Assembly: GCF_029760955.1 (NCBI RefSeq)
Contig: NZ_CP121682.1
Coordinates: forward strand, 6,448,001-6,512,000
Source: Streptomyces cathayae
GTDB lineage: Bacteria; Actinomycetota; Actinomycetes; Streptomycetales; Streptomycetaceae
Length of the DNA stretch: 64,000 nucleotides
Direction of reading: 5' to 3'
A program made the translations under genes and the position numbers. Under the pieces are notes generated by a model. It was not told the DNA's origin. It searched no databases and saw only the letters and a list, made by a program, of their open reading frames with translations. Below, piece after piece: positions 1-64,000 of the stretch (within the stretch, counting starts at the first letter, position 1; the number at the start of each line of letters is the position of its first letter).

Positions 1-157
1 GGTGCTGGCTGATGGCCTGGCGGGACAACCCCAGGCCGTGCTTGGTCACCAGCCGTGTGCATATTTCGAACAGTGTCTGGCCGTCCCGTTCCGCCAGCTC
101 ATCGAGGATGCGCCGACGGGTCGGGTCGGCCAACGCCTTGAAGACGTCCTCCGCCAT
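1..157 (-). CDS. ArsR/SmtB-family winged-helix transcriptional regulator (3' part outside window)
   Basis: The 52 visible residues begin MAEDVFKALADPTRRRILD and continue with LSRQAISQH. This is the N-terminal half of an ArsR-type winged helix: helix 1 with ALADPTRR, then the recognition helix SRQAISQH. The protein should bind DNA as a dimer. Regulators with this ADPTRRRILDEL opening often control a neighbouring SRPBCC or VOC gene, which would lie to the left of the window. The ATG sits about ten bases from a perfect 11-bp-arm palindrome, so autoregulation is likely. The effector cannot be told because the C-terminal part is missing. Confidence 0.8.
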   Translation of the reverse strand, partial: MAEDVFKALADPTRRRILDELAERDGQTLFEICTRLVTKHGLGLSRQAISQH

Positions 158-166
158 GACCGACAC

Positions 167-192
167 GATAGGCAAGCGGCTGCTTGCCTATC
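167..192. promoter_or_regulatory. Perfect inverted repeat, likely ArsR-type operator
   Basis: GATAGGCAAGC and its exact reverse complement are separated by GGCT (11-bp arms, 4-nt spacer). The palindrome lies immediately upstream of the ArsR-type start codon and in the divergent region before the XRE-like gene. Perfect symmetry and position suit a dimeric repressor operator. The identity of the bound protein is inferred. Confidence 0.6.
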
Positions 193-332
193 AAGTCGGA
201 TGCGGAAGAGCGCTCGCGCGACGAGGTGAACGGCGCGCACATGCCTGGTCGCTGTACGTGGCTCGTCGGCGCATGTGGGCGGGACGGAGCATGTCGCTTC
301 GACGCGGAGCCACGTTGATGGGAGAGGCGGTG

Positions 333-788
333 ATGCACATGAGCGATCTGATGGGACGGGCTGCCGAAGAGCCCGGTACGGAGGAAGGCGAACGGGACGC
401 GGGAGCAAGCTCCGGCATTCTGCGTCTCTTCGGGCGTCAGCTGAAGCGGTTCCGGGTCCGGGTGGGCCCGGAACGGCCCGAGTTCTGTTCGACGACGGGC
501 TACTCGGCCTCGACGATCGCCGCGTACGAACAGGGCCGCCGGGTCCCGCCGCCGAAGTTCATCGACCAGGCGGACGAACTTTTGGACGCAGGCGGCGTCC
601 TCCAAGAGATGAAGGAGGAGGTCGCGCGGGCGCAGTATCCGGCGTTCTTCCGGGACGCGGCGCGGTTGGAGACGGAAGCGGTCGAACTGCACGTGTACGC
701 GAACCAGGCGGTGCCAGGACTGCTGCAGACGCGGGAGTACGCGCGGGCGGTGTTCGGCATGATGCGTCCGCGCTCGGCGAGGCGGTGA
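333..788 (+). pseudogene. Truncated XRE-family (Scr1/DUF5753-type) regulator
   Basis: An XRE helix-turn-helix is followed by the start of a DUF5753 domain. Recognisable pieces are GYSASTIAAYEQGRRVPP (HTH) and ARAQYPAFFRDAARLE and VPGLLQTREYARAVF (DUF5753). The start ATG is preceded by GGAGAGG. Full-length members are about 270-290 residues. This one ends at about 151 residues, and after GMMRP the family sequence would need a one-base shift (ALGEAV) before all similarity is lost, where IS-end-like DNA begins. I therefore read it as a gene cut by a mobile element. These proteins often pair with a small DUF397 gene, which is not seen here. Confidence 0.7.
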
Positions 789-827
789 ACGGGTTGGGTG
801 GCTACCGGGTTTCATTCGCAGTGCTCC

Positions 828-890
828 GGCCTTCAGACCGTGGGGGTGAAGCGAATCGTGTGACTGCGGCGCGGAGCGTCGCGGTGGCGT
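828..890 (+). repeat. IS605-type end remnant, copy A
   Basis: GGCCTTCAGACCGTGGGGGT is followed by AAGCGAATCG and GCGGCGCGGAGCGTCGCGGT. The same order of elements recurs about 200 bases downstream. CTTCAG loops followed by G-rich tracts are usual at the right ends (omega-RNA scaffolds) of actinobacterial tnpB elements. Confidence 0.45.
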
Positions 891-1028
891 TCCGGCGGAG
901 CCGGACAGTGCGGCCGCCGAGGGTGAGGCGGGGAACGGATGTTCCCGGCGACATCCGGTGTGGAGCGTTCGTACGCTCCTCGCATGCAGCTTCGGTACGC
1001 CTTCAGCGGATTCTTGCGAGGAACCCCG

Positions 1029-1090
1029 GGGCTTCAGCCCCGGGAGGAATCGCATCCTTGTGTCCCGCGGCGCGGAGCGCCGCGGTATCG
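1029..1090 (+). repeat. IS605-type end remnant, copy B, with hairpin
   Basis: CCCGGGGC and GCCCCGGG pair around TTCA (1025-1044). GGAGGAATCGCAT and GCGGCGCGGAGCGCCGCGGT follow. The block is a diverged copy of the one at 828. It could be a relic right end of an older element or part of the left end of the following tnpB element. Confidence 0.45.
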
Positions 1091-1224
1091 CTTGTGCGGG
1101 CCCGGCCGCGGAGCGGCCGGGTGTCGTGTCCGGTGGGGCCGTGCTGCTGTGCCGGTGTGGGTTCACTCGGCCGGGTGATGACGGGTGAACGTGCGGTGGC
1201 CGGCCGTACGGGTGTGTAGGTTCG

Positions 1225-2469
1225 GTGATCGTGAAGCTGGTGGTGCAGATCAGGCTACTGCCGACGCCCGTGCAGGCGGCGGCGCTGGAGGCGACCCTGC
1301 GCGCCTGCAACGAGGCCGCCACCTGGGTCGGCGAGGTCGCCTTCGCACACGGAGAGTTCAAGAACTTCGCGCTGCGCAAACTCACCTACGAGCAGGTCAA
1401 GTCACGGTGGGGCCTGGGCGCGCAGGCGGCCCAGCACACGATCAAGAAGACCTGCGACGCCTACGCCACCCTGCGGGCGAACCTGACGGCGGGCCGCCTG
1501 GGCCGCCCCGGCTCGGTCCGCCACCGCCGGGCCACCCAGAAGCCCGTCGTCTTCCGTCCCCTGGGCGCCCAGCCGTACGACGACCGGATGCTCTCGTGGC
1601 AGCTCGCCGAGCGGACGGTGTCGGTGTGGACCACCGGCGGGCGGATGAAAAACGTGGCGTTCACCGCCGTGCCGGAGCAGCTGGCCACCCTCGCCCGGTA
1701 CCGCAGGGGCGAGTCCGATCTCATCTGCCGGGACGGCAGGTGGTTCCTGAACGCCACCTGCGAGGTCCCCGAGGCACCGCTGAACACCGACCCGGTGGAC
1801 TTCCTCGGCATCGACCTCGGTGTTGTGAACATCGCCACCACCTCCGACGGCAAGATCATGGCCGGGCGCGGGCTCAACCGGATCCGGGCCCGGGAACGCA
1901 CGCTGCGGGCCAAGCTGCAGCGGAAGAACACCCCGTCCGCCCGGCGGCGGCTGAAGAAGCGCCGCCGCAAGGAGGCCCGGCGGGCCAAGGACATCAACCA
2001 CAAGATCGCGAAACATGTGGTGGCCGAGGCGGAACGCACCGGTCGCGGAATCGCCCTGGAAGACCTGACGGGCATCCGCGAGCGGGTACGGCTTCGCAAG
2101 CCCCAACGGGCCACCCTGCACTCCTGGTCCTTCCACCAGCTGGGCAGCTTCATCGCGTACAAGGCCCGCCGGGCGGGGGTACCGGTGGTGCACGTCGATC
2201 CGGCGTACACCTCCCGTACCTGCGCCGAATGCGGGCGCATCGACCAGGCGAACCGGGTCTCGCAGGCCCGGTTCGCGTGCCGGAACTGCGGATTCGTTGA
2301 TCACGCAGACCGGAACGGCTCCCGCAACATCCGCGCCAGAGCGTGGGAGTTGTGGCGACGCGGGGCCCCGTCAACGGCCCCCGCCCCGCCCCCGCGCCAG
2401 CGGGACGGGGCTGGACGCAAACGCAGCATCACCGCCAGTGATGCCCGTTGTGCAAGCCCAGGACTTTAG
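1225..2469 (+). CDS. tnpB: TnpB-family RNA-guided endonuclease / IS605 accessory protein
   Basis: The protein has 414 residues. It shows an N-terminal OrfB-type helical region and a split RuvC nuclease: GIDLG with D197, ALEDLTG with E279, and AD362 in HADRNGSRN. A zinc ribbon lies between the last two motifs with C333/C336 and C352/C355. All three RuvC acidic residues and all four cysteines are present, so it looks catalytically intact. TnpB proteins cut DNA guided by an omega-RNA made from the 3' end of their element. GTG 1225 is used; GTG 1231 is an alternative. The stop TAG lies inside the terminal hairpin. Confidence 0.85.
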   Translation: MIVKLVVQIRLLPTPVQAAALEATLRACNEAATWVGEVAFAHGEFKNFALRKLTYEQVKSRWGLGAQAAQHTIKKTCDAYATLRANLTAGRLGRPGSVRHRRATQKPVVFRPLGAQPYDDRMLSWQLAERTVSVWTTGGRMKNVAFTAVPEQLATLARYRRGESDLICRDGRWFLNATCEVPEAPLNTDPVDFLGIDLGVVNIATTSDGKIMAGRGLNRIRARERTLRAKLQRKNTPSARRRLKKRRRKEARRAKDINHKIAKHVVAEAERTGRGIALEDLTGIRERVRLRKPQRATLHSWSFHQLGSFIAYKARRAGVPVVHVDPAYTSRTCAECGRIDQANRVSQARFACRNCGFVDHADRNGSRNIRARAWELWRRGAPSTAPAPPPRQRDGAGRKRSITASDARCASPGL

Positions 2470-2480
2470 TCCCGGGTCCT
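2459..2480 (+). repeat. Right-end hairpin of the first tnpB element
   Basis: GGACT and AGTCC pair around TT, followed by CCGGGTCCT. The tnpB stop codon falls in the loop side. In this superfamily the right end forms the 3' scaffold of the omega-RNA, with the guide read from flanking DNA. Confidence 0.6.
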
Positions 2481-2568
2481 TGACTTGGCGAATCGTGGTC
2501 TGAGATGCGCAGGTCAGGAGCGCGTGGAGAATTCTTGTTGGCGGATCTTGAGAGGGCTGGTGGGCGAA

Positions 2569-2748
2569 TCACGGGGTTGGACGCTCACTGTGCTGCGTGA
2601 ATGTCGTGGTGAGGCGGTCCAGTGTCCGCGCCCCTGGGCGCAGGAGCGGCACCGCGACGTCGACCGAGGTGTCGGACTGCACTGTGAACCGGAAGGCCGG
2701 CAGCCCGTGCGTACAGAGATCGGGCGCGAGGGCCGGCGCCGCGGTCAC
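2569..2748 (-). CDS. Orphan short reading frame with good codon bias, possibly a gene remnant
   Basis: From a GTG the frame gives about 59 residues (VTAAPALAPDLCTHGLPAF... to a TGA). Third positions are strongly G/C, as in real genes here. The frame is open a further 60-70 bases upstream, overlapping the end of the glycosyltransferase in another frame, without a good start. It may be the 3' remnant of a gene lost when the tnpB element and its flanks rearranged, or a shifted C-terminal tail of the glycosyltransferase. I do not recognise a domain. Confidence 0.3.
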   Translation of the reverse strand: MTAAPALAPDLCTHGLPAFRFTVQSDTSVDVAVPLLRPGARTLDRLTTTFTQHSERPTP

Positions 2749-2756
2749 CTCGTCCT

Positions 2757-4286
2757 TCAGCCGCTCGCTCCCGGCCTGTTGAATCCAGGCCCGGCCTTCG
2801 GAGACGGTTCGTGGTCTCGGACATAGACGGTGACTCGCGCCCCGTTGACATGGGTTGTTCCGTGCTCGCGGAAGTGGCGCCGCAGGGTGCTTGTTTTCGC
2901 TTGCTCCTGCGGGTTGGTCGGCGAGTGCGCACCCGCCGGGTCGCGGACCGTGACGATTCGGTCGAATTCCAGCATGCGTGCCGCTATGTCTTGGGCGGGA
3001 AGCTCGACACCTGCAAGTGTGTTCGACGAAACGGGGTCCTGTGCCAGCGCCAGATCCGTCAGGAAACGGGTGTCCTCGGGGTTGGCCGCGGTCCAGATCC
3101 GGTGCTGGCCGGAGAGATAGAGCAGTCCGTCGCCGGTACGGCCCACCTCGCGTACGGTGGCGCCGATGGCGGTGACGTCATTGCTTCGGCTCTGGGGCGT
3201 CCTCAGCCAAAGGCCCGTCAGGACGAGTGCGGCCAGTACGGCAACCGCGGCCACTCCCGCAACCGCCGCGTTGCGGGACGACTTCCGCTGCTGGTGGAAG
3301 TGATCCATGCAGGCGCCCACCAGCAAGGCGATTCCGATGTTGCTGTAGAGCACGTACCGATCGACGAAGAGGGGCTTGACCAGCGAGGCGATCAGCAGCA
3401 GAAGGCACGGAAGCACAACGATCGGCACAGCCAGCACAGGGAGCCGCACGGGTCCCCTCGTCGCCACGGGCGCCAGGGCACACGCCACGCCCACGACCGC
3501 CGCGGCCAGGAATTCAGGAAGCCGCACCGGTACGTCGATCCAGGACACCTGCGCGGACTGCTCCGCACTGCGGACCGCCAGCGGCAACAGTCCGGCCACC
3601 ACGCTTGCGGCAGTCACGCCCCACGCCCTCAGCACCGGTCGCGGAACACGGGAGACGACCAGTGCGACGCCGTGTGCGACCAGGGCGAGAACCGCGAACT
3701 CATGGAGCAGGCAGGCCAGTAGCATGGTGCAGCCGTAGACCGCCCACCGCCATCGGGCGTGACGCGTGACGCCGACCACGAGCGCATAGGTGGCCCAGGC
3801 GACCAGGGCGCAGACCATGGCGTACGAGCGGCCTTCCTGCGTGTACTTCTGCACCTGAGGAAGGAGCGGAAACACCAGCCCGGCCAGCAGCCCGACACGC
3901 GGCCCCGCCAGACGCAGGCCCAGCAGCCCGACTGCGCTCGCCGCCGCGGACATCGCCAGCACGGACGGCAGCCGCAACGACAGCAGTCCTGCGCCGAAGA
4001 GACCGAAGATCTCATGCATCACGGCGTAGTGGAGGGCATGGACCAGATCGACATGCTGGGCGGTGAGCCATATCTGCGAAAGGTCGCGGTGCGCGAGCTG
4101 GTAGGTGACGGACTCGTCCCCCCACATGGTGTTCTTCCTGCGGATGCCCCAGAGTCCCAGAGCGATGGTCAGCAGCATGGGCGCGAGGACGACAACCGCT
4201 CGGGCCGGGCGCGGTGACGGCCGACGGACGGGTGGGGGAGCAGCGACCGTCTCGATCACGGCGGGCGCACGTTCATCAACGGACAT
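2757..4286 (-). CDS. GT39-like multispanning membrane glycosyltransferase
   Basis: The protein has 509 residues with about ten hydrophobic helices and a C-terminal extracytoplasmic part of about 130 residues. After the first helix comes WGDESVTYQLAHRD, matching the catalytic acidic loop of GT-C (PMT/ArnT-type) enzymes. PQVQKYTQEGRSYA resembles the conserved Y/R segment of the family. It should transfer a sugar from a polyprenyl-phosphate donor on the outer membrane face to an unknown acceptor. It is divergent from the two-component pair (128 bp between starts), which may control it. Confidence 0.75.
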   Translation of the reverse strand: MSVDERAPAVIETVAAPPPVRRPSPRPARAVVVLAPMLLTIALGLWGIRRKNTMWGDESVTYQLAHRDLSQIWLTAQHVDLVHALHYAVMHEIFGLFGAGLLSLRLPSVLAMSAAASAVGLLGLRLAGPRVGLLAGLVFPLLPQVQKYTQEGRSYAMVCALVAWATYALVVGVTRHARWRWAVYGCTMLLACLLHEFAVLALVAHGVALVVSRVPRPVLRAWGVTAASVVAGLLPLAVRSAEQSAQVSWIDVPVRLPEFLAAAVVGVACALAPVATRGPVRLPVLAVPIVVLPCLLLLIASLVKPLFVDRYVLYSNIGIALLVGACMDHFHQQRKSSRNAAVAGVAAVAVLAALVLTGLWLRTPQSRSNDVTAIGATVREVGRTGDGLLYLSGQHRIWTAANPEDTRFLTDLALAQDPVSSNTLAGVELPAQDIAARMLEFDRIVTVRDPAGAHSPTNPQEQAKTSTLRRHFREHGTTHVNGARVTVYVRDHEPSPKAGPGFNRPGASG

Positions 4287-4414
4287 CGACGGCAGGGCCT
4301 TTCAGCAGTGGAGAAGAAGTTCCGCCAGCGTGCCCGGACCTCGTTGACCGGTTGCTGATCCAACCTGACCGGCCGATCAGGAAGGCGGGCCGGCACTGTG
4401 CGAGGCTGCACCGC

Positions 4415-5095
4415 ATGCGCGTATTGGTGGTCGAAGACGAGGTGGACCTTGCCCACACCCTGCGCACCGGCCTGACCGCCGAGGGCTACAGCGTCGACCT
4501 CGCCCATGACGGCCGGCAGGGACTGTGGATGGCCCGTACCGGCGAATACGCCTTTGTCGTACTGGACTTGATGCTGCCCGGACTCAACGGCTACAAGGTC
4601 TGCGCCCAGCTGCGCCGGGAGGGGAACGCGACCCCCATCCTGGTACTCACCGCCAAGGACGGGGAGTGGGATCAGGCGGAGGCCCTGGACACGGGGGCCG
4701 ACGACTACCTGGCCAAACCCTTCTCCTACATGGTGCTCGTCGCACGGTTGCGGGCCCTGGTCAGACGAGCCGCCACGGTCGCCCCGCCCGTCCTCGCCGT
4801 GGGGGACCTCTCGTTGGACGTCGCTGCCCGGGTCTGCCGCCGGGCCGGGACCCGGGTCGACCTCACGCCCAGGGAGTTCGCCGTGCTGGAGCTGCTGGCC
4901 CGCCGGGCGGGCCAGGCGGTCTCCAAAGCGGATCTGCTCTACCACGCGTGGCCCGACGAGGCCGAGGATCCCAATCTGGTGGAGGCGCGTATCAGCTCTC
5001 TCCGCAAGAAGATGGACGCCGCATTCCAGCGGCAGTCCCTGCAGACCGTACGAGGAACCGGATACCGGCTGGTGGACGACCGTGAACGCGACTGA
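4415..5095 (+). CDS. OmpR/PhoB-family response regulator
   Basis: The protein has 226 residues. The receiver domain starts MRVLVVEDEVDLAHTLRTGL, with phospho-acceptor D51 in VVLDLMLPG, switch residue T80 and K101 in YLAKPF. The C-terminal winged helix includes LTPREFAVLELLARRAGQ and ends VRGTGYRLV. This ATG was chosen because the receiver fold begins exactly here; codons further upstream add nothing conserved. The gene overlaps the kinase start by 14 bases, showing translational coupling. The likely target is the divergent glycosyltransferase or its own promoter. Confidence 0.92.
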   Translation: MRVLVVEDEVDLAHTLRTGLTAEGYSVDLAHDGRQGLWMARTGEYAFVVLDLMLPGLNGYKVCAQLRREGNATPILVLTAKDGEWDQAEALDTGADDYLAKPFSYMVLVARLRALVRRAATVAPPVLAVGDLSLDVAARVCRRAGTRVDLTPREFAVLELLARRAGQAVSKADLLYHAWPDEAEDPNLVEARISSLRKKMDAAFQRQSLQTVRGTGYRLVDDRERD

Positions 5096-6542
5096 ACTGC
5101 GACGCCGCCGGTGGCCACGTTCGGTGCGAGCCCGCACGGCCCTGGCCGTTGCCTCGACCGCCGCCGTCATCCTGGCCGCCATGGGCTGGTGGGTACACCG
5201 CGACGTCTACCGCCAGAGCACGCAGATCGCCACCGAACAGGCCGTGCAACAGCTCTTGGCCCTCAGCGACCAGCTGAGGGAGGGAGTGGTTCCCGCTCGC
5301 GCGAGCGCCGTGCCGTACGAAGTCGTCGCGACCGGCCGACGCGCCGCCGTCGCCTACGGCGGAGGCATGGAGGACTTCGATCCCGGCACCCACCACGTGA
5401 TGCCCGCCGCGACCGGGGAAGGGTCGCCCAACTACGTCCGCATGCCGGTGAACCGTGACTACACCCCCGGGATCAGGGGCGACATGGCCGGCGAGAGGTA
5501 TCGGGTCCTGGCGGCCGACATCGAAGCCGATGAACTGAGCAGCGACGAGGTCGCCGCTCTGGGCATCGCCGCCGACGCCAGGATGCGGGTCTATGTGGTG
5601 GTGCTCCCGAGAGCGGCCGAGGAAATCACCGGGACCATCGACCGCCTGCTGCTGCGCGCCGGCCTCGTCGGCCTCGTGCTGATCGCCGCCATCGCCTACT
5701 TCACCGTCCGCATCGCGCTGCGGCCGGTCGAAGCCATCCGCGTCCTCACCGCCTCGGTCACCGCGAGCGACCCCCGCGAACGCGTCACCGTGCCCGCCAC
5801 GGGACACGAGATCACCGCCCTGGCCACCACCATCAACGCCACCCTTCAACGCCTCGACAACGCCGCCGCCCAGCAACGCCGCTTCGTCGCGGACGCCGCT
5901 CATGAACTGCGCAGCCCCCTCACCACACTGCTGGCCAGCCTGGAAGTCGCGCTCGCCTACCCGGAACGCACCGACTGGCCTGCGGCAGTCACCACTGCCG
6001 CACGACAGACCCGCCGCCTCCAGGCCCTCGCCGAGGACCTGCTCCTTCTCGCCCGCCTCGACACCCGCACCCCCACAGCCAGCCCCGAAACCGTCGACCT
6101 GACAGCCCTCGCCTCCCGGCTGACCGAGGAATACCCCCTCACCGAACGACCGTTGACCCTCACCTGCGACAGCACCGCCCCCGCACACGCACACGGAAAC
6201 CCCGACGAGTACGAACGGCTGCTGCGCAACCTCATCGACAACGCCGCCCGCCACGCCGCACACCGCATCCAGATCACCATCCGCACCCAGGACGCCTGGG
6301 TCGTCCTCACGGTGCACGACGACGGACCGGGCGTGCCCACCGAAGACGCCGAGCGCATCTTCGAACGCTTCGTCCGGCTCGACGACGCCCGCTCCCGCGA
6401 CCACGGCGGCACCGGCCTGGGCCTCGCCATCGCCCGCGACCTGGCCCACCGCCATCGAGGCACCCTCACCCTCGCTCCCCGGACCCTCGGAGCATGCTTC
6501 CAGCTACGCCTTCCCCGGGCCCCTGCCCCAGCCGGGAAATGA
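5082..6542 (+). CDS. Membrane sensor histidine kinase
   Basis: The protein has 486 residues with GTG start. Helices lie near residues 17-38 and 185-210 and enclose an extracytoplasmic sensor of about 145 residues. HAMP follows, then the HisKA box FVADAAHELRSPLTTL with H274. The ATPase domain has N387 in NLIDNAARHA, DDGPGVP and HGGTGLGLAIA. All phosphotransfer and ATP-lid motifs look intact. It is the partner of the preceding response regulator. The sensed signal is unknown. The gene ends against a fragment of another gene on the opposite strand. Confidence 0.92.
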   Translation: MNATELRRRRWPRSVRARTALAVASTAAVILAAMGWWVHRDVYRQSTQIATEQAVQQLLALSDQLREGVVPARASAVPYEVVATGRRAAVAYGGGMEDFDPGTHHVMPAATGEGSPNYVRMPVNRDYTPGIRGDMAGERYRVLAADIEADELSSDEVAALGIAADARMRVYVVVLPRAAEEITGTIDRLLLRAGLVGLVLIAAIAYFTVRIALRPVEAIRVLTASVTASDPRERVTVPATGHEITALATTINATLQRLDNAAAQQRRFVADAAHELRSPLTTLLASLEVALAYPERTDWPAAVTTAARQTRRLQALAEDLLLLARLDTRTPTASPETVDLTALASRLTEEYPLTERPLTLTCDSTAPAHAHGNPDEYERLLRNLIDNAARHAAHRIQITIRTQDAWVVLTVHDDGPGVPTEDAERIFERFVRLDDARSRDHGGTGLGLAIARDLAHRHRGTLTLAPRTLGACFQLRLPRAPAPAGK

Positions 6543-6544
6543 CG

Positions 6545-7297
6545 CGCTTCACCGCGGCAGCCCTTTCCCTCCTCGGGCAGCGCGGCGAGGACCGCGCCGA
6601 CGTCCGGGGTCAGGTCGGGCCGGACGGTCAGCAGGGCGCGCGGGCCGAGACCGGCGCGCACTGTGTCGAGGTTTTCCAGAGTGAGGCGGTGCCGGCGTGC
6701 GGCGTTGCGGACGTAGGTCTCCTCGAGGAACAGCGTCTGCCGTGCGGCGAGCAGGGTGCGCACGCGCGTCCAGAAGTCCTCGTCGGCCGGCTCCGTCACT
6801 TCCGCCTCGTCGAACTCAGCCGCGTAGGGCGAGGCCGTCAGCGGTTCCGGGAAGAGACCGAGTTCCCGTGTACGGGCCACGGCGTCCGCGCAGGGCCGGT
6901 CGCTGCCCACGTACACGTACTGGTCCCACCCGACGTGCACGGTGAACACATCCCCCACCTCCAGCCGGCACCAGGCGCCCTGGTCGCGGAGCATGGCCCG
7001 GACCAGTTCCAGGGCGACCGGAAGGGAGGCCTCGGCCCCGTCGTGGTAGCCGGTGAGGTCGGGCGGGAAGAGCCCGCCGAGGCCGTGCCCCTCAACCGGC
7101 GGCTCCACACCGAAGTGGACGAAGCCGGTGACCGCAGGTTCGCGGATCTCCAGCCGGTCGATGTCCGAGGCCTCCGCGAAGGCGGCGATCGCCGCCAGGT
7201 ACGCTGCTTCGACAGGTCCGTGGTCGCTGGCCGTGTCCTCGGCACCGGTGTAGTGGCCGTGCTGGTCGCGGTCGGCGGGGTCGTATTTGGTGATCCG
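6545..7297 (-). pseudogene. Remnant of a conserved hypothetical gene, broken at both ends
   Basis: The frame reads ITKYDPADRDQHGHYTG at its 5' end and runs through VAAYLAAIAAFAE-like and GWDQYVYVGSDRPC segments to AALPEEGKG. It resembles, from memory, longer Streptomyces proteins opening with KYDPADRD..G.YTG. There is no in-frame start: the TnpB element abuts the first preserved codons. At the other end the similarity stops near AALPEEG, about 25 bases from the kinase stop codon, and the frame then reads through the antisense of the kinase. I see it as a relic. The function is unknown. Confidence 0.6.
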
Positions 7298-7307
7298 TTG
7301 ACATCCT

Positions 7308-7328
7308 CCCCCTCCTCAAAGGAGGGGG
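7308..7328 (-). repeat. Right-end hairpin of the second tnpB element
   Basis: CCCCCTCCT pairs with AGGAGGGGG around a three-base loop that contains part of the tnpB TGA stop. Stop-in-hairpin is the usual arrangement in tnpB elements and marks the 3' scaffold of the predicted omega-RNA. Confidence 0.65.
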
Positions 7329-8602
7329 ATTCCGACCCGGGTGGGTCGAGGTTCACGGGTGCTCGAGCGGCCGGTGGCCGCTGTCACCCCTCCGGCACCG
7401 GCTGCCCGCCGGGGGCGGGGGATCCCGCCCTGTCCTGCCGCGACGTTGACTGCTGCGTTCTCATCCGCGTTGCAGGTGAACCCGCAGGACACGCAGACGA
7501 ACTCGGCTTGGCTCTTGCGCGAGTCCTTTTCGATCCAGCCGCAGGCACTGCACCGCAGCGAGGTGTAGGGGGCGGGCACGTCCTCGACCCGGCCCGGGGC
7601 CTTCTCCCCGGTCCGGCGGCGCAGCAGGCCCCAGCCCTGGGCGAGGATCGCCCGGTTCAGCCCGGCCTTCTGCCGCACCCGGGTGCCGGGCTGTGCGACG
7701 GTTCCCTTCGCCGAGCGGGTCATGGTGGTGATGTTCAGTTTCTCGAACCGGATCAGGCGGCAGGTGCGGGCGAGCATGGTGGAGGTTTTCTCGCACCAGT
7801 CCTTGCGCCGGTCCGCCTCCCGCGCCTTGATCCGGGCCACCTTCGCGTACTCGGCGGCCTTGGCCTCGCTGCCCCTGGGGGCGCGGGCCGCGCGGCGCTG
7901 GTGCTTGCGGACCCGGGCCCGCTCCCGGGGAGTGAGCTGGGGGCAGTTCAGCCTCCGCCCGTCGGACAGGGCAGCGGTGATCTTGATGCCCCGGTCAATG
8001 CCGATGACCTCCCCCGTGCCGGGCGCATCGACCGGCTCGGGGATCACGGCGAAGGCGACGTGCCACCGGCCGTTGCGGAAGGTGACCCGGAACGTCTTCG
8101 CCTGCGGCAGCCCGGCGCGGGTGAGCCGGAAGCGCACCCAGCCGCAGCCGGGCACCTTCACCCGCGCCCAGCGTCGGTTGAGTTTCTGCACCACCACCGA
8201 GCGGCCCATCACCTGCCGGCCCCCGGCGTTCAGCCTCGGCGAACCGTCCGGATGAAACTCCGGGACCCGGTCGGTGCCGATCACCCGGAAGCCCTCATGC
8301 ACATGCTTCCTGCGCCAGGTCGGCTCACCGAACCCGGAAGCGAACCGCGCGGCTTTGGCCCTGGCGAAGTCCTGCAGCGCCTGCTGCTGCACATCCGCGT
8401 TCCCGGCCCGCAGCCAGGCGCTCTCCCGCCGGGCCTCGGTGAGCTGACGGCACTGCTCGGCGAACCCGGGCGCAGGCCTGCGGCCCGGTTTCCGGTGGGC
8501 GTGCTGCTCGACGGCCAGGTTCCACACGTACCGGGCGTGCGCGCAGTGCAGCAGCATCTGCTCCGCCTGCGCGGCCGTGGGGTACATCCGGAACCGTGAC
8601 AT
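7316..8602 (-). CDS. tnpB: TnpB-family RNA-guided endonuclease / IS605 accessory protein
   Basis: The protein has 428 residues from the ATG (MSRFRMYPTAAQAEQ); a TTG three codons upstream is possible. The N-terminal HTH-like OrfB region includes HARYVWNLAVEQH. RuvC motifs are GIDRG (D203), RFEKLNI (E287) and NADENAAVN (D380), with zinc ligands C351/C354 and C370/C373. All catalytic residues are present. It would cut DNA under guidance of an RNA from the element's right end. Confidence 0.85.
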   Translation of the reverse strand: MSRFRMYPTAAQAEQMLLHCAHARYVWNLAVEQHAHRKPGRRPAPGFAEQCRQLTEARRESAWLRAGNADVQQQALQDFARAKAARFASGFGEPTWRRKHVHEGFRVIGTDRVPEFHPDGSPRLNAGGRQVMGRSVVVQKLNRRWARVKVPGCGWVRFRLTRAGLPQAKTFRVTFRNGRWHVAFAVIPEPVDAPGTGEVIGIDRGIKITAALSDGRRLNCPQLTPRERARVRKHQRRAARAPRGSEAKAAEYAKVARIKAREADRRKDWCEKTSTMLARTCRLIRFEKLNITTMTRSAKGTVAQPGTRVRQKAGLNRAILAQGWGLLRRRTGEKAPGRVEDVPAPYTSLRCSACGWIEKDSRKSQAEFVCVSCGFTCNADENAAVNVAAGQGGIPRPRRAAGAGGVTAATGRSSTREPRPTRVGIPLL

Positions 8603-8660
8603 GTCGTCCAACGTAGTCCCGCCCCTCTCTCACCTCTTCGGATTCGGCCGGGCTCACCCG

Positions 8661-9234
8661 AACGAACGACCGACCCCCGCCACCACTCCCAGCCGCGCAC
8701 TGCCACACCCTTCCATGGCCAAGCCCGCCACCGTCCTCCTTCGGGACGCCGCATCGCCCGCAGGAGGCGCGGCCATTTCCTGCCCCGCTCCGCGAGAACG
8801 GGCATGCACCCCGGCCCTGAAGAACCGGGCACCCTGCCCGGCAAGAGAGGTGGACGAAGGACGGCGGCACGCTGCTCCTTGGACGGGCGGAAGGGGTGCC
8901 AGCGTAGTTTCCGGCCCCGATTCCGTGGTCGGGAGGTGGCTGGTCCGCCCATCGCAGGGTTCGAGGCCCGGGGCCGATCCCCGGTCGGCTCGACAGGCCA
9001 CCGACTCGGCACGTTCACGAAGGCGGGTGAACGGGCATCGGGGGAGACCAATGCACGTCAACCCGTCCAGGCGCTGCCCCGCGGCCGAGTGGAACGCACA
9101 CCCGCGACGAGCCCAGTGCTCACCGGGACAGCTCCAGTGCACGGTCGCACCGTCGTCTTGCGTACCAACCGTCGCGCTCAGGGGCCAGCTATCGCGCTCA
9201 GTCGCAGCTGTCGTCGAGAGCTTCCTGTACTACA
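8661..9234. other. Long intergenic region between the tnpB element and argC
   Basis: I find no supported gene, RNA or hairpin of note in these roughly 570 bases; open frames here lack a plausible start or recognisable protein. A GGGTTCGAGGCCC string near 8965 looks like a tRNA T-arm but no cloverleaf surrounds it. The stretch may include unrecognised left-end DNA of the element. Confidence 0.4.
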
Positions 9235-11464
<2,230 letters not shown>

Positions 11465-11626
11465 CGTGCCCGCTTGGTTGTCGCGGGTTCTCGTCGTCAC
11501 CGACGAGAGCTCCTGATTCACCGGCGACCGCTCGCCCCGGACGAGTCCGAGACGAGTCTTACGTCGCCTCCACAGGCCAACACCGCCCGCCCGGCGGCTG
11601 ATCCGAGATTCTTCCGAAAGTCGGCT

Positions 11627-12586
11627 ATGACGGTCAATCACCCAGAAGAGCGAAAGTCCCCGACTCGTAAGCACACCGCCCTGCCCAAGGCGCAGATCCT
11701 CATCGAGGCGCTGCCCTGGCTGACCCGGCACCACGGCAAGACCGTCGTCATCAAGTTCGGCGGCAACGCCATGGTGGACGAGGAACTGAAGAACGCCTTC
11801 GCCCAGGACGTCGTCTTCCTGCGGCACGCCGGCCTCAAGCCGGTCGTCGTGCACGGCGGCGGCCCGCAGATCAGCGCCGCGCTCGACCGGCACGGCATCG
11901 TCAGCGAGTTCAAGGCCGGCCTCAGGGTCACCACCGAGGACGCCATGGACGTCGTACGGATGGTGCTGGCCGGACAGGTGCAGCGTGAGCTGGTCGGGCT
12001 GCTCAACCGGCACGGCCCGTTCGCCGTCGGCCTCACCGGCGAGGACGCGCACACCCTCACCGCGACCAGGCACCGGCCCGAGATCGACGGGGAGCCGGTC
12101 GACATCGGGCGGGTCGGGGAGATCACCGAGATCGACACCGGCGCCATCGAGGCGCTGCTCGCCGACGGCCGTATCCCGGTCGTCTCGTCCATCGCCCGGA
12201 GCCAGGACGACCACCATGTCTACAACGTCAATGCTGATACGGCGGCTGCGGCACTCGCTGCTGCGCTGGACGCCGAGACCCTCATGGTCCTCACCGACGT
12301 CGAGGGGCTCTACGAGGACTGGCCGCACTCCGACGAGGTGATCAGCCGTCTCACCGCCTCCCAGCTCGAGAAGCTGCTGCCGGAGCTGTCCTCGGGCATG
12401 GTGCCGAAGATGGAGGGCTGTCTGCACGCGGTACGCAACGGCGTGACCACGGCCCGCGTCATCGACGGCAGGGTCCAGCACTCGATCCTGCTGGAGATCT
12501 TCACCGACGAGGGCATCGGCACCATGGTCGTGCCCGACGGAACACCGCACGGGCAGCACGGACAGCACGGACAGGGGGAGTCGTGA
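11627..12586 (+). CDS. argB: N-acetylglutamate kinase
   Basis: The protein has 319 residues of the amino-acid kinase family. It phosphorylates N-acetylglutamate, the usual arginine-feedback step. Visible motifs are [12 protein letters not shown] (phosphate loop), [11 protein letters not shown] (substrate) and [14 protein letters not shown] (nucleotide). The N-terminal helix of about 20 residues before [12 protein letters not shown] suits arginine-sensitive hexameric kinases. A 162-base gap separates it from argJ, longer than elsewhere in the operon. It ends with a small Gly-Gln-His repeat and overlaps the argD GTG start. Confidence 0.95.
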
Positions 12587-13791
12587 GCAACGAGGAGCTG
12601 AGCGCGCGGTGGCAGGGCGCGCTCATGAACAACTACGGCACGCCGAAGCTGTCCCTGGTCAGCGGCGCGGGCACCACCGTCCGCGACGCCGACGGCAAGG
12701 AGTACACCGACTTCGTCGGCGGTATCGCCGTCAACGCGCTCGGCCACGCCCACCCGGCCGTCGTCGAGGCCGTCAGCCGGCAGATCGCCTCCCTGGGCCA
12801 CGTCTCCAACCTGTACGTCGCCGAGCCGCCCGTCGCGCTCGCCGAACGGCTCCTGCGGCTCTTCGGCCGCGAGGGCCGGGTGTACTTCTGCAACTCGGGT
12901 GCCGAGGCCAACGAGGCCGCGTTCAAGATCGGGCGGCTGACCGGGCGGACCCGCATGGTCGCCACCGACGGCGGCTTCCACGGCCGCACCATGGGCGCCC
13001 TCGCGCTGACCGGCCAGCCGGGCAAGCGGGAGCCGTTCGCACCGCTGCCCGGGGACGTCACCCATGTCCCCTACGGCGACGCGCAGGCCCTGGCCGCCGC
13101 GGTCACCGAGGACACGGCGCTGGTCGTCATCGAGCCGATCCAGGGCGAGAACGGGGTCGTGGTGCCCCCGCCCGGCTATCTGAAGGCCGCCCGCGCCATC
13201 ACGGCCGCCACGGGCGCGCTGCTCGTCCTGGACGAGGTGCAGACCGGCGTCGGCCGCACCGGCAACTGGTTCGAGTACCAGGCCCACGAAGGCGTCCTGC
13301 CCGACGTCGTCACCCTCGCCAAGGGACTCGGCGGCGGGCTGCCGATCGGCGCGGCCGTCGCCTTCGGACGCGCCGCCGAGCTGCTGCACCCCGGCCAGCA
13401 CGGCACGACCTTCGGGGGCAACCCGGTCGCCTGCGCCGCCGGCCTCGCCGTTCTCGACACCATCGAGAACGAGGGGCTGCTCGCGAACGTCAAGCGGCAG
13501 GGCGAGCGGCTCCGCGACGGAATCGAGGCGCTCGACGACCCGTTGATCAGCCATGTCCGGGGCGCCGGCCTGCTCCTGGGTATCGTGCTCACCGAACCGC
13601 TCGCGCCCCAGGTGCAACAGGCGGCTCAGGACGCCGGTTTCCTGGTGAACGCGCCCGCCCCCGATGTCGTACGGCTGATGCCGCCGCTGATCCTCGGGGA
13701 CGACGCGGTGGAGGCTTTCCTCGGGGCACTGCCCGGCGTCCTGGACGCCGCCGGCCGGGCGGCGGACGGGGAAGGGCGAGCCGGACGGTGA
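12583..13791 (+). CDS. argD: Acetylornithine aminotransferase
   Basis: The protein has 402 residues and is a fold-type I, class III PLP aminotransferase. It converts N-acetylglutamate semialdehyde to N-acetylornithine. [14 protein letters not shown] binds the cofactor phosphate, [14 protein letters not shown] holds the PLP-binding Asp, and [14 protein letters not shown] contains the Schiff-base lysine. The GTG start overlaps the argB stop by four bases. Confidence 0.95.
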
Positions 13792-13891
13792 GCCGGAGCA
13801 CGAGCCGGGCGAGACCCGGACGACGAGCAGGGCGATGAACCGGACCACGAGCCGGGGAACGCCCCGAGGATGACCGGAGAATGAGACGACG

Positions 13892-14431
13892 ATGAGCCAC
13901 GATCAGGACCACGGACAGCCTGTCGGGCCTGCCGTACCGCAGACCCGCACCGCCCGCCACCGCCGGATCGTGGACATCCTCAACCGGCAACCGGTGCGTT
14001 CCCAGAGCCAGTTGGCGAAGCTGCTCGCCGACCACGGGCTGTCCGTCACCCAGGCGACGCTCTCCCGGGACCTGGACGAGCTGAACGCGGTGAAGATCCG
14101 CGACACCGACGGCGACCTCATCTACGCGGTACCGAGCGAGGGCGGCTTCCGCACCCCGCGCGCACCGCTGGGGGAGTCGGCGAAGGAGGAGCGGATGCGG
14201 CGGCTCTCCCAGGAGCTGCTGATCTCCGCGGAGGCCTCCGCCAACCTCGTGGTGCTGCGCACCCCTCCGGGCGCCGCGCAGTTCCTGGCCTCGGCCATCG
14301 ACCAGGCCGAACTGCACGACATCCTGGGGACCATCGCCGGCGACGACACGCTGATGCTGATCAGCCGTGACCCGGTGGGCGGGCCGGCCCTGGCCGAGCA
14401 CATGCTGCGGCTGGCCCAGAACGGGCACTGA
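13892..14431 (+). CDS. argR: Arginine repressor
   Basis: The protein has 179 residues. The N-terminal winged helix has [20 protein letters not shown] and [18 protein letters not shown], matching the DNA-binding SQATLSRDL helix of ArgR. The C-terminal arginine-binding/hexamerisation domain has [18 protein letters not shown] and the double-Asp GDDTLMLI segment. It lies 100 bases after argD, probably in the same transcript, and should act on the boxes before argC and argG. Confidence 0.95.
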
Positions 14432-14477
14432 GCGCGGGCCGGACCGGCCGGGGCACACGGGCGCCCGGGTGGCCCGA

Positions 14478-15278
14478 TCACCCCAGCCGGTCCGCCAGGC
14501 CCCCCGTGCAGCGCACCTCGTCGCCCGCCGTGATCAGCAGCGCCTCCACGTCGGGCAGCGTCTCCAGCCAGGCGAGCCCCTCCCGCGACCCCATCGCGAA
14601 GGCGGCGGTGGCCCAGCAGTCGGCCCAGACCAGCCGGGGTGCCACCACCGTCACCGAGACCAGGTCGGTGACCGCGGAACGGCCGGTGCGCGGATCGACG
14701 ATGTGGTCGCCGCGCTCGGCGGTGCCCGAGGTGGCGACGGCCAGTTCGTCCACGCCGGCCGCGGAGACCACGGCCGCGAGACCGCCCGGCCGGAGCGGAT
14801 CCGCCACGCCCACCCGCCACGGCCGCCCGGCTCCCGGGGAGCCCAGCAACTGGACGTCACCGCCGCCGTTGAGGCTCACGCCGACCGTCCCGGCCTCCGC
14901 GAGCCGCCGCGCGGCCCGCTCGGTGGCCCAGCCCTTGACGATGCCGGTCGGGTCGAGCCGGCCCCGGTAGCGCGGGCTGAACCAGCCGTCGCTCACCCGT
15001 TCCGCCTCCGCGGCCAGCTCCAGCACCTCGGCGACCTCACGGTCGCACTCCTCGACCGTGAGGTCGCCGCGTGCCAGCCGTGAGATCTGGGAGTCGTCGC
15101 GGTACGTGCTGAACACCTCGTCGACGCGGCGCAGCCCGGCGACCGCCTCCTCCAGCGCCGCGTGTACGGCGGCGGGTTCCCCGCCGCGGACGTCGAAGGA
15201 GAAGACGGTCCCCATCGTCTCCTCCGTACGACGCACCGCGGCGGGAGCCTGTGCGGACTCGGCCACGGCGTCAGCCAC
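14478..15278 (-). CDS. apbE: FAD:protein FMN transferase (ApbE)
   Basis: The protein has 266 residues from GTG. It attaches FMN from FAD to Ser/Thr in flavinylation motifs of extracytoplasmic proteins. Motifs are MGTVFSFDVRGG, DPTGIVKGWATERA, VSLNGGGDV and the Mg-binding region VDELAVATSGTAERGDHIVDPRTGR. It overlaps the end of the upstream FMN-domain gene by eight bases, so the enzyme and its presumed substrate are made together. No clear signal peptide is visible with this start. Confidence 0.9.
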   Translation of the reverse strand: MADAVAESAQAPAAVRRTEETMGTVFSFDVRGGEPAAVHAALEEAVAGLRRVDEVFSTYRDDSQISRLARGDLTVEECDREVAEVLELAAEAERVSDGWFSPRYRGRLDPTGIVKGWATERAARRLAEAGTVGVSLNGGGDVQLLGSPGAGRPWRVGVADPLRPGGLAAVVSAAGVDELAVATSGTAERGDHIVDPRTGRSAVTDLVSVTVVAPRLVWADCWATAAFAMGSREGLAWLETLPDVEALLITAGDEVRCTGGLADRLG

Positions 15279-16446
15279 CGGCCTGATCCAGGGCGGACTG
15301 CAGCGATTTCTTGTATCCGGCGCTGGTGTAGGTGGCGCCGGACACCGCGTCGATGTCCGCGCTGCCGGCCTCCACGACGGCCTGGTTGAGCCGGGGCACG
15401 GAGGAGAAGGTGACCTGGTCGCTCTGGCCCCCCTTGGGCGCCTGCACCGCCTCGGCCTTGGTGATCTTCCCGCCCTGGACGGTGATCCGTACCTGCACCG
15501 CCCCGTAATCGGTCTGCACCGCGTCACCGGTGACGGTGCCGTCCTTGAGGGTCTGCGCGCCCCCCGAGCCCTGCCCGCTCCCGGCGGACTCCTTTTCGGC
15601 GGGCTCCTCGGCGGAGGGCTCCTTGTCAGCGGCCTCCTTCTGCCCGGCGGACCCGTTGCCGGCCGCGGCCGATCCGGCGGCCTTGGCCTGATCCAGGGCG
15701 GACTGCAGCGATTTCTTGTACCCGGCGCTGGTGTAGGTGGCGCCGGACACCGCGTCGATGTCCGCGCTGCCGGCCTCCACGACGGCCTGGTTGAGCTTGG
15801 GTACGGCGTTGGCGTTGATCTGGTCGCTCTGGCCGCCCTTGGGCGCCTGGACGGCCTCGGCCTTGGTGATCTTCCCGCCCTGGACGGTGATCCGTACCTG
15901 CACCGCCCCGTAATCGGTCTGCACCGGGTCACCGGTGGCGGTGCCGTCGCCGAGGGCCTGGGCGTTCTCCGCGCCCTGTCCGTTCCCGGCCGGTGCGGCG
16001 GCCTTGGCCTTGTCGAGCGCGGACTGCAGCGACTTCTTGTACCCGGCGCTGGTGTAGGTGGCGCCGGACACCGCGTCGATCTCGCCGCTCTGCGCGGCGA
16101 CCACGGCCTGGTTGAGCTTGGGTACGGCGTTGGCGTTGATCTGGTCGCTCTGGCCGCCCTTGGGCGACTGGACGGCCTCGGCCTCGGTGATCTTCCCGCC
16201 GCTGACCGTCAGACGCACCTGTACCGGCCCGTACTCGGTCTGCGCCGCGTCACCGGTGACGGTGCCGTCGCCGATGGCCTGGGCGCCGCCCTGCGGGGAC
16301 TGCGCGGCCGCGGACGGGACCGTGCCGCCGGCCACGTCCGCCGAGCCCGGGTCGGAATCCGGCTTCAGCGTCAGCAGCAGCACGATCCCGGAGACGGTGG
16401 CGGCGGTGGCCAGCACAGCACGCCGGACGGGGTGACTCTTCCTCAT
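15271..16446 (-). CDS. Secreted or membrane-anchored protein with three tandem FMN-binding domains
   Basis: The protein has 391 residues with an N-terminal hydrophobic helix (residues 9-27). Three FMN_bind (NqrC/RnfG-type) domains of about 80 residues span 57-142, 164-250 and 299-389. Each carries SGATYTS, with candidate flavin-bearing Thr at 130, 237 and 372. Linkers are Ala/Gly/Glu rich. ApbE next door should attach FMN at these sites, and the upstream membrane reductase is the likely electron source. Most homologues I know have one domain; three copies form a possible flavin wire. The DNA of domains 2 and 3 is nearly identical. Confidence 0.85.
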   Translation of the reverse strand: MRKSHPVRRAVLATAATVSGIVLLLTLKPDSDPGSADVAGGTVPSAAAQSPQGGAQAIGDGTVTGDAAQTEYGPVQVRLTVSGGKITEAEAVQSPKGGQSDQINANAVPKLNQAVVAAQSGEIDAVSGATYTSAGYKKSLQSALDKAKAAAPAGNGQGAENAQALGDGTATGDPVQTDYGAVQVRITVQGGKITKAEAVQAPKGGQSDQINANAVPKLNQAVVEAGSADIDAVSGATYTSAGYKKSLQSALDQAKAAGSAAAGNGSAGQKEAADKEPSAEEPAEKESAGSGQGSGGAQTLKDGTVTGDAVQTDYGAVQVRITVQGGKITKAEAVQAPKGGQSDQVTFSSVPRLNQAVVEAGSADIDAVSGATYTSAGYKKSLQSALDQAGG

Positions 16447-16485
16447 CGCTTCTCAAGCTCCTGATGGGTGTGGATGACCCGTCGC

Positions 16486-17868
16486 TCACATCTCGAACGA
16501 CTCGTGGTGGATACGGCGGGCGGGGACCCCGGCGCCGCGCAGTGCGTCGTACACCGACTGGGCGAACCCGGGCGGGCCGCACATGAAGACGTCGTGGTCG
16601 TCGATGTCGGGGATCTTCCGCCGCAGGCTGTCCGCCGAGATGTCGGGGCGCTCCCCCTCGGGGCTGTTGACCGCGTACATCAGGCGTGCACCGCGCTCCT
16701 CGGCGATCTTGGCCAGCTCGCCCCACAGGGCCAGGTCCTGGGTGGTGTTGGCCCGGTACAGCAGGGTGATGTCCCCGGAGGCGCCGGGCAGCGTCTCGAA
16801 CAGGGCCCGCATCGGGGTGATCCCCACCCCGCCCGCGACCAGCAGCACCTTGCCGCGGCTGCGGCGCTGGGCGGTCATCGCCCCGTAGGGTCCCTCCGCC
16901 CACACCCGGGTGCCGGGCTCCAGCTCGCGCAGCCGGGAGGTGTGGTCGCCGATCGCCTTCACGGTGATCCGCAGCATGTCGGGGCGGGGAGCCGCCGACA
17001 GCGAGTACGGGTGGGAGCTGAACCGCATTCCCGGCGCCAGGAACCGCCAGCGGAAGAACTGACCTGCCTCCGCGCCCATCCGGTGCAGCTTGCGCCCGCT
17101 GATCAGCACCGAGGTGATGCCCGGTGTCTCCTCGATGACCGCCTCGACCCTCATCCGGTGACGCAGGTTCAGCCGGATCGGGGTGAACACCCGGTACCAG
17201 AGGACCAGCGCGGTCACGACGCCGTAGAGCCCGTACCAGAAGGTCTTCGCGGCCGGTTCGACGGCGAACTCGTTGCCGGTGGTGATCTGGTGCCAGAACG
17301 TCAGGTACATCGCCGCGTACGTCAGCAGGTGCACGTGGTACCAGCTGTCGTACGGCAGCCTGCGGCGGATCGGGCCGATCGAGATGAGCGCGATCACGAA
17401 CAGCAGGCCCGTGCCGATGGCGGCCTTGCCCATGTCCGGCAGCTGCTCGACGGAGGTGATCGTCTGCTGGACGATGTCGCCGAGGCCCTTGCCGGCCTGG
17501 AGGGCGTACCCCCACATGATGAGGAAGACGTGGGCGACGACCAGGCTGACGGTGTAGCGCCCGCTCATCGCGTGCCAGCGGGCCACCCGGTCCGAACCCA
17601 CCCGGCGTTCCAGCGCGGGGACCCGGGCCATCTGCAGCACCACGAGGGCCATGAGATAGCCGGCCAGCAGGCCGGTGATGCGGCCGGCGGCGACGATCCT
17701 CCCGGTGGTGTCCGAGATGGACGGTGTGTTGTTCCACCACAACCACAGCACGGCCACCGCGCCCGCCCCCACGGCGAGCAGCAGGGGTACGGCGGGGGAG
17801 CGGCGCGGACGGATGCGGCGCATCGTCTGACGGCGGGCGGCACGTCCGCCTGCGAGCGTGGTGGTCAC
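16486..17868 (-). CDS. Ferric reductase-like transmembrane oxidoreductase with FAD/NAD(P) domains
   Basis: The protein has 460 residues. Six helices with ferric-reductase-type histidines lie in the first half (WHAMSGRYTVSLVVAHVFLI, SWYHVHLLTYAAMYLTFWHQ). The second half is a ferredoxin-NADP reductase module: HPYSLSAAP (FAD), VLLVAGGVGITPMRAL (NAD) and DHDVFMCGPPGF. GTG 17868 follows GGAGG. It probably moves electrons from NAD(P)H across the membrane to the triple FMN protein encoded 39 bases downstream. It heads the apbE operon. Confidence 0.88.
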   Translation of the reverse strand: MTTTLAGGRAARRQTMRRIRPRRSPAVPLLLAVGAGAVAVLWLWWNNTPSISDTTGRIVAAGRITGLLAGYLMALVVLQMARVPALERRVGSDRVARWHAMSGRYTVSLVVAHVFLIMWGYALQAGKGLGDIVQQTITSVEQLPDMGKAAIGTGLLFVIALISIGPIRRRLPYDSWYHVHLLTYAAMYLTFWHQITTGNEFAVEPAAKTFWYGLYGVVTALVLWYRVFTPIRLNLRHRMRVEAVIEETPGITSVLISGRKLHRMGAEAGQFFRWRFLAPGMRFSSHPYSLSAAPRPDMLRITVKAIGDHTSRLRELEPGTRVWAEGPYGAMTAQRRSRGKVLLVAGGVGITPMRALFETLPGASGDITLLYRANTTQDLALWGELAKIAEERGARLMYAVNSPEGERPDISADSLRRKIPDIDDHDVFMCGPPGFAQSVYDALRGAGVPARRIHHESFEM

Positions 17869-17953
17869 GGTTCCTCCGTGGGACTTGACCCTTGGCCCAC
17901 ACATACGTGCCGTGACCCGGGAGCGTTCAGCGAAAAGGCGGGGTGTGCGGAGG

Positions 17954-17991
17954 AAAAACGCCCCGGGACCTCCCTCGGAGGGCCGGGGCGT
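17954..17991 (-). terminator. Rho-independent-like terminator
   Basis: ACGCCCCGG pairs with CCGGGGCGT, enclosing an inner CCTC/GAGG stem, and on the minus strand is followed by five T. It closes leftward transcription from the decayed PNPOx-type gene. Confidence 0.7.
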
Positions 17992-18004
17992 CCGGGCGGA
18001 CGGG

Positions 18005-18540
18005 TCAGGCCGGGGACGGGGGCAGTGGCAGGGGCAGCCCGAGGAGGCCGTCCAGGCTCGTCGCGACGTATTTCTTCTTGGAGGAGTACGCGTCCAGTGA
18101 GGCGTCGTCCTCCCGCGCGAACCGCCTTGCGTGCAGGTCGCGCTCCGCCGCGTAGGCCATGAACGGGACGGCGTGGCCGCAGGTGTCACGGAGAGGCTCG
18201 GCGGTCACGACGACGATCGCGCGCAGGCCGTGGACCGTCGGACCGACGTCGGGGAAGCGGGCGAGCGGTTCGGGAAAGCGCGGATCGTCCCGGAAGACGG
18301 TCTCACCGCGGCCGTTCTCCCTCAGGTGGGCGATGGTCTCGGCGGTGGACCCGGTGAAGTCGAGGTAGGCCACGGTGAGTTCGTCGAGGACGACGAAGGA
18401 GCCCCTGAGGCCCTTGGGCGAGAGGCTGACCGTGCCGTCGGCGGACAGGGGGGCGGCGGCGGTGGCGGTGAAGAAGACCGGCTGCGCCTCGATGAACGTG
18501 CGCAGGCGGCCCTCTACGCGCTCATAGGTCTTTCCCCCGG
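18005..18540 (-). pseudogene. Decayed pyridoxamine 5'-phosphate oxidase-family gene
   Basis: The frame encodes GKTYERVEGRLRTFIEAQ, LSPKGLRGSFVVLDELTVAYLDFTGSTAETIAHLRENGR, then GETVFRDDPRFPEPL and a C-terminus ending LPLPLPPSPA. Two faults are visible. No ATG, GTG or TTG lies in frame at the expected start, although homologues start with Met just before GKTYER. About 20 residues expected between ENGR and HGRGE are missing, in frame, which would remove part of the flavin-binding barrel. A non-canonical start cannot be excluded, but the internal deletion argues for loss of function. Confidence 0.6.
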
Positions 18541-18638
18541 GGACCGATGATGGGCGCGTTTCTTTCGACTGTCTGAGGATTGTCGTCCGTGGCCGCCCCG
18601 GCCGGCGTGCGTACGGGGCGGCCACGGCGCCTGTCACG

Positions 18639-19514
18639 TCACTTGGTGAGCGTGCAGGCGGCCAGCGTGTCCAGTCCGGCGGGGCGTTCGGCGGTGCGGC
18701 CGATGGCGGTGGCGATGCGGTTGATGGCGGCGACGCGTTTGTCCTGGAGGGGGCCGAGGATGGCGTTCTGGACGAAGTTGGGTCCGCCCTGGCCGACGGT
18801 GTCGGCGAGTCGTTTGTTGGCCTCGGTGATCTGGGTGTCGAGGTCGCCGAGGTTGCGGTCGACCTCGGCCCGGGCGGAGGCGGGGACGGCGGGGAGCCGC
18901 GGTGCGACGTCGGGACAGCTGATCGTGCCGGCGCCGGTGTTCCCGGTCTCACCGGCGCCCGCACCGGCTTCCTGGCCGTCCCCCTGGCCCGCGCCGCCGG
19001 CCGGCGGCGCGGTGGCCTCCTCGCCGTCCGCCCCTTCGCCGCCCGCGTTCCCGCCCGCCTCCGCCGCGCCTCCGGCGTCGAGCGTGCAGGGGGCGAGCGC
19101 GTCGAGTCCGGCGGGGCGTTCGGCGGTGCGGCCGATGGCGGTGGCGATGCGGTTGATGGCGGCGACGCGTTTGTCTTCGAGGGGGCCGAGGATGGCGTTC
19201 TGGACGAAGTTGGGTCCGCCCTGGCCGACGGTGTCGGCGAGTCGTTTGTTGGCCTCGGTGATCTGGGTGTCGAGGTCGCCGAGGTTGCGGTCGACCTCGG
19301 CCCGGGCGGAGGCGGGGACGGCGGGGAGCCGCGGTGCGACGTCGGGACAGCTGATCGTGCCCGGTTCCGCAAGTGTCCGGGCGCTCGCGGCGCTGTCCTC
19401 GGAGGACTCGCCGGCGAGGGCGGATCCGGCGATCACCGCGCCGGACAGTGCCACGGCGGCGGCGCCGATGAGGCCGACGCGACGCTTGTTGTACTTCGGA
19501 AGAGCCCTGGACAT
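18639..19514 (-). CDS. Secreted protein with two near-identical ~85-residue repeats
   Basis: The protein has 291 residues. A Sec signal peptide (residues 1-34, positively charged start then [18 protein letters not shown]) ends near ALA. Two domains of about 90 residues, each starting [17 protein letters not shown] and ending in a Cys shortly after ERPAGLD, are joined by a Gly/Ala/Glu-rich linker of about 50 residues. Each domain has one Cys near either end, likely a disulphide. They contain [20 protein letters not shown] helices. The repeats are almost identical even in DNA. I do not recognise a function. Confidence 0.8.
18674..18929. repeat. 256-bp direct repeat, copy 1
   Basis: It matches the copy 432 bp to the right at all but about two positions (CCTGG against CTTCG in one short segment). 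It encodes the second domain of the secreted protein. Confidence 0.85.
19106..19361. repeat. 256-bp direct repeat, copy 2
   Basis: Partner of the repeat at 18674. It encodes the first domain of the secreted protein. Near-identity including silent positions points to recent duplication or gene conversion. Confidence 0.85.
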
Positions 19515-19714
19515 GCGGATGCCTCACTCGGGTCGAGGGGTGGGGTCGGGTTTCGTCGGTGTCTTGGGGTGTCTCGGTCGTGCCGACGCGGCGCCTGCGT
19601 CCTGCGGAGATACGGGAAAGCGGTTTCCCGCGTTCAATCACCCCTGGAACCGCCCTAGGACCGCCCCGGCACCGCACCGAATCGCCCCGGAATCACCCTC
19701 CGGGCGGAGGCGGA

Positions 19715-19749
19715 TTGACGAATCATGCGCTCTCCTGCATACTCATGCA
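19715..19749 (+). promoter_or_regulatory. argG promoter and ARG box
   Basis: TTGACG and CATACT are 17 bases apart. Overlapping the -10 is the inverted repeat TGCAT-ACTC-ATGCA, a good candidate ARG box. ArgR binding there would block RNA polymerase. The region between 19515 and this promoter shows nothing else supported. Confidence 0.65.
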
Positions 19750-19779
19750 TATCAGCGAATGCACTGTAAGGAGAATCCC

Positions 19780-20973
19780 GTGACCGAGCGCGTCGTACTC
19801 GCCTACTCGGGCGGTCTGGACACCTCCGTCGCCATCGGCTGGATCGCCGAGGAGACGGGCGCCGAGGTCATCGCCGTTGCGGTCGACGTCGGCCAGGGCG
19901 GCGAGGACCTGGACGTCATCCGCAAGCGCGCGCTCGCCTGCGGTGCCGTCGAGGCCGAGGTCGCCGACGCCAAGGACGAGTTCGCCGACGAGTACTGCCT
20001 CCCGGCGATCAAGGCCAACGCCCTCTACATGGACCGCTACCCGCTGGTCTCCGCGCTGTCCCGGCCGACGATCGTCAAGCACCTCGTCGCCGCCGCCGAG
20101 AAGCACGGCGCCACCACCGTCGCCCACGGCTGCACCGGCAAGGGCAACGACCAGGTCCGCTTCGAGGCCGGCATCGTCGCCCTCGCCCCCGACCTGAAGT
20201 GCATCGCCCCGGTCCGCGACTACGCCATGACCCGCGACAAGGCCATCGCCTTCTGCGAGGCCAAGGGCCTGCCGATCGCGACCACGAAGAAGTCGCCGTA
20301 CTCCATCGACCAGAACGTCTTCGGGCGCGCCGTCGAGACCGGCTTCCTCGAGGACATCTGGAACGCGCCGATCGAGGACGTCTACGAGTACACGCAGAAC
20401 CCCGCCGTGGCGCGCGAGGCCGACGAGGTCGTCATCACCTTCAAGGAGGGCGTGCCGGTCGCCATCGACGGCAAGCCCGTCACCGTCCTCCAGGCCATCC
20501 AGCAGCTCAACGAGCGCGCGGGCGCCCAGGGCGTCGGCCGGATCGACATGGTCGAGGACCGCCTTGTCGGCATCAAGTCCCGCGAGGTGTACGAGGCCCC
20601 CGGCGCCATCGCGCTGATCACGGCCCACCAGGAGCTGGAGAACGTCACCGTCGAGCGCGAACTCGCCCGCTACAAGCGGCAGGTCGAGCAGCGCTGGGGC
20701 GAACTGGTCTACGACGGCCAGTGGTTCTCCCCGCTCAAGCGCGCCCTGGACGGCTTCATCACCGAAGCCAACCAGCACGTCAACGGAGACATCCGGATGA
20801 CCCTGCACGGCGGCCGGGCCGTCGTCACCGGCCGGCGCTCCGAGTCGTCGCTGTACGACTTCAACCTCGCCACCTACGACACCGGCGACACCTTCGACCA
20901 GGCGGCGGCCAAGGGCTTCATCGACATCTACAGCCTGTCGTCGAAGATCGCCGCCAAGCGCGACCTCGGCTGA
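19780..20973 (+). CDS. argG: Argininosuccinate synthase
   Basis: The protein has 397 residues. It joins citrulline and aspartate using ATP. The PP-loop is [17 protein letters not shown]. Other signatures are [16 protein letters not shown] and [17 protein letters not shown]. The GTG start is preceded by AAGGAG. It has its own ARG-box promoter rather than being part of argCJBD. Confidence 0.97.
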
Positions 20974-21030
20974 CCGCCGGACGGGCCCTGCCGGCCTGAC
21001 CGCCTGACGGTCCGTCACGCACTACTCTGA

Positions 21031-22557
<1,527 letters not shown>

Positions 22558-22632
22558 TCACTCCGGTGTCGCAGGGGCATCGCGGGTTACGTTGGTCGGG
22601 CAGCCGCAAGGAGCCGACCGAACGGAGCCCCG

Positions 22633-23604
22633 ATGCCCTTCGCACGTCTGGCCACAGCCACTACCCCCACCTGCCATATCGGCCTGGGACTCGCCGCCGT
22701 CGGACGACCCGGTTACATCAACCTGGACCGCGACGCCGACCTCGGCGGCGACCGCAGCGTCGAGGCCCTGCGCACCCGCACCCACGACCTCCTCGACGCC
22801 GCCTACGCCCAGGGCGTCCGCTACTTCGACGCGGCCCGCTCCTACGGCCGGTCCGAGGAGTTCCTCGCCGAATGGCTGCGTGGCCGGCCCGACGCCGCCG
22901 ACGTCGTCATCGGCAGCAAGTGGGGCTACACGTACACCGCGGACTGGTCCACCGACGCCGAGCGGCACGAGGTCAAGGAACACTCCCTCGCCGCGTACGA
23001 GCGCCAGCGCGCCGAGTCCGACGCACTGCTCGGCGACCGGCTCGACCTCTACCAGATCCATTCGGTGACCCCGGACAGCCCCGCCCTCACCGACAAGGAC
23101 CTCCACGCCCGGCTCGCCGAGGCGGCGGCCCAGGGCCTCACCGTCGGGTTCTCCACCAGCGGCCCGGCCCAGGCGGACGCCATCCGCGCGGCGCTCGCCG
23201 TCACGGTCGAGGGCGAACCCCTCTTCCGTACCGTCCAGTCCACGTACAACGCGCTGGAGACGTCCGCCGAGCCCGCGCTGGCCGAGGCCCACGACGCCGG
23301 GCTCACGGTGATCGTCAAGGAGGGCATGGCCAACGGCCGGCTGGCCGCGGCCCACGCCCCCGACGCGCTCAGGGCCGTCGCCGCGGAGACCGGACTGGAC
23401 TGCGACGCCGTCGCCCTCGCGCTCGTGCTGCGCCGGCCCTGGGCCGGTGTCGTCCTCTCCGGTGCCGCCACCGTCGTCCAGCTCGCCTCCAACCTGCGAG
23501 CGGCGGCCGTCGACCTCGACGACGACCAGCTCTCCCGCCTCGCCGTGCTGCGCGAGGACCCGCACGCGTACTGGGAACGACGCGGACAGCTGGCCTGGCA
23601 CTGA
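22633..23604 (+). CDS. Aldo/keto reductase family protein
   Basis: The protein has 323 residues and a TIM-barrel NADPH oxidoreductase pattern: FDAARSYGRSEEFLAEWL holds the catalytic Asp and Tyr, VVIGSKWGY the Lys, and DLYQIHSV the His-containing strand. VILSGAA-type residues near the C-terminus (GVVLSGAATV) suit cofactor binding. The substrate is unknown. It is monocistronic with a strong hairpin directly after the stop. Confidence 0.85.
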   Translation: MPFARLATATTPTCHIGLGLAAVGRPGYINLDRDADLGGDRSVEALRTRTHDLLDAAYAQGVRYFDAARSYGRSEEFLAEWLRGRPDAADVVIGSKWGYTYTADWSTDAERHEVKEHSLAAYERQRAESDALLGDRLDLYQIHSVTPDSPALTDKDLHARLAEAAAQGLTVGFSTSGPAQADAIRAALAVTVEGEPLFRTVQSTYNALETSAEPALAEAHDAGLTVIVKEGMANGRLAAAHAPDALRAVAAETGLDCDAVALALVLRRPWAGVVLSGAATVVQLASNLRAAAVDLDDDQLSRLAVLREDPHAYWERRGQLAWH

Positions 23605-23607
23605 CAC

Positions 23608-23646
23608 GCCGACGGCGGACCGCTGCTGCAGCGGTCCGCCGTCGGC
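23608..23646 (+). terminator. Strong hairpin terminator
   Basis: GCCGACGGCGGACCGCTG pairs perfectly with its complement around CTG (18-bp stem). It lies between the convergent aldo/keto reductase and plsC genes and could serve both. It has no T tract, as is common in Streptomyces. Confidence 0.75.
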
Positions 23647-23672
23647 GTACGTGGTTCTCGCGGTGGGCGGGG

Positions 23673-24344
23673 TCAGGCGGCCTTCGCCTTGCTGGCGTAC
23701 ATGTCCACGTACTCCTGCCCGGACAGGCGCATGACCTCGGTCATCACCGAGTCGGTCACCGCCCGCAGGACGTAGCGGTCGCGGTCCATGCCCTCGTAGC
23801 GGGAGAACTCCATCGCCTCACCGAAGCGGACCGTGACCCTGCCCGGCCGGGGCAGGCCCGCGCCGCCCGGCTGCAGCTTGTCGGTGCCGACCATGGCGAA
23901 CGGGACGACGGGCGCGCCGGTCATCAGGGTGAGCCGCGCGATACCGGTGCGGCCCCGGTAGAGGCGGCCGTCGGGGGAGCGGGTGCCCTCGGGGTAGATG
24001 CCGAAGATCCTGCCCTCCTCCAGCACCCGACGGCCCGTCATCAGTGCCGCGACCCCGCCCCGGCCGCCGTCCCGGTCGACCGGGATCATGCCGACACCGG
24101 TGAAGAACCAGGCCATCACCCGGCCCTTGAGGCCCTTGCCGGTGACGTACTCGTCCTTGCCGATGAAGAAGACCTGACGGTCGCAGACGATCGGCAGGAC
24201 GATCGAGTCGATGAACGTGAGGTGGTTGCCCGCCAGGATGACCGGACCGTCACCCGGGATGTGCTCCGCACCCTCCACCCGTGGGCGGAACATCAGGCGC
24301 ATGACCGGGCCGAGCACTGCCTTGATGAGCGCGAAGCGGGACAA
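23673..24344 (-). CDS. 1-acylglycerol-3-phosphate O-acyltransferase (PlsC family)
   Basis: The protein has 223 residues from a TTG start. It would acylate lysophosphatidic acid in the inner leaflet of the membrane. NHLTFIDSIVLP supplies the catalytic H-x4-D, FFIGKDEY and GMIPVDRDGG lie in the substrate pocket, and YPEGTRSPDG is motif III. TTG 24344 was chosen because GGAGG is five bases upstream and relatives start MSRFALIKAVLGP. ATG 24395 would add 17 residues but lacks a ribosome-binding site. Confidence 0.85.
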   Translation of the reverse strand: MSRFALIKAVLGPVMRLMFRPRVEGAEHIPGDGPVILAGNHLTFIDSIVLPIVCDRQVFFIGKDEYVTGKGLKGRVMAWFFTGVGMIPVDRDGGRGGVAALMTGRRVLEEGRIFGIYPEGTRSPDGRLYRGRTGIARLTLMTGAPVVPFAMVGTDKLQPGGAGLPRPGRVTVRFGEAMEFSRYEGMDRDRYVLRAVTDSVMTEVMRLSGQEYVDMYASKAKAA

Positions 24345-24854
24345 CGGGTCCTCCGGTGTCGGGAATGCGGTATGAGTCTGTGCAGGCAAGGACATTACTC
24401 GCGGGCGAGGGGGGCGCGCACGTCGGGTCCACCGACGTGTCACGCCGTGCAGATACATGTTCACCTGTGGTGACGTGGTGTCGTACGGCCGTGACGCGCA
24501 CGACGTGATGTGAGGCACGTCGCGTCCGCAAGGGACGATCCGCGGCCTCGCCGGTCCGGGGTGCGGACACGGCCGGATCCAAGCACGCGCGCCCCGCGCA
24601 CTGCGGGAGGCGCGCCGTCGGCGGCATGCCCACGGGTACCCGGTACGACGCCCCCGAAGCCGGCGGACCGTCAGACCCCGCCCGGGGCACCCGTCCGGCA
24701 CACCAGCCCGACACGCCCGTCCGGAGCCCGACACGCCGGGCCCGGTCCGTACGCCATCCGGTGGCCCCCGCGTGTTCCGGTCGCGGTCTCCCGTTCGTCA
24801 TGCACGCGCCCCTACGATCACCCCGCACTGACGGTCGACGGCAGGAGGCACCTC
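24345..24854. other. Intergenic region between plsC and the GDPD gene
   Basis: These 510 bases contain divergent promoters by position. I see no supported gene, RNA or notable repeat; a long open frame on the minus strand is only the antisense extension of the plsC region. Confidence 0.4.
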
Positions 24855-26054
24855 ATGGGAACGCAGGAGTCGGACGAGCGGACGGGCCAGGCCGCGGGCG
24901 GCGGGACCGGGCGGCGGGCCCTCCTGGGCGCGGCGGTGCTCGGCGCGGGCGGCACCGTCCTCGGGCTGGGTGGCACGGCGAGAGCGGCCGAGGCCCGGCA
25001 CGCCGAGGGCCGCGGCGGCGGCGGACGGGGCGTCAAGGGCCTGCCCGTCCCGACCGTCATCGGCCACCGGGGGGCCAGCGGCTACCGGCCCGAGCACACG
25101 TTCGGCGCCTACGAACTGGCCCTCGACATGGGGGCCGACATCGTCGAGGCCGGCGACCTGGTGCCCACCAGGGACGGCCACCTCGTCTGCCGGCACGAGC
25201 CGGAGATCGGCGGCACCACGGACGTCGCGAGCCACCCGGAGTTCGCCGACCGCAAGCGCACCAAGCGGCTCGACGGCGTCTTTGTCACCGGCTGGTTCAC
25301 CGAGGACTTCACCCTCGCCGAACTCAAGACGCTCCGCGCCGTCGAGCGCATCCCCGCCAACCGCCCGCACAACACCCTCTACGACGGCCGCTGGGAGATC
25401 CCCACCTTCGAAGAGGTGCTGCGCTGGCAGAACGAGCAGACCCGCAAGCGCGGCAAGCAGGTCTGGATCTACCCCGAGCTCAAGCACCCCACCTACTTCC
25501 GCCGGCTGGGCCTGGGCACCGAGGAGCGCCTCGCCCGGCTGCTGCGCAAGCACGGCAAGGACAAGAAGAACTCGCCCGTCATCGTCCAGTCCTTCGAACC
25601 CACCAGCATCCAGCGGATGAGCAGGCTCGTCGGCAACCCGCTCGCCGTGCTGCTCTCCGGCGCGAACAGCCGCCCCTGGGACTTCGTCGAGAACGGCGAC
25701 CCGCGCACGGTGGCCGACCTCATCACGCCGGAGGGCCTGAAGGAGATCGCCTCCTACGCCCAGGGCATCGGCCCCACCCTGGACCTGGTCATCCCCCGGG
25801 ACGCGGCCGGAAACCTCACCGAGCCCACCGGCCTCGTCCGCGACGCGCACCGGGCCGGACTGATCCTGCACCCGTACACGATGCGCAACGAGAACCCCTT
25901 CCTGCCGGCGAACTTCCGCACGGGCGGCGACCCCGACGCCTACGGCGACGTCTTCGGCGCCTTCCGCACCTACTACGCCACCGGCATCGACGGCGTCTTC
26001 ACCGACCACCCGGACACCGCTCTGCTCGCCCGCGAGGACTTCGTCAACAGCTGA
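24855..26054 (+). CDS. Secreted glycerophosphodiester phosphodiesterase family protein
   Basis: The protein has 399 residues. The Tat-type signal peptide has R20-R21 followed by ALLGAAVLGAGG and an Ala-x-Ala site near 44. The GDPD barrel begins VIGHRGASGYRPEHTFGAYE with H71 and E80, and continues with HLVCRHEPEIGGTTD. It would hydrolyse glycerophosphodiesters outside the cell, supplying glycerol-3-phosphate. The usual E-x-D metal motif reads E98-AG-D101, one residue longer than normal. ATG follows AGGAGG. Confidence 0.85.
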   Translation: MGTQESDERTGQAAGGGTGRRALLGAAVLGAGGTVLGLGGTARAAEARHAEGRGGGGRGVKGLPVPTVIGHRGASGYRPEHTFGAYELALDMGADIVEAGDLVPTRDGHLVCRHEPEIGGTTDVASHPEFADRKRTKRLDGVFVTGWFTEDFTLAELKTLRAVERIPANRPHNTLYDGRWEIPTFEEVLRWQNEQTRKRGKQVWIYPELKHPTYFRRLGLGTEERLARLLRKHGKDKKNSPVIVQSFEPTSIQRMSRLVGNPLAVLLSGANSRPWDFVENGDPRTVADLITPEGLKEIASYAQGIGPTLDLVIPRDAAGNLTEPTGLVRDAHRAGLILHPYTMRNENPFLPANFRTGGDPDAYGDVFGAFRTYYATGIDGVFTDHPDTALLAREDFVNS

Positions 26055-26129
26055 GCGGCTCTGTCCCCTTCAGGGTGATTTCCGGCCGCTCCGGGCAACC
26101 GGGCCCGGGGCGGCCGTGTCGTTGGGTGT

Positions 26130-26633
26130 ATGCCCCATGACCTGGTCGCCGCCCTCCGTCCGCTGCTCACCGCGGAAGCCTCCGCCGAGGCGTACGCGTC
26201 CGGGGCCGAACCCGCCGACCTGGAACAGGCGGTCTGGCTGCGCCTCCTGGAACGCCTCGACGTCCACGGCCCGCCGCACGACCCGCAGGACTGGCTCCGC
26301 AGGGCCGTCCGCACCGAGGCCCGTCGCCGCCGCCGCGCCGTCCGGCACGAGAGGCCGTGCGCCGGTGACCCCGTGGATCCCGGCGACCCCCGCGACCGCG
26401 ACCCCGAACTCCTCGCCGTCGCCGCCGCCGGCCGCCGCACCCTGCGGGACGCGGTGCGCCGGCTGCCCGGCCGCTGCCCCCGGCTGCTGGAGGCGCTGCT
26501 GGCCCCGCATGACCCGACATACCGGGACATCGCAGGGGAGTTGGGTATCTCACAGGGCAGCCTGGGTCCGGAACGTTCCAGATGCCTGGGATGTCTTCGC
26601 CGATTGCTCGCGCCGGAGGTTGCGTCGCGTTGA
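26130..26633 (+). CDS. Sigma-70-like (region 4 HTH) small regulator
   Basis: The protein has 167 residues. An N-terminal segment DLEQAVWLRLLERLD resembles sigma region 2.1-2.2. The C-terminal PTYRDIAGELGISQGSLGPERSRCLGCLRRLL is a sigma region 4 helix-turn-helix. The region 2.3-2.4 promoter-melting part is poor, being Arg-rich, so it may be a specialised ECF factor or a sigma-like regulator. No anti-sigma gene is adjacent. Confidence 0.65.
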   Translation: MPHDLVAALRPLLTAEASAEAYASGAEPADLEQAVWLRLLERLDVHGPPHDPQDWLRRAVRTEARRRRRAVRHERPCAGDPVDPGDPRDRDPELLAVAAAGRRTLRDAVRRLPGRCPRLLEALLAPHDPTYRDIAGELGISQGSLGPERSRCLGCLRRLLAPEVASR

Positions 26634-26690
26634 GGACGGGGATAGGAGTGAGGGACCACAGGTGATCAGGTGAGCGGGAGGCGTGCGCAC

Positions 26691-27197
26691 ATGGGCATGA
26701 GCGTGACCATCTCTGCGGCGGCCGAGCAGGATGCCGAGCAGATCTTCAGGTTGCAGTACCTGTGCTTCCAGAGCGAAGCGGCGCTGTACGGCAATTACCG
26801 CATCGACCCGCTGGTCCAGAGTCTGGACTCGGTCCGTGAGGAGGTCGCCGCCGACCTGGTCTTCGTCGCCCGCCTCGGTGACGAGATCGTCGGCTCGGTG
26901 CACGGCAGGAGCACCGAGGACGCCGCCGCGGCCATCGGCAAGCTCTGTGTCCACCCCCGCCTCCAGGGGCACGGCATCGGCGCCCGGCTCCTGCGGGTCG
27001 CCGAAGCCGCCCTCGCCGACGAACGGGGCGCCAGGACCTTCCGCCTGCACACCGGGCACCGCAGCGAGAGCAATCTCCAGCTGTACAGCCGGGTCGGCTA
27101 CCAGCGGGTCGGGACGTCCGAGGGAGCGGACGGCGTACCGCAGATCGTCCTGGAGAAGTCGGCCGAGACGGCCGAGACGTACGCTGCCACCGCCTGA
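26691..27197 (+). CDS. GNAT-family N-acetyltransferase
   Basis: The protein has 168 residues from ATG with GGGAGG nine bases upstream; GTG 26670 is an alternative. The acetyl-CoA site is KLCVHPRLQGHGIGARLL, and SNLQLYSRVGYQRVG is the C-terminal motif B. The substrate is unknown; such proteins acetylate small amines, antibiotics or protein N-termini. Confidence 0.8.
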   Translation: MGMSVTISAAAEQDAEQIFRLQYLCFQSEAALYGNYRIDPLVQSLDSVREEVAADLVFVARLGDEIVGSVHGRSTEDAAAAIGKLCVHPRLQGHGIGARLLRVAEAALADERGARTFRLHTGHRSESNLQLYSRVGYQRVGTSEGADGVPQIVLEKSAETAETYAATA

Positions 27198-27208
27198 CCG
27201 GGTGGTCG

Positions 27209-27619
27209 TTACGCCGTGCGTGCCTTGCGCAGCCAGTACATGGCCGTGAGGGGCAGCAGCACGGGAATGAACAGGTACCCCATCCCGTAGTCCGACCACA
27301 CCGTCGCGTCGGGGAAGGCGGACGGGTCGACCAGGGTCCAGGTGCCGACCGTCAGGACGCCCACCAGCTCGGCGGCGCAGCACACCAGCGCCGCCCTGCG
27401 GGCCGCCTCCCCGCCGCGCACCAGGGTGTACGTGATGAATCCGTAGACCACCCCGGCGATCGCCGAGAGCGAGTAGGCGAGCGGCGCCCGGTCGAACTCG
27501 GTGGCGATCTGGTACGCGGAGCGCGACACGGCGCCGACGACCATCACCCCGTACAGCCACACCAGCAGCAGTCCGGGCCCGCCGATCAGCCGTGTCCCGG
27601 TCGGCTTCTGTTCCGTCAC
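27209..27619 (-). CDS. Small integral membrane protein (four helices)
   Basis: The protein has 136 residues from GTG. Four hydrophobic helices are centred near residues 20, 50, 80 and 115, and it ends with a basic tail WLRKARTA. Its start lies eight bases after the stop of the upstream membrane gene, whose last codons supply GGGGGAG as ribosome-binding site, so the two are coupled. I do not recognise a characterised family; the pairing suggests a small two-subunit complex. Confidence 0.65.
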   Translation of the reverse strand: MTEQKPTGTRLIGGPGLLLVWLYGVMVVGAVSRSAYQIATEFDRAPLAYSLSAIAGVVYGFITYTLVRGGEAARRAALVCCAAELVGVLTVGTWTLVDPSAFPDATVWSDYGMGYLFIPVLLPLTAMYWLRKARTA

Positions 27620-27626
27620 GGCCTTC

Positions 27627-27986
27627 TCAGCTCCCCCAGATGTCATGGAGCCGCACCTCCAGCACGGCCAGGACGACACCGCTCGCGGCCACCGTGATCG
27701 AGCCCCACCGGGTGCGCTCGGCCAGTGACATGAAGCCCGCCGCCGGGACGCACGCGAACGAGCCCAGCAGATACGCGAGGAAGATCGTCGTCCCCTGCTC
27801 CGGCTTCTCGCCCCGGGCCAGCTGCACGATCCCGACGATCAGCTGAACCAGCGTCAGCAGCGTGACCACGGCCATGCCGATGAAGTGCCAGTCCTTCGTC
27901 GGCTGATCCCGGTAGGCGGCCCAGCCGCACCAGGCGGCGAGCAGCAGCGCGGCGACGCCGGTCGTCAGCGTCAGGACATCAAGCAT
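27627..27986 (-). CDS. Small integral membrane protein (four helices)
   Basis: The protein has 119 residues starting MLDVLTLTTGVAALLLAAWC. Four predicted helices lie near residues 4-23, 35-57, 66-87 and 93-113, with a short basic loop. It is the first gene of a two-gene membrane operon and diverges from the HAD phosphatase with about 70 bp between starts. The function is unknown. Confidence 0.65.
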   Translation of the reverse strand: MLDVLTLTTGVAALLLAAWCGWAAYRDQPTKDWHFIGMAVVTLLTLVQLIVGIVQLARGEKPEQGTTIFLAYLLGSFACVPAAGFMSLAERTRWGSITVAASGVVLAVLEVRLHDIWGS

Positions 27987-28055
27987 GTCAGCGACCTTAT
28001 TACGCCGGAACGGCTCCACCGTGCCCGGCCCTGCCCGCACCGTATGGTCGATGGC

Positions 28056-28706
28056 ATGACCATCCACGCGCAAGCCCTCCTGTTCGACAACGACGGGACG
28101 CTCGTCTCCTCCCTCGAATCCGTGCAGCGCTGCTGGACGCGGTGGGCCGTGGAGTACGGGATCACGGCCGAGGAGTTCGGGCGGACCGAGCTGCACGGCC
28201 GGCCGGCCGTCGAGATAGCCGCCGACCTGCTGCCCGCCCGCGTCGTGCCGGAGGCCGTCGCGCGGATCGAGGACCTGGAGGTGGAGGACGTGCCGAACGG
28301 CGGGGCCGTTCTGCTGCCGGGCACCCGGGACCTCCTCGACGCGCTGCCTGCCGAGCGCTGGGCCGTCGTCACCTCCGCCACCCGGCGGCTGGCCGAGGCC
28401 CGCCTCGCCGCGGCCGGCATCCTGCCCAAGACCCTGGTGGCCGCCGACGACATCACCCGGGGCAAGCCCGACCCCGAGCCCTACCTGCTCGCCGCCCGGA
28501 CCCTCGGCGTGGACCCCGCGCACTGTGTCGTCTTCGAGGACGCCCCCGCCGGGCTCCAGGCGGGCCGGGCCGCCGGCATGACCACCGTGGCGTTGGCCAC
28601 AACCCACCAGGCCCACGAGCTGACCGCCGACCTGGTGGTGAAGGACCTGTCGGCGCTGTCCGCACTGGTCACGGACGCGGGGGTGGAGATCTCGGTACGC
28701 CCCTGA
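28056..28706 (+). CDS. HAD-superfamily phosphatase
   Basis: The protein has 216 residues. Motif I is LLFDNDGTLVSS; note the first catalytic Asp is followed by Asn-Asp (DNDGT), a common variant. Motif II is VVTSATRR, motif III is in GKPDPEPYL and motif IV is VVFEDAPAGLQAGRAAGM. A helical cap follows motif I. It probably acts on a small sugar phosphate or phosphoglycolate-like substrate. ATG 28044 would add four residues. Confidence 0.85.
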   Translation: MTIHAQALLFDNDGTLVSSLESVQRCWTRWAVEYGITAEEFGRTELHGRPAVEIAADLLPARVVPEAVARIEDLEVEDVPNGGAVLLPGTRDLLDALPAERWAVVTSATRRLAEARLAAAGILPKTLVAADDITRGKPDPEPYLLAARTLGVDPAHCVVFEDAPAGLQAGRAAGMTTVALATTHQAHELTADLVVKDLSALSALVTDAGVEISVRP

Positions 28707-28788
28707 CGTGCGGTCACCCATGTCCACGGCTGTCCAGAATGTGGACAGCGGTGTCCGGTCAGCAGTGAAGGTCTGCTTTACTGGCCGC

Positions 28789-28881
28789 ATGACCACGACG
28801 AGCGACCGCAGCCCCGCGACCGAGGTGCATCTGCAGCCCGGTGCCGGTTGTATGTGTCCGCTCCGAATGCGCGCCTTCTAG
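28789..28881 (+). CDS. Candidate 30-residue leader peptide upstream of metNIQ
   Basis: The frame starts MTTTSDRSPATEV and ends GCMCPLRMRAF before TAG. It contains a Cys-Met-Cys run and three Met in the last part, fitting for control of a methionine transporter by ribosome stalling. TTTACT at 28777-28782 would place the RNA start on or near this ATG, so it may be leaderless. No good ribosome-binding site is seen. Third-position G/C is high. Protein homology could not be tested. Confidence 0.5.
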   Translation: MTTTSDRSPATEVHLQPGAGCMCPLRMRAF

Positions 28882-29114
28882 AGGGCCCCCGCAGCACTTG
28901 AGCCTCGCGCCCCGAAGCGAGAGCCGGTTCCCGTCCGCCCGCGTGCCCCATCGGTCCCGCATGCGCGACGGAACCACGCCCCCGCGCACGTCTCCCCACG
29001 GCTCACCTCCGCCGCGCTCGGGAGAAGCCGTGCCGCGTACGGGCTGCTTTCGACCCTGAATGCCTCGTGCCGGCGCCACGACGTGTCGCGCACTCGACAG
29101 TGACGGATGTTCAC
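28882..29114 (+). other. Untranslated leader between the short peptide and metN
   Basis: The region holds small inverted repeats (CTCGC/GCGAG near 28906-28922; GGTTCC ... GGAACC over about 28924-28974) that could form alternative structures. I do not recognise a SAM riboswitch consensus. It may act as an attenuator linked to the leader peptide. Confidence 0.35.
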
Positions 29115-30179
29115 GTGATCACCACCTCGGGCCTGAGCAAGGTCTACCGCTCTCGCGGACGCGAGGTCACCGCCCTGGACGGCGTCGACCTGCACGTCCG
29201 CGAAGGCGAGGTCTACGGCGTCATCGGCCAGTCCGGCGCCGGCAAGTCCTCGCTCATCCGCTGTGTCAACCTGCTCGAGCGCCCCACCTCGGGCACCGTG
29301 ACCGTGGCCGGGCAGGACCTCACCGCCCTGGCCGGGCGCGGCCCGCGCGCCGGGCGGGAACTGCGGCAGGCGCGCAGCCGTATCGGCATGGTCTTCCAGC
29401 ACTTCAACCTGCTCTCCTCGCGCACCGTGCAGGACAACGTCGAACTGCCGCTGGAGATCCTCGGGCAGTCGGGGAAGGAACGTTCCCTCAAGGCGCTGGA
29501 ACTGCTCGACCTGGTGGGCCTCGCCGACAAGGCCAAGGCCTACCCCGCCCAGCTCTCCGGCGGCCAGAAGCAGCGCGTCGGCATCGCCCGCGCACTGGCC
29601 GGCGATCCGAAGGTGCTGCTGTCCGACGAGGCCACCAGCGCGCTCGACCCGGAGACCACCCGCTCGATCCTGGCGCTGCTGCGCGACCTGAACCGCCAGC
29701 TCGGCCTGACCGTCCTGCTCATCACGCACGAGATGGACGTCGTGAAGACGATCTGCGACTCGGCCGCGCTGATGGAGAAGGGCCGGATCGTCGAGTCCGG
29801 CACGGTCACCGAACTCCTCGCCACCCCCGGCTCCGAACTGGCCTCCGCGCTGTTCCCGGTCGCCGGTGAGGCCTCGGGCGACGACCGCACCGTCCTGGAC
29901 GTCACCTTCCAGGGCGAGAGCGCGACCCAGCCGGTCATCTCCCAGCTGGCCCGTACCTACAACATCGACATATCGATCCTCGGTGCCGCCATCGACACCG
30001 TCGGAGGTCTCCAGGTGGGCAGGATGCGCATCGAACTCCCGGGCCGCTACGAGGACAACGTCGTGCCGATCGGCTTCCTGCGGGAGCAGGGGCTGCAGAT
30101 CGACGTCGTCGAGCGGGCGGCACAGGCGGCGCAGACCGCGCGGACCGCGCGGACCCTCGTGAAGGAGACGGCCAAGTGA
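29115..30179 (+). CDS. metN: Methionine ABC transporter ATP-binding protein
   Basis: The protein has 354 residues from GTG. Walker A is GQSGAGKSSL, the Q loop is VFQHFNLL, the signature is LSGGQKQRVGIA, Walker B is VLLSDEATSALD and the switch His is in LLITHEMDV. The last about 90 residues form the methionine-sensing NIL domain (FQGESATQPVISQLARTYN). GTG 29100 would add five residues. It overlaps metI by four bases. Confidence 0.92.
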   Translation: MITTSGLSKVYRSRGREVTALDGVDLHVREGEVYGVIGQSGAGKSSLIRCVNLLERPTSGTVTVAGQDLTALAGRGPRAGRELRQARSRIGMVFQHFNLLSSRTVQDNVELPLEILGQSGKERSLKALELLDLVGLADKAKAYPAQLSGGQKQRVGIARALAGDPKVLLSDEATSALDPETTRSILALLRDLNRQLGLTVLLITHEMDVVKTICDSAALMEKGRIVESGTVTELLATPGSELASALFPVAGEASGDDRTVLDVTFQGESATQPVISQLARTYNIDISILGAAIDTVGGLQVGRMRIELPGRYEDNVVPIGFLREQGLQIDVVERAAQAAQTARTARTLVKETAK

Positions 30180-30913
30180 CCTGGTCCCAGATGCAGCCCC
30201 TGCTGGAACAGGCGTGCTGGGAAACACTGGTCATGGTGGGCTGGTCCACCCTGATCTCCGTCGTCGTCGGGCTCCCGATCGGCGTGCTGCTCGTCCTCAC
30301 CGACAGGGGCGGGCTGCTGCAGAACAGCCTGGTGAACAAGGTCGTCGGCCAGATCGTGAACGTCGGCCGCTCGATGCCGTTCATCATCCTCATGGTCGCC
30401 CTGATGAGCTTCACCCGCTGGATCACCGGGACGACCATCGGCAGCGAGGCCGCGATCGTGCCGCTCGCCATCGGCGGCATCCCCTTCTTCGCCCGGCTCG
30501 TCGAGACGGCCGTGCGCGAAGTGGACCACGGACTCGTCGAGGCCGTGCAGGCCATGGGCGGCAACACCTGGACGATCGTCCGCAGGGTCCTCGTGCCCGA
30601 GGCGCTGCCCTCGCTGATCGCCAGCACCACCACCACGATCATCGCCCTCATCGGCTACTCGGCCATGGCCGGCACCGTGGGCGGCGGCGGACTCGGCGAC
30701 CTCGCGGTCCGCTACGGCTACCAGCGCTTCGAGACCGGGCTGATGTGGGTCACCGTCGCGATCCTCGCCGTGGCCATCTCCCTCATCCAGTTCGCCGGCG
30801 ACTACGCGGCCCGCTCCCTGCACCACCGCGGCGGACGCCCGGACGCCGGGCCGAAGCTGCGGCTGCTCAAGACCAGGGAACCGGCGACGGCCGACGCCGG
30901 CAAGACCGGGTGA
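30176..30913 (+). CDS. metI: Methionine ABC transporter permease
   Basis: The protein has 245 residues with five predicted helices. The coupling EAA loop is EAVQAMGGNTWTIVRRVLVPEALP, as in MetI. GYSAMAGTVGGGGLGDLA is typical of the family. It starts with GTG inside the metN stop. The C-terminal 30 residues are a charged extension. It forms the membrane channel with MetN as motor. Confidence 0.93.
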   Translation: MTWSQMQPLLEQACWETLVMVGWSTLISVVVGLPIGVLLVLTDRGGLLQNSLVNKVVGQIVNVGRSMPFIILMVALMSFTRWITGTTIGSEAAIVPLAIGGIPFFARLVETAVREVDHGLVEAVQAMGGNTWTIVRRVLVPEALPSLIASTTTTIIALIGYSAMAGTVGGGGLGDLAVRYGYQRFETGLMWVTVAILAVAISLIQFAGDYAARSLHHRGGRPDAGPKLRLLKTREPATADAGKTG

Positions 30914-31027
30914 ACCCGGCCCGCCCTCAGTCTTCCGTCCCCTAGACCCCCGTAGACCCCCACTTCCCCGAAGGCCCCGCACCACCCCGAGCCGGGGCCG
31001 CACCACCCTGAAGGAAAGGCACTTTTC

Positions 31028-31855
31028 GTGCGTAACACCGTCAAGATCACCACCGCTGTCCTCGCCGTCGGAGCCCTCAGCCTCGGCCTCACCGCCTGCG
31101 GCTCGGAGGAGAAGTCCGGATCCGACGCCTCCGGCACGCTGACCGTCGCCGCGAGCCCCGTGCCGCACGCCGAGATCCTCAACTTCGTCAAGGACAACCT
31201 GGCCGAGAAGGCCGGGCTCGACCTGGAGGTCAAGGAGGTCACCGACTACGTCACGCCGAACACCTCCACGGAGGACGGCTCGGTGGACGCCAACTACTTC
31301 CAGACCCAGGCGTACCTCGACGACTTCAACCAGAAGAACGGCACGCACATCGTGCCCGCCGGCGACGTGCACCTGGAGCCGCTCGGCCTCTACTCCCAGA
31401 AGGTCAAGGAAGCCGACGAGCTGAAGAGCGGCGCGACCATCGCCATCCCCAACGACACCATCAACGAGGGACGCGCGCTGCAGCTGCTCGCGGCCAACAA
31501 GATCATCACGATCAAGGACGGCGTCGGCTTCGAGGCGACCCCCTCGGACATCACCGAGAACCCGAAGAAGCTCAAGTTCAAGGAGCTGGAGGCGGCCCAG
31601 ACGCCGCGCGCCCTGGCCGACGTCGACGCCGCGGTCGTCAACGGCAACTACGCCATCGGGGCCGACCTCAAGCCGGCCGAGGACGCCCTCGTCCTCGAGG
31701 CCGCCGAGGGCAACCCGCACGCCAACTTCCTCGCCGTCAAGGAGGGCAACGAGGACGACCCGCGCGTGAAGAAGCTCGCCGAGCTCCTCACCTCCGACGA
31801 GGTCAAGAAGTTCATCGACGACAAGTACGCCGGTTCGGTCGTCGCCGCCTTCTGA
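31028..31855 (+). CDS. metQ: Methionine-binding lipoprotein
   Basis: The protein has 275 residues. The signal peptide ends in the lipobox LTAC with lipidated C24. The NlpA-type binding fold shows TVAASPVPHAEIL, VTDYVTPN, DANYFQTQAYLD and IAIPNDTINEGRAL. It hands D- or L-methionine to MetNI. GTG start after GAAAGGCA-type site; 114 bases separate it from metI. Confidence 0.93.
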   Translation: MRNTVKITTAVLAVGALSLGLTACGSEEKSGSDASGTLTVAASPVPHAEILNFVKDNLAEKAGLDLEVKEVTDYVTPNTSTEDGSVDANYFQTQAYLDDFNQKNGTHIVPAGDVHLEPLGLYSQKVKEADELKSGATIAIPNDTINEGRALQLLAANKIITIKDGVGFEATPSDITENPKKLKFKELEAAQTPRALADVDAAVVNGNYAIGADLKPAEDALVLEAAEGNPHANFLAVKEGNEDDPRVKKLAELLTSDEVKKFIDDKYAGSVVAAF

Positions 31856-31906
31856 TCCGGGGGACGCGCGCACCGCGAGCACCACGCGCTCGACCCGTCC
31901 GGCACC

Positions 31907-31943
31907 CACGGGGGCCACTCCGGTACACGGAGTGGCCCCCGTG
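31907..31943 (+). terminator. Terminator of the metNIQ operon
   Basis: CACGGGGGCCACTCCG pairs perfectly over 16 bp with its complement around GTACA, about 50 bases after the metQ stop. Confidence 0.8.
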
Positions 31944-32029
31944 GTGCGGTTCGGTGCTTTCATGCTGCATGCTGGGCAGTTCAGCAGGACCTGACGGTCC
32001 CGAAGGTCTCGAAGGTTACGGAGCGGCGC

Positions 32030-32671
32030 ATGACGAGCAGCACCTTCCCCAACATCTCCATCAGCACGGAGCGGTTGGTGCTGCGTCCCCTCGACGAGGA
32101 CGACGTCCCCGCCCTGGCCGAGATGATGAACGACGAACAGGTCGCCGCCTGGACCGACGTTCCCCGGCCCTTCACCGAAACGGCCGTCCGCACCTGGATC
32201 ACCGAGGAGTCCCCCGCCGAACGGATGGCCGGACGGGGGATCGACCTCGCCGTCACCGAGTTCCTCACCCAGCGCCTGGTCGGCGTCATCCGGCTCACCG
32301 GCACCGACTGGCACATCCGGTCCACCGAACTGTCGTACATCGTCGCCCCCTGGGCGCGGGGCGAGGGATACGCCTCCGAGGCCGCGCTCGCCACCGCCCA
32401 GTGGCTCTTCGGCGACCAGAAGCTGGAACGCGTCGAGCTGCGCACCGCCGCCGACAACACCGCCTCGCAACAGGTCGCCCAGAAGATCGGCTGCATCAGT
32501 GAGGGCGTCCTGCGCAACGCCTGCATAGCCCACGTCCGCACCGAGGACGGCGGCTGGACGGACGTCCGCACCGACTTCATCGTCTGGAGCCTGCTGCCGG
32601 AGGACCTCGAGGGCGGGTCCGGACCCCTGGCCGACACCGGCGAGTTCACCACCCTCAGCGACTGGAGCTGA
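32030..32671 (+). CDS. GNAT-family (RimJ/RimL-type) acetyltransferase
   Basis: The protein has 213 residues. It opens ISTERLVLRPLDEDDVPALAE, typical of RimJ-like enzymes, then ELSYIVAPWARGEGYASEAA (acetyl-CoA site) and VELRTAADNTASQQVAQKIG. About 20 residues of acidic tail follow the fold. It may acetylate protein N-termini or small molecules; the target is unknown. It is the first gene before the corrin genes but 152 bases separate them. Confidence 0.82.
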   Translation: MTSSTFPNISISTERLVLRPLDEDDVPALAEMMNDEQVAAWTDVPRPFTETAVRTWITEESPAERMAGRGIDLAVTEFLTQRLVGVIRLTGTDWHIRSTELSYIVAPWARGEGYASEAALATAQWLFGDQKLERVELRTAADNTASQQVAQKIGCISEGVLRNACIAHVRTEDGGWTDVRTDFIVWSLLPEDLEGGSGPLADTGEFTTLSDWS

Positions 32672-32823
32672 CCCTCCGCGAACCCGCGGCCGACGGTATC
32701 GTCCACCCACTGCATGGCCGTACCAGGTACTCTCACCAGGCCCGCCCGCGGGCGCGGCGGCCGACGACGGACCCGCGTACACCCCCCCAGACGACCCGCG
32801 CACAACCCAGGAGACTGACGACG

Positions 32824-34035
32824 ATGGCCGACCGGGTCACGGTGATCGGCTGGGACGGTTCGCCGCTGACCGCAGCGGCCCGCGCCGCACTGGGCGCCGC
32901 CACCCTGGTGGCGGGCGCCCCGCACCACCTGGAACTCCCCGAGGTACCCGCGGGCGCCGAGCGCGTCCGGCTCGGCAGCGCCGCCCTGGCCGCCCGCCGG
33001 GTCGCCGGCCACCGCGGCACGGCGGTGGTCCTCGCCGACGGCGACCCCGGCTTCTTCGGCGTCGTACGGACCCTGCGCGCACCCGAGTTCGGCCTGGAGG
33101 TCGAGGTCGTCCCCGCCGTCTCCTCGGTCGCCGCCGCCTTCGCCAGGGCCGGAATGCCCTGGGACGACGCACAGGTGGTCGTCGCACACCGCCGAACCCT
33201 GCGACGCGCGGTGAACGTCTGCCGAGCCCACAGCAAAGTGGCGGTCCTCACCTCTCCCGGAGCAGGCCCCGCCGAACTGGGCCTGCTCATGGAGGGCGTC
33301 CACCGCACCTTCGTCATCTGTGAGGAACTCGGCACCGCTCGCGAACAGGTCAGCGTCGTCACCTCCGACAAGGCAGCCGACCACACCTGGCGCGACCCCA
33401 ACGTCGTCATCGTGATCGGTGGCCCGGCCGCCGCCGGCGAGTCCGGCGGCTGGATCGCCGGACGCGACCCCGCCGCGGGCCCGCGCGGCTGGACACTGCC
33501 GGCCGAGGCCTACGGCGGTGAACTCGGCGAGGGCGAGCGGGAGCCGCTGCGCGTCTCCCAACTCGCCCGGCTCGGACCGCGGCCGGGCGACCTCGTGTGG
33601 GACATCGGCTGCGGCAGCGGTGCCTTCGCCACCGAGGCGGCACGGGCCGGCGCCGGGGTCATCGCCGTCGACGGCGACCCGCGGGCCTGCGCGCGCACCG
33701 AGTCCACCGCCCGCCGGTACGGCGTCCAGCTCCAGATCGTGCACGGCACCGCCCCGCACGTCCTGGAGGACCTCCCGGAACCGGACGTCGTCCGGGTCGG
33801 CGGCGGGGGAGCGGCGGTGGTCACGGCGGTCGCCGACCGCCGCCCGCAGCGCATCGTCACGCACGCCGCCACCCGCGACGCGGCCGAACGCATCGGCCGG
33901 GAGCTGACGGAACACGGCTACACCGTCGAGTGCGCCCTCCTGCAGTCCGTCGAACTCGACACCAGGGCCTGGACGGAGACGGAGCGGAGCGTCGCGTTCC
34001 TGCTCAGCGGCGTACTGCCCGCGCGCACCCCCTGA
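32824..34035 (+). CDS. cobL: Precorrin-6Y C5,15-methyltransferase (CbiE-CbiT fusion)
   Basis: The protein has 403 residues. The N-terminal half (about 1-200) is a CbiE-type tetrapyrrole methylase with LADGDPGFFGVVRTL and VVPAVSSVAAAFARAGMPW. The C-terminal half is a CbiT-type Rossmann methyltransferase with DLVWDIGCGSGAFATEAA. It methylates C5 and C15 and decarboxylates the acetate chain during cobalamin ring synthesis. It lies upstream of the bluB-cobT fusion. Confidence 0.92.
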   Translation: MADRVTVIGWDGSPLTAAARAALGAATLVAGAPHHLELPEVPAGAERVRLGSAALAARRVAGHRGTAVVLADGDPGFFGVVRTLRAPEFGLEVEVVPAVSSVAAAFARAGMPWDDAQVVVAHRRTLRRAVNVCRAHSKVAVLTSPGAGPAELGLLMEGVHRTFVICEELGTAREQVSVVTSDKAADHTWRDPNVVIVIGGPAAAGESGGWIAGRDPAAGPRGWTLPAEAYGGELGEGEREPLRVSQLARLGPRPGDLVWDIGCGSGAFATEAARAGAGVIAVDGDPRACARTESTARRYGVQLQIVHGTAPHVLEDLPEPDVVRVGGGGAAVVTAVADRRPQRIVTHAATRDAAERIGRELTEHGYTVECALLQSVELDTRAWTETERSVAFLLSGVLPARTP

Positions 34036-34416
34036 TAGCGTCCCCCGGCCCCGATGCCGTCCCCGTGATCGGGTTGTCGTACCGCTCGCGGTAGGCTGGC
34101 CGATCGTTGTACCGCAACTCGGACGCTCGCCGACTCGTCGGCCGATGTACCGAAAACACGCCCCTTTCGGGGTGTGTGTGGTACGGCGGAACCCAAGGAC
34201 GCGCAACGTGGCGCAGTCCACAGCGGAACCGTCGCCGATCAAGCTGACGCGACGGCACTACGGCAGCGACAATGCCAGTGAATGGCTTTGTCTCCTTTTC
34301 TCGGCAGGCCGTTCGTGCCGCTGGGGACGCACGCTCGTTCTTCAGTGTGGGGCGGTCGGTGCGCCGTTCCGGGTGAGCTGGTCGTAGGAGCACTAACCGA
34401 TGGGCGAGGGGTACGC
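34036..34416 (+). other. Leader region before bluB-cobT, with a doubtful 59-codon frame
   Basis: A GTG at 34208 opens a frame to 34387 reading VAQSTAEPSPIKLTRRHYG and then a Cys/Trp-rich tail. Its codon use is less biased than neighbours after the first third, so it is doubtful. A seven-codon frame (MGEGYA) at 34399 ends in ATGA over the bluB-cobT start. No cobalamin riboswitch is recognised. A CCGAAAACACGCCCCTTTCGG hairpin-like segment lies near 34148. Confidence 0.35.
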
Positions 34417-37400
34417 ATGACCGACACCGGCCAGGTCCCGGGCGAGGAACTGCCGGAGAACGCAGGCATGGTGGAGCAGCCGGGCGTCCCCGCGCCCGAC
34501 CCGTACACCTACCTCTCCGAGAGTTCCGCCGAAGACGAAGAGCTGCTGCTGCCCGGTGCCCAGGGCGCCTGGGGCAACGAGGTCGCCCCACCCGCGCCCG
34601 AGCCGGTCGTCGAGACCGTGCACGAGCCGGGACCGCACGAGACGGCCGGCCGGGACACCGGCTCGGTCGACCTCGGCGGTGTCCGCCTCCCCGAACCGGA
34701 GCGGGCGCAGGCACCCGGCCGCGCGTTCACGCACGAGCCGGCGGTGCCGGCGGTGCCGCGCCGTCCGTTGCACCTCGGCCCGCCCATCCCCAGCGCCACC
34801 ACCGGCCCGGTCCGCTCGCTCGCCGACCGCGGTCCGGCCGACGTGCCGGTGCGCCAGGTCGGCCCGCCGGTCGTCGGCCCCGAGTACCTCGACGTGCCGC
34901 GGCCCCGGGAGGCGGCCCCGCAGACGGCGGAGCCCTGGGTCGCCCCGGCGCCGGTGGGCGCGGGCGCGCCGGCCCAGGCGGAAGCGGTTGCTCCGTCGCC
35001 GCAGCCGGTGGGCGCAGCCCAGGCACTCGTCACCCGTGTCCCGACGGAGGCGGGCGCCACCGCTGAGGCGCAGGTCGCGACGGAGGACGTGGTGTCGGCG
35101 GTGCCCTCGCAGACACCGGCGGCACCTGAGGCGGAGACCCCTGCGGTGCCGGAGACGCCTGCGCCGGTGGCGGCAGCGGTCGCGGAGGAACAGCAGGGCG
35201 CCGAGAGTGCCGAGAGTGCGCCCGTACCGACGGCGGCCGATGCGGGCGGAGCCGGCATGAGTCCTGCCGCTGACGCCGTGCCTCCCGTCGCTCCGGAAGC
35301 CGGTCAGGGCGCCGGTCTCCCGGCGACCACGGCGCCGACCGCCGGGGGACCGGCCGCCGAGGCGGCCGACGCCATGGTCGCCGGGGCCGAGGTCACGGGG
35401 CAGGAGGGGCCCGTACCCGTCGTCGCCATGGCGCCGGGAGTTCCGGACCAGGAACCCGTGGCCGCCCGGACGCCGGAGAGCGTCACCCCCGACGCCGCCC
35501 GCCCCGACGCGGACGCGACGGATGCCGCTGCCGCCGAGGCGGGGGCGACGACCGGTGACGCCGCCGTTCCCGCAGCGACCGGCGAGGCGGACGCCGGGGC
35601 CCACGATCCCCACGGGCCGGTCACCGGCCAGGCCGTCCCGCACATGGCTGCCGTGACCGCTGCCGCCGCCGTGACCGCTGTGGGTGACGAGGAGGCATCG
35701 GCCTCCGTGCCCCCGGCCGCAGTCGACGGCATTCCGGCACCCGGGCACGCCCCCGCAACGGAAACGGAGCAGCCGGTACCCGCGCCCGGCCCGGCGGAGA
35801 CAGCCGAAGCCCCCGACCCTGCCGCACCCGCGCCCGCACCCGCACCTGACGCGGTGCCCGCTCCTGACGCGGCAGCCGAACCGCTCCTCCCGCAGCCGGA
35901 GGCCGAGCCGGTCGCAGAAAGCCCGAACAGCGGGCACCAGCCGGTCATCTCCCCGGTCCAGGGACCGCAGCAGGCCCAGCCCCAGGCTCCGACCGTTCCC
36001 TTCGCCCCGCCCGTCCAGGAGGCGTGGGCGCCCCTTCCCGGGTCTCCGGCCGCTTCGGACACCGAGGCCCCCGCCCCGGACGCGGCCCCTGCAGCCGGAC
36101 CCGGGCCGGCCCCCGACGGCGCCGCTCTCCCGGAGGCCCGGCCGGAGCAGGCGCCGGAGGAGTCCGTCTCCCCGGAGGGGAACGTTCCGGTCACCCCGCA
36201 CCTCGCGCCGACGCCGCCGCAGCCCCTGACCCTCCCCACCGAGGAACAGCCCGCGCCGGAAGCCGCCGCCCCGGTGCCCGCACCCCACCCGGCCGACGCC
36301 ACCGGCACCGACGCGCTGCCCCCAGCACCGGCCCGGAACGAGCCGATCCACAACGACCAGGCCCAGAACGAACCCGCGCAGAACCCGGACGACCTGGACA
36401 CCCAGGGCGCCGGAGTGCCCGACACCGCACCGCCCGCGGGTCCCCCCGCCCCCGGCTACGACGCCGCCGAGCGCGAGGCCGTACTGAAGGTCATGCGGGA
36501 GCGCCGGGACATCCGTAACGGCTTCCGCGACGACCCCATCCCGCACGAGGTCCTGCTCCGCGTCCTGGAGGCCGCCCACACGGCGCCTTCCGTGGGCCAC
36601 TCGCAGCCCTGGGACTTCGTCGTCATCCGTTCCGCCGAGACCCGGCGCGGCATGCACGAACTGGCCACGCGTCAGCGCGACGCCTACGCCAAGACCCTGC
36701 CCAAGGGCCGGGCGAAGCAGTTCAAGGAACTGAAGATCGAGGCCATCCTCGACACCCCGGTGAACATCGTCGTCACCGCCGATCCGACCCGTGGCGGCCG
36801 GCACACACTGGGGCGGCACACCCAGCCCCAGATGGCGCCGTACTCCTCCGCGCTGGCCGTCGAGAACCTGTGGCTCGCCGCGCGCGCCGAGGGACTCGGA
36901 GTCGGCTGGGTCAGCTTCTTCGACGAGCGCGAGATGGTCCGCGCGCTGGGCCTGCCCGAGCACCTCGAGGTCGTCGCCTACCTCTGCGTGGGCTACGTCG
37001 ACGAGTTCCCGGACGAGCCCGAGCTGATGCAGGCGGGCTGGTCCAAGCGGCGCCCGCTGTCCTGGGTCGTGCACGAGGAGACCTACGGCAGACGTGCGCT
37101 GCCCGGCGAGGACCCGCACGACCTGCTCGCGGAGACCGTCGCGCAGATCCGTCCGCTGGACGCCAAGGCGCTCGGCGAGGCGTGGGAGCGGCAGAAGCGC
37201 ATGACCAAGCCGGCCGGCGCGCTCGGCATGCTGGAGATCATCTCCGCGCAGCTGGCCGGGCTGTCCCGCCAGTGCCCGCCGCCCGTCCCGGAGCCCGCGG
37301 CCGTCGCGGTCTTCGCGGGCGACCACGGCGTGCACGCCCAGGGCGTCACCCCGTGGCCGCAGGAGGTCACCGCCCAGATGGTGGCCAACTTCCTCGGCGG

Positions 37401-38172
37401 GGGAGCGGTCTGCAACGCCTTCGCCACCCAGGTGGGCGCCGAGGTCTGCGTCGTCGACGTGGGGGTGGCCTCCGACCTTCCGGCCACCCCCGGACTGCTG
37501 CCGCGCAAGGTCCGGGCCGGAACCTCCGACATGACCGCCGGCCCCGCGATGACCCGCGAGGAGGCCAAGCAGGCCATCGAGGTGGGTATCGAGACCGCCC
37601 GCGACCTGGTCGCGGCCGGCAACAAGGCCCTGCTCACCGGTGAGATGGGCATCGCCAACACCACCGCGTCCGCCGCCCTGATCTCGGTCTTCACCGGCGC
37701 GGACCCGGCGGAGGTCACCGGCCGGGGCACCGGCATCAACGACGAGACCCTGGTCCGCAAGACCGAGGTCGTGCGCCGCGCCCTCGAACTGCACCGGCCG
37801 GACCCGGCCGACCCCCTCGGCGTCCTCGCCGCCGTCGGCGGCTTCGAACACGCGGCCATGGTCGGCCTGCTCCTCGGCGGCGCGTCGCTGCGTACGCCGG
37901 TGATCCTGGACGGCGTCAGCGCCGGGGCCGCGGCCCTGGTGGCCCGGGCCATCGCCCCCGAGGTGCTGGCCGCCTGCATCGCCGGACACCGCAGCGCCGA
38001 GCCCGGCCATGTGGCCGCCCTCAACAAGCTGGGTCTGCGCCCGCTGGTCGACCTCGACCTGCGCCTCGGTGAGGGCACGGGCGCGCTGCTCGCCCTGCCG
38101 ATGGTGCAGAGCACGGCGCGTGTCATGCACGAGGTGGCGACGTTCGACTCGGCGGGCGTCACCGAGAAGTAG
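34417..38172 (+). CDS. 5,6-dimethylbenzimidazole synthase / nicotinate-nucleotide:DMB phosphoribosyltransferase fusion
   Basis: The protein has 1251 residues. Residues 1 to about 680 are Ala/Pro/Glu-rich low-complexity sequence, likely disordered. BluB (about 685-895) shows RRDIRNGFRDDPIPHEVLLR, APSVGHSQPWDFVVIRS and GLGVGWVSFFD. It uses FMN and oxygen to make the lower ligand base. CobT (about 900-1245) shows VFAGDHGVHAQGVTPWPQEV, TGEMGIANTTASAA and ILDGVSAGAAAL with the catalytic Glu of the DGxxxxE-like region further on. CobT would use the BluB product directly. ATG 34417 has GAGGGG upstream. Confidence 0.88.
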   Translation: MTDTGQVPGEELPENAGMVEQPGVPAPDPYTYLSESSAEDEELLLPGAQGAWGNEVAPPAPEPVVETVHEPGPHETAGRDTGSVDLGGVRLPEPERAQAPGRAFTHEPAVPAVPRRPLHLGPPIPSATTGPVRSLADRGPADVPVRQVGPPVVGPEYLDVPRPREAAPQTAEPWVAPAPVGAGAPAQAEAVAPSPQPVGAAQALVTRVPTEAGATAEAQVATEDVVSAVPSQTPAAPEAETPAVPETPAPVAAAVAEEQQGAESAESAPVPTAADAGGAGMSPAADAVPPVAPEAGQGAGLPATTAPTAGGPAAEAADAMVAGAEVTGQEGPVPVVAMAPGVPDQEPVAARTPESVTPDAARPDADATDAAAAEAGATTGDAAVPAATGEADAGAHDPHGPVTGQAVPHMAAVTAAAAVTAVGDEEASASVPPAAVDGIPAPGHAPATETEQPVPAPGPAETAEAPDPAAPAPAPAPDAVPAPDAAAEPLLPQPEAEPVAESPNSGHQPVISPVQGPQQAQPQAPTVPFAPPVQEAWAPLPGSPAASDTEAPAPDAAPAAGPGPAPDGAALPEARPEQAPEESVSPEGNVPVTPHLAPTPPQPLTLPTEEQPAPEAAAPVPAPHPADATGTDALPPAPARNEPIHNDQAQNEPAQNPDDLDTQGAGVPDTAPPAGPPAPGYDAAEREAVLKVMRERRDIRNGFRDDPIPHEVLLRVLEAAHTAPSVGHSQPWDFVVIRSAETRRGMHELATRQRDAYAKTLPKGRAKQFKELKIEAILDTPVNIVVTADPTRGGRHTLGRHTQPQMAPYSSALAVENLWLAARAEGLGVGWVSFFDEREMVRALGLPEHLEVVAYLCVGYVDEFPDEPELMQAGWSKRRPLSWVVHEETYGRRALPGEDPHDLLAETVAQIRPLDAKALGEAWERQKRMTKPAGALGMLEIISAQLAGLSRQCPPPVPEPAAVAVFAGDHGVHAQGVTPWPQEVTAQMVANFLGGGAVCNAFATQVGAEVCVVDVGVASDLPATPGLLPRKVRAGTSDMTAGPAMTREEAKQAIEVGIETARDLVAAGNKALLTGEMGIANTTASAALISVFTGADPAEVTGRGTGINDETLVRKTEVVRRALELHRPDPADPLGVLAAVGGFEHAAMVGLLLGGASLRTPVILDGVSAGAAALVARAIAPEVLAACIAGHRSAEPGHVAALNKLGLRPLVDLDLRLGEGTGALLALPMVQSTARVMHEVATFDSAGVTEK

Positions 38173-38177
38173 CAGGT

Positions 38178-38223
38178 GCCCGGCGGGGGCGGGGCGGCGA
38201 CCGCCGCCCCGCCCCCGCCGGGC
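38178..38223 (+). terminator. Very strong GC hairpin terminator
   Basis: A perfect 21-bp stem (left arm starting GCCCGGCGGGGGCGGGGC) closes a GACC loop five bases after the bluB-cobT stop. No T tract follows. Confidence 0.75.
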
Positions 38224-38324
38224 GCTGAAGCCCCCATCCGCACACCCCATCCGCACACCGCACGTCAGGGCCGCTCCAGTGCCGTAGCGCCCGCGCACGC
38301 CGCCCGTACGAGGAGCCGCACCTC

Positions 38325-39584
38325 ATGGCCGAACACCCCGCCTACCCCGTGGGCCTCCGCCTCGCCGGCCGCCGAGTGGTCGTCCTCGGCGGTGGCCAGG
38401 TCGCCCAGCGCCGCCTGCCCGCCCTCATCGCGGCCGGCGGCGACATCCTTCTGGTCTCCCCCGAGGCGACGCCGTCGGTGGAGGCGATGGCGGACGCCGG
38501 CGAGATCACCTGGCAGCGGCGCCGGTACACCGAGGGCGACCTCGCGGACGCCTGGTACGCCCTGATCGCCACCGGCGACGACGAGGCCAACACCAGGGCC
38601 TCCGCCGAGGCGGAACGCCACCGCGTCTGGTGCGTCCGTTCCGACGACGCGGACCGGGCCACCGCCTGGACCCCGGCCACCGGGCACAGCGAGGGCGTCA
38701 CCGTCGCCGTCCTCACCACGGACGCCAAGGGCCGCGACCCCCGCCGCACCGCCGCCATCCGTGACGCCGTGGTCGAGGGCCTGCGCGACGGTACCCTCGT
38801 CGCCCCGCACCACCGCACCCGGACCCCGGGCGTCGCCCTGGTCGGCGGCGGTCCCGGCGACCCGGACCTGATCACCGTGCGCGGCCGCCGGCTGCTCGCC
38901 GAGGCGGACGTCGTCATCGCCGACCGGCTCGGCCCGCGCGACCTGCTGGCCGAACTCCCGCCGCACGTCGAGGTGATCGACGCGGCGAAGATCCCGTACG
39001 GCCGGTTCATGGCGCAGGAGGCCATCAACAACGCGCTGATCGAACACGCCCGGCAGGGCAAGTCGGTGGTCCGGCTCAAGGGCGGCGACCCGTATGTCTT
39101 CGGCCGTGGAATGGAGGAGCTTCAGGCACTCGCCGAGGCGGGCATCCCGTGCACGGTCGTCCCCGGCATCTCCAGCTCCATCTCGGTGCCGGGCGCTGCC
39201 GGGATTCCGGTCACCCACCGCGGTGTGGCCCATGAGTTCACCGTGGTCAGCGGCCATGTCGCGCCCGACGACGAGCGTTCCCTGGCCGACTGGCCGTCCC
39301 TGGCGAAGCTGACCGGCACCCTGGTGGTCCTCATGGGCGTCGACAAGATCGGCCGGATCGCCGAGACCCTCGTGGCGCACGGCAGGTCGCCGGACACTCC
39401 GGTCGCCCTGGTCCAGGAGGGCACCACGGCCGCGCAGCGACGCGTCGACGCCACCCTCGCCACGGTCGCCGAGACCGTCCGCGCCGAGGAGGTCAGACCG
39501 CCGGCGGTGATCGTCATCGGGGAGGTCGTGAACGTCGGCCCCCCGCCCGCACGGGCTCCCGGGTCTTCACGGGCCTCGCGGTGA
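38325..39584 (+). CDS. cysG: Uroporphyrinogen-III C-methyltransferase with precorrin-2 dehydrogenase domain
   Basis: The protein has 419 residues. The N-terminal Rossmann domain VVVLGGGQVAQRRLPALIAAGG (dehydrogenase) covers about 1-150. The methylase has LVGGGPGDPDLITVRGRRLL, VVRLKGGDPYVFGRGMEE, VPGISSSISVPGAAGIPVTH and PVALVQEGTT. It makes precorrin-2 and probably sirohydrochlorin, feeding cobalamin and siroheme. The usual ferrochelatase/dimerisation part of the first module is short, so chelation may rely on another enzyme. Confidence 0.9.
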   Translation: MAEHPAYPVGLRLAGRRVVVLGGGQVAQRRLPALIAAGGDILLVSPEATPSVEAMADAGEITWQRRRYTEGDLADAWYALIATGDDEANTRASAEAERHRVWCVRSDDADRATAWTPATGHSEGVTVAVLTTDAKGRDPRRTAAIRDAVVEGLRDGTLVAPHHRTRTPGVALVGGGPGDPDLITVRGRRLLAEADVVIADRLGPRDLLAELPPHVEVIDAAKIPYGRFMAQEAINNALIEHARQGKSVVRLKGGDPYVFGRGMEELQALAEAGIPCTVVPGISSSISVPGAAGIPVTHRGVAHEFTVVSGHVAPDDERSLADWPSLAKLTGTLVVLMGVDKIGRIAETLVAHGRSPDTPVALVQEGTTAAQRRVDATLATVAETVRAEEVRPPAVIVIGEVVNVGPPPARAPGSSRASR

Positions 39585-39672
39585 CCCCGGGCGACCCCTC
39601 CGGAAGCAACCCTCGGTAACACGGCCGGTCCCGGCCGTCGGCACCCATCCAGGACAAGGCAGTATCACCCCC

Positions 39673-40491
39673 GTGGCCGATCTCATCACCCTCGAGGACC
39701 CCGACGACCCGCGCCTGCACGACTACACGGGCCTGACCGACGTGGAGTTGCGCCGCACCCGCGAACCCGCCGAGGGCCTGTTCATCGCCGAGGGCGAGAA
39801 GGTCATCAGACGCGCCAAGGACGCGGGCTACCGGATGCGCTCCATGCTGCTCTCGGCCAAGTGGGTCGACGCGATGCGCGACGTCATCGACGAACTCCCC
39901 GCCCCGGTCTACGCCGTGAGCCCGAAACTCGCCGAGCAGGTCACCGGCTACCACGTGCACCGCGGCGCGCTCGCCTCCATGCAGCGCAAGCCGCTGCCCA
40001 CGGCGGCCGAAATCCTGCGCACCGCCCGCCGGGTGGTGGTCATGGAGTCGGTCAACGACCACACCAACATCGGCGCGATCTTCCGCTCGGCGGCCGCCCT
40101 CGGCATGGACGCGGTCCTGCTCTCCCCGGACTGTGCCGACCCGCTCTACCGCCGCAGCGTCAAGGTCTCCATGGGCGCGGTCTTCTCCGTTCCGTACGCC
40201 AGGCTGGACAACTGGCCCAAGGGCCTGGAAACGGTCCGCGAGGCGGGCTTCACCCTCCTCGCCCTGACACCCGAGGAGAAGGCCCGGAGCCTCGACGAGG
40301 TCGCCCCGCACCGGATGGACCGGGTCGCCCTCATGCTGGGCGCGGAGGGCGACGGGCTGTCCACCCGGGCCCTGGCCGCGGCCGACGAACGGGTCCGCAT
40401 CCCGATGTCCCACGGCGTCGACTCCCTCAACGTGGGCGCCGCGGCCGCGGTCGCCTTCTACGCGGTGGCGACGGGCCGACCGGCCTTGTGA
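39673..40491 (+). CDS. SpoU/TrmH-family RNA 2'-O-ribose methyltransferase
   Basis: The protein has 272 residues from GTG. The N-terminal substrate-binding domain (GLFIAEGEKVIRRAKDAGY) is followed by the SPOUT knot with NDHTNIGAIFRSAAALGMD (motif 1), LMLGAEGDGLS (motif 2) and VDSLNVGAAAAVAFYA (motif 3). It should methylate rRNA or tRNA using S-adenosylmethionine. The exact site is unknown. Confidence 0.9.
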   Translation: MADLITLEDPDDPRLHDYTGLTDVELRRTREPAEGLFIAEGEKVIRRAKDAGYRMRSMLLSAKWVDAMRDVIDELPAPVYAVSPKLAEQVTGYHVHRGALASMQRKPLPTAAEILRTARRVVVMESVNDHTNIGAIFRSAAALGMDAVLLSPDCADPLYRRSVKVSMGAVFSVPYARLDNWPKGLETVREAGFTLLALTPEEKARSLDEVAPHRMDRVALMLGAEGDGLSTRALAAADERVRIPMSHGVDSLNVGAAAAVAFYAVATGRPAL

Positions 40492-40553
40492 GGGGTGCCG
40501 AAGCGAGTCGAAGACGGGGGCCCCGGTGAGCGCGGGCCCGGATCCCGGCCGGA

Positions 40554-42008
40554 TCAGCCGTCCCGGTCCAGCGTCGACGCGTACCGCTCGGCCATGAGGT
40601 CGCCCGGCGCCCGCGGCGCGTAGCCGCCCTGCTCCTGCTGGGTCCGCACACCGGTGCCGCCGTCGCCGAGTCCGTGTGCCGGGCCCTGGCAGCCCTGGAT
40701 CAGGGCGATGCCGGCCGCGACGACCAACGTCACCACGACGAACACGAACAGCCGCTGCCGGAGCAGCCGCGGATTGGCCGGCCGCAGCCCGCCACCCGCC
40801 GTCCGGGGCCCGGGACGGCGGGAGCCGGTGCCCGACCGGGACGGGTTCCGCGACCCCGACGTGGACCGCGGGCCGGACCGGGACGGCGTACCACCGCGCG
40901 AGGCGCCTCCGCGTGACGTGCTGCCCCCGCGTGACGCGCCGCCCCCGCGCGCCGCGGGCACCCGCCGGTCGCCGCGCCGCGGCGACGGCCCGCTCCCGGC
41001 CGGAGCGGCACCGCGTCCGGCGGACGCCCCGGACGGCGGGGGAGTGGCCCGCCCCCCGGACGTGCCCTGCTGACCCGGGGCCCGACGCTGCACGCGGTCC
41101 GGATAGCTGCCGGACTGCCGCCCGGTCGTCCGCTCCGGCTCCGCGCCGCGGGGTGCGGGCGGACGCACGTCGGCGAAGCCCTGGCCCTCCCGCGTGGCGA
41201 TCTCCTTGAGCCGCAGCGACAACTGGAGGGTGCTGGGCCGCTCCTCGGGGTCCTTCGCCAGACAGGCACGGACGAGCGGCGCCAACGCGTCCGGGACATC
41301 GTGCAGATGAGCCTCCTCGTGCACGACGCGGTACAGCATCACCTCGGAACTGCCGTGCCCGAAGGGCGAGTCGCCCATCGACGCGTACGCGAGCGTGGCA
41401 CCCAGCGAGAACACGTCCGTGGCCGGGGTGACGGCCGCGCCGCGCACCTGTTCCGGGGCGAGGAAGCCGGGGGAGCCGACCGCCGTACCGACGTGGGTGA
41501 GCGTCGAGGCGCCGGTGGCCCAGGCGATGCCGAAGTCGATGATCCGCGGCCCCTTCGGGGACAGCAGGATGTTGGACGGCTTCAGGTCCCGGTGCACCAC
41601 CCCGGCCTCGTGCACGGCGACCAGCCCCTCCGACAGGGCCGCGCCGACCGCGGCGACCTCGGCCGCGCCGAGCGGCCCCCCGTCGGCCACCCGGTCGTGC
41701 AGCGACGGGCCGGGCACGTACTGCGTGGCGAACCACGGCCGGTCCGCGTCCAGGTCGGCGGCCACCAGGCGGGCCGTGCAGCCGCCGCGGATCCGGCGGG
41801 CGGCGGAGACCTCGCGGGCGAACCGCGAACGGAACTCCTGGTCCTCCGCCAGATCGGGCCGGATGACCTTCAGCGCCACCCGCTGCCCCTTCTTGTCAGA
41901 GCCCAGGTAGACGACGCCCATCCCGCCCGCACCGAGCCGTCGGTGAAGTCTGAAAGAGCCGACGACGCGCGGGTCCTCGCGCCTCAGGCGCATCATCGCC
42001 ATGTTCAT
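40554..42008 (-). CDS. Membrane-anchored PASTA-less serine/threonine protein kinase
   Basis: The protein has 484 residues. The Hanks-type kinase domain (about 15-275) has LGAGGMGVVYLG, VALKVIRPD, VVHRDLKPSNILL and IIDFGIA. All catalytic residues are intact. A Ser/Gly/Arg/Pro-rich linker of about 150 residues (repeats of SRGG) precedes one transmembrane helix near 425-445. The outer tail is only about 45 residues, with no sensor domain. It faces the methyltransferase convergently. Confidence 0.88.
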   Translation of the reverse strand: MNMAMMRLRREDPRVVGSFRLHRRLGAGGMGVVYLGSDKKGQRVALKVIRPDLAEDQEFRSRFAREVSAARRIRGGCTARLVAADLDADRPWFATQYVPGPSLHDRVADGGPLGAAEVAAVGAALSEGLVAVHEAGVVHRDLKPSNILLSPKGPRIIDFGIAWATGASTLTHVGTAVGSPGFLAPEQVRGAAVTPATDVFSLGATLAYASMGDSPFGHGSSEVMLYRVVHEEAHLHDVPDALAPLVRACLAKDPEERPSTLQLSLRLKEIATREGQGFADVRPPAPRGAEPERTTGRQSGSYPDRVQRRAPGQQGTSGGRATPPPSGASAGRGAAPAGSGPSPRRGDRRVPAARGGGASRGGSTSRGGASRGGTPSRSGPRSTSGSRNPSRSGTGSRRPGPRTAGGGLRPANPRLLRQRLFVFVVVTLVVAAGIALIQGCQGPAHGLGDGGTGVRTQQEQGGYAPRAPGDLMAERYASTLDRDG

Positions 42009-42204
42009 CCCCGCTGCCCGGTCCTGTGACGTGCCTCAGCTTACGTTTCCCCGGGCGCCCGTGCGCAGAGGCCGCGCCCTCTCACGACGACGGATTGTCA
42101 GTGGCGGGTGGGAGACTCGAAGAGTGGCCGGGAAAGGCGCGAGCAGACCGGGCCCGCGCCCGAGCATGATCCCAACCACTTGACACCGAAGGGGGATTGA
42201 TCAA

Positions 42205-42435
42205 GTGAAGGGTGATCGTGTGGAGATAGTCGTGGACGCGGGGGACACGACGCGGACGTATGAGGTGGTGGCGAGCAGGGCGGGCCGCAGGGTGGAGACG
42301 GCGGTGCGCCGGGGCGTGGTGGAAGTGAGTGAAGTCACGCGTACGGGCTCGGTGGTGCGGACCGCCCGTTTCATGGCCAACCGGGTGCTCGCGCTGGTCG
42401 AGCAGCCGGTGCCGAGGGCGGACGCCTCCGAGTAG
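42205..42435 (+). CDS. Conserved small hypothetical protein
   Basis: The protein has 76 residues from GTG, with GGGGG nine bases upstream. The sequence VEIVVDAGDTTRTYEVVASRAG suggests a small beta-rich domain, followed by VRTARFMANRVLALVEQP, a possible amphipathic helix. I do not recognise a functional family. A strong hairpin follows. Confidence 0.65.
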   Translation: MKGDRVEIVVDAGDTTRTYEVVASRAGRRVETAVRRGVVEVSEVTRTGSVVRTARFMANRVLALVEQPVPRADASE

Positions 42436-42449
42436 GCGAGGGGACGGGC

Positions 42450-42473
42450 GGGGCGGCCCGCAGCGGCCGCCCC
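42450..42473 (+). terminator. Hairpin terminator after the small hypothetical gene
   Basis: GGGGCGGCC and GGCCGCCCC pair over nine bases around a CGCAGC loop, 14 bases after the stop codon. Confidence 0.6.
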
Positions 42474-42721
42474 CTCGGGGATGTCCCTGACATGGAGGAG
42501 TCCGTCTCCACCCAGGGGAGTACACCGCAGGGCACGGCTCATCCTCCGGGAGGCCCGGTAATCGGTACGAGGGCATGACGTCCGGGCGGCGCCGGGCCCC
42601 TAGATTTGAGGTTGAGCAGCGGGTGCGGTACTCGTCCCCCGAGGTCGGACGCCCGCCGCTGTCCAAGGCACACAGAGGCATCTGAAGCAGCATGACAACA
42701 GAAACGGTCAGGAGAGGGGTC

Positions 42722-42931
42722 ATGGCCCACACGGCACCGCGGACACTCGTCCGCACGCGGGTACAGCAGGCGGGCACCGCCGCGTTCCGCCCACGCCGCG
42801 AGGGCCGTCGCCACCCCGTGGTGGCGACGCTCATGGCCCTCCCCCTGGCGGTCCTGCTCCTCCTCGTCTTCGACGGGTGGGAGACGGTGGCCACACAGGC
42901 GTCGTCCGTGGGAGAGATGCTGGGGCGCTGA
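42722..42931 (+). CDS. Small single-helix membrane protein
   Basis: The protein has 69 residues. A basic N-terminus (RTRVQQAGTAAFRPRREGRR) is followed by one helix VVATLMALPLAVLLLLVFDG and a short outer tail. ATG 42722 has GGAGAGGGG just upstream; ATG 42692 would add ten residues. No family is recognised. Confidence 0.55.
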   Translation: MAHTAPRTLVRTRVQQAGTAAFRPRREGRRHPVVATLMALPLAVLLLLVFDGWETVATQASSVGEMLGR

Positions 42932-43232
42932 ACGGCGACCCCAGGCCCGGAAGAGCGGTCCGGGCGGGGACATCCACCCATGAAACCCCGTGGGGACGGG
43001 GGTGCGGCGGACGGCACAAATGCCGGCGCAGCTGGGGAGCTGCGCCGGCACTTTTGTGTGCCTGAACCGAAGCGCGCGGCTGCCGCCGCCCGCCGGTGCC
43101 TCGTCACTGCGGTGAGCCGTGCCGCCGCTGCCTCGCCTGCTCGCTTCCTCCCTCGCGCCACCGGGGCCGACGCCGGTTCGTGCTTCAGCAGCCACCGCGT
43201 ACCCTCTCCCCAGGCCGCACCCAGGGAGACCC
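42932..43232. other. Intergenic region with a bidirectional-looking terminator
   Basis: Apart from the hairpin at 43014-43058 nothing else is supported in this 301-base interval. The upstream part of the aminoglycoside phosphotransferase-like frame is open here but has no conserved sequence. Confidence 0.4.
43014..43058 (+). terminator. Intrinsic terminator with T tract
   Basis: TGCCGGCGCAGCT pairs perfectly with AGCTGCGCCGGCA around GGGG. CTTTTGTG follows and CACAAA precedes, so it could work in both directions. Confidence 0.85.
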
Positions 43233-44165
43233 GTGACAGTCACCGCCCTCCTTCCCGAACTCACCGCCCGGGCCGAGGACATCGCCCACACCCGCACCCC
43301 CACCTGCCCCTGCGGGGCGACCGGCGCCCTGGCCGACCGCCCGGACGGCACCGTCGTCCGGCACGCGGACACCGTCGCGAAGGCCCACGCCCCGGACACC
43401 GATGCCGGTGAGCTGGCCCGGCGCCTCACCGTTTCCGCCGGGCTCCCGGACGTGTTCCTGCCCCCGCTCGGACCGGCACCGGCCGACCTGCACGGACGCC
43501 TCGTGACCTTCTGGCCGTACGGCAGCCCGGTCGACCCGGACGATCCCGACGCCGCCCCCTGGGAGGCCGTCGGCACCCTGCTCGCCCTGCTGCACCGCGC
43601 ACGCCTGCCCGAGGCGGTACCGAAGATGCGCGGCCCCCTCAAGGCGGCCCGTGCCGTCGCCGGGCTCCGCGCCGTCGGCGATCACCCGGCCGCGGCTCCC
43701 GTGCTGCGGGCCTGGGCGGCCCTGCCCGCCTGGGCGCGCGCCGAGGCCCCCATGCCGCGGCCGGCCGCCCTGTGCCACGGCGACCTCCACCTGGGCCAGC
43801 TGGTACGCCTGCCCGAGGGACCCTGGCGGCTGATAGACATCGACGATCTCGGCGCGGGCACCCCGGCCTGGGACCTCGCACGCCCCGCGGCCTGGTTCGC
43901 CTGCGGACTGCTGCCGGGGGAGGAATGGACACGGCTCCTCGACGCCTACCGGGCCGCGGGCGGCACCGCCTTCGGCCCGGGGGACGACCCCTGGACCGTC
44001 CTGGACGTCCCGGCCCGCGCCCTCACCGTGCAGACCGCCGCGCGAACGGTCACCAAGGCCGTGACGGAGGGGCGGGACCTGGACGAGCTGGACCGTGCCG
44101 TGGTCGACGCCTGTCGGCGAATGGCCGCGATCCCGGGCCAGTTGACGCACAAGTCGACGAAGTAG
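43233..44165 (+). CDS. Aminoglycoside phosphotransferase (APH)-family kinase
   Basis: The protein has 310 residues from GTG with AGGGAG upstream. Kinase motifs are ALCHGDLHLGQLV (catalytic loop HGD) and WRLIDIDDLGAGTPAWDLARP (metal-binding Asp). The nucleotide-binding N-lobe is short: DGTVVRHADTVAKAH supplies the Lys. The substrate is unknown; many family members phosphorylate small metabolites rather than antibiotics. Confidence 0.8.
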   Translation: MTVTALLPELTARAEDIAHTRTPTCPCGATGALADRPDGTVVRHADTVAKAHAPDTDAGELARRLTVSAGLPDVFLPPLGPAPADLHGRLVTFWPYGSPVDPDDPDAAPWEAVGTLLALLHRARLPEAVPKMRGPLKAARAVAGLRAVGDHPAAAPVLRAWAALPAWARAEAPMPRPAALCHGDLHLGQLVRLPEGPWRLIDIDDLGAGTPAWDLARPAAWFACGLLPGEEWTRLLDAYRAAGGTAFGPGDDPWTVLDVPARALTVQTAARTVTKAVTEGRDLDELDRAVVDACRRMAAIPGQLTHKSTK

Positions 44166-44244
44166 GGTGCAACCGACCGCAGCCGGACAGAGTCTGTCCT
44201 GGCGAAACACGAAGCAGGGCCGACCGGCGAGGAGTTGACCGAAC

Positions 44245-44529
44245 ATGCAGTGTCCGAAGTGTCGTGCGCCGATGCACACCTACAACCGCAACGGTATCCA
44301 GATCGAGCAGTGCAGCGGCTGTCGAGGCATCTTCCTCGACTACGGCGAACTCGAGTCGCTGACCCGGCTGGAGGCCCAGTGGTCCCAGTCCGCGCCGCCG
44401 CCCGTGCCGCCCGCCGCCCCGCAGGCGTACCCGGCGGCACCGCAGCCCGCCTGGGGCGCCCCGCACGGCGGTCACCACTACGGCCACCACCGGAACAAGG
44501 GCTTCGGCCGCATGCTGTTCTCGTCCTGA
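44245..44529 (+). CDS. Small zinc-ribbon protein (TFIIB-like zf family)
   Basis: The protein has 94 residues. MQCPKCRAPMHTYNRNGIQ and IEQCSGCRGIFLDYGEL form a C-x2-C ... C-x2-C zinc ribbon typical of the zf-TFIIB family. The remainder is Pro/Ala rich and ends with His-rich GGHHYGHHRNKGFG. The role is unknown, possibly nucleic-acid or metal binding. Confidence 0.8.
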   Translation: MQCPKCRAPMHTYNRNGIQIEQCSGCRGIFLDYGELESLTRLEAQWSQSAPPPVPPAAPQAYPAAPQPAWGAPHGGHHYGHHRNKGFGRMLFSS

Positions 44530-44547
44530 CCGCACCCCGAGGACGAC

Positions 44548-44582
44548 GGAACCCCCCGGCCGCTCGGCGGCCGGGGGGTTCC
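44548..44582 (+). terminator. Hairpin terminator
   Basis: GGAACCCCCCGGCCG pairs perfectly with CGGCCGGGGGGTTCC around CTCGG. It lies between the zinc-ribbon gene and the leftward tRNA cluster and may stop both. Confidence 0.8.
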
Positions 44583-44589
44583 GGGGTGG

Positions 44590-44661
44590 TGGACGATACT
44601 GGGATTGAACCAGTGACCTCTTCCGTGTCAGGGAAGCGCTCTCCCGCTGAGCTAATCGTCC
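44590..44661 (-). tRNA. tRNA-Val(GAC)
   Basis: A complete cloverleaf has acceptor GGACGAT/ATCGTCC, D-arm GCTC...GAGC, anticodon loop CTGACAC, T-arm ACTGG-TTCAATC-CCAGT and discriminator A. CCA is not encoded. It is the last gene of the leftward five-tRNA cluster. Confidence 0.95.
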
Positions 44662-44704
44662 TCGGGACCACGATCGCTCCGAGGAGCGGATCACGGACGG
44701 TGCG

Positions 44705-44776
44705 TGCGCGATACTGGGATTGAACCAGTGACCTCTTCCGTGTCAGGGAAGCGCTCTCCCGCTGAGCTAATCGCGC
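44705..44776 (-). tRNA. tRNA-Val(GAC), acceptor variant
   Basis: The body is identical to its two neighbours, but the acceptor stem is GCGCGAT/ATCGCGC instead of GGACGAT/ATCGTCC, with both strands changed so pairing is kept. Anticodon loop CTGACAC. Confidence 0.95.
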
Positions 44777-44795
44777 GGAGGATCCGAAGATCCAG

Positions 44796-44867
44796 TGGAC
44801 GATACTGGGATTGAACCAGTGACCTCTTCCGTGTCAGGGAAGCGCTCTCCCGCTGAGCTAATCGTCC
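44796..44867 (-). tRNA. tRNA-Val(GAC)
   Basis: Identical in sequence to the copy ending the cluster, including the acceptor GGACGAT/ATCGTCC and discriminator A. Confidence 0.95.
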
Positions 44868-44871
44868 ATGG

Positions 44872-44942
44872 AGGTGGAGACGGGATTTGAACCCGTGTAG
44901 ACGGCTTTGCAGGCCGTTGCCTCGCCTCTCGGCCACTCCACC
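44872..44942 (-). tRNA. tRNA-Cys(GCA)
   Basis: Acceptor GGTGGAG/CTCCACC, anticodon stem ACGGC/GCCGT with loop CTGCAAA, T-arm ACGGG-TTCAAAT-CCCGT, discriminator T(U). It is only four bases from the adjacent tRNA-Val. Confidence 0.95.
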
Positions 44943-44978
44943 AGGAGCGTGGGGGCCCGGGAGGCCCCCGTTCCTTCG

Positions 44979-45051
44979 AGCGGACGACGAGGTTCGAACT
45001 CGCGACCTCAACCTTGGCAAGGTTGCGCTCTACCAACTGAGCTACGTCCGC
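44979..45051 (-). tRNA. tRNA-Gly(GCC)
   Basis: Acceptor GCGGACG/CGTCCGC, anticodon stem CAACC/GGTTG with loop TTGCCAA, T-loop TTCGAAC, discriminator T(U). It is the first gene of the leftward cluster; the promoter must lie between it and the divergent pabB-like gene. Confidence 0.95.
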
Positions 45052-45206
45052 CTGTCGGTCCGGTCGGCTTCCGCGTCCCGGCGACGTGGTGAACTCTAGC
45101 GGATTCCGGGGCCAGTACAAAAACCCGTTTGTGCAGCGTGCTGCGCTGCGCCCGCCCACGGACACGGCCAGGCCACCTCGGCGTCCCCCGCCATAGACTC
45201 GACGAC

Positions 45207-46253
45207 GTGCTCGATCTCCCGCCCCTCGCCCGTTTCGGCAGCCGCGTGGCCACCGGACTCCTCGACGTCACCGACGATCCCGCGGCACTGGACTCCCGTG
45301 GCTTCTGGGCCGTCTGCGCGGACTTCGAGGGCCGTCTGACCTGCGCACGCTTCCGGGACGTCCGCGAGCAGCCGGTGCCCGCGCCGGTGCCCGGCGGCTG
45401 GCGGGGGCCCGCCGTCGGCGACTGGACGTCCTCCCTCGACCACGAGGCGTACACGGCCGGCGTCCGGCGGATCCGCGAACACATAGCCGCCGGCGAGGTG
45501 TACCAGGCCAACCTCTGCCGGGTGCTCTCCGCTCCCGTCCCGGCCGACGCCGACGTGGACGCCCTCACCGCCCTGCTGGCACGCGGCAACCCGGCCCCGT
45601 ACGCGGGAACGATCCGGCTGCCCGGACACGGTGTGGAGATCGCCACCGCGTCACCCGAGCTCTTCCTGAGCCGCGCGGGGCGGACCGTCGAGTCCGGGCC
45701 GATCAAGGGCACCGGGCGCACCGAGGCCGACCTCCTGGACAAGGACCACGCCGAGAACGTGATGATCGTGGACCTCGTCCGCAACGACCTCGGACAGGTC
45801 TGCGCCACCGGCAGCGTCACGGTGCCCGACCTGTGCGCCGTCGAGAAGCATCCGGGGCTGGTGCACCTGGTGTCCACGGTGCGGGGCGAACTGCGGCCCG
45901 GGGCCGGCTGGCCCGAGCTGTTCGCCGCCGCGTTCCCGCCCGGCTCGGTCACCGGCGCGCCCAAGTCGAGCGCCCTGCGGATCATCGGTGCCCTGGAGCG
46001 GACGCCCCGCGGTCCGTACTGCGGCGGCATCGGCTGGGTCGACGCCGACCGGGGCACCGCCGGGCTGGCGGTGGGCATCCGTACCTTCTGGATCGACCGG
46101 CGGGCGGACGGCGCCGCCGTGCTCCGGTTCGGCACCGGCGCCGGCATCACCTGGGGATCGGACCCGGAGAGGGAGTGGCGGGAGACCGAACTGAAGGCGT
46201 CCCGGCTGCTCGCGGTAGCGTCGGGCGGGTACGAGGTGAGTGAAGGGACCTAG
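45207..46253 (+). CDS. pabB: Aminodeoxychorismate synthase component I (chorismate-binding)
   Basis: The protein has 348 residues from GTG. The chorismate-binding domain has EVYQANLCRVLS, TASPELFLSRAG, ESGPIKGTGRT, NVMIVDLVRNDLGQVC and PGSVTGAPKSSALRII. It amidates chorismate for p-aminobenzoate and so folate, with a glutamine amidotransferase from elsewhere. The next gene is the matching lyase, two bases after its stop, so PabB is favoured over TrpE. Confidence 0.88.
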   Translation: MLDLPPLARFGSRVATGLLDVTDDPAALDSRGFWAVCADFEGRLTCARFRDVREQPVPAPVPGGWRGPAVGDWTSSLDHEAYTAGVRRIREHIAAGEVYQANLCRVLSAPVPADADVDALTALLARGNPAPYAGTIRLPGHGVEIATASPELFLSRAGRTVESGPIKGTGRTEADLLDKDHAENVMIVDLVRNDLGQVCATGSVTVPDLCAVEKHPGLVHLVSTVRGELRPGAGWPELFAAAFPPGSVTGAPKSSALRIIGALERTPRGPYCGGIGWVDADRGTAGLAVGIRTFWIDRRADGAAVLRFGTGAGITWGSDPEREWRETELKASRLLAVASGGYEVSEGT

Positions 46254-46255
46254 AG

Positions 46256-47077
46256 GTGAAGATCTGGCTCGACGGCGGGCTGCAGGACACCGAGTCCGCC
46301 CGCGTCTCCGTCTTCGACCACGGACTGACCGTGGGCGACGGCATCTTCGAAACGGTGAAGACCGTGAACGGCAGGCCGTTCGCGCTGACCCGGCATCTGG
46401 ACCGGCTGGCCCGCTCGGCCCGCGGCCTCGGCCTGCCCGAACCCGACGCCGACGAGGTCCGCCACGCCTGCGCGGCCGTCCTCGAGGCCAACCCGGTGCC
46501 GCTCGGCCGGCTGCGCGTCACCTACACCGGCGGCCACGGCCCCCTCGGCTCCGACCGTGGCGATCACGGCCCGACCCTCGTCGTCGCCCTCGACGGGACC
46601 ACCCGCCGCCCCGACTCCACCGCCGTGATCACCGTCCCCTGGACCCGCAACGAACGCGGCGCGCTCACCGGCCTGAAGACCACCTCCTACGCCGAGAACG
46701 TGGTCGCCCTCGCCCGCGCCCGCGAACAGGGCGCATCCGAGGCGCTGTTCGGCAACACGGTCGGCCGGCTCTGCGAGGGCACGGGCTCGAACGTCTTCGT
46801 CGTCCTGGACGGCGAGATCCACACCCCGCCGGTCGCCTCCGGCTGCCTCGCGGGCATCACCCGGGCGCTGGCCGTCGAGTGGACCGGCGCCGCCGAGACC
46901 GATCTGCCGATGGACGTCCTCCAGCGGGCCGACGAGATCTTCCTCACCTCCACCTTGCGGGACGTGCAGGCCGTGCACCGGGTCGACGACCGTGAACTGC
47001 CGGGCGCGCCGGGTCCGGTGACCGCCAAGGCCATGCGGATCTTCGACGAGCACGCCACGGCCGACCTCGATCCGTGA
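46256..47077 (+). CDS. pabC: Aminodeoxychorismate lyase / class IV PLP aminotransferase
   Basis: The protein has 273 residues from GTG with AGAGG overlapping the upstream stop. Class IV signs are VFDHGLTVGDGIFETVKT, the PLP lysine in GLKTTSYAENVVA, and EGTGSNVFVVLDG and LAGITRALAVEW. It converts aminodeoxychorismate to p-aminobenzoate and pyruvate; a branched-chain or D-amino-acid aminotransferase role is less likely next to pabB. Confidence 0.88.
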   Translation: MKIWLDGGLQDTESARVSVFDHGLTVGDGIFETVKTVNGRPFALTRHLDRLARSARGLGLPEPDADEVRHACAAVLEANPVPLGRLRVTYTGGHGPLGSDRGDHGPTLVVALDGTTRRPDSTAVITVPWTRNERGALTGLKTTSYAENVVALARAREQGASEALFGNTVGRLCEGTGSNVFVVLDGEIHTPPVASGCLAGITRALAVEWTGAAETDLPMDVLQRADEIFLTSTLRDVQAVHRVDDRELPGAPGPVTAKAMRIFDEHATADLDP

Positions 47078-47129
47078 ACACTCTGGAATTCGGCTGACCC
47101 GACGGGCCGCAGTGGGTAGAACACCGGTG

Positions 47130-47960
47130 ATGACCACGACCCTGCGGCCGGCCGAGCCGCTCCAGCGAAATCCCGACGGCACGCGTTCCCGCCGCTACCA
47201 GGTGTGCGTGAACAGCCGTCCCGTCGGGCGCGTACGCCTCGGTACCGAGCCCGTCTCCGGTGGCGCCGTGGCCCGGATCATGAGTCTGCGGATAGAGGAG
47301 CCGGACCGCAGACGCGGCCGGGGCACGGTGGCCGCGCTCGCCGCCGAGGAGATCGCGCGGAGCTGGGGCTGCCGCCGCATCGAGGCGAGCGTCCCCGCCG
47401 ATCCCGGTGCCGACGCAGCCTTCCGCCTCGCCACGGCGCTCGGCTACGTCGTACGCAACTGCGCCATGGAGAAGGTGCTGGGCGACGCCCCGCCCGCCCT
47501 GCCGGAGGGCAGCAGGGCGCGGCCGATGACCGATGCCGAGTACGGCCCGTGGTCCGCCGAGAGCGAGGCGGATTACGCGCGGAGCTGGATCGAGCGCGGC
47601 GTGCCGGAGGCCGAGGCGCGGGCCAAGGCGGCCGGGGACCACGCCGCCCTGCTGCCCGACGGCCTCAGGACCGAGGGCATGCTCCTCAGCGTCCTCGAAC
47701 ACCGGGGCACACCCGTGGGCACACTGTGGCTCGCGGTGCGCGGGGAGCGCGCGTTCGTGTTCGAGGTCGAGACCGGGGCCGTGCACCGCGGCCAGGGACA
47801 CGGACGCTCCCTCATGCGGCTCGCCGAGGCCCAGGCGGTCGCCGCCGGGAAACGGGCGATCGGACTCAACGTCTTCACGGGCAACACCCCGGCGGAGCGG
47901 CTCTACACGTCACTGGGCTACCGGACGACGCGGTACGCGATGTACAAGCACCTGCTGTGA
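47130..47960 (+). CDS. Two-domain GNAT acetyltransferase
   Basis: The protein has 276 residues. The N-terminal GNAT fold shows IMSLRIEEPDRRRGRGTVAA and the C-terminal fold shows AVHRGQGHGRSLMRLAEAQA with LNVFTGNTPAERLYTSLGYR. The second domain has the complete acetyl-CoA loop; the first looks less canonical. Tandem-GNAT proteins of this kind occur as mycothiol synthase and others, but similarity here is too general to name a substrate. Confidence 0.8.
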   Translation: MTTTLRPAEPLQRNPDGTRSRRYQVCVNSRPVGRVRLGTEPVSGGAVARIMSLRIEEPDRRRGRGTVAALAAEEIARSWGCRRIEASVPADPGADAAFRLATALGYVVRNCAMEKVLGDAPPALPEGSRARPMTDAEYGPWSAESEADYARSWIERGVPEAEARAKAAGDHAALLPDGLRTEGMLLSVLEHRGTPVGTLWLAVRGERAFVFEVETGAVHRGQGHGRSLMRLAEAQAVAAGKRAIGLNVFTGNTPAERLYTSLGYRTTRYAMYKHLL

Positions 47961-48018
47961 CGGGGCCACGTGGCAGGTGGGGGCCGGCCCGTGCAGGCCG
48001 GGCGGCCCCGGTCCGTGC

Positions 48019-48537
48019 CTACTGCCCGGCCAGCAGCCGGTCCGTGATCTCCTCGATGCGCTCGCGCAGGCCCTCCTGGCTCTTGCCGCCGTCGAGGCGC
48101 TCGCCGTCGATGACATAGGTCGGGGTGCCGGTCACCCCGATCGCCTTGCCCTCGGCCTGGTCCGCGTCCACGATCAGGATGTGCCGGCCGTCGATCAGCG
48201 CGGTGTCGAACTCCTCGGCGTCCAGTCCGAGTTCCCGGGCGACCTGGACCAGGAAGGGCTCTCCCCCACGGGCCAGCTCCTCGACCCGCCCCAGCACGGC
48301 CTCGACGTACGCCCAGCCCTGCCCCTGTTCGACCGCCTCCTCGACGGCCTGCGCGGCGGCGAAGGCGTGCTTGTGCTTCTCCAGCGGGAAATGCCGCAGC
48401 CGTACTTCCAGGCGGTCGCCGTAGCGGGCACGCAGGGCGCGCAGATCGTCGAGAGCGCCGCGGCAGTCCGGGCACTGCAGCTCGCACCACACGTCGAGGA
48501 CGGGGGCGGCGGTACGGTCGGGGGAGGAGTCACTCAT
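48019..48537 (-). CDS. DsbA-family (thioredoxin fold) oxidoreductase
   Basis: The protein has 172 residues. The active site is CELQCPDCRGALDDLRAL with the C-x2-C pair CPDC. A helical insertion follows, then the cis-Pro loop IGVTGTPTYVIDGE. No signal peptide is seen, so it is cytoplasmic, possibly of the 2-hydroxychromene isomerase/FrnE branch. ATG with GGGGGAGGAG upstream. Confidence 0.85.
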   Translation of the reverse strand: MSDSSPDRTAAPVLDVWCELQCPDCRGALDDLRALRARYGDRLEVRLRHFPLEKHKHAFAAAQAVEEAVEQGQGWAYVEAVLGRVEELARGGEPFLVQVARELGLDAEEFDTALIDGRHILIVDADQAEGKAIGVTGTPTYVIDGERLDGGKSQEGLRERIEEITDRLLAGQ

Positions 48538-48790
48538 GGCCGACAGTCTCCCAGCCCCGCCCCACGGCACCCAATCGGACCTCGGACGATCGTCCGCACC
48601 GGGTCCGACGAGGGGGTACGGCGCACCGGCACCTGGGGAGGAGCCGACCCGGAGATGTCCCTGATCTGCGATCGGAGCGTGGCCCGACGAGGGCCGGAAG
48701 GTGCAGGATGGAAGGGCACGGAGTGCTTGTTGTCACGTATTTGTCGGCACGTGCCCGTCGCCACCGAACCGACCCTGCCTGGAGGACCGG

Positions 48791-49240
48791 ATGATTGCCG
48801 AGACCGTCTGTGCCGCCGTCTCCGCGGCAGGCTTGGGTATCGCGCTGATCACGGCATGGCGCAAGCGCTTCCTCGCCGCGACCCGCATCGCCGCCTACTC
48901 CCTCGTTCCCATCGGCCTGGTGATGACCGGCGTCGTCGAGTGGCTGGCCGGCACCGCCTTCAGTCCCACGGCCTGGGCCGGCTTCGGGCTGCTGGGCCTG
49001 GCCTGGGTGCTGTTCATGACCACGCGGGCGGTGGAGCGCCGTCGCGGCGGCACCCGCGAGGAGCGGAAGGGACGCAAGGAGCGCCGCTCGGCCGGGGCGG
49101 CCGCGCAGCCCGGGGCGGTGGCCCCGAAGGCCTCGGCGCCCTCGCTGGGCCAGGGTTCCCACCCGGCGTCCCGGCCCGCGGCCGGGGGCGACGACGACTT
49201 CAGCGACATCGAGGCGATCCTCAAGAAGCACGGCATATGA
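48791..49240 (+). CDS. Small membrane protein with charged C-terminal tail
   Basis: The protein has 149 residues. Three hydrophobic segments lie near 5-20, 32-52 and 60-78. A basic region RRRGGTREERKGRKERRS and an Ala/Pro-rich linker follow, ending DDFSDIEAILKKHGI. The acidic-amphipathic last helix looks like a protein-binding peptide. The ATG has GGAGG close by. The function is unknown; it seems a conserved Streptomyces protein. Confidence 0.7.
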   Translation: MIAETVCAAVSAAGLGIALITAWRKRFLAATRIAAYSLVPIGLVMTGVVEWLAGTAFSPTAWAGFGLLGLAWVLFMTTRAVERRRGGTREERKGRKERRSAGAAAQPGAVAPKASAPSLGQGSHPASRPAAGGDDDFSDIEAILKKHGI

Positions 49241-49431
49241 AGGTGCCGCTCCGCAGGTGAGAGGAGCGCCGCGGGCCGGACCGGGGGAAACGGCTGAAAC
49301 GTCACAGCCGGTCCCGGAACGCCCGTAAGCGATCACGATCCGGGCCGTAGGTCACGGAATCGGTGAACTCGCGTTCACTCCCTGAGTGGTGATCGCGTCG
49401 GGCGCTTCCGATGCGCCATGATCGCCGCGAG

Positions 49432-49584
49432 ATGCTGGACACGACACAGAGCGAGGCCGCGCCGCCGCAGGAAGAGCCGCGCGGATGCCTCTTCGCCCTT
49501 TCCCAGCCACCGCTGATGATCTTCCTTGCGGTGATCGGGTGTCTGCTGCTCACGGCTGCCCTGCACGACCTGCTGTGGCTGTGA
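49432..49584 (+). CDS. Very small single-helix membrane protein (50 residues)
   Basis: It starts MLDTTQSEAAPPQEEPRGCL. One helix (PPLMIFLAVIGCLLLTAALH) runs almost to the C-terminus, giving a tail-anchored topology. Cysteines at 19 and within the helix could be modified. The frame ends TGG CTG TGA. A GAGATG context supplies a weak ribosome-binding site. Confidence 0.55.
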   Translation: MLDTTQSEAAPPQEEPRGCLFALSQPPLMIFLAVIGCLLLTAALHDLLWL

Positions 49585-49732
49585 GCCGTACCCGCGGTAC
49601 CCGGCGCCACCCGTCGGGACCGCGTCGGCACGGCATCGATTCCCTTCCCGTCCCCCCACCGGGCCTGCCGGCTTCAACAGGCTCACCCGTGTCCGGGCCC
49701 GCTGTGTCCGCCCGGTCCGGGGAGCCCGGCGG

Positions 49733-50293
49733 TCAGCCCGCCGCCTCCTTGCGCCGCGCGCGGTACGCGGCGACGTGCAGGCGGTTGCCGCAGGTGCGGC
49801 TGTCGCAGTAGCGGCGCGAACGGTTGCGGGAGAGGTCGACGAAGGCGTGCCGGCAGTCCGGGGCCTCGCAGCGCCGCAGGCGCTCCCGCTCACCGGCGAC
49901 CACGAAGAAGGCCAGCGCCATTCCGCAGTCCGCGGCCAGGTGGTCGGTGATCGAGGCGCCGGGGGCGAAGTAGTGCACATGCCAGTCGTAGCCGTCGTGA
50001 TCGGTGAGCCGGGGCGTGGTGCCCGCGGCCGCGACCAGTTCGTTGATCAGTTTGGCGGCGGCGCGGGCCTCGGGAGCGGCGAAGACCGCCGCGAACCGTC
50101 CGCGGAGCCTGCGCACCGCCGACAGGTCGAACTCCGTGAGTACCCCGACCTCGCTGACCTGGTGCGAGTGCACGAAGCTCTCGAGCGCCGCGACGTCCGG
50201 AAGTCCGTCCGGTGCCGAGTCGTCCTCCGGTGCGGTGTTCACCAGATCCACCACGGTGTCCAGCGCGCACCGGGTGTCGTGGGTGATCAGCAC
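49733..50293 (-). CDS. CGNR zinc-finger (ABATE domain) transcriptional regulator
   Basis: The protein has 186 residues from GTG with GGAG six bases upstream. The N-terminal ABATE domain contains ALDTVVDLVNTAP. The C-terminal CGNR zinc finger is RRCEAPDCRHAFVDLSRN followed by YCDSRTCGNRLHVAAYRAR, with Cys pairs and the CGNR box. Proteins of this family act as stress-linked DNA-binding regulators. The neighbouring target is unclear. Confidence 0.88.
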   Translation of the reverse strand: MLITHDTRCALDTVVDLVNTAPEDDSAPDGLPDVAALESFVHSHQVSEVGVLTEFDLSAVRRLRGRFAAVFAAPEARAAAKLINELVAAAGTTPRLTDHDGYDWHVHYFAPGASITDHLAADCGMALAFFVVAGERERLRRCEAPDCRHAFVDLSRNRSRRYCDSRTCGNRLHVAAYRARRKEAAG

Positions 50294-50579
50294 GATTCGC
50301 TCCCTGGCCTGAGGGTCGGGCGGGCGCCCGCCGATGCTGGCCGATGGTAGTGGCTCCCGCGACCCCCGACCGCTGTCCGGCCCGCACATGGCTTCGAAAG
50401 GCGCCGCGGGAAAGCCGGTCAGGGCTCCCGGTCACCCGCTCGGCCGGGACGTGGGCGCAACACAACGGCGCCGCCCGCGGTGCCCCGCGGTGTCGGCGCC
50501 GGTGTGTGCCGTCGCACGGCTGTCAGGGCCCGCGCCGTCTCCCCGAGTCGACGGCGTCGGGCGGTTCGGTGAACCCTCC

Positions 50580-50993
50580 CTAGCTTTCCGCCAGGATGTG
50601 GGAGAGCTCCTGATCGAGATCGAAGTGCCGGTGTTCCGTGCCGGGAGGCACGGCGGCGTCCGTGCGCCTCAGGAAGGACTCCAGAGCCCGCGCCGGGGCC
50701 TCGAGCAAGGCCTCCCCCTCCGGGGAGCTCAGGGCGATACAGACGACGCCCTGACCATGACTGCGCGATGGCCAGACGCGGACGTCGCCGGTGCCCGTGG
50801 GGCGGTGAAGTCCCTCGGCGAGGAGGTCGCGGGCGAACACCCACTCGACGGTCTCCTCGGCTCCGGTGTGAAAAGTGGCGTGCACGGCGTAGGGGTCGGC
50901 CGTGTCGTACCGCAGGCCTGCGGGGACAGGCAGGGAGGACTCGCTCGACACAACGAGGCGCAGGTGCAGCTCGCAGCTGACCGTGGTGTTCAT
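50580..50993 (-). CDS. ssgB: Sporulation-specific cell division protein SsgB
   Basis: The protein has 137 residues, the exact length known for SsgB. The sequence MNTTVSCELHLRLVVSSESS and TADPYAVHATFHTGAEETVEW is that of the SsgA-like family and matches SsgB closely. In Streptomyces SsgB with SsgA positions FtsZ rings at sporulation septa. ATG is used; an upstream GTG-like extension lacks a ribosome-binding site. Its presence supports a sporulating actinomycete. Confidence 0.95.
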   Translation of the reverse strand: MNTTVSCELHLRLVVSSESSLPVPAGLRYDTADPYAVHATFHTGAEETVEWVFARDLLAEGLHRPTGTGDVRVWPSRSHGQGVVCIALSSPEGEALLEAPARALESFLRRTDAAVPPGTEHRHFDLDQELSHILAES

Positions 50994-51184
50994 AAGCGCC
51001 AGGGCCTTTCGCTCAGTGTGCGCTCGGGGATTCGCACGTCGGCGAAATCGACATGCCACCTACGGTGCCGTTGTAAACCCCTCTGGGGGTTTTGCATCGG
51101 TATACGTAACTCAACCGGCCGAGAGGTCGTTCGCCCGGTGCGCCCGTTCCGGTGACCGGATCGGCTCCGGTAGTGTTCGGCGGT

Positions 51185-51646
51185 ATGAACACGGGGAGTG
51201 ACTCACCCGGCGAGGCGGCCATGACGGCGGATCGGGCGGGGACGGACGGGGCGGACCAGGTGAAGGACGAGCGTGCGCTGGGCTCGCGGGCGCCGGCGTT
51301 CGTCCAGGCGCGGCGCGCCCTGCACGTGAGCTGGCAGGTCGGCGTCTTCATCGTGGGACTCGCGGTGGTGGCGGCCGGTGCCGCCATGCTGGTGCTGCCC
51401 GGACCGGGGTGGGTGGTGATCTTCGCCGGCATGGCGATCTGGGCGACGGAGTTCGTCTGGGCCCAGCTGGTGCTCCGGTGGACCAAGCGCAAGGTCACCG
51501 AGGCGGCGCAGCGCGCCCTCGATCCACGGGTGCGGCGCCGGAACATCATCCTGACCTCGATCGGCCTGGTGATCGCGGCCGCGTTGACCGGGGCCTATCT
51601 GTGGAAGTTCGGCCTTGCGCTGCCCTGGGAGATCGAGAACCAGTGA
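51185..51646 (+). CDS. PGPGW-motif transmembrane protein (TIGR02611-like)
   Basis: The protein has 153 residues. Two helices near 60-85 and 85-105 flank AAMLVLPGPGWVVIFAG, the PGPGW signature. A basic segment RWTKRKVTEAAQRALDPRVRRRN precedes a third helix. The N-terminal 45 residues are charged. The role is unknown; such proteins are common in actinobacteria. A tRNA gene follows 78 bases later. Confidence 0.78.
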   Translation: MNTGSDSPGEAAMTADRAGTDGADQVKDERALGSRAPAFVQARRALHVSWQVGVFIVGLAVVAAGAAMLVLPGPGWVVIFAGMAIWATEFVWAQLVLRWTKRKVTEAAQRALDPRVRRRNIILTSIGLVIAAALTGAYLWKFGLALPWEIENQ

Positions 51647-51724
51647 GCCGGGACGGGGTGCGGCGACCGGCCCCCCGACCGTCACGGGCACTGGCTGACA
51701 TGGGGTAATGTTCTTCCTGCGTCC

Positions 51725-51796
51725 GGGCGATTAGCTCAGTGGGAGAGCGCTTCGTTCACACCGAAGAGGTCACTGGTTCGAACCCAGTATCGCCCA
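51725..51796 (+). tRNA. tRNA-Val(CAC), copy 1
   Basis: Acceptor GGGCGAT/ATCGCCC, anticodon stem CTTCG/CGAAG with loop TTCACAC, T-arm ACTGG-TTCGAAC-CCAGT, discriminator A. Identical to the copy at 59475. Confidence 0.96.
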
Positions 51797-51802
51797 CCGG
51801 AT

Positions 51803-51847
51803 CGCGGTACGGCCCGGCTCGCCATCGGTGAGCCGGGCCGTACCGCG
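51803..51847 (+). terminator. Terminator after tRNA-Val copy 1
   Basis: CGCGGTACGGCCCGGCTC pairs perfectly over 18 bp with GAGCCGGGCCGTACCGCG around GCCATCGGT, starting seven bases after the tRNA, and TTT follows. Confidence 0.8.
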
Positions 51848-52109
51848 TTTGCGCGGGGCGGCGCGAACGCCCCGTCCGTGTCCGCTGCGTTATCCGTGGT
51901 GACGGTGTCGTCGGTGGTGCCGGTGTTGCCGGTGTCGCCCTTCATTCAACCGTGACCTTCCCGGGTCCGTGTCCCGGTGGGCCTTCCGGTGTTCGGTCCG
52001 TCGGTCACACCTCCGCAGACCTGGCTTTTTCCACCCCCGCCCGCGGGGGAGCGAAGGGTCGTCGCCGGCCGCGCCCGATCACCGCGCCCGGCAATTCCTG
52101 TCCGAATCA
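51848..52109. other. Intergenic region before the sugar operon promoter
   Basis: No gene is supported between the tRNA terminator and the operon promoter. Minus-strand open frames here are antisense of the tRNA and its flank. Confidence 0.4.
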
Positions 52110-52138
52110 TTGACGCGCCCGTGGGCCCTCCGTACCTT
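52110..52138 (+). promoter_or_regulatory. Promoter of the carbohydrate ABC operon
   Basis: TTGACG and TACCTT are separated by 17 bases. It lies 64 bases before the binding-protein start, and the predicted RNA start falls against the operator below. Confidence 0.6.
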
Positions 52139-52146
52139 GTGCCAGC

Positions 52147-52169
52147 AAGCGCTTACTTGAAACGATTCA
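52147..52169 (+). promoter_or_regulatory. LacI-family-type operator
   Basis: AAGCGCTT, a perfect palindrome, is followed four bases on by TGAAACGATTCA, a near-palindrome like the CG-centred operators of LacI-family sugar repressors. Position just downstream of the promoter suits repression relieved by the sugar. No LacI gene is in the window. Confidence 0.55.
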
Positions 52170-52201
52170 TGAGGCGGACGCGACGTCGCGGGGAGACTCG
52201 T

Positions 52202-53524
52202 ATGCGGCAGGGCGAGAACGGCGAGACCACGGAGAAGCGGGTCGGGGGGCGGGTCGGGAGGCGGACGGTCCTCAAGGCTGCGGGTGCCTCGCTGGCCGTC
52301 GCGGGGCTGGGTGCCACCGCCACCGCCTGCGGTGGCGGCAGCGACTCGGGAGACGGGACGGTGACGCTCCGTTACTCGTGGTGGGGTGCCGAGGACCGGG
52401 CCGAGCGCATCAACAGGACCATCGCGCTTTTCGAGAAGAAACACCCGAAGATCAAGATCAAGACCGACTTCCAGCCGTACACCGACTTCTGGAAGAAGTT
52501 CAACACGCAGGCCTCCGGGGGGAATCCACCGGACGTGTTCCAGAATGCCATTGGATTTCTGCGTAAATACGACGCGAAGAACGTTCTGCTCGACCTCAGC
52601 GGGCAGGTCGAGGCCGGCCACCTCTCCATGGAGGGATTCCGGGCGGGCCTGGAGAAGTTCGGTGAGATCGACGGCAAGCTCCTCGGCGTGCCCGTGGGCT
52701 CGAACTCGATGGCCCTGGTCATCGACAAGCCCGTCTTCGCCCGGGCCGGTGTCACAGCCGAACAGGGCTGGACCTGGGACGACTTCGACGAGGCGATGGC
52801 GAGGATCCGGGACAGGGCCGGGCGGGCCGGGGACAGCGGCATGTACGGGGTCATGTACCTCTACGACCTGTATCTGCGGCAGAACGGCAAGGCGTTCTTC
52901 ACCGAGGACGGTCTGGGATTCACCGAGGCGGATCTCACCCGGTGGTGGACCAAGGCCGAGAAGGGCGTCAGGTCCGGCCTGTTCGCCGATCCGAGGAAGG
53001 CCGCCCAGATCAAACCCAAGTCGGCGCTCTCCGGCGAACTCGCCGGATCCGAGTTCACCTGGGACAACTTCACCGTCCGCTACACCTCCGAGGGCAAGAG
53101 CGAGTACGGTCTCGCGCCCGTCCCGACCACGGACGGCAAGAAGACCGGCCAGTACCTCGGCTCCCTGATGCTGAGCGCCTCCAAGCGCACCCGGCACCCC
53201 GAGGAGGTCGCCCGGTTCATCGACTTCATGGTGCACGATCCCGAGGTCGCCAAGATCATGGGATACGACCGCGGTGTGCCCGCCACGCAGGCGCAGTACG
53301 ACGCGTACCGGCCGACCGACCCGGTCAACAAGGCGATCGCCGCCTACGAGGAGTCCCTCGTCGACGCGGGTGTCCTGGAGCCCATCACCCCGCATCCGAA
53401 CGGCGCCGACATCTGCGAGGCCGCGTTCCTGCGCATCGCGGAGGAACTGGGCCTGGGCAAGCGCTCCGTGGCGGACGCCGTCAAGCAGTTCTTCACCGAG
53501 TCGAAGACGGCTCTCGCCGGCTGA
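52202..53524 (+). CDS. Carbohydrate ABC transporter substrate-binding lipoprotein
   Basis: The protein has 440 residues. The signal has R20-R21 then TVLKAAGASLAVAGLG and the lipobox-like ATAC with C43, so Tat or Sec export and lipidation are likely. The extracellular family-1 binding fold has TLRYSWWGAEDRAERINR, TDFQPYTDFWKKFNTQASGG and LLGVPVGSNSMALVIDK. GGGGAG precedes the ATG. It overlaps the first permease by one base. With the downstream lyase, oligosaccharides of pectin are a reasonable ligand. Confidence 0.9.
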   Translation: MRQGENGETTEKRVGGRVGRRTVLKAAGASLAVAGLGATATACGGGSDSGDGTVTLRYSWWGAEDRAERINRTIALFEKKHPKIKIKTDFQPYTDFWKKFNTQASGGNPPDVFQNAIGFLRKYDAKNVLLDLSGQVEAGHLSMEGFRAGLEKFGEIDGKLLGVPVGSNSMALVIDKPVFARAGVTAEQGWTWDDFDEAMARIRDRAGRAGDSGMYGVMYLYDLYLRQNGKAFFTEDGLGFTEADLTRWWTKAEKGVRSGLFADPRKAAQIKPKSALSGELAGSEFTWDNFTVRYTSEGKSEYGLAPVPTTDGKKTGQYLGSLMLSASKRTRHPEEVARFIDFMVHDPEVAKIMGYDRGVPATQAQYDAYRPTDPVNKAIAAYEESLVDAGVLEPITPHPNGADICEAAFLRIAEELGLGKRSVADAVKQFFTESKTALAG

Positions 53525-54525
53525 TGGGAACCGCCGTGACACACGCCCCTGCGACGGAGGCCCCGGCCCGGGACTCCGAGCCGCGGCACGGTCCGGTGAA
53601 GTCCCCGCGCCCCGCCGCCCTGAAGCGGCGGGGCCGCCGGGAGAACCTGGCCGGCTACCTCTTCATGTCCCCCTGGATCGCCGGGTTCCTGCTGCTGACG
53701 GCAGGCCCGATGATCGCCTCCCTGTACTTCGCGTTCACCGACTACAACCTGTTCGACGCCCCCCGATGGGTCGGCCTGGACAACTTCTCCGAGATGTTCG
53801 CCGACCCGCGCTGGCGCCACTCGGTGCAGGTCACGCTCTGGTACGTGGCCGTCGGTACGCCGATCAAGCTGATCGCCGCGCTCGGGGTGGCGTTGCTGCT
53901 GGCCCAGAAGCGGCGCGGGCAGGCCTTCTACCGGGCCGCCTTCTACGCGCCGTCGCTGATCGGGGCGAGCGTCTCCGTCGCCATCGTGTGGAAGGCGATC
54001 TTCTCCGACGACGCGATCGTCGACCGTACACAGAAGCTCTTCGGCGTCGACGTCGGCGGCTGGACCGGTGACCCGGACCTGATCATCTACAGCCTGGTGG
54101 CGCTCACCGTCTGGCAGTTCGGCGCCCCCATGGTCATCTTCCTGGCCGGTCTGAAGCAGGTGCCGCGCGAGCTGTACGAGGCGGCCGACGTCGACGGGGC
54201 GGGCAGGCTGCGGCAGTTCTGGAACATCACCCTGCCGGTGATCTCCCCGGTGCTCTTCTTCAACGTCCTGCTGGAGACCATCCACTCCTTCCAGATCTTC
54301 AGCTCGGCCTACATCGTCGGCGGCGGTGCCGGAGGCAACGCCTGCGGTCCCGCGGACGGCACGATGGTCTACACCTGTTATCTGTACGTCCAGGGCTTCG
54401 AGAACAGCCGGATGGGCCTGGCCTCCGCCATGGCGTGGATGCTGCTGGTCGGGGTCGCCCTGGTCACCGCGGTGCTGTTCTGGTCCCAGAAACGCTGGGT
54501 GCACTACGAGGAGGGCGGCCGATGA
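53524..54525 (+). CDS. Carbohydrate ABC transporter permease (MalF-like)
   Basis: The protein has 333 residues with six helices. It begins with a Pro/Arg-rich cytoplasmic tail of about 40 residues, then LAGYLFMSPWIAGFLLLTAG. The EAA loop is ELYEAADVDGAGRLRQFWNITLP. It overlaps both neighbours (TGATG at the start, ATGA at the end), showing tight coupling. The ATPase is not encoded here; Streptomyces sugar systems often share the MsiK ATPase. Confidence 0.9.
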   Translation: MGTAVTHAPATEAPARDSEPRHGPVKSPRPAALKRRGRRENLAGYLFMSPWIAGFLLLTAGPMIASLYFAFTDYNLFDAPRWVGLDNFSEMFADPRWRHSVQVTLWYVAVGTPIKLIAALGVALLLAQKRRGQAFYRAAFYAPSLIGASVSVAIVWKAIFSDDAIVDRTQKLFGVDVGGWTGDPDLIIYSLVALTVWQFGAPMVIFLAGLKQVPRELYEAADVDGAGRLRQFWNITLPVISPVLFFNVLLETIHSFQIFSSAYIVGGGAGGNACGPADGTMVYTCYLYVQGFENSRMGLASAMAWMLLVGVALVTAVLFWSQKRWVHYEEGGR

Positions 54526-55454
54526 GCTCCCCCGATCTCTCGACTTCGCTCGATCAGGGGGTGCCCCCCTCGACCACCGACGTCACACCGGTCCGCCCCC
54601 CGCGGACGACGGCCTTCCGGCGCAGGCTGCCCGGCTCACTGGCCTGGCACCTCGGGTCACTGGCGATCCTCGCGGTGATCCTCTACCCGGTGATCTGGGT
54701 CATCGGCGGGTCGTTCAAGAAGAGCGAGGACATCGTCGGCAGCCTGGACCTCTTCCCGGGCGACCCGATCACCTCGAACTACACCAGCCTCGCCGACGGC
54801 ATCGCGGACATCCCCATCTCCACGTTCTTCTTCAACTCGCTCTTCCTCGCGATCGGTTCGGTGATCGGGATCGTGGTGTCCTGCTCGCTGACCGCCTACG
54901 CCTTCGCGAAGATCAGGTTCGCCGGCCGCAATCTGCTCTTCACGCTGATGATCGGCACGCTGCTGCTGCCGTACCACGTGCTGCTCATCCCGCAGTACGT
55001 GCTCTTCCGCAACATGGACATGATCAACACGTACACCCCGCTCCTGCTGGGGAAGTACCTGGCCACGGAGGCGTTCTTCGTCTTCCTGATGGTGCAGTTC
55101 ATGCGCAACCTGCCCAGGGAACTCGACGAGGCGGCACGCCTCGACGGCTGCGGGCACTTCCGCATCTACTGGTCGATCGTGCTCCCGCTGTGCCGTCCCG
55201 CGCTGATCACCAGTGCCATCTTCACCTTCATCAACGCCTGGAACGACTTCATGGGCCCGCTGATCTACCTCAACGAGCCCGGCAAGTACACGGTCTCCCT
55301 CGGCCTGAAGATGTTCGTCGACCAGGAGGCGCTGGCGAACTACGGCGGCATGATCGCCATGTCCCTCGTCGCGCTCCTGCCGGTACTGGCCTTCTTCCTG
55401 GCCTTCCAGCGTTACCTCATCGACGGCATGGCCACGTCCGGCCTGAAGGGCTGA
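54522..55454 (+). CDS. Carbohydrate ABC transporter permease (MalG-like)
   Basis: The protein has 310 residues with six helices. After a polar N-terminus come LGSLAILAVILYPVIWVIGG and the EAA loop ELDEAARLDGCGHFRIYWSI. NAWNDFMGPLIYL is the conserved last-loop motif of MalG-type subunits. It pairs with the preceding permease. Confidence 0.9.
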   Translation: MSSPDLSTSLDQGVPPSTTDVTPVRPPRTTAFRRRLPGSLAWHLGSLAILAVILYPVIWVIGGSFKKSEDIVGSLDLFPGDPITSNYTSLADGIADIPISTFFFNSLFLAIGSVIGIVVSCSLTAYAFAKIRFAGRNLLFTLMIGTLLLPYHVLLIPQYVLFRNMDMINTYTPLLLGKYLATEAFFVFLMVQFMRNLPRELDEAARLDGCGHFRIYWSIVLPLCRPALITSAIFTFINAWNDFMGPLIYLNEPGKYTVSLGLKMFVDQEALANYGGMIAMSLVALLPVLAFFLAFQRYLIDGMATSGLKG

Positions 55455-55466
55455 GGTGAACCGGGC

Positions 55467-56081
55467 ATGACTGAACCGCGCATGACCGGGGCGCGGGCCG
55501 AGGGCCTCCGGGAACGCGGCGAGTCGCTGTTCACCGGCCGGTTCGCCCTGTTCGCCGAGTGCCTGCTCACCGGAGTGTGGATCGCGCTGGCCTCGTTGCC
55601 GCTCGTCACCTACCCCGCCGCGTTCGCGGCCGGTGCGCGGCACCTCGGGCGCCGGCTCGCCCACGAGCGCGGCGGGCTGAGGGAGTTCGCGGCCGACTTC
55701 CGGTCGGCGCTGCGCGGCGGGTGGCTCGTCGGACTCGCCGGGTGGGCCGCCCTCGCCGTGGTGTGGGTGGACGTACGGGCCGTACGGGCCGGGCTGCCCG
55801 GTGGTGCGCTCGTGGCCGCCGTCGGAGTGTTCGCCCTGATCGCGGCGGTCGTCGCCGGACTGCGCGCGGCGGCCGAGTGGCGGCCCGGCGCCTCCTGGCG
55901 GTCGCTGCTCGCGCGGGCCGGCCGCCGCACCGTGCTCGACCCGGCCGGTTCCTTCCTGATCGTCGGCGGGCTGGCCGTGGTGGTCTGCTCCGCCTGGTTC
56001 AGCGCGCCGCTCGCGCTCCCCGTGCTGGGGGCCGTCGTGGCGGCGGCCGTCGCCGTGGAGGAGCGCTACCGGCACCGCTGA
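55467..56081 (+). CDS. DUF624 (YesL-like) membrane protein
   Basis: The protein has 204 residues with five hydrophobic segments. FTGRFALFAECLLTGVWIALASLPLVTYPAAF contains the N-terminal helix pattern of DUF624/YesL proteins, which are typically found in sugar ABC operons for plant polysaccharides. It starts 12 bases after the second permease. The role is unknown; YesL is part of the rhamnogalacturonan cluster in Bacillus, which agrees with the next gene. Confidence 0.75.
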   Translation: MTEPRMTGARAEGLRERGESLFTGRFALFAECLLTGVWIALASLPLVTYPAAFAAGARHLGRRLAHERGGLREFAADFRSALRGGWLVGLAGWAALAVVWVDVRAVRAGLPGGALVAAVGVFALIAAVVAGLRAAAEWRPGASWRSLLARAGRRTVLDPAGSFLIVGGLAVVVCSAWFSAPLALPVLGAVVAAAVAVEERYRHR

Positions 56082-56197
56082 CGCGGGCGGTGCCTTTCGT
56101 GCCGGGGCCGACGCCCCGGCGTCGCGCCTCTGCCTGTCATGCCCTTGACATCACGATGCGTCCGCACGGAGACGCATCCGCACGGAAAGGAAAGGCC

Positions 56198-58933
56198 ATG
56201 TCCCCCGTCCCCCGCAGGTCCCTCTTGAAGGCAGCCGCCGTCGCAGGCGCCGCCGCCCAGTTCGGCTGGACACTCGGCGCACGCGATGCCACCGCCGCAC
56301 CGAGAGCCGAAACCTCCGCCGACGACCCCGTGACCCTGGACTGGCTCGAGGACGGCGGCCTCGGCGCGGCACCCGGCTCCACCGTCGGCGTGCCCTGGCC
56401 CCGGGGCCTCCACCGGACGGACCGGACCTTCGCACTGGCCGACGCCGACGGCAAGGCCGTACCCGTCCAGTCCTGGCCAATCGCCCACTGGCCCGACGGC
56501 TCCCTCAAATGGACCGCACACGCCGTGAGTTCGGGCTCCGGCACACTCACCCTCACCGCCGGCACCCCCGCGGCACCGGAGCAGAGGGCCACCGTCGATA
56601 AACGCGGCGGCACCATCGACGTATCGACCGGCGTCATCACCGCGAGGATCGGAAAGTCCGGCGCCACGATCATCAAGTCCGTCACCCGCGGCTCGACCGA
56701 GATCGCCAGGAGCGGACGCCTCGTCCTGCTGCGCCAGCCCGAGTTCGAGGACGGCGACCAGACCACCGTCCGGACCGAACGCTTCGACGGCACCATCACC
56801 GACGTCACCGTCGAACAGGAAGGACCGGTCCGCGCCGTCGTCCGCATCGACGGCAAGCACCGCAAGGGACAGCGCAGTCGGCTCCCCTTCTCCCTCCGCC
56901 TCTACTTCTACGCGGGCGCCGACTCCTTCCGCATGGTGCACACCATCACCTACGACGGACAGCAGGAACCCGGCAGGGCGAGCGGCGACTTCATCCGTGG
57001 CATCGGCGTCCGCTTCTCCGTGCCGATGCGCGACGAGGCATACGACCGGCACATCCGCATCGGCGGCGAGGACACCGGCCTGCTGCGCGAAGCCGTCAAG
57101 GGCGTCACCGGCCTGCGCCGCGACCCGGGGGCGGCCGTGCAGGCGGCCCAGTACGCGGGTGAGAAGCTGCCCGACCCCGCCACCTGGGACCAACGCGTCA
57201 CCACCCGCCTGCAGTACATCCCCGAGTGGGGCGACTACACCCTCGCCCAGCTCTCCGCCGACGGCTTCGCCCTGCGCAAGCGCACCAGGAAGGGCTACGG
57301 CTGGATCGGGGCCGGCGGCGGCAGACGCGCCTCCGGATTCGGCTACGTCGGCGGGGTCAGCGGCGGGCTCTCCTTCGGCCTGCGCGACTTCTGGCAGAAA
57401 CACCCCGCCCAGCTCGACGTCCGTGACGCCCACACCGACGAGGCCGAGGTCACCCTCTGGCTCTGGTCGCCCGAGGCGCAGCCCATGGACCTGCGCTTCT
57501 ACCACGACGGCATGGGCCAGGACACCTTCCCCGAACAGCTCGAAGGCCTCAACATCACCTACGAGGACTACGAACCCGGGTTCGGCACTCCCTACGGCAT
57601 CGCCCGTACCTCCGAACTCCTCTTCTGGGCCAACGAGTCGACCCCGCCCGCCGAGAAGCTCGCCGAACAGATCGAAGCCGTACGCGTCCTCCCGCAACTC
57701 GCCGCCCCGCCCGGGCAACTGATCGGCGCCGGCGTCTTCGGCAAGGGCCTGTACGCCGAACCCGACCGCTCCACCCCGGCCAAGGCGAAGATCGAGGACC
57801 ACCTCGACTTCCTCTTCACCTACTACAAGGACCAGGTGGAGATGCGCCGTTGGTACGGCTTCTGGGACTACGGCGACATCATGCACACGTACGACACCGT
57901 CCGCCACCAGTGGCGCTACGACGTCGGCGGCTACGCCTGGGACAACTCCGAACTCTCGCCCGACCTCTGGCTCTGGTACGCCTACCTGCGCTCCGGCCGC
58001 GCCGACATCTTCCGCTTCGCCGAGGCCATGACCCGCCACACCGGCGAGGTCGACGTCTACCACCTGGGCAAGTGGGCCGGCCTCGGCACCCGGCACGGCG
58101 TCCAGCACTTCGCCGACAGCGCCAAACAGCAGCGCATCGCCAACACCACCTACCGGCGGTACTACTACTTCCTCACCGCCGACGAACGCGTCGGTGACCT
58201 CATGCACGCCACCGTCGACTCCGACGAGACCTTCCTCGCCCTGGACCCCCTGCGCAAGATCCGCACCGAGCCGTACACCCCCGACCGCCACGCCCTGTCG
58301 ATCGGCTTCGGCACCGACTGGAGCGGCCTGGTCTCCGCCTGGCTCACCGAGTGGGAACGCCGGGGCCCCCAGTGGAAGAAGGCCAGGGCGCGCGTCCTGT
58401 CCACCATGGAGACCATCGCCGCCCAGCCCAACGGATTCGTCCAGGGCAGCGGCCTGTACGACCTGGACACCGGCAGATTCGCGGTGGCCGACACCCCGAA
58501 GGTCGAGGTCTCCCACCTGTCGGCCGTCTTCGGCCTGAACGAACTGTGCGCCGAACTCATCGACCTCGTCGACATGCCGGAGTTCAACGAGGCGTACTAC
58601 GACTACTGCCGCTACTTCAACGCGAGCAAGGCGGAACAGACGGCACGCTACGGCAGCGACTTCGGCAACCTGATCCTCTTCCAGGGCCACTCCCGCCTGG
58701 ACGCCTACGCCGCCGTGCGGACCGGCGACGGCGAACTAGCCGACCGGGCCTGGGAGAAGTTCTACACCTCCGACGGCTACCGGGAGTCCGCCCCCTGGAG
58801 GACCGAGAAGGTCACCGGCCCGACCGCCCTGGTGGCCGGCGGTGAGGCCACCTGGGTGTCCACCAACGACACCGCGCTCTACGGCCTCGCCGCCATCGAG
58901 AACCTGGCCCTGCTCGGCCACCGGATGCCGTAG
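56198..58933 (+). CDS. Secreted exo-rhamnogalacturonan lyase-like protein (PL26 type)
   Basis: The protein has 911 residues. A Tat signal with R6-R7 (RRSLLKAAAVAGAAAQ) is followed by a beta-rich domain with VPWPRGLHR and SWPIAHWPDGSLKWTAHAV, resembling the N-terminal domain of PcRGLX-type exolyases. A large helical barrel holds HTYDTVRHQWRYDVGGYAWDN, and YFLTADERVGD and a beta sandwich end the protein. Assignment to PL26 is from remembered family patterns. It should trim rhamnogalacturonan I chain ends outside the cell for the ABC importer. Confidence 0.7.
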   Translation: MSPVPRRSLLKAAAVAGAAAQFGWTLGARDATAAPRAETSADDPVTLDWLEDGGLGAAPGSTVGVPWPRGLHRTDRTFALADADGKAVPVQSWPIAHWPDGSLKWTAHAVSSGSGTLTLTAGTPAAPEQRATVDKRGGTIDVSTGVITARIGKSGATIIKSVTRGSTEIARSGRLVLLRQPEFEDGDQTTVRTERFDGTITDVTVEQEGPVRAVVRIDGKHRKGQRSRLPFSLRLYFYAGADSFRMVHTITYDGQQEPGRASGDFIRGIGVRFSVPMRDEAYDRHIRIGGEDTGLLREAVKGVTGLRRDPGAAVQAAQYAGEKLPDPATWDQRVTTRLQYIPEWGDYTLAQLSADGFALRKRTRKGYGWIGAGGGRRASGFGYVGGVSGGLSFGLRDFWQKHPAQLDVRDAHTDEAEVTLWLWSPEAQPMDLRFYHDGMGQDTFPEQLEGLNITYEDYEPGFGTPYGIARTSELLFWANESTPPAEKLAEQIEAVRVLPQLAAPPGQLIGAGVFGKGLYAEPDRSTPAKAKIEDHLDFLFTYYKDQVEMRRWYGFWDYGDIMHTYDTVRHQWRYDVGGYAWDNSELSPDLWLWYAYLRSGRADIFRFAEAMTRHTGEVDVYHLGKWAGLGTRHGVQHFADSAKQQRIANTTYRRYYYFLTADERVGDLMHATVDSDETFLALDPLRKIRTEPYTPDRHALSIGFGTDWSGLVSAWLTEWERRGPQWKKARARVLSTMETIAAQPNGFVQGSGLYDLDTGRFAVADTPKVEVSHLSAVFGLNELCAELIDLVDMPEFNEAYYDYCRYFNASKAEQTARYGSDFGNLILFQGHSRLDAYAAVRTGDGELADRAWEKFYTSDGYRESAPWRTEKVTGPTALVAGGEATWVSTNDTALYGLAAIENLALLGHRMP

Positions 58934-58973
58934 CGAACCGCACGACGCGGGCGCGGGCGGGCACACTCCGTCC

Positions 58974-59435
58974 ATGGACCGGAACCATTACCGCTTCCGC
59001 AGTCTGTGGACCCTGCCGGCGCCCGCGCCCGCCGTGTACCGCGCCCTGGAACGCGTCGAGGACTATCCCCGCTGGTGGCCGCAGGTGAAAGAGGTCACCC
59101 GGCTCGCCGACACCGCCGGCGGGGGTGCGGGGATCCTCCGGATCCGCTCCGTGCTGCCCTTCTCCCTGGTGGCGACCGTGCGGGAGACGAGGCGCGACCC
59201 CGCGGCCGGAATCCTGGAAGTCGCCCTGTCCGGGGACATCGACGGCTGGGCCCGCTGGACCGTCGTCCCCCGGGGATCCGGCACCACCCTCGCCCGCTAC
59301 GACCAGGAGGTCGACGTCCGCACACCCCTGCTGCGCCGCCTCGCCCGGCCCGGACGGCCCGTCTTCCGCGCAAACCACGCACTCATGATGCGGGCCGGGC
59401 GGCGCGGCCTGGCCGCCCACCTGCAAGCGGTTTGA
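58974..59435 (+). CDS. SRPBCC (polyketide cyclase/START-like) family protein
   Basis: The protein has 153 residues: LPAPAPAVYRALERVEDYPRWWPQVKEV and LEVALSGDIDGWARWTV are the beta-helix-grip pattern of SRPBCC proteins. The substrate is unknown, probably a hydrophobic small molecule. It ends 39 bases before tRNA-Val copy 2. Confidence 0.8.
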   Translation: MDRNHYRFRSLWTLPAPAPAVYRALERVEDYPRWWPQVKEVTRLADTAGGGAGILRIRSVLPFSLVATVRETRRDPAAGILEVALSGDIDGWARWTVVPRGSGTTLARYDQEVDVRTPLLRRLARPGRPVFRANHALMMRAGRRGLAAHLQAV

Positions 59436-59474
59436 ACCAAGCGCGCCCGGACCTGTATTGTTCAGTCCGTTCCC

Positions 59475-59546
59475 GGGCGATTAGCTCAGTGGGAGAGCGC
59501 TTCGTTCACACCGAAGAGGTCACTGGTTCGAACCCAGTATCGCCCA
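59475..59546 (+). tRNA. tRNA-Val(CAC), copy 2
   Basis: Identical in all 72 bases to the copy at 51725, and the next six bases (CACCGG-type flank) also agree. Anticodon loop TTCACAC. Confidence 0.96.
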
Positions 59547-59551
59547 CCGGG

Positions 59552-59584
59552 AAAGCCGGTCCGCCCCAGGCGGACCGGCTTTTT
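59552..59584 (+). terminator. Terminator after tRNA-Val copy 2
   Basis: AAAGCCGGTCCGCC pairs with GGCGGACCGGCTTT around CCA, with TTT following. It is five bases after the tRNA end. Confidence 0.85.
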
Positions 59585-59623
59585 GTGCGCCCCGACCCGG
59601 TGCACACGCTCCCGGCCGGGGCC

Positions 59624-60355
59624 TCACGCGGCCGTCGGCAGGTCCGGGCGCAGCGGCCAGGCCGGGTCCACCGCCTCCTGCGTGGCGTTACGGGCGAACC
59701 AGGAGGTCAGGCCACGGACCTGGCCCGCGTGCCACACCGCCTGCAACGTGTGCAGCTCGCCGGGGGACAGGCGCTCCAGCCGGGACGCGAAGCGGCGGCC
59801 CACCGCGCGAGTGACCTCCAGCGCCGCCGCCGCACCCTCCGCCGCGCCGGGCGCGCCCTGTGACGGGACGCCGTAGAGCGCGCACAGGTCGGTGAGCGTG
59901 CGGCTGCCCTTGCGGTAGCGGTCCAGATGCCCGTCGAGGACCCGCGGGTCCAGCACCAGCAACGGCGTCCGCTCGAACCAGCGGCTCAGCGGAGTGGCCC
60001 GATGACGGCGCAACTCCCGGTCCAGCAGGGTGAGATCGAACGGAGCGTTCATCACCACCAGCGGCCGGCCCGCCCCCGCCTGCTCGGCCAGCGCCTCCGC
60101 CACCTCGTACATCACCGGTGCCGGCCAGCGGCCGTTGCGCTGCAGATGCCCGTCCGTCAGCCCGTGTGCCTCCGTCGCCGCGGCCGGCACCGGCACACCC
60201 GGGTTGACCAGCCAGTGGCTGACCCGCGGCCGGGTGCCCGGGGAGTCCTGGACGACGACGGCGGCCGACACGATCCGGTCGGTCTCGACGTCCACCCCCG
60301 TCGTCTCCGTGTCGAAGGCGGCCAGCGGCCCCTCGTACCAGCACCTCATACCCAT
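59624..60355 (-). CDS. DnaQ-like (DEDDh-fold) exonuclease homologue with altered motif III
   Basis: The protein has 243 residues. Motif I is FDTETTGV with D15 and E17; motif II is NAPFDLTLL with D107. Motif III should be H-x4-D; relatives read roughly GAHDAAADALAALEV, but here it reads GAPGAAEGAAAALEV, so the catalytic His is Pro169 and the last Asp is Gly174. The protein may be inactive as a nuclease or act in binding only. ATG with GAGGGG upstream; relatives are about 240 residues. Confidence 0.8.
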   Translation of the reverse strand: MGMRCWYEGPLAAFDTETTGVDVETDRIVSAAVVVQDSPGTRPRVSHWLVNPGVPVPAAATEAHGLTDGHLQRNGRWPAPVMYEVAEALAEQAGAGRPLVVMNAPFDLTLLDRELRRHRATPLSRWFERTPLLVLDPRVLDGHLDRYRKGSRTLTDLCALYGVPSQGAPGAAEGAAAALEVTRAVGRRFASRLERLSPGELHTLQAVWHAGQVRGLTSWFARNATQEAVDPAWPLRPDLPTAA

Positions 60356-60690
60356 CAACCCCTCGCGCGCCACCGGCAGTTGACCTCCAGTCCGCTGCCC
60401 GCTCCGGTGATACCCGGTCGGTGCGCGCCGTACGCGGGTACCGGCCGCTCCGTCGCAACCCGTCGCAACCCGCCGCAGCCCCTCGCCACCCGGCTCCGTG
60501 CGGCCGCGGGTGCCCGTGGGAGCCGGGCCGGATGTGCGCCGATCACGCTCAGTGAGGGCCCGTATCGCGCTCGGTGCGGGCCGGCCGCGGGGAATGATTT
60601 CGCATCCGACCGGTTCGGGTCGGTACGATCGCACCCGTGCGTGCGCTCAGGTATGGCGCCGCAGTCAAAGCCTTCAGTCAGGAGAGACCG
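60356..60690. other. Divergent intergenic region with short tandem repeats, upstream of thrS
   Basis: Four imperfect 10-base units of the type CGTCGCAACC lie in tandem near 60448-60490. A second pair (GATCACGCTCAGTGAGGGCC and TATCGCGCTCGGTGCGGGCC) lies near 60541-60583. TACGAT at 60624-60629 could be the thrS -10. I see no T-box. No gene is supported. Confidence 0.4.
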
Positions 60691-62667
60691 GTGTCAGACG
60701 TCCGTGTGATCATCCAACGCGATTCCGAGCGGGACGAGCGCGTGGTGACCACGGGCACCACGGCCGCCGAGCTCTTCGCAGGCGAGCGCTCGATCATCGC
60801 GGCGCGGGTGGCCGGTGAGCTCAAGGACCTCGCCTACGAGGTCAAGGACGGCGAGACCGTCGAGGGCGTCGAGATCTCCTCCGAGGACGGCCTGAACATC
60901 CTGCGCCACTCCACCGCGCACGTCATGGCGCAGGCAGTGCAGGAACTGTTCCCCGAGGCCAAGCTGGGCATCGGCCCGCCGGTCCGGGACGGCTTCTACT
61001 ACGACTTCGACGTCGACAAGCCCTTCCACCCCGATGACCTCAAGGCCATCGAGAAGCGCATGCAGGAGATCCAGAAGCGCGGCCAGCGCTTCTCCCGCCG
61101 CGTGGTCACCGACGACGAGGCCCGCGAGGAGCTCGCCGACGAGCCGTACAAGCTGGAACTGATCGGCATCAAGGGTTCCGCGTCGCACGACGACGGCGCG
61201 GACGTCGAGGTCGGCGCCGGCGAGCTGACGATCTACGACAACCTGGACGCCAAGACCGGCGAACTGTGCTGGCGGGATCTCTGCCGTGGCCCGCACCTGC
61301 CGACCACCCGGAACATCCCGGCGTTCAAGCTCATGCGCAACGCCTCGGCGTACTGGCGCGGCAGCGAGAAGAACAAGCAGCTCCAGCGGATCTACGGCAC
61401 CGCCTGGCCGACCAAGGACGAGCTGAAGGCGCACCTGGAGTTCCTCGCCGAGGCCGAGAAGCGCGACCACCGCAAGCTGGGCTCCGAGCTCGACCTGTTC
61501 TCCATCCCCGAGCAGATCGGCTCCGGTCTCGCCGTCTTCCACCCCAAGGGCGGCATCATCCGCCGGGTCATGGAGGACTACTCGCGGCGCAGGCACGAGG
61601 AGGAGGGCTACGAGTTCGTCTACACCCCGCACGCGACCAAGGGGAAACTTTTCGAGACCTCGGGCCACCTGGACTGGTACGCCGACGGCATGTACCCGCC
61701 CATGCAGCTCGACGAGGGCGTGGACTACTACCTCAAGCCCATGAACTGCCCGATGCACAACCTGATCTTCGACGCGCGCGGCCGGTCGTACCGTGAACTG
61801 CCCCTGAGGCTTTTTGAGTTCGGCACGGTCTACCGCTACGAGAAGTCGGGCGTCGTGCACGGTCTGACCCGCGCCCGCGGCTTCACCCAGGACGACGCGC
61901 ACATCTACTGCACCCGCGAGCAGATGTCCGAGGAGCTCGACAAGACCCTCACCTTCGTCCTGAACCTGCTGCGCGACTACGGTCTGACCGACTTCTACCT
62001 GGAGCTGTCCACCAAGGACGAGACGAAGTTCGTCGGCACGGACGAGGCGTGGGAGGAGGCCACCGAGACCCTCCGCCAGGTCGCCGAGAAGCAGGGCCTG
62101 CCGCTGGTCCCGGACCCGGGCGGCGCCGCCTTCTACGGACCGAAGATCTCCGTGCAGGCCCGCGATGCCATCGGCCGCACCTGGCAGATGTCGACGATCC
62201 AGCTCGACTTCAACCTGCCGGAGCGCTTCGACCTGGAGTACACCGCCGCGGACGGCTCCAAGACCCGCCCGGTCATGATCCACCGCGCGCTGTTCGGCTC
62301 CATCGAGCGGTTCTTCGCGGTACTCCTCGAGCACTACGCGGGCGCCTTCCCGGCATGGCTGGCGCCGGTGCAGGCGGTGGGCATCCCGGTGGGCGACGCG
62401 CACGTGGAGTACCTGGAGAAGTTCGCCGCGGACGCGAAGAAGCAGGGCCTGAGGGTCGAGGTGGACTCCTCCTCGGACCGTATGCAGAAGAAGATCCGCA
62501 CGCAGCAGAAGCTCAAGGTGCCGTTCATGATCATCGTCGGTGACGACGACATGAACGCGGGCACGGTGTCGTTCCGCTACCGCGACGGTTCGCAGGAGAA
62601 CGGCGTTCCGCGTGACGAAGCGCTGGCGAAGCTCGTTGACGTGGTGGAGCGTCGCGTTCAGGTCTGA
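60691..62667 (+). CDS. thrS: Threonyl-tRNA synthetase
   Basis: The protein has 658 residues from GTG with AGGAGAG upstream. Order: TGS domain (1-65), editing/SAD domain with HSTAH at 73-77 and DLCRGPH at 196-202 (Cys198, His202), class II catalytic core with motif 2 FRYEK-type [29 protein letters not shown] and motif 3 [12 protein letters not shown], then the anticodon-binding domain. It charges tRNA-Thr and removes Ser-tRNA-Thr. The [11 protein letters not shown] coding stretch matches the spacer of the CRISPR-like unit right after the gene. Confidence 0.97.
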
Positions 62668-62669
62668 TG

Positions 62670-62758
62670 CGGTCCCCGCCTGAGCGGGGGTGATCCCGAC
62701 CTCTGCCGTGGTCCGCACCTGCCGACCACCTGCTCCCCGCCTGCGCGGGGATCGGCCC
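62670..62758 (+). CRISPR. CRISPR-like mini-array: two degenerate type I-E repeats and one thrS-matching spacer
   Basis: Repeat 1 (62670-62697) and repeat 2 (62731-62758) are 28 nt each and agree at 21 positions. Both carry the TCCCCGC...GCGGGG core palindrome of type I-E repeats, in the orientation of the E. coli repeat. The spacer (62698-62730) is 33 nt. It equals thrS 61276-61308 except for C for T at position 3 and T for C at 15. Both changes are silent and the match stops at the spacer edges. The unit starts three bases after the thrS stop. No leader or cas gene is seen. Confidence 0.6.
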
Positions 62759-62784
62759 CCGGGTATTCCCCGGGGGCCTTTGCC
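62754..62784 (+). terminator. Terminator of thrS, overlapping the last CRISPR-like repeat
   Basis: GGCCCCCGGG pairs with CCCGGGGGCC around TATTC, and TTT follows. Its left arm begins inside the end of repeat 2. Confidence 0.75.
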
Positions 62785-62816
62785 GTTCCCCCACGGTGAC
62801 GCCATATGCTGCACGC

Positions 62817-63365
62817 ATGACGAGTGAGCCGGAGCAGCAGTCGGGAGTGGGTACGCAGGACGCGTTCCAGCGTCTGTGGACGCCCCACCGGATGGCCTAC
62901 ATCCAGGGCGAGAACAAGCCGAGCGGCCCGGGTGCCGACGACGGCTGTCCCTTCTGCTCCATCCCGGCCACGTCCGACGAGGACGGGCTGATCATCAAGC
63001 GCGGCGAGCTGGTCTACGCCGTGCTCAACCTCTACCCCTACACGGGCGGCCACCTGATGACGGTGCCGTACCGCCACGTCGCCGACTACACGGACCTGAC
63101 GACGGGAGAGACGGCGGAGCTCGCCGAGTTCACCCAGCACGCGATGAGTGCCCTGCGCACCGCCTCCGGCGCGCACGGCTTCAACATCGGCATGAACCAG
63201 GGCACCGTCGCGGGCGCCGGCATCGCCGGGCATCTGCACCAGCACGTCGTACCCCGCTGGGGCGGCGACACCAATTTCATGCCCGTGATCGGCCACACGA
63301 AGGTGCTGCCGCAGCTGCTGGGCGACACCCGCAAGATGCTGGCGGAGGCCTGGCCGACAGACTGA
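62817..63365 (+). CDS. HIT-family nucleotide hydrolase/transferase
   Basis: The protein has 182 residues. It shows DDGCPFCSIPATSDEDGLII (zinc-type Cys pair), VLNLYPYTGGHLMTVPYRHV and the His triad HLHQHVVPRW. It should act on nucleotide phosphoesters or phosphoramidates such as Ap4A. The conserved position next to thrS suggests a link to aminoacyl-adenylate turnover, but this is inferred. ATG 62817 is chosen since residues before it are not conserved. Confidence 0.88.
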   Translation: MTSEPEQQSGVGTQDAFQRLWTPHRMAYIQGENKPSGPGADDGCPFCSIPATSDEDGLIIKRGELVYAVLNLYPYTGGHLMTVPYRHVADYTDLTTGETAELAEFTQHAMSALRTASGAHGFNIGMNQGTVAGAGIAGHLHQHVVPRWGGDTNFMPVIGHTKVLPQLLGDTRKMLAEAWPTD

Positions 63366-63422
63366 TCCGCGGCTGCCGCCCCCGCCGGCGGGCCCGTGGT
63401 CTCCGGCCGCACCGCCGGAGAC

Positions 63423-64000
63423 CTACGCGTCGTACACGTCGGCCTTCCTGGGCGCCGCTTCCTGGACGGCTCCGCTCAGGCCCGCCGAGCGGGCGCCGAA
63501 CTTCTCCGTGTCCACGCCGTTCTCCTTCAGCACCTTGATCGCCGCCGAGTGCACCGCCCGCAGGACCGGTGTGGCGGCGCGCAGCGCGTCGTCGGCCATG
63601 AAACGGTGCCGCCACGGCTTGTCGGCCCAGGCGTGCCGCAGGCCGAAGGGCTCGGGCAGTGAGAGCTTGCCGCCCAGCCAGTACAGCAGCGGCGGATACC
63701 AGGTCAGCGGCGCCCGGGCGGCCAGGCGCACCACCTCGTCCGCGTCGACCAGGGGGAGCTTCACCGTACGGGTCTCCCAGAACCTGACCGACTTCTGGAC
63801 TGTCTTCTCCTTGGCCGCCGGCTTGCTGGTGAACAGGGAGTGCACCGGCCCCAGGGCATGCCCGGTGACCTCGATGCGCAGCGTCTCGTGCAGCACCGTC
63901 ACCGTGATCAGCATGGTGAGGACCAGCTGGCCGTCCCACAGCGTCCACTGCACGCCCAGGTAGTGCCGGTCGCCCGCGCCGAACTGCTGGTTGTTGCAGA
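63423..64000 (-). CDS. Conserved hypothetical membrane protein (5' end outside window)
   Basis: About 192 C-terminal residues are visible, beginning in CNNQQFGAGDRHYLG. A hydrophobic segment LVLTMLITVTVLHETLRIEV is followed by a mixed region with PLTWYPPLLYWLGGK and MADDALRAATPVLRAVHSAA. It ends AAPRKADVYDA. I do not recognise the family; the upstream part probably holds further helices. Confidence 0.65.
   Translation of the reverse strand, partial: CNNQQFGAGDRHYLGVQWTLWDGQLVLTMLITVTVLHETLRIEVTGHALGPVHSLFTSKPAAKEKTVQKSVRFWETRTVKLPLVDADEVVRLAARAPLTWYPPLLYWLGGKLSLPEPFGLRHAWADKPWRHRFMADDALRAATPVLRAVHSAAIKVLKENGVDTEKFGARSAGLSGAVQEAAPRKADVYDA

Follow-up and report, generated by a model that had tools for sequence, protein, structure and literature searches.

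A one-spacer type I-E CRISPR unit beside thrS in Streptomyces: a candidate guide-only, self-protected allele killer

Results and Discussion

Why should a CRISPR spacer lie directly downstream of the gene that it matches? The question is raised by a one-spacer type I-E mini-array in the 3′ untranslated region of thrS in Streptomyces cathayae, which a sequence-only reading had described and which is present as noted. The answer we favor, with a probability of about 0.6, is that the mini-array may be a guide-only, self-protected allele killer that borrows the type I-E Cas proteins of its host and to which the linked thrS allele would be immune. The stretch of DNA analyzed, referred to below as the window, covers 64,000 nucleotides (contig NZ_CP121682.1, positions 6,448,001 to 6,512,000), and coordinates given without a genome label are positions within it. 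The features of the locus are as follows.

60637..62667, plus strand: thrS, threonyl-tRNA synthetase, the linked and putatively self-protected target gene (open reading frame, Pfam)
61273..61275, plus strand: PAM position of the own protospacer, CGG (Arg) here and AAG (Lys) in 97/99 array-less genomes
61276..61307, plus strand: own protospacer in thrS, differing from the spacer at positions 3 and 15
62669..62697, plus strand: repeat 1 of the mini-array, a type I-E-like hairpin (sequence, fold)
62698..62729, plus strand: spacer (guide), in the same sense as thrS
62730..62758, plus strand: repeat 2 of the mini-array, a type I-E-like hairpin (sequence, fold)
62754..62778, plus strand: terminator-like hairpin 3′ of the array, sharing the last bases of repeat 2 (fold)
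62817..63365, plus strand: HIT-family gene, own-genome target of the G130, L116, L167, and G269 spacers (open reading frame, Pfam)

Structure of the mini-array

The repeats are most plausibly 29 nt long, with a 32-nt spacer and a period of 61 nt. The I-E-like form recognized by the sequence-only reading was retained, and its lengths (28-nt repeats and a 33-nt spacer) were revised. Indeed, ~29-nt repeats with a G+C hairpin, 32- to 33-nt spacers, and a 61-nt period are the form of a type I-E array; a few of the units collected from relatives had periods of 58 to 62 nt. The spacer is identical to thrS 61276-61307 at 30/32 positions, or at the originally counted 31/33 if the next base is added. 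As had also been reported, the match ends at both spacer flanks, and both mismatches are synonymous (GAC/GAT and GGT/GGC). When 2,000 random 32-mers from the window were compared with the thrS-HIT region, the best matches had at least 6 mismatches (6 in 1/2000, mostly 11 to 13) versus the 2 observed for the spacer, and a chance match to thrS is therefore excluded.

It is scarcely credible that the unit is a segmental duplication, or a decoration of a hairpin or terminator, with no CRISPR meaning. Streptomyces terminators often contain G+C-rich hairpins, which would suit such an origin, but it does not account for the 61-nt period, the I-E repeat form, and the spacer-only matches, nor for the antisense targets, AAN PAMs, and six-base register described below.

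The mini-array sits between the thrS stop (62667) and the terminator-like hairpin, a placement absent from the earlier reading, and with this layout it would be read together with thrS. By eye, a terminator-like hairpin follows the array in a like layout in many other carriers. No close second thrS was found in the window's genome, and a thrS paralogue as the spacer target was rejected accordingly. Two further candidates were rejected: a plasmid or phage vehicle, as the array region had no match in plasmid and phage collections, and a homing guide of a CRISPR-associated transposon, as the interval from the thrS stop to HIT holds no further gene in the window.

Recurrence downstream of thrS

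Comparison of the thrS-HIT region among relatives, suggested by the sequence-only reading, revealed that repeat units recur there with differing thrS and HIT spacers. At least 28 units, including that of the window, were collected after thrS in Streptomyces and Kitasatospora. A pattern search of 392 genomes of the genus yielded 8 (window's included) with repeat-spacer-repeat upstream of HIT, and four further units were obtained from G089, G116, G147, and G070. Among the best 80 of 120 loci from a scan of named genomes, at least 20 units lay directly after thrS, 16 of them new. In the 28 units, the first stem begins 4 to 7 nt past the thrS stop. With the exception of two identical ones the spacers differ; a script placed 24/28 of them at 13 sites, of which 11 are in thrS (four antisense) and 2 in HIT.

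From a set of 150 genomes, 117 were examined at the thrS spot; a unit was present in 8/117, which is not an unbiased frequency, as 16 genomes had been picked as positive-looking or odd. Eight other genomes of the 117 keep one repeat-like hairpin, as judged by eye. Among the 117 stretches, thrS was not found in L269, and two contain masked bases. In many genomes that lack an array (e.g., L095), HIT often lies 500 to 1,000 bp from thrS, with an intervening frame that appears potassium channel-like by eye. The units keep to the thrS stop and not to HIT.

Targets in array-less genomes

The sequence-only reading had proposed capture of the spacer from an orthologous thrS. In agreement with this, the spacer fits thrS of the array-less relative G005 at 32/32 positions, with the PAM AAG. 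In excerpts of two reports, the S. avermitilis I-E system is described as acquiring spacers next to AAG (PMC4762764) and its effective PAM as AAN (PMC12231136). AAN was found 5′ of the site in 2219/2371 spacer-genome pairs from 99 array-less genomes, after 5 of 2,376 pairs had been dropped for more than 14 mismatches. The AAG or AAN expected 5′ of I-E protospacers is thus present in array-less genomes and missing from the window's own copy, where CGG occupies the three bases 5′ of the protospacer. The spacer statistics do not include G089.

According to the part of PMC11127173 consulted, every sixth base of the guide is flipped out in class 1 effectors. Spacer mismatches to the array-less consensus numbered 72/135 at positions 6, 12, 18, 24, and 30 (6n), compared to 29/135 at positions 3, 9, 15, 21, and 27 (6n+3) and 51/594 elsewhere; these counts include the L103, L106, and L112 spacers, whose automatically assigned site is unreliable. 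Those three were left out of the one-spacer-per-site, rare-base, and cleavability tests. With one spacer per site, mismatches were found at 32/65 6n positions, 12/65 6n+3 positions, and 15/286 others. As 6n and 6n+3 are both codon wobble positions, codon drift alone has no power to explain the 6n excess. Array-less genomes themselves vary more at 6n (0.161) than at 6n+3 (0.108), so a stricter test was applied that counted only spacer bases shared by no more than 2% of array-less genomes; it also left out L166, whose spacer is that of L134. Such bases occurred at 30/115 6n positions versus 2/115 6n+3 positions (p = 4e-8) and at 17/506 of the remaining positions. The G269 spacer, for example, has TAG, TAG, and CAG where HIT has TAC, TAC, and CAC (positions 6, 12, and 24). 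To judge from these sequences, the mismatch pattern is that expected of a guide whose reading by Cascade would be selected for.

These observations bear on an accidental origin, in which a stray spacer from the cell's own thrS was inserted at a hairpin resembling a repeat, with target mutation letting the cell survive. Survival of self-targeting through PAM or protospacer mutation or through spacer loss is described in the portion of PMC6990116 seen, and single relic repeats are present at the thrS spot. A relic of this kind is nevertheless improbable: the spacer stays matched to the thrS of other species at the positions read by Cascade while drifting at 6n, and units with 13 sites are found repeatedly at this one place, as well as at other genes.

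Protection of the own copy

The PAM codon of the own target is CGN (Arg, in place of Lys) in 7/23 carriers. The remaining 16/23 keep AAN and have 4 to 9 mismatches at read positions. A spacer-target pair was scored as cleavable if it had AAN, no seed mismatch except at position 6, and at most 4 mismatches at read positions. By this rule, 1/23 own pairs were cleavable, compared to 222/601 pairs with other carriers, 87/192 with single-repeat genomes, and 1502/2371 with array-less genomes (carriers versus array-less, per genome, p = 1e-9). Hence, the array-bearing thrS allele would be resistant and the array-free allele sensitive; at ffh (see below) the same holds only in part. The suggestion that the non-AAG PAM (CGG) could explain tolerance in S. 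cathayae agrees with this picture, as its own copy lacks a PAM.

The same data weigh on the other proposal of the sequence-only reading, a domesticated regulator, in which a crRNA made with the thrS mRNA would let Cascade repress thrS by feedback. The array does lie in the thrS 3′ UTR and is co-oriented with the gene. However, an autoregulator should keep its own target pairable, and in 22/23 carriers the own gene is, by one sequence rule, the protected copy, lacking a PAM or pairing. Furthermore, targets occur on either strand, they are spread over many parts of thrS or lie in HIT, and 13/28 carriers have no Cse1 hit. We consider autoregulation very improbable; as an early hypothesis, based on thrS spacers in several species, it was dropped because the own targets are unpaired or PAM-less.

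Divergence of thrS at target sites

The thrS of the window differs from that of the close relative G142 by 1.9% overall, and over the 12 codons of the target site the difference rises to 19.4% (P = 5e-5 for this site and 0.012 for any such window). G142 keeps one repeat and has AAA at the PAM position versus CGG in the window, a three-base change. Across 21 carriers, the own site differed on average by 18.4% from the nearest genome, versus 8.6% for the gene; nearest here means nearest outside the 21 tested, which for L106 is the carrier L079. The excess was absent in 4/21 carriers (L105, L123, L112, and L080).

In close pairs that include carriers, the 8 windows of largest excess divergence all overlap known spacer sites; the RRHEE site ranked 14th, and ATK and IHR were absent among the 18 windows listed. 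Divergence at the sites relative to that outside them had a ratio of 2.32 among carrier pairs (n = 11), 1.39 among mixed pairs (n = 9), and 0.84 among array-less pairs (n = 144) (p = 5e-8, with close pairs that share genomes and so are not independent). L106 and L153, which have different spacers, differ by 4.0% in thrS and by 17 to 25% at four such sites. Weaker excess divergence in carriers was seen at thrS codons 47-58, 77-88, 398-409, and 426-437 (window numbering), for which no spacer is known; it is possible that these are target sites of unsampled spacers.

The window's thrS also has rare codons at sites targeted by spacers of other species. Three patches of the gene are of note.

61633..61653, plus strand: thrS patch ATKGKLF, with rare codons AAA CTT; other-strand target of the S. 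sennicomposti (L123) spacer
61792..61815, plus strand: thrS patch RELPLRLF, with codons AGG CTT TTT; target of the antisense spacer of G334
62161..62196, plus strand: thrS DAIGRTWQM site, with PAM codon CGC here and AAG in 75/99 array-less genomes

The DAIGRTWQM site is matched by the spacers of G378, L134, L140, and L166. At own sites, 25/265 codons were rare versus 379/13633 elsewhere, with a weak per-gene rank test (combined p = 0.049).

Host I-E system and distribution of carriers

The sequence-only reading had pointed to cas3/cascade genes and to other arrays with the same repeat as telling features. The genome of the window (7.6 Mb, 2 contigs) indeed encodes a full cas3-cse1-cse2-cas7-cas5-cas6e-cas1-cas2 set, and its main I-E arrays have the 61-nt period of the mini-array. 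None of the 79 main-array spacers fits the thrS-HIT region (9 to 15 mismatches). The genome also contains a small orphan array of three repeats, the last one degenerate (G000:C1:1911522-1911690, L065); its spacers served as a control, and their best local matches within 11 kb had 10 to 11 mismatches. Cse1 (PF09481) was found in 15/28 carrier genomes, so the guide may not be usable in some of the carriers. In G060, cas6e is present and a Cse1 hit is absent; a diverged Cse1 could be missed.

On the thrS tree, the carriers (26/133 rows) require 19 changes, 12 of them forced by starred branches, versus a mean of 24.0 with shuffled labels; carriers are scattered, yet more clustered than shuffled labels. 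Branches far apart on the tree share the same target sites. Arrays were present in 7/55 cas6e-positive versus 1/62 cas6e-negative genomes (p = 0.025, kinship ignored), and array-less genomes were less cleavable if they had cas6e (mean of 0.58 versus 0.67; p = 0.005, kinship ignored). When thrS was compared with its flanks in 20 genomes, no excess identity was found, and identity between the window and other carriers was about that predicted by the flanking genes. A horizontal origin of the window's thrS allele from another sampled species was rejected on these grounds.

The main rival reading is that the units serve the host, as an immune memory acquired from the chromosomal DNA of mating partners and a barrier to foreign thrS alleles, with nothing selfish about them. 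Its targets and PAMs would be the same as those of an allele killer, the window's genome holds a complete I-E system with cas1-cas2, and the uptake of spacers at AAG by S. avermitilis I-E (PMC4762764, as excerpted) suits it as well. However, spacers gained in this way normally join the leader end of the main array, while here they lie beside the target, at three loci. In addition, 1 of 8 carriers lacks cas6e and 13 of 28 have no Cse1 hit, and the main-array spacers (0/79) do not fit thrS-HIT. On balance, a host-serving barrier appears unlikely.

Similar units at other loci

A second unit of the window's genome lies between glnD and ffh.

G000:C1:2349686-2349775 (L066), minus strand: second unit, glnD-ffh intergenic region (pattern, Pfam)

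Its spacer aligns to the region of ffh encoding the M domain with 10 mismatches, four of them at 6n, and the PAM AAA. Units between glnD and ffh occur in 9 of the best 30 loci, including that of the window's genome, and 7/9 spacers have a target by script, six in ffh and one in glnD. That of G101 has its target at 7 mismatches, and those of G022 and G142 had no target in ffh or glnD by script. Mismatches to the consensus were found at 20/40 6n positions, 8/40 6n+3 positions, and 29/176 others, counted over 8 spacers of which one (G022) is spurious. Protection of the own copy is clear in G130 (PAM TCC versus AAC in 12/21 relatives) and G131 (10 own mismatches versus 3 to the consensus). It is not clear in G000, G101, and G035, whose spacers have about as many mismatches to the own copy as to the array-less consensus. 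Recoding of the own ffh in G000 was rejected, because the spacer differs from own copy and consensus alike at positions 7 to 10.

Units with antisense spacers were found at a third place, 5′ of a DUF3817 gene (Pfam), in the two genomes analyzed for units there.

L371, about 3992-4085: unit before the DUF3817 gene in G022
L372, about 4098-4191: unit before the DUF3817 gene in G014

The PAM at this site is AAG in 27/28 other genomes. The own site has ACC and 7 mismatches in G022; in G014 it has AAG, with 11 mismatches versus 6 to the consensus. The first-repeat stems of the two units have paired changes (CTCCGC/GCGGAG and CCCTGC/GCAGGG) that keep the hairpin. For four isolated repeat pairs, L366 (G130:C222:4084-4168), L368 (G022:C51), L367 (G142:C144), and L378 (G142:C24), the spacers had no target in the flanks. 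By eye, frames near these pairs are uvrA-like, cobN/chelatase-like, and cas3-like.

Thus, the unit design appears not to be confined to thrS, with thinner evidence at ffh and DUF3817 and an apparent protection signal that is weaker at ffh than at thrS. At all three loci the putative guide adjoins the gene that it would target, the linkage of cutter and target expected of homing elements.

Proposed mode of action and meaning

For the allele killer proposed here, the following course is envisaged. The crRNA would be freed from the thrS transcript by Cas6e, and Cascade-Cas3 supplied by the host would cut element-free thrS alleles, whether these belong to a mating recipient or arrive on incoming DNA. 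The cut allele would then be lost, or be repaired from the immune allele with the array carried along. The outcome would be intronless homing or a form of cleave and rescue in which the nuclease is borrowed from host immunity, and this homing or exclusion of rival alleles would take place during Streptomyces mating. Rescue of an essential gene would not be a general trait, since no essential role of DUF3817 is known, and the ffh and DUF3817 units suggest that the design is not limited to thrS. The wider proposal, that protein-free, one-guide natural homing cassettes of ~90 bp stand beside Streptomyces housekeeping genes and that the changed-codon patches in thrS are scars of an arms race between guides, is tentative, with the odds falling just short of even.

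If the proposal is true, gene drives of the cleave-and-rescue type exist naturally in bacteria and are made of the guide alone, and CRISPR immunity gains a new role as the tool of a selfish element. It would also explain the odd synonymous patches and Lys-to-Arg changes in the essential thrS and offer a readable record of allele warfare in Streptomyces mating. Moreover, the six-base register of Cascade would be an evolutionary signature, usable for finding such elements elsewhere. A search limited to the open-access literature found no report of such elements.

Comparison with known systems

Free-standing homing endonucleases such as SegF of phage T4 adjoin their target gene and cut the version without them; in this intronless homing, the own version is resistant, and repair co-converts the neighborhood. 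The thrS guide is likewise linked to its target, with a protected own copy and a presumed cutting step, but is a cassette of ~90 bp whose nuclease would be the I-E Cascade-Cas3 of the host. Synthetic cleave-and-rescue elements and CRISPR gene drives combine a guide with a linked, recoded target gene. The thrS unit resembles them in joining a guide to an altered target gene, and differs in being natural, bacterial, of type I, and free of Cas genes.

Regulatory crRNAs, CreTA among them, work through partial pairing with a host promoter. They too are small repeat-spacer units apart from the main array, whereas at thrS the host copy lacks a PAM or pairing. Haloarchaea are reported to carry spacers against chromosomal genes of relatives after mating. 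These resemble the thrS units as guides against housekeeping genes of related species but are in normal arrays and not linked to an altered target. A further case is that of Pelobacter carbinolicus, in which, according to an excerpt of the report, an array spacer matches the cell's own hisS and inhibits growth in a test host (PMC2923632). Both are CRISPR spacers that match an aminoacyl-tRNA synthetase gene. In contrast to what the excerpt describes for hisS, the thrS unit is linked to its target and has a protected own copy, and its design is found repeatedly across the genus and at other genes.
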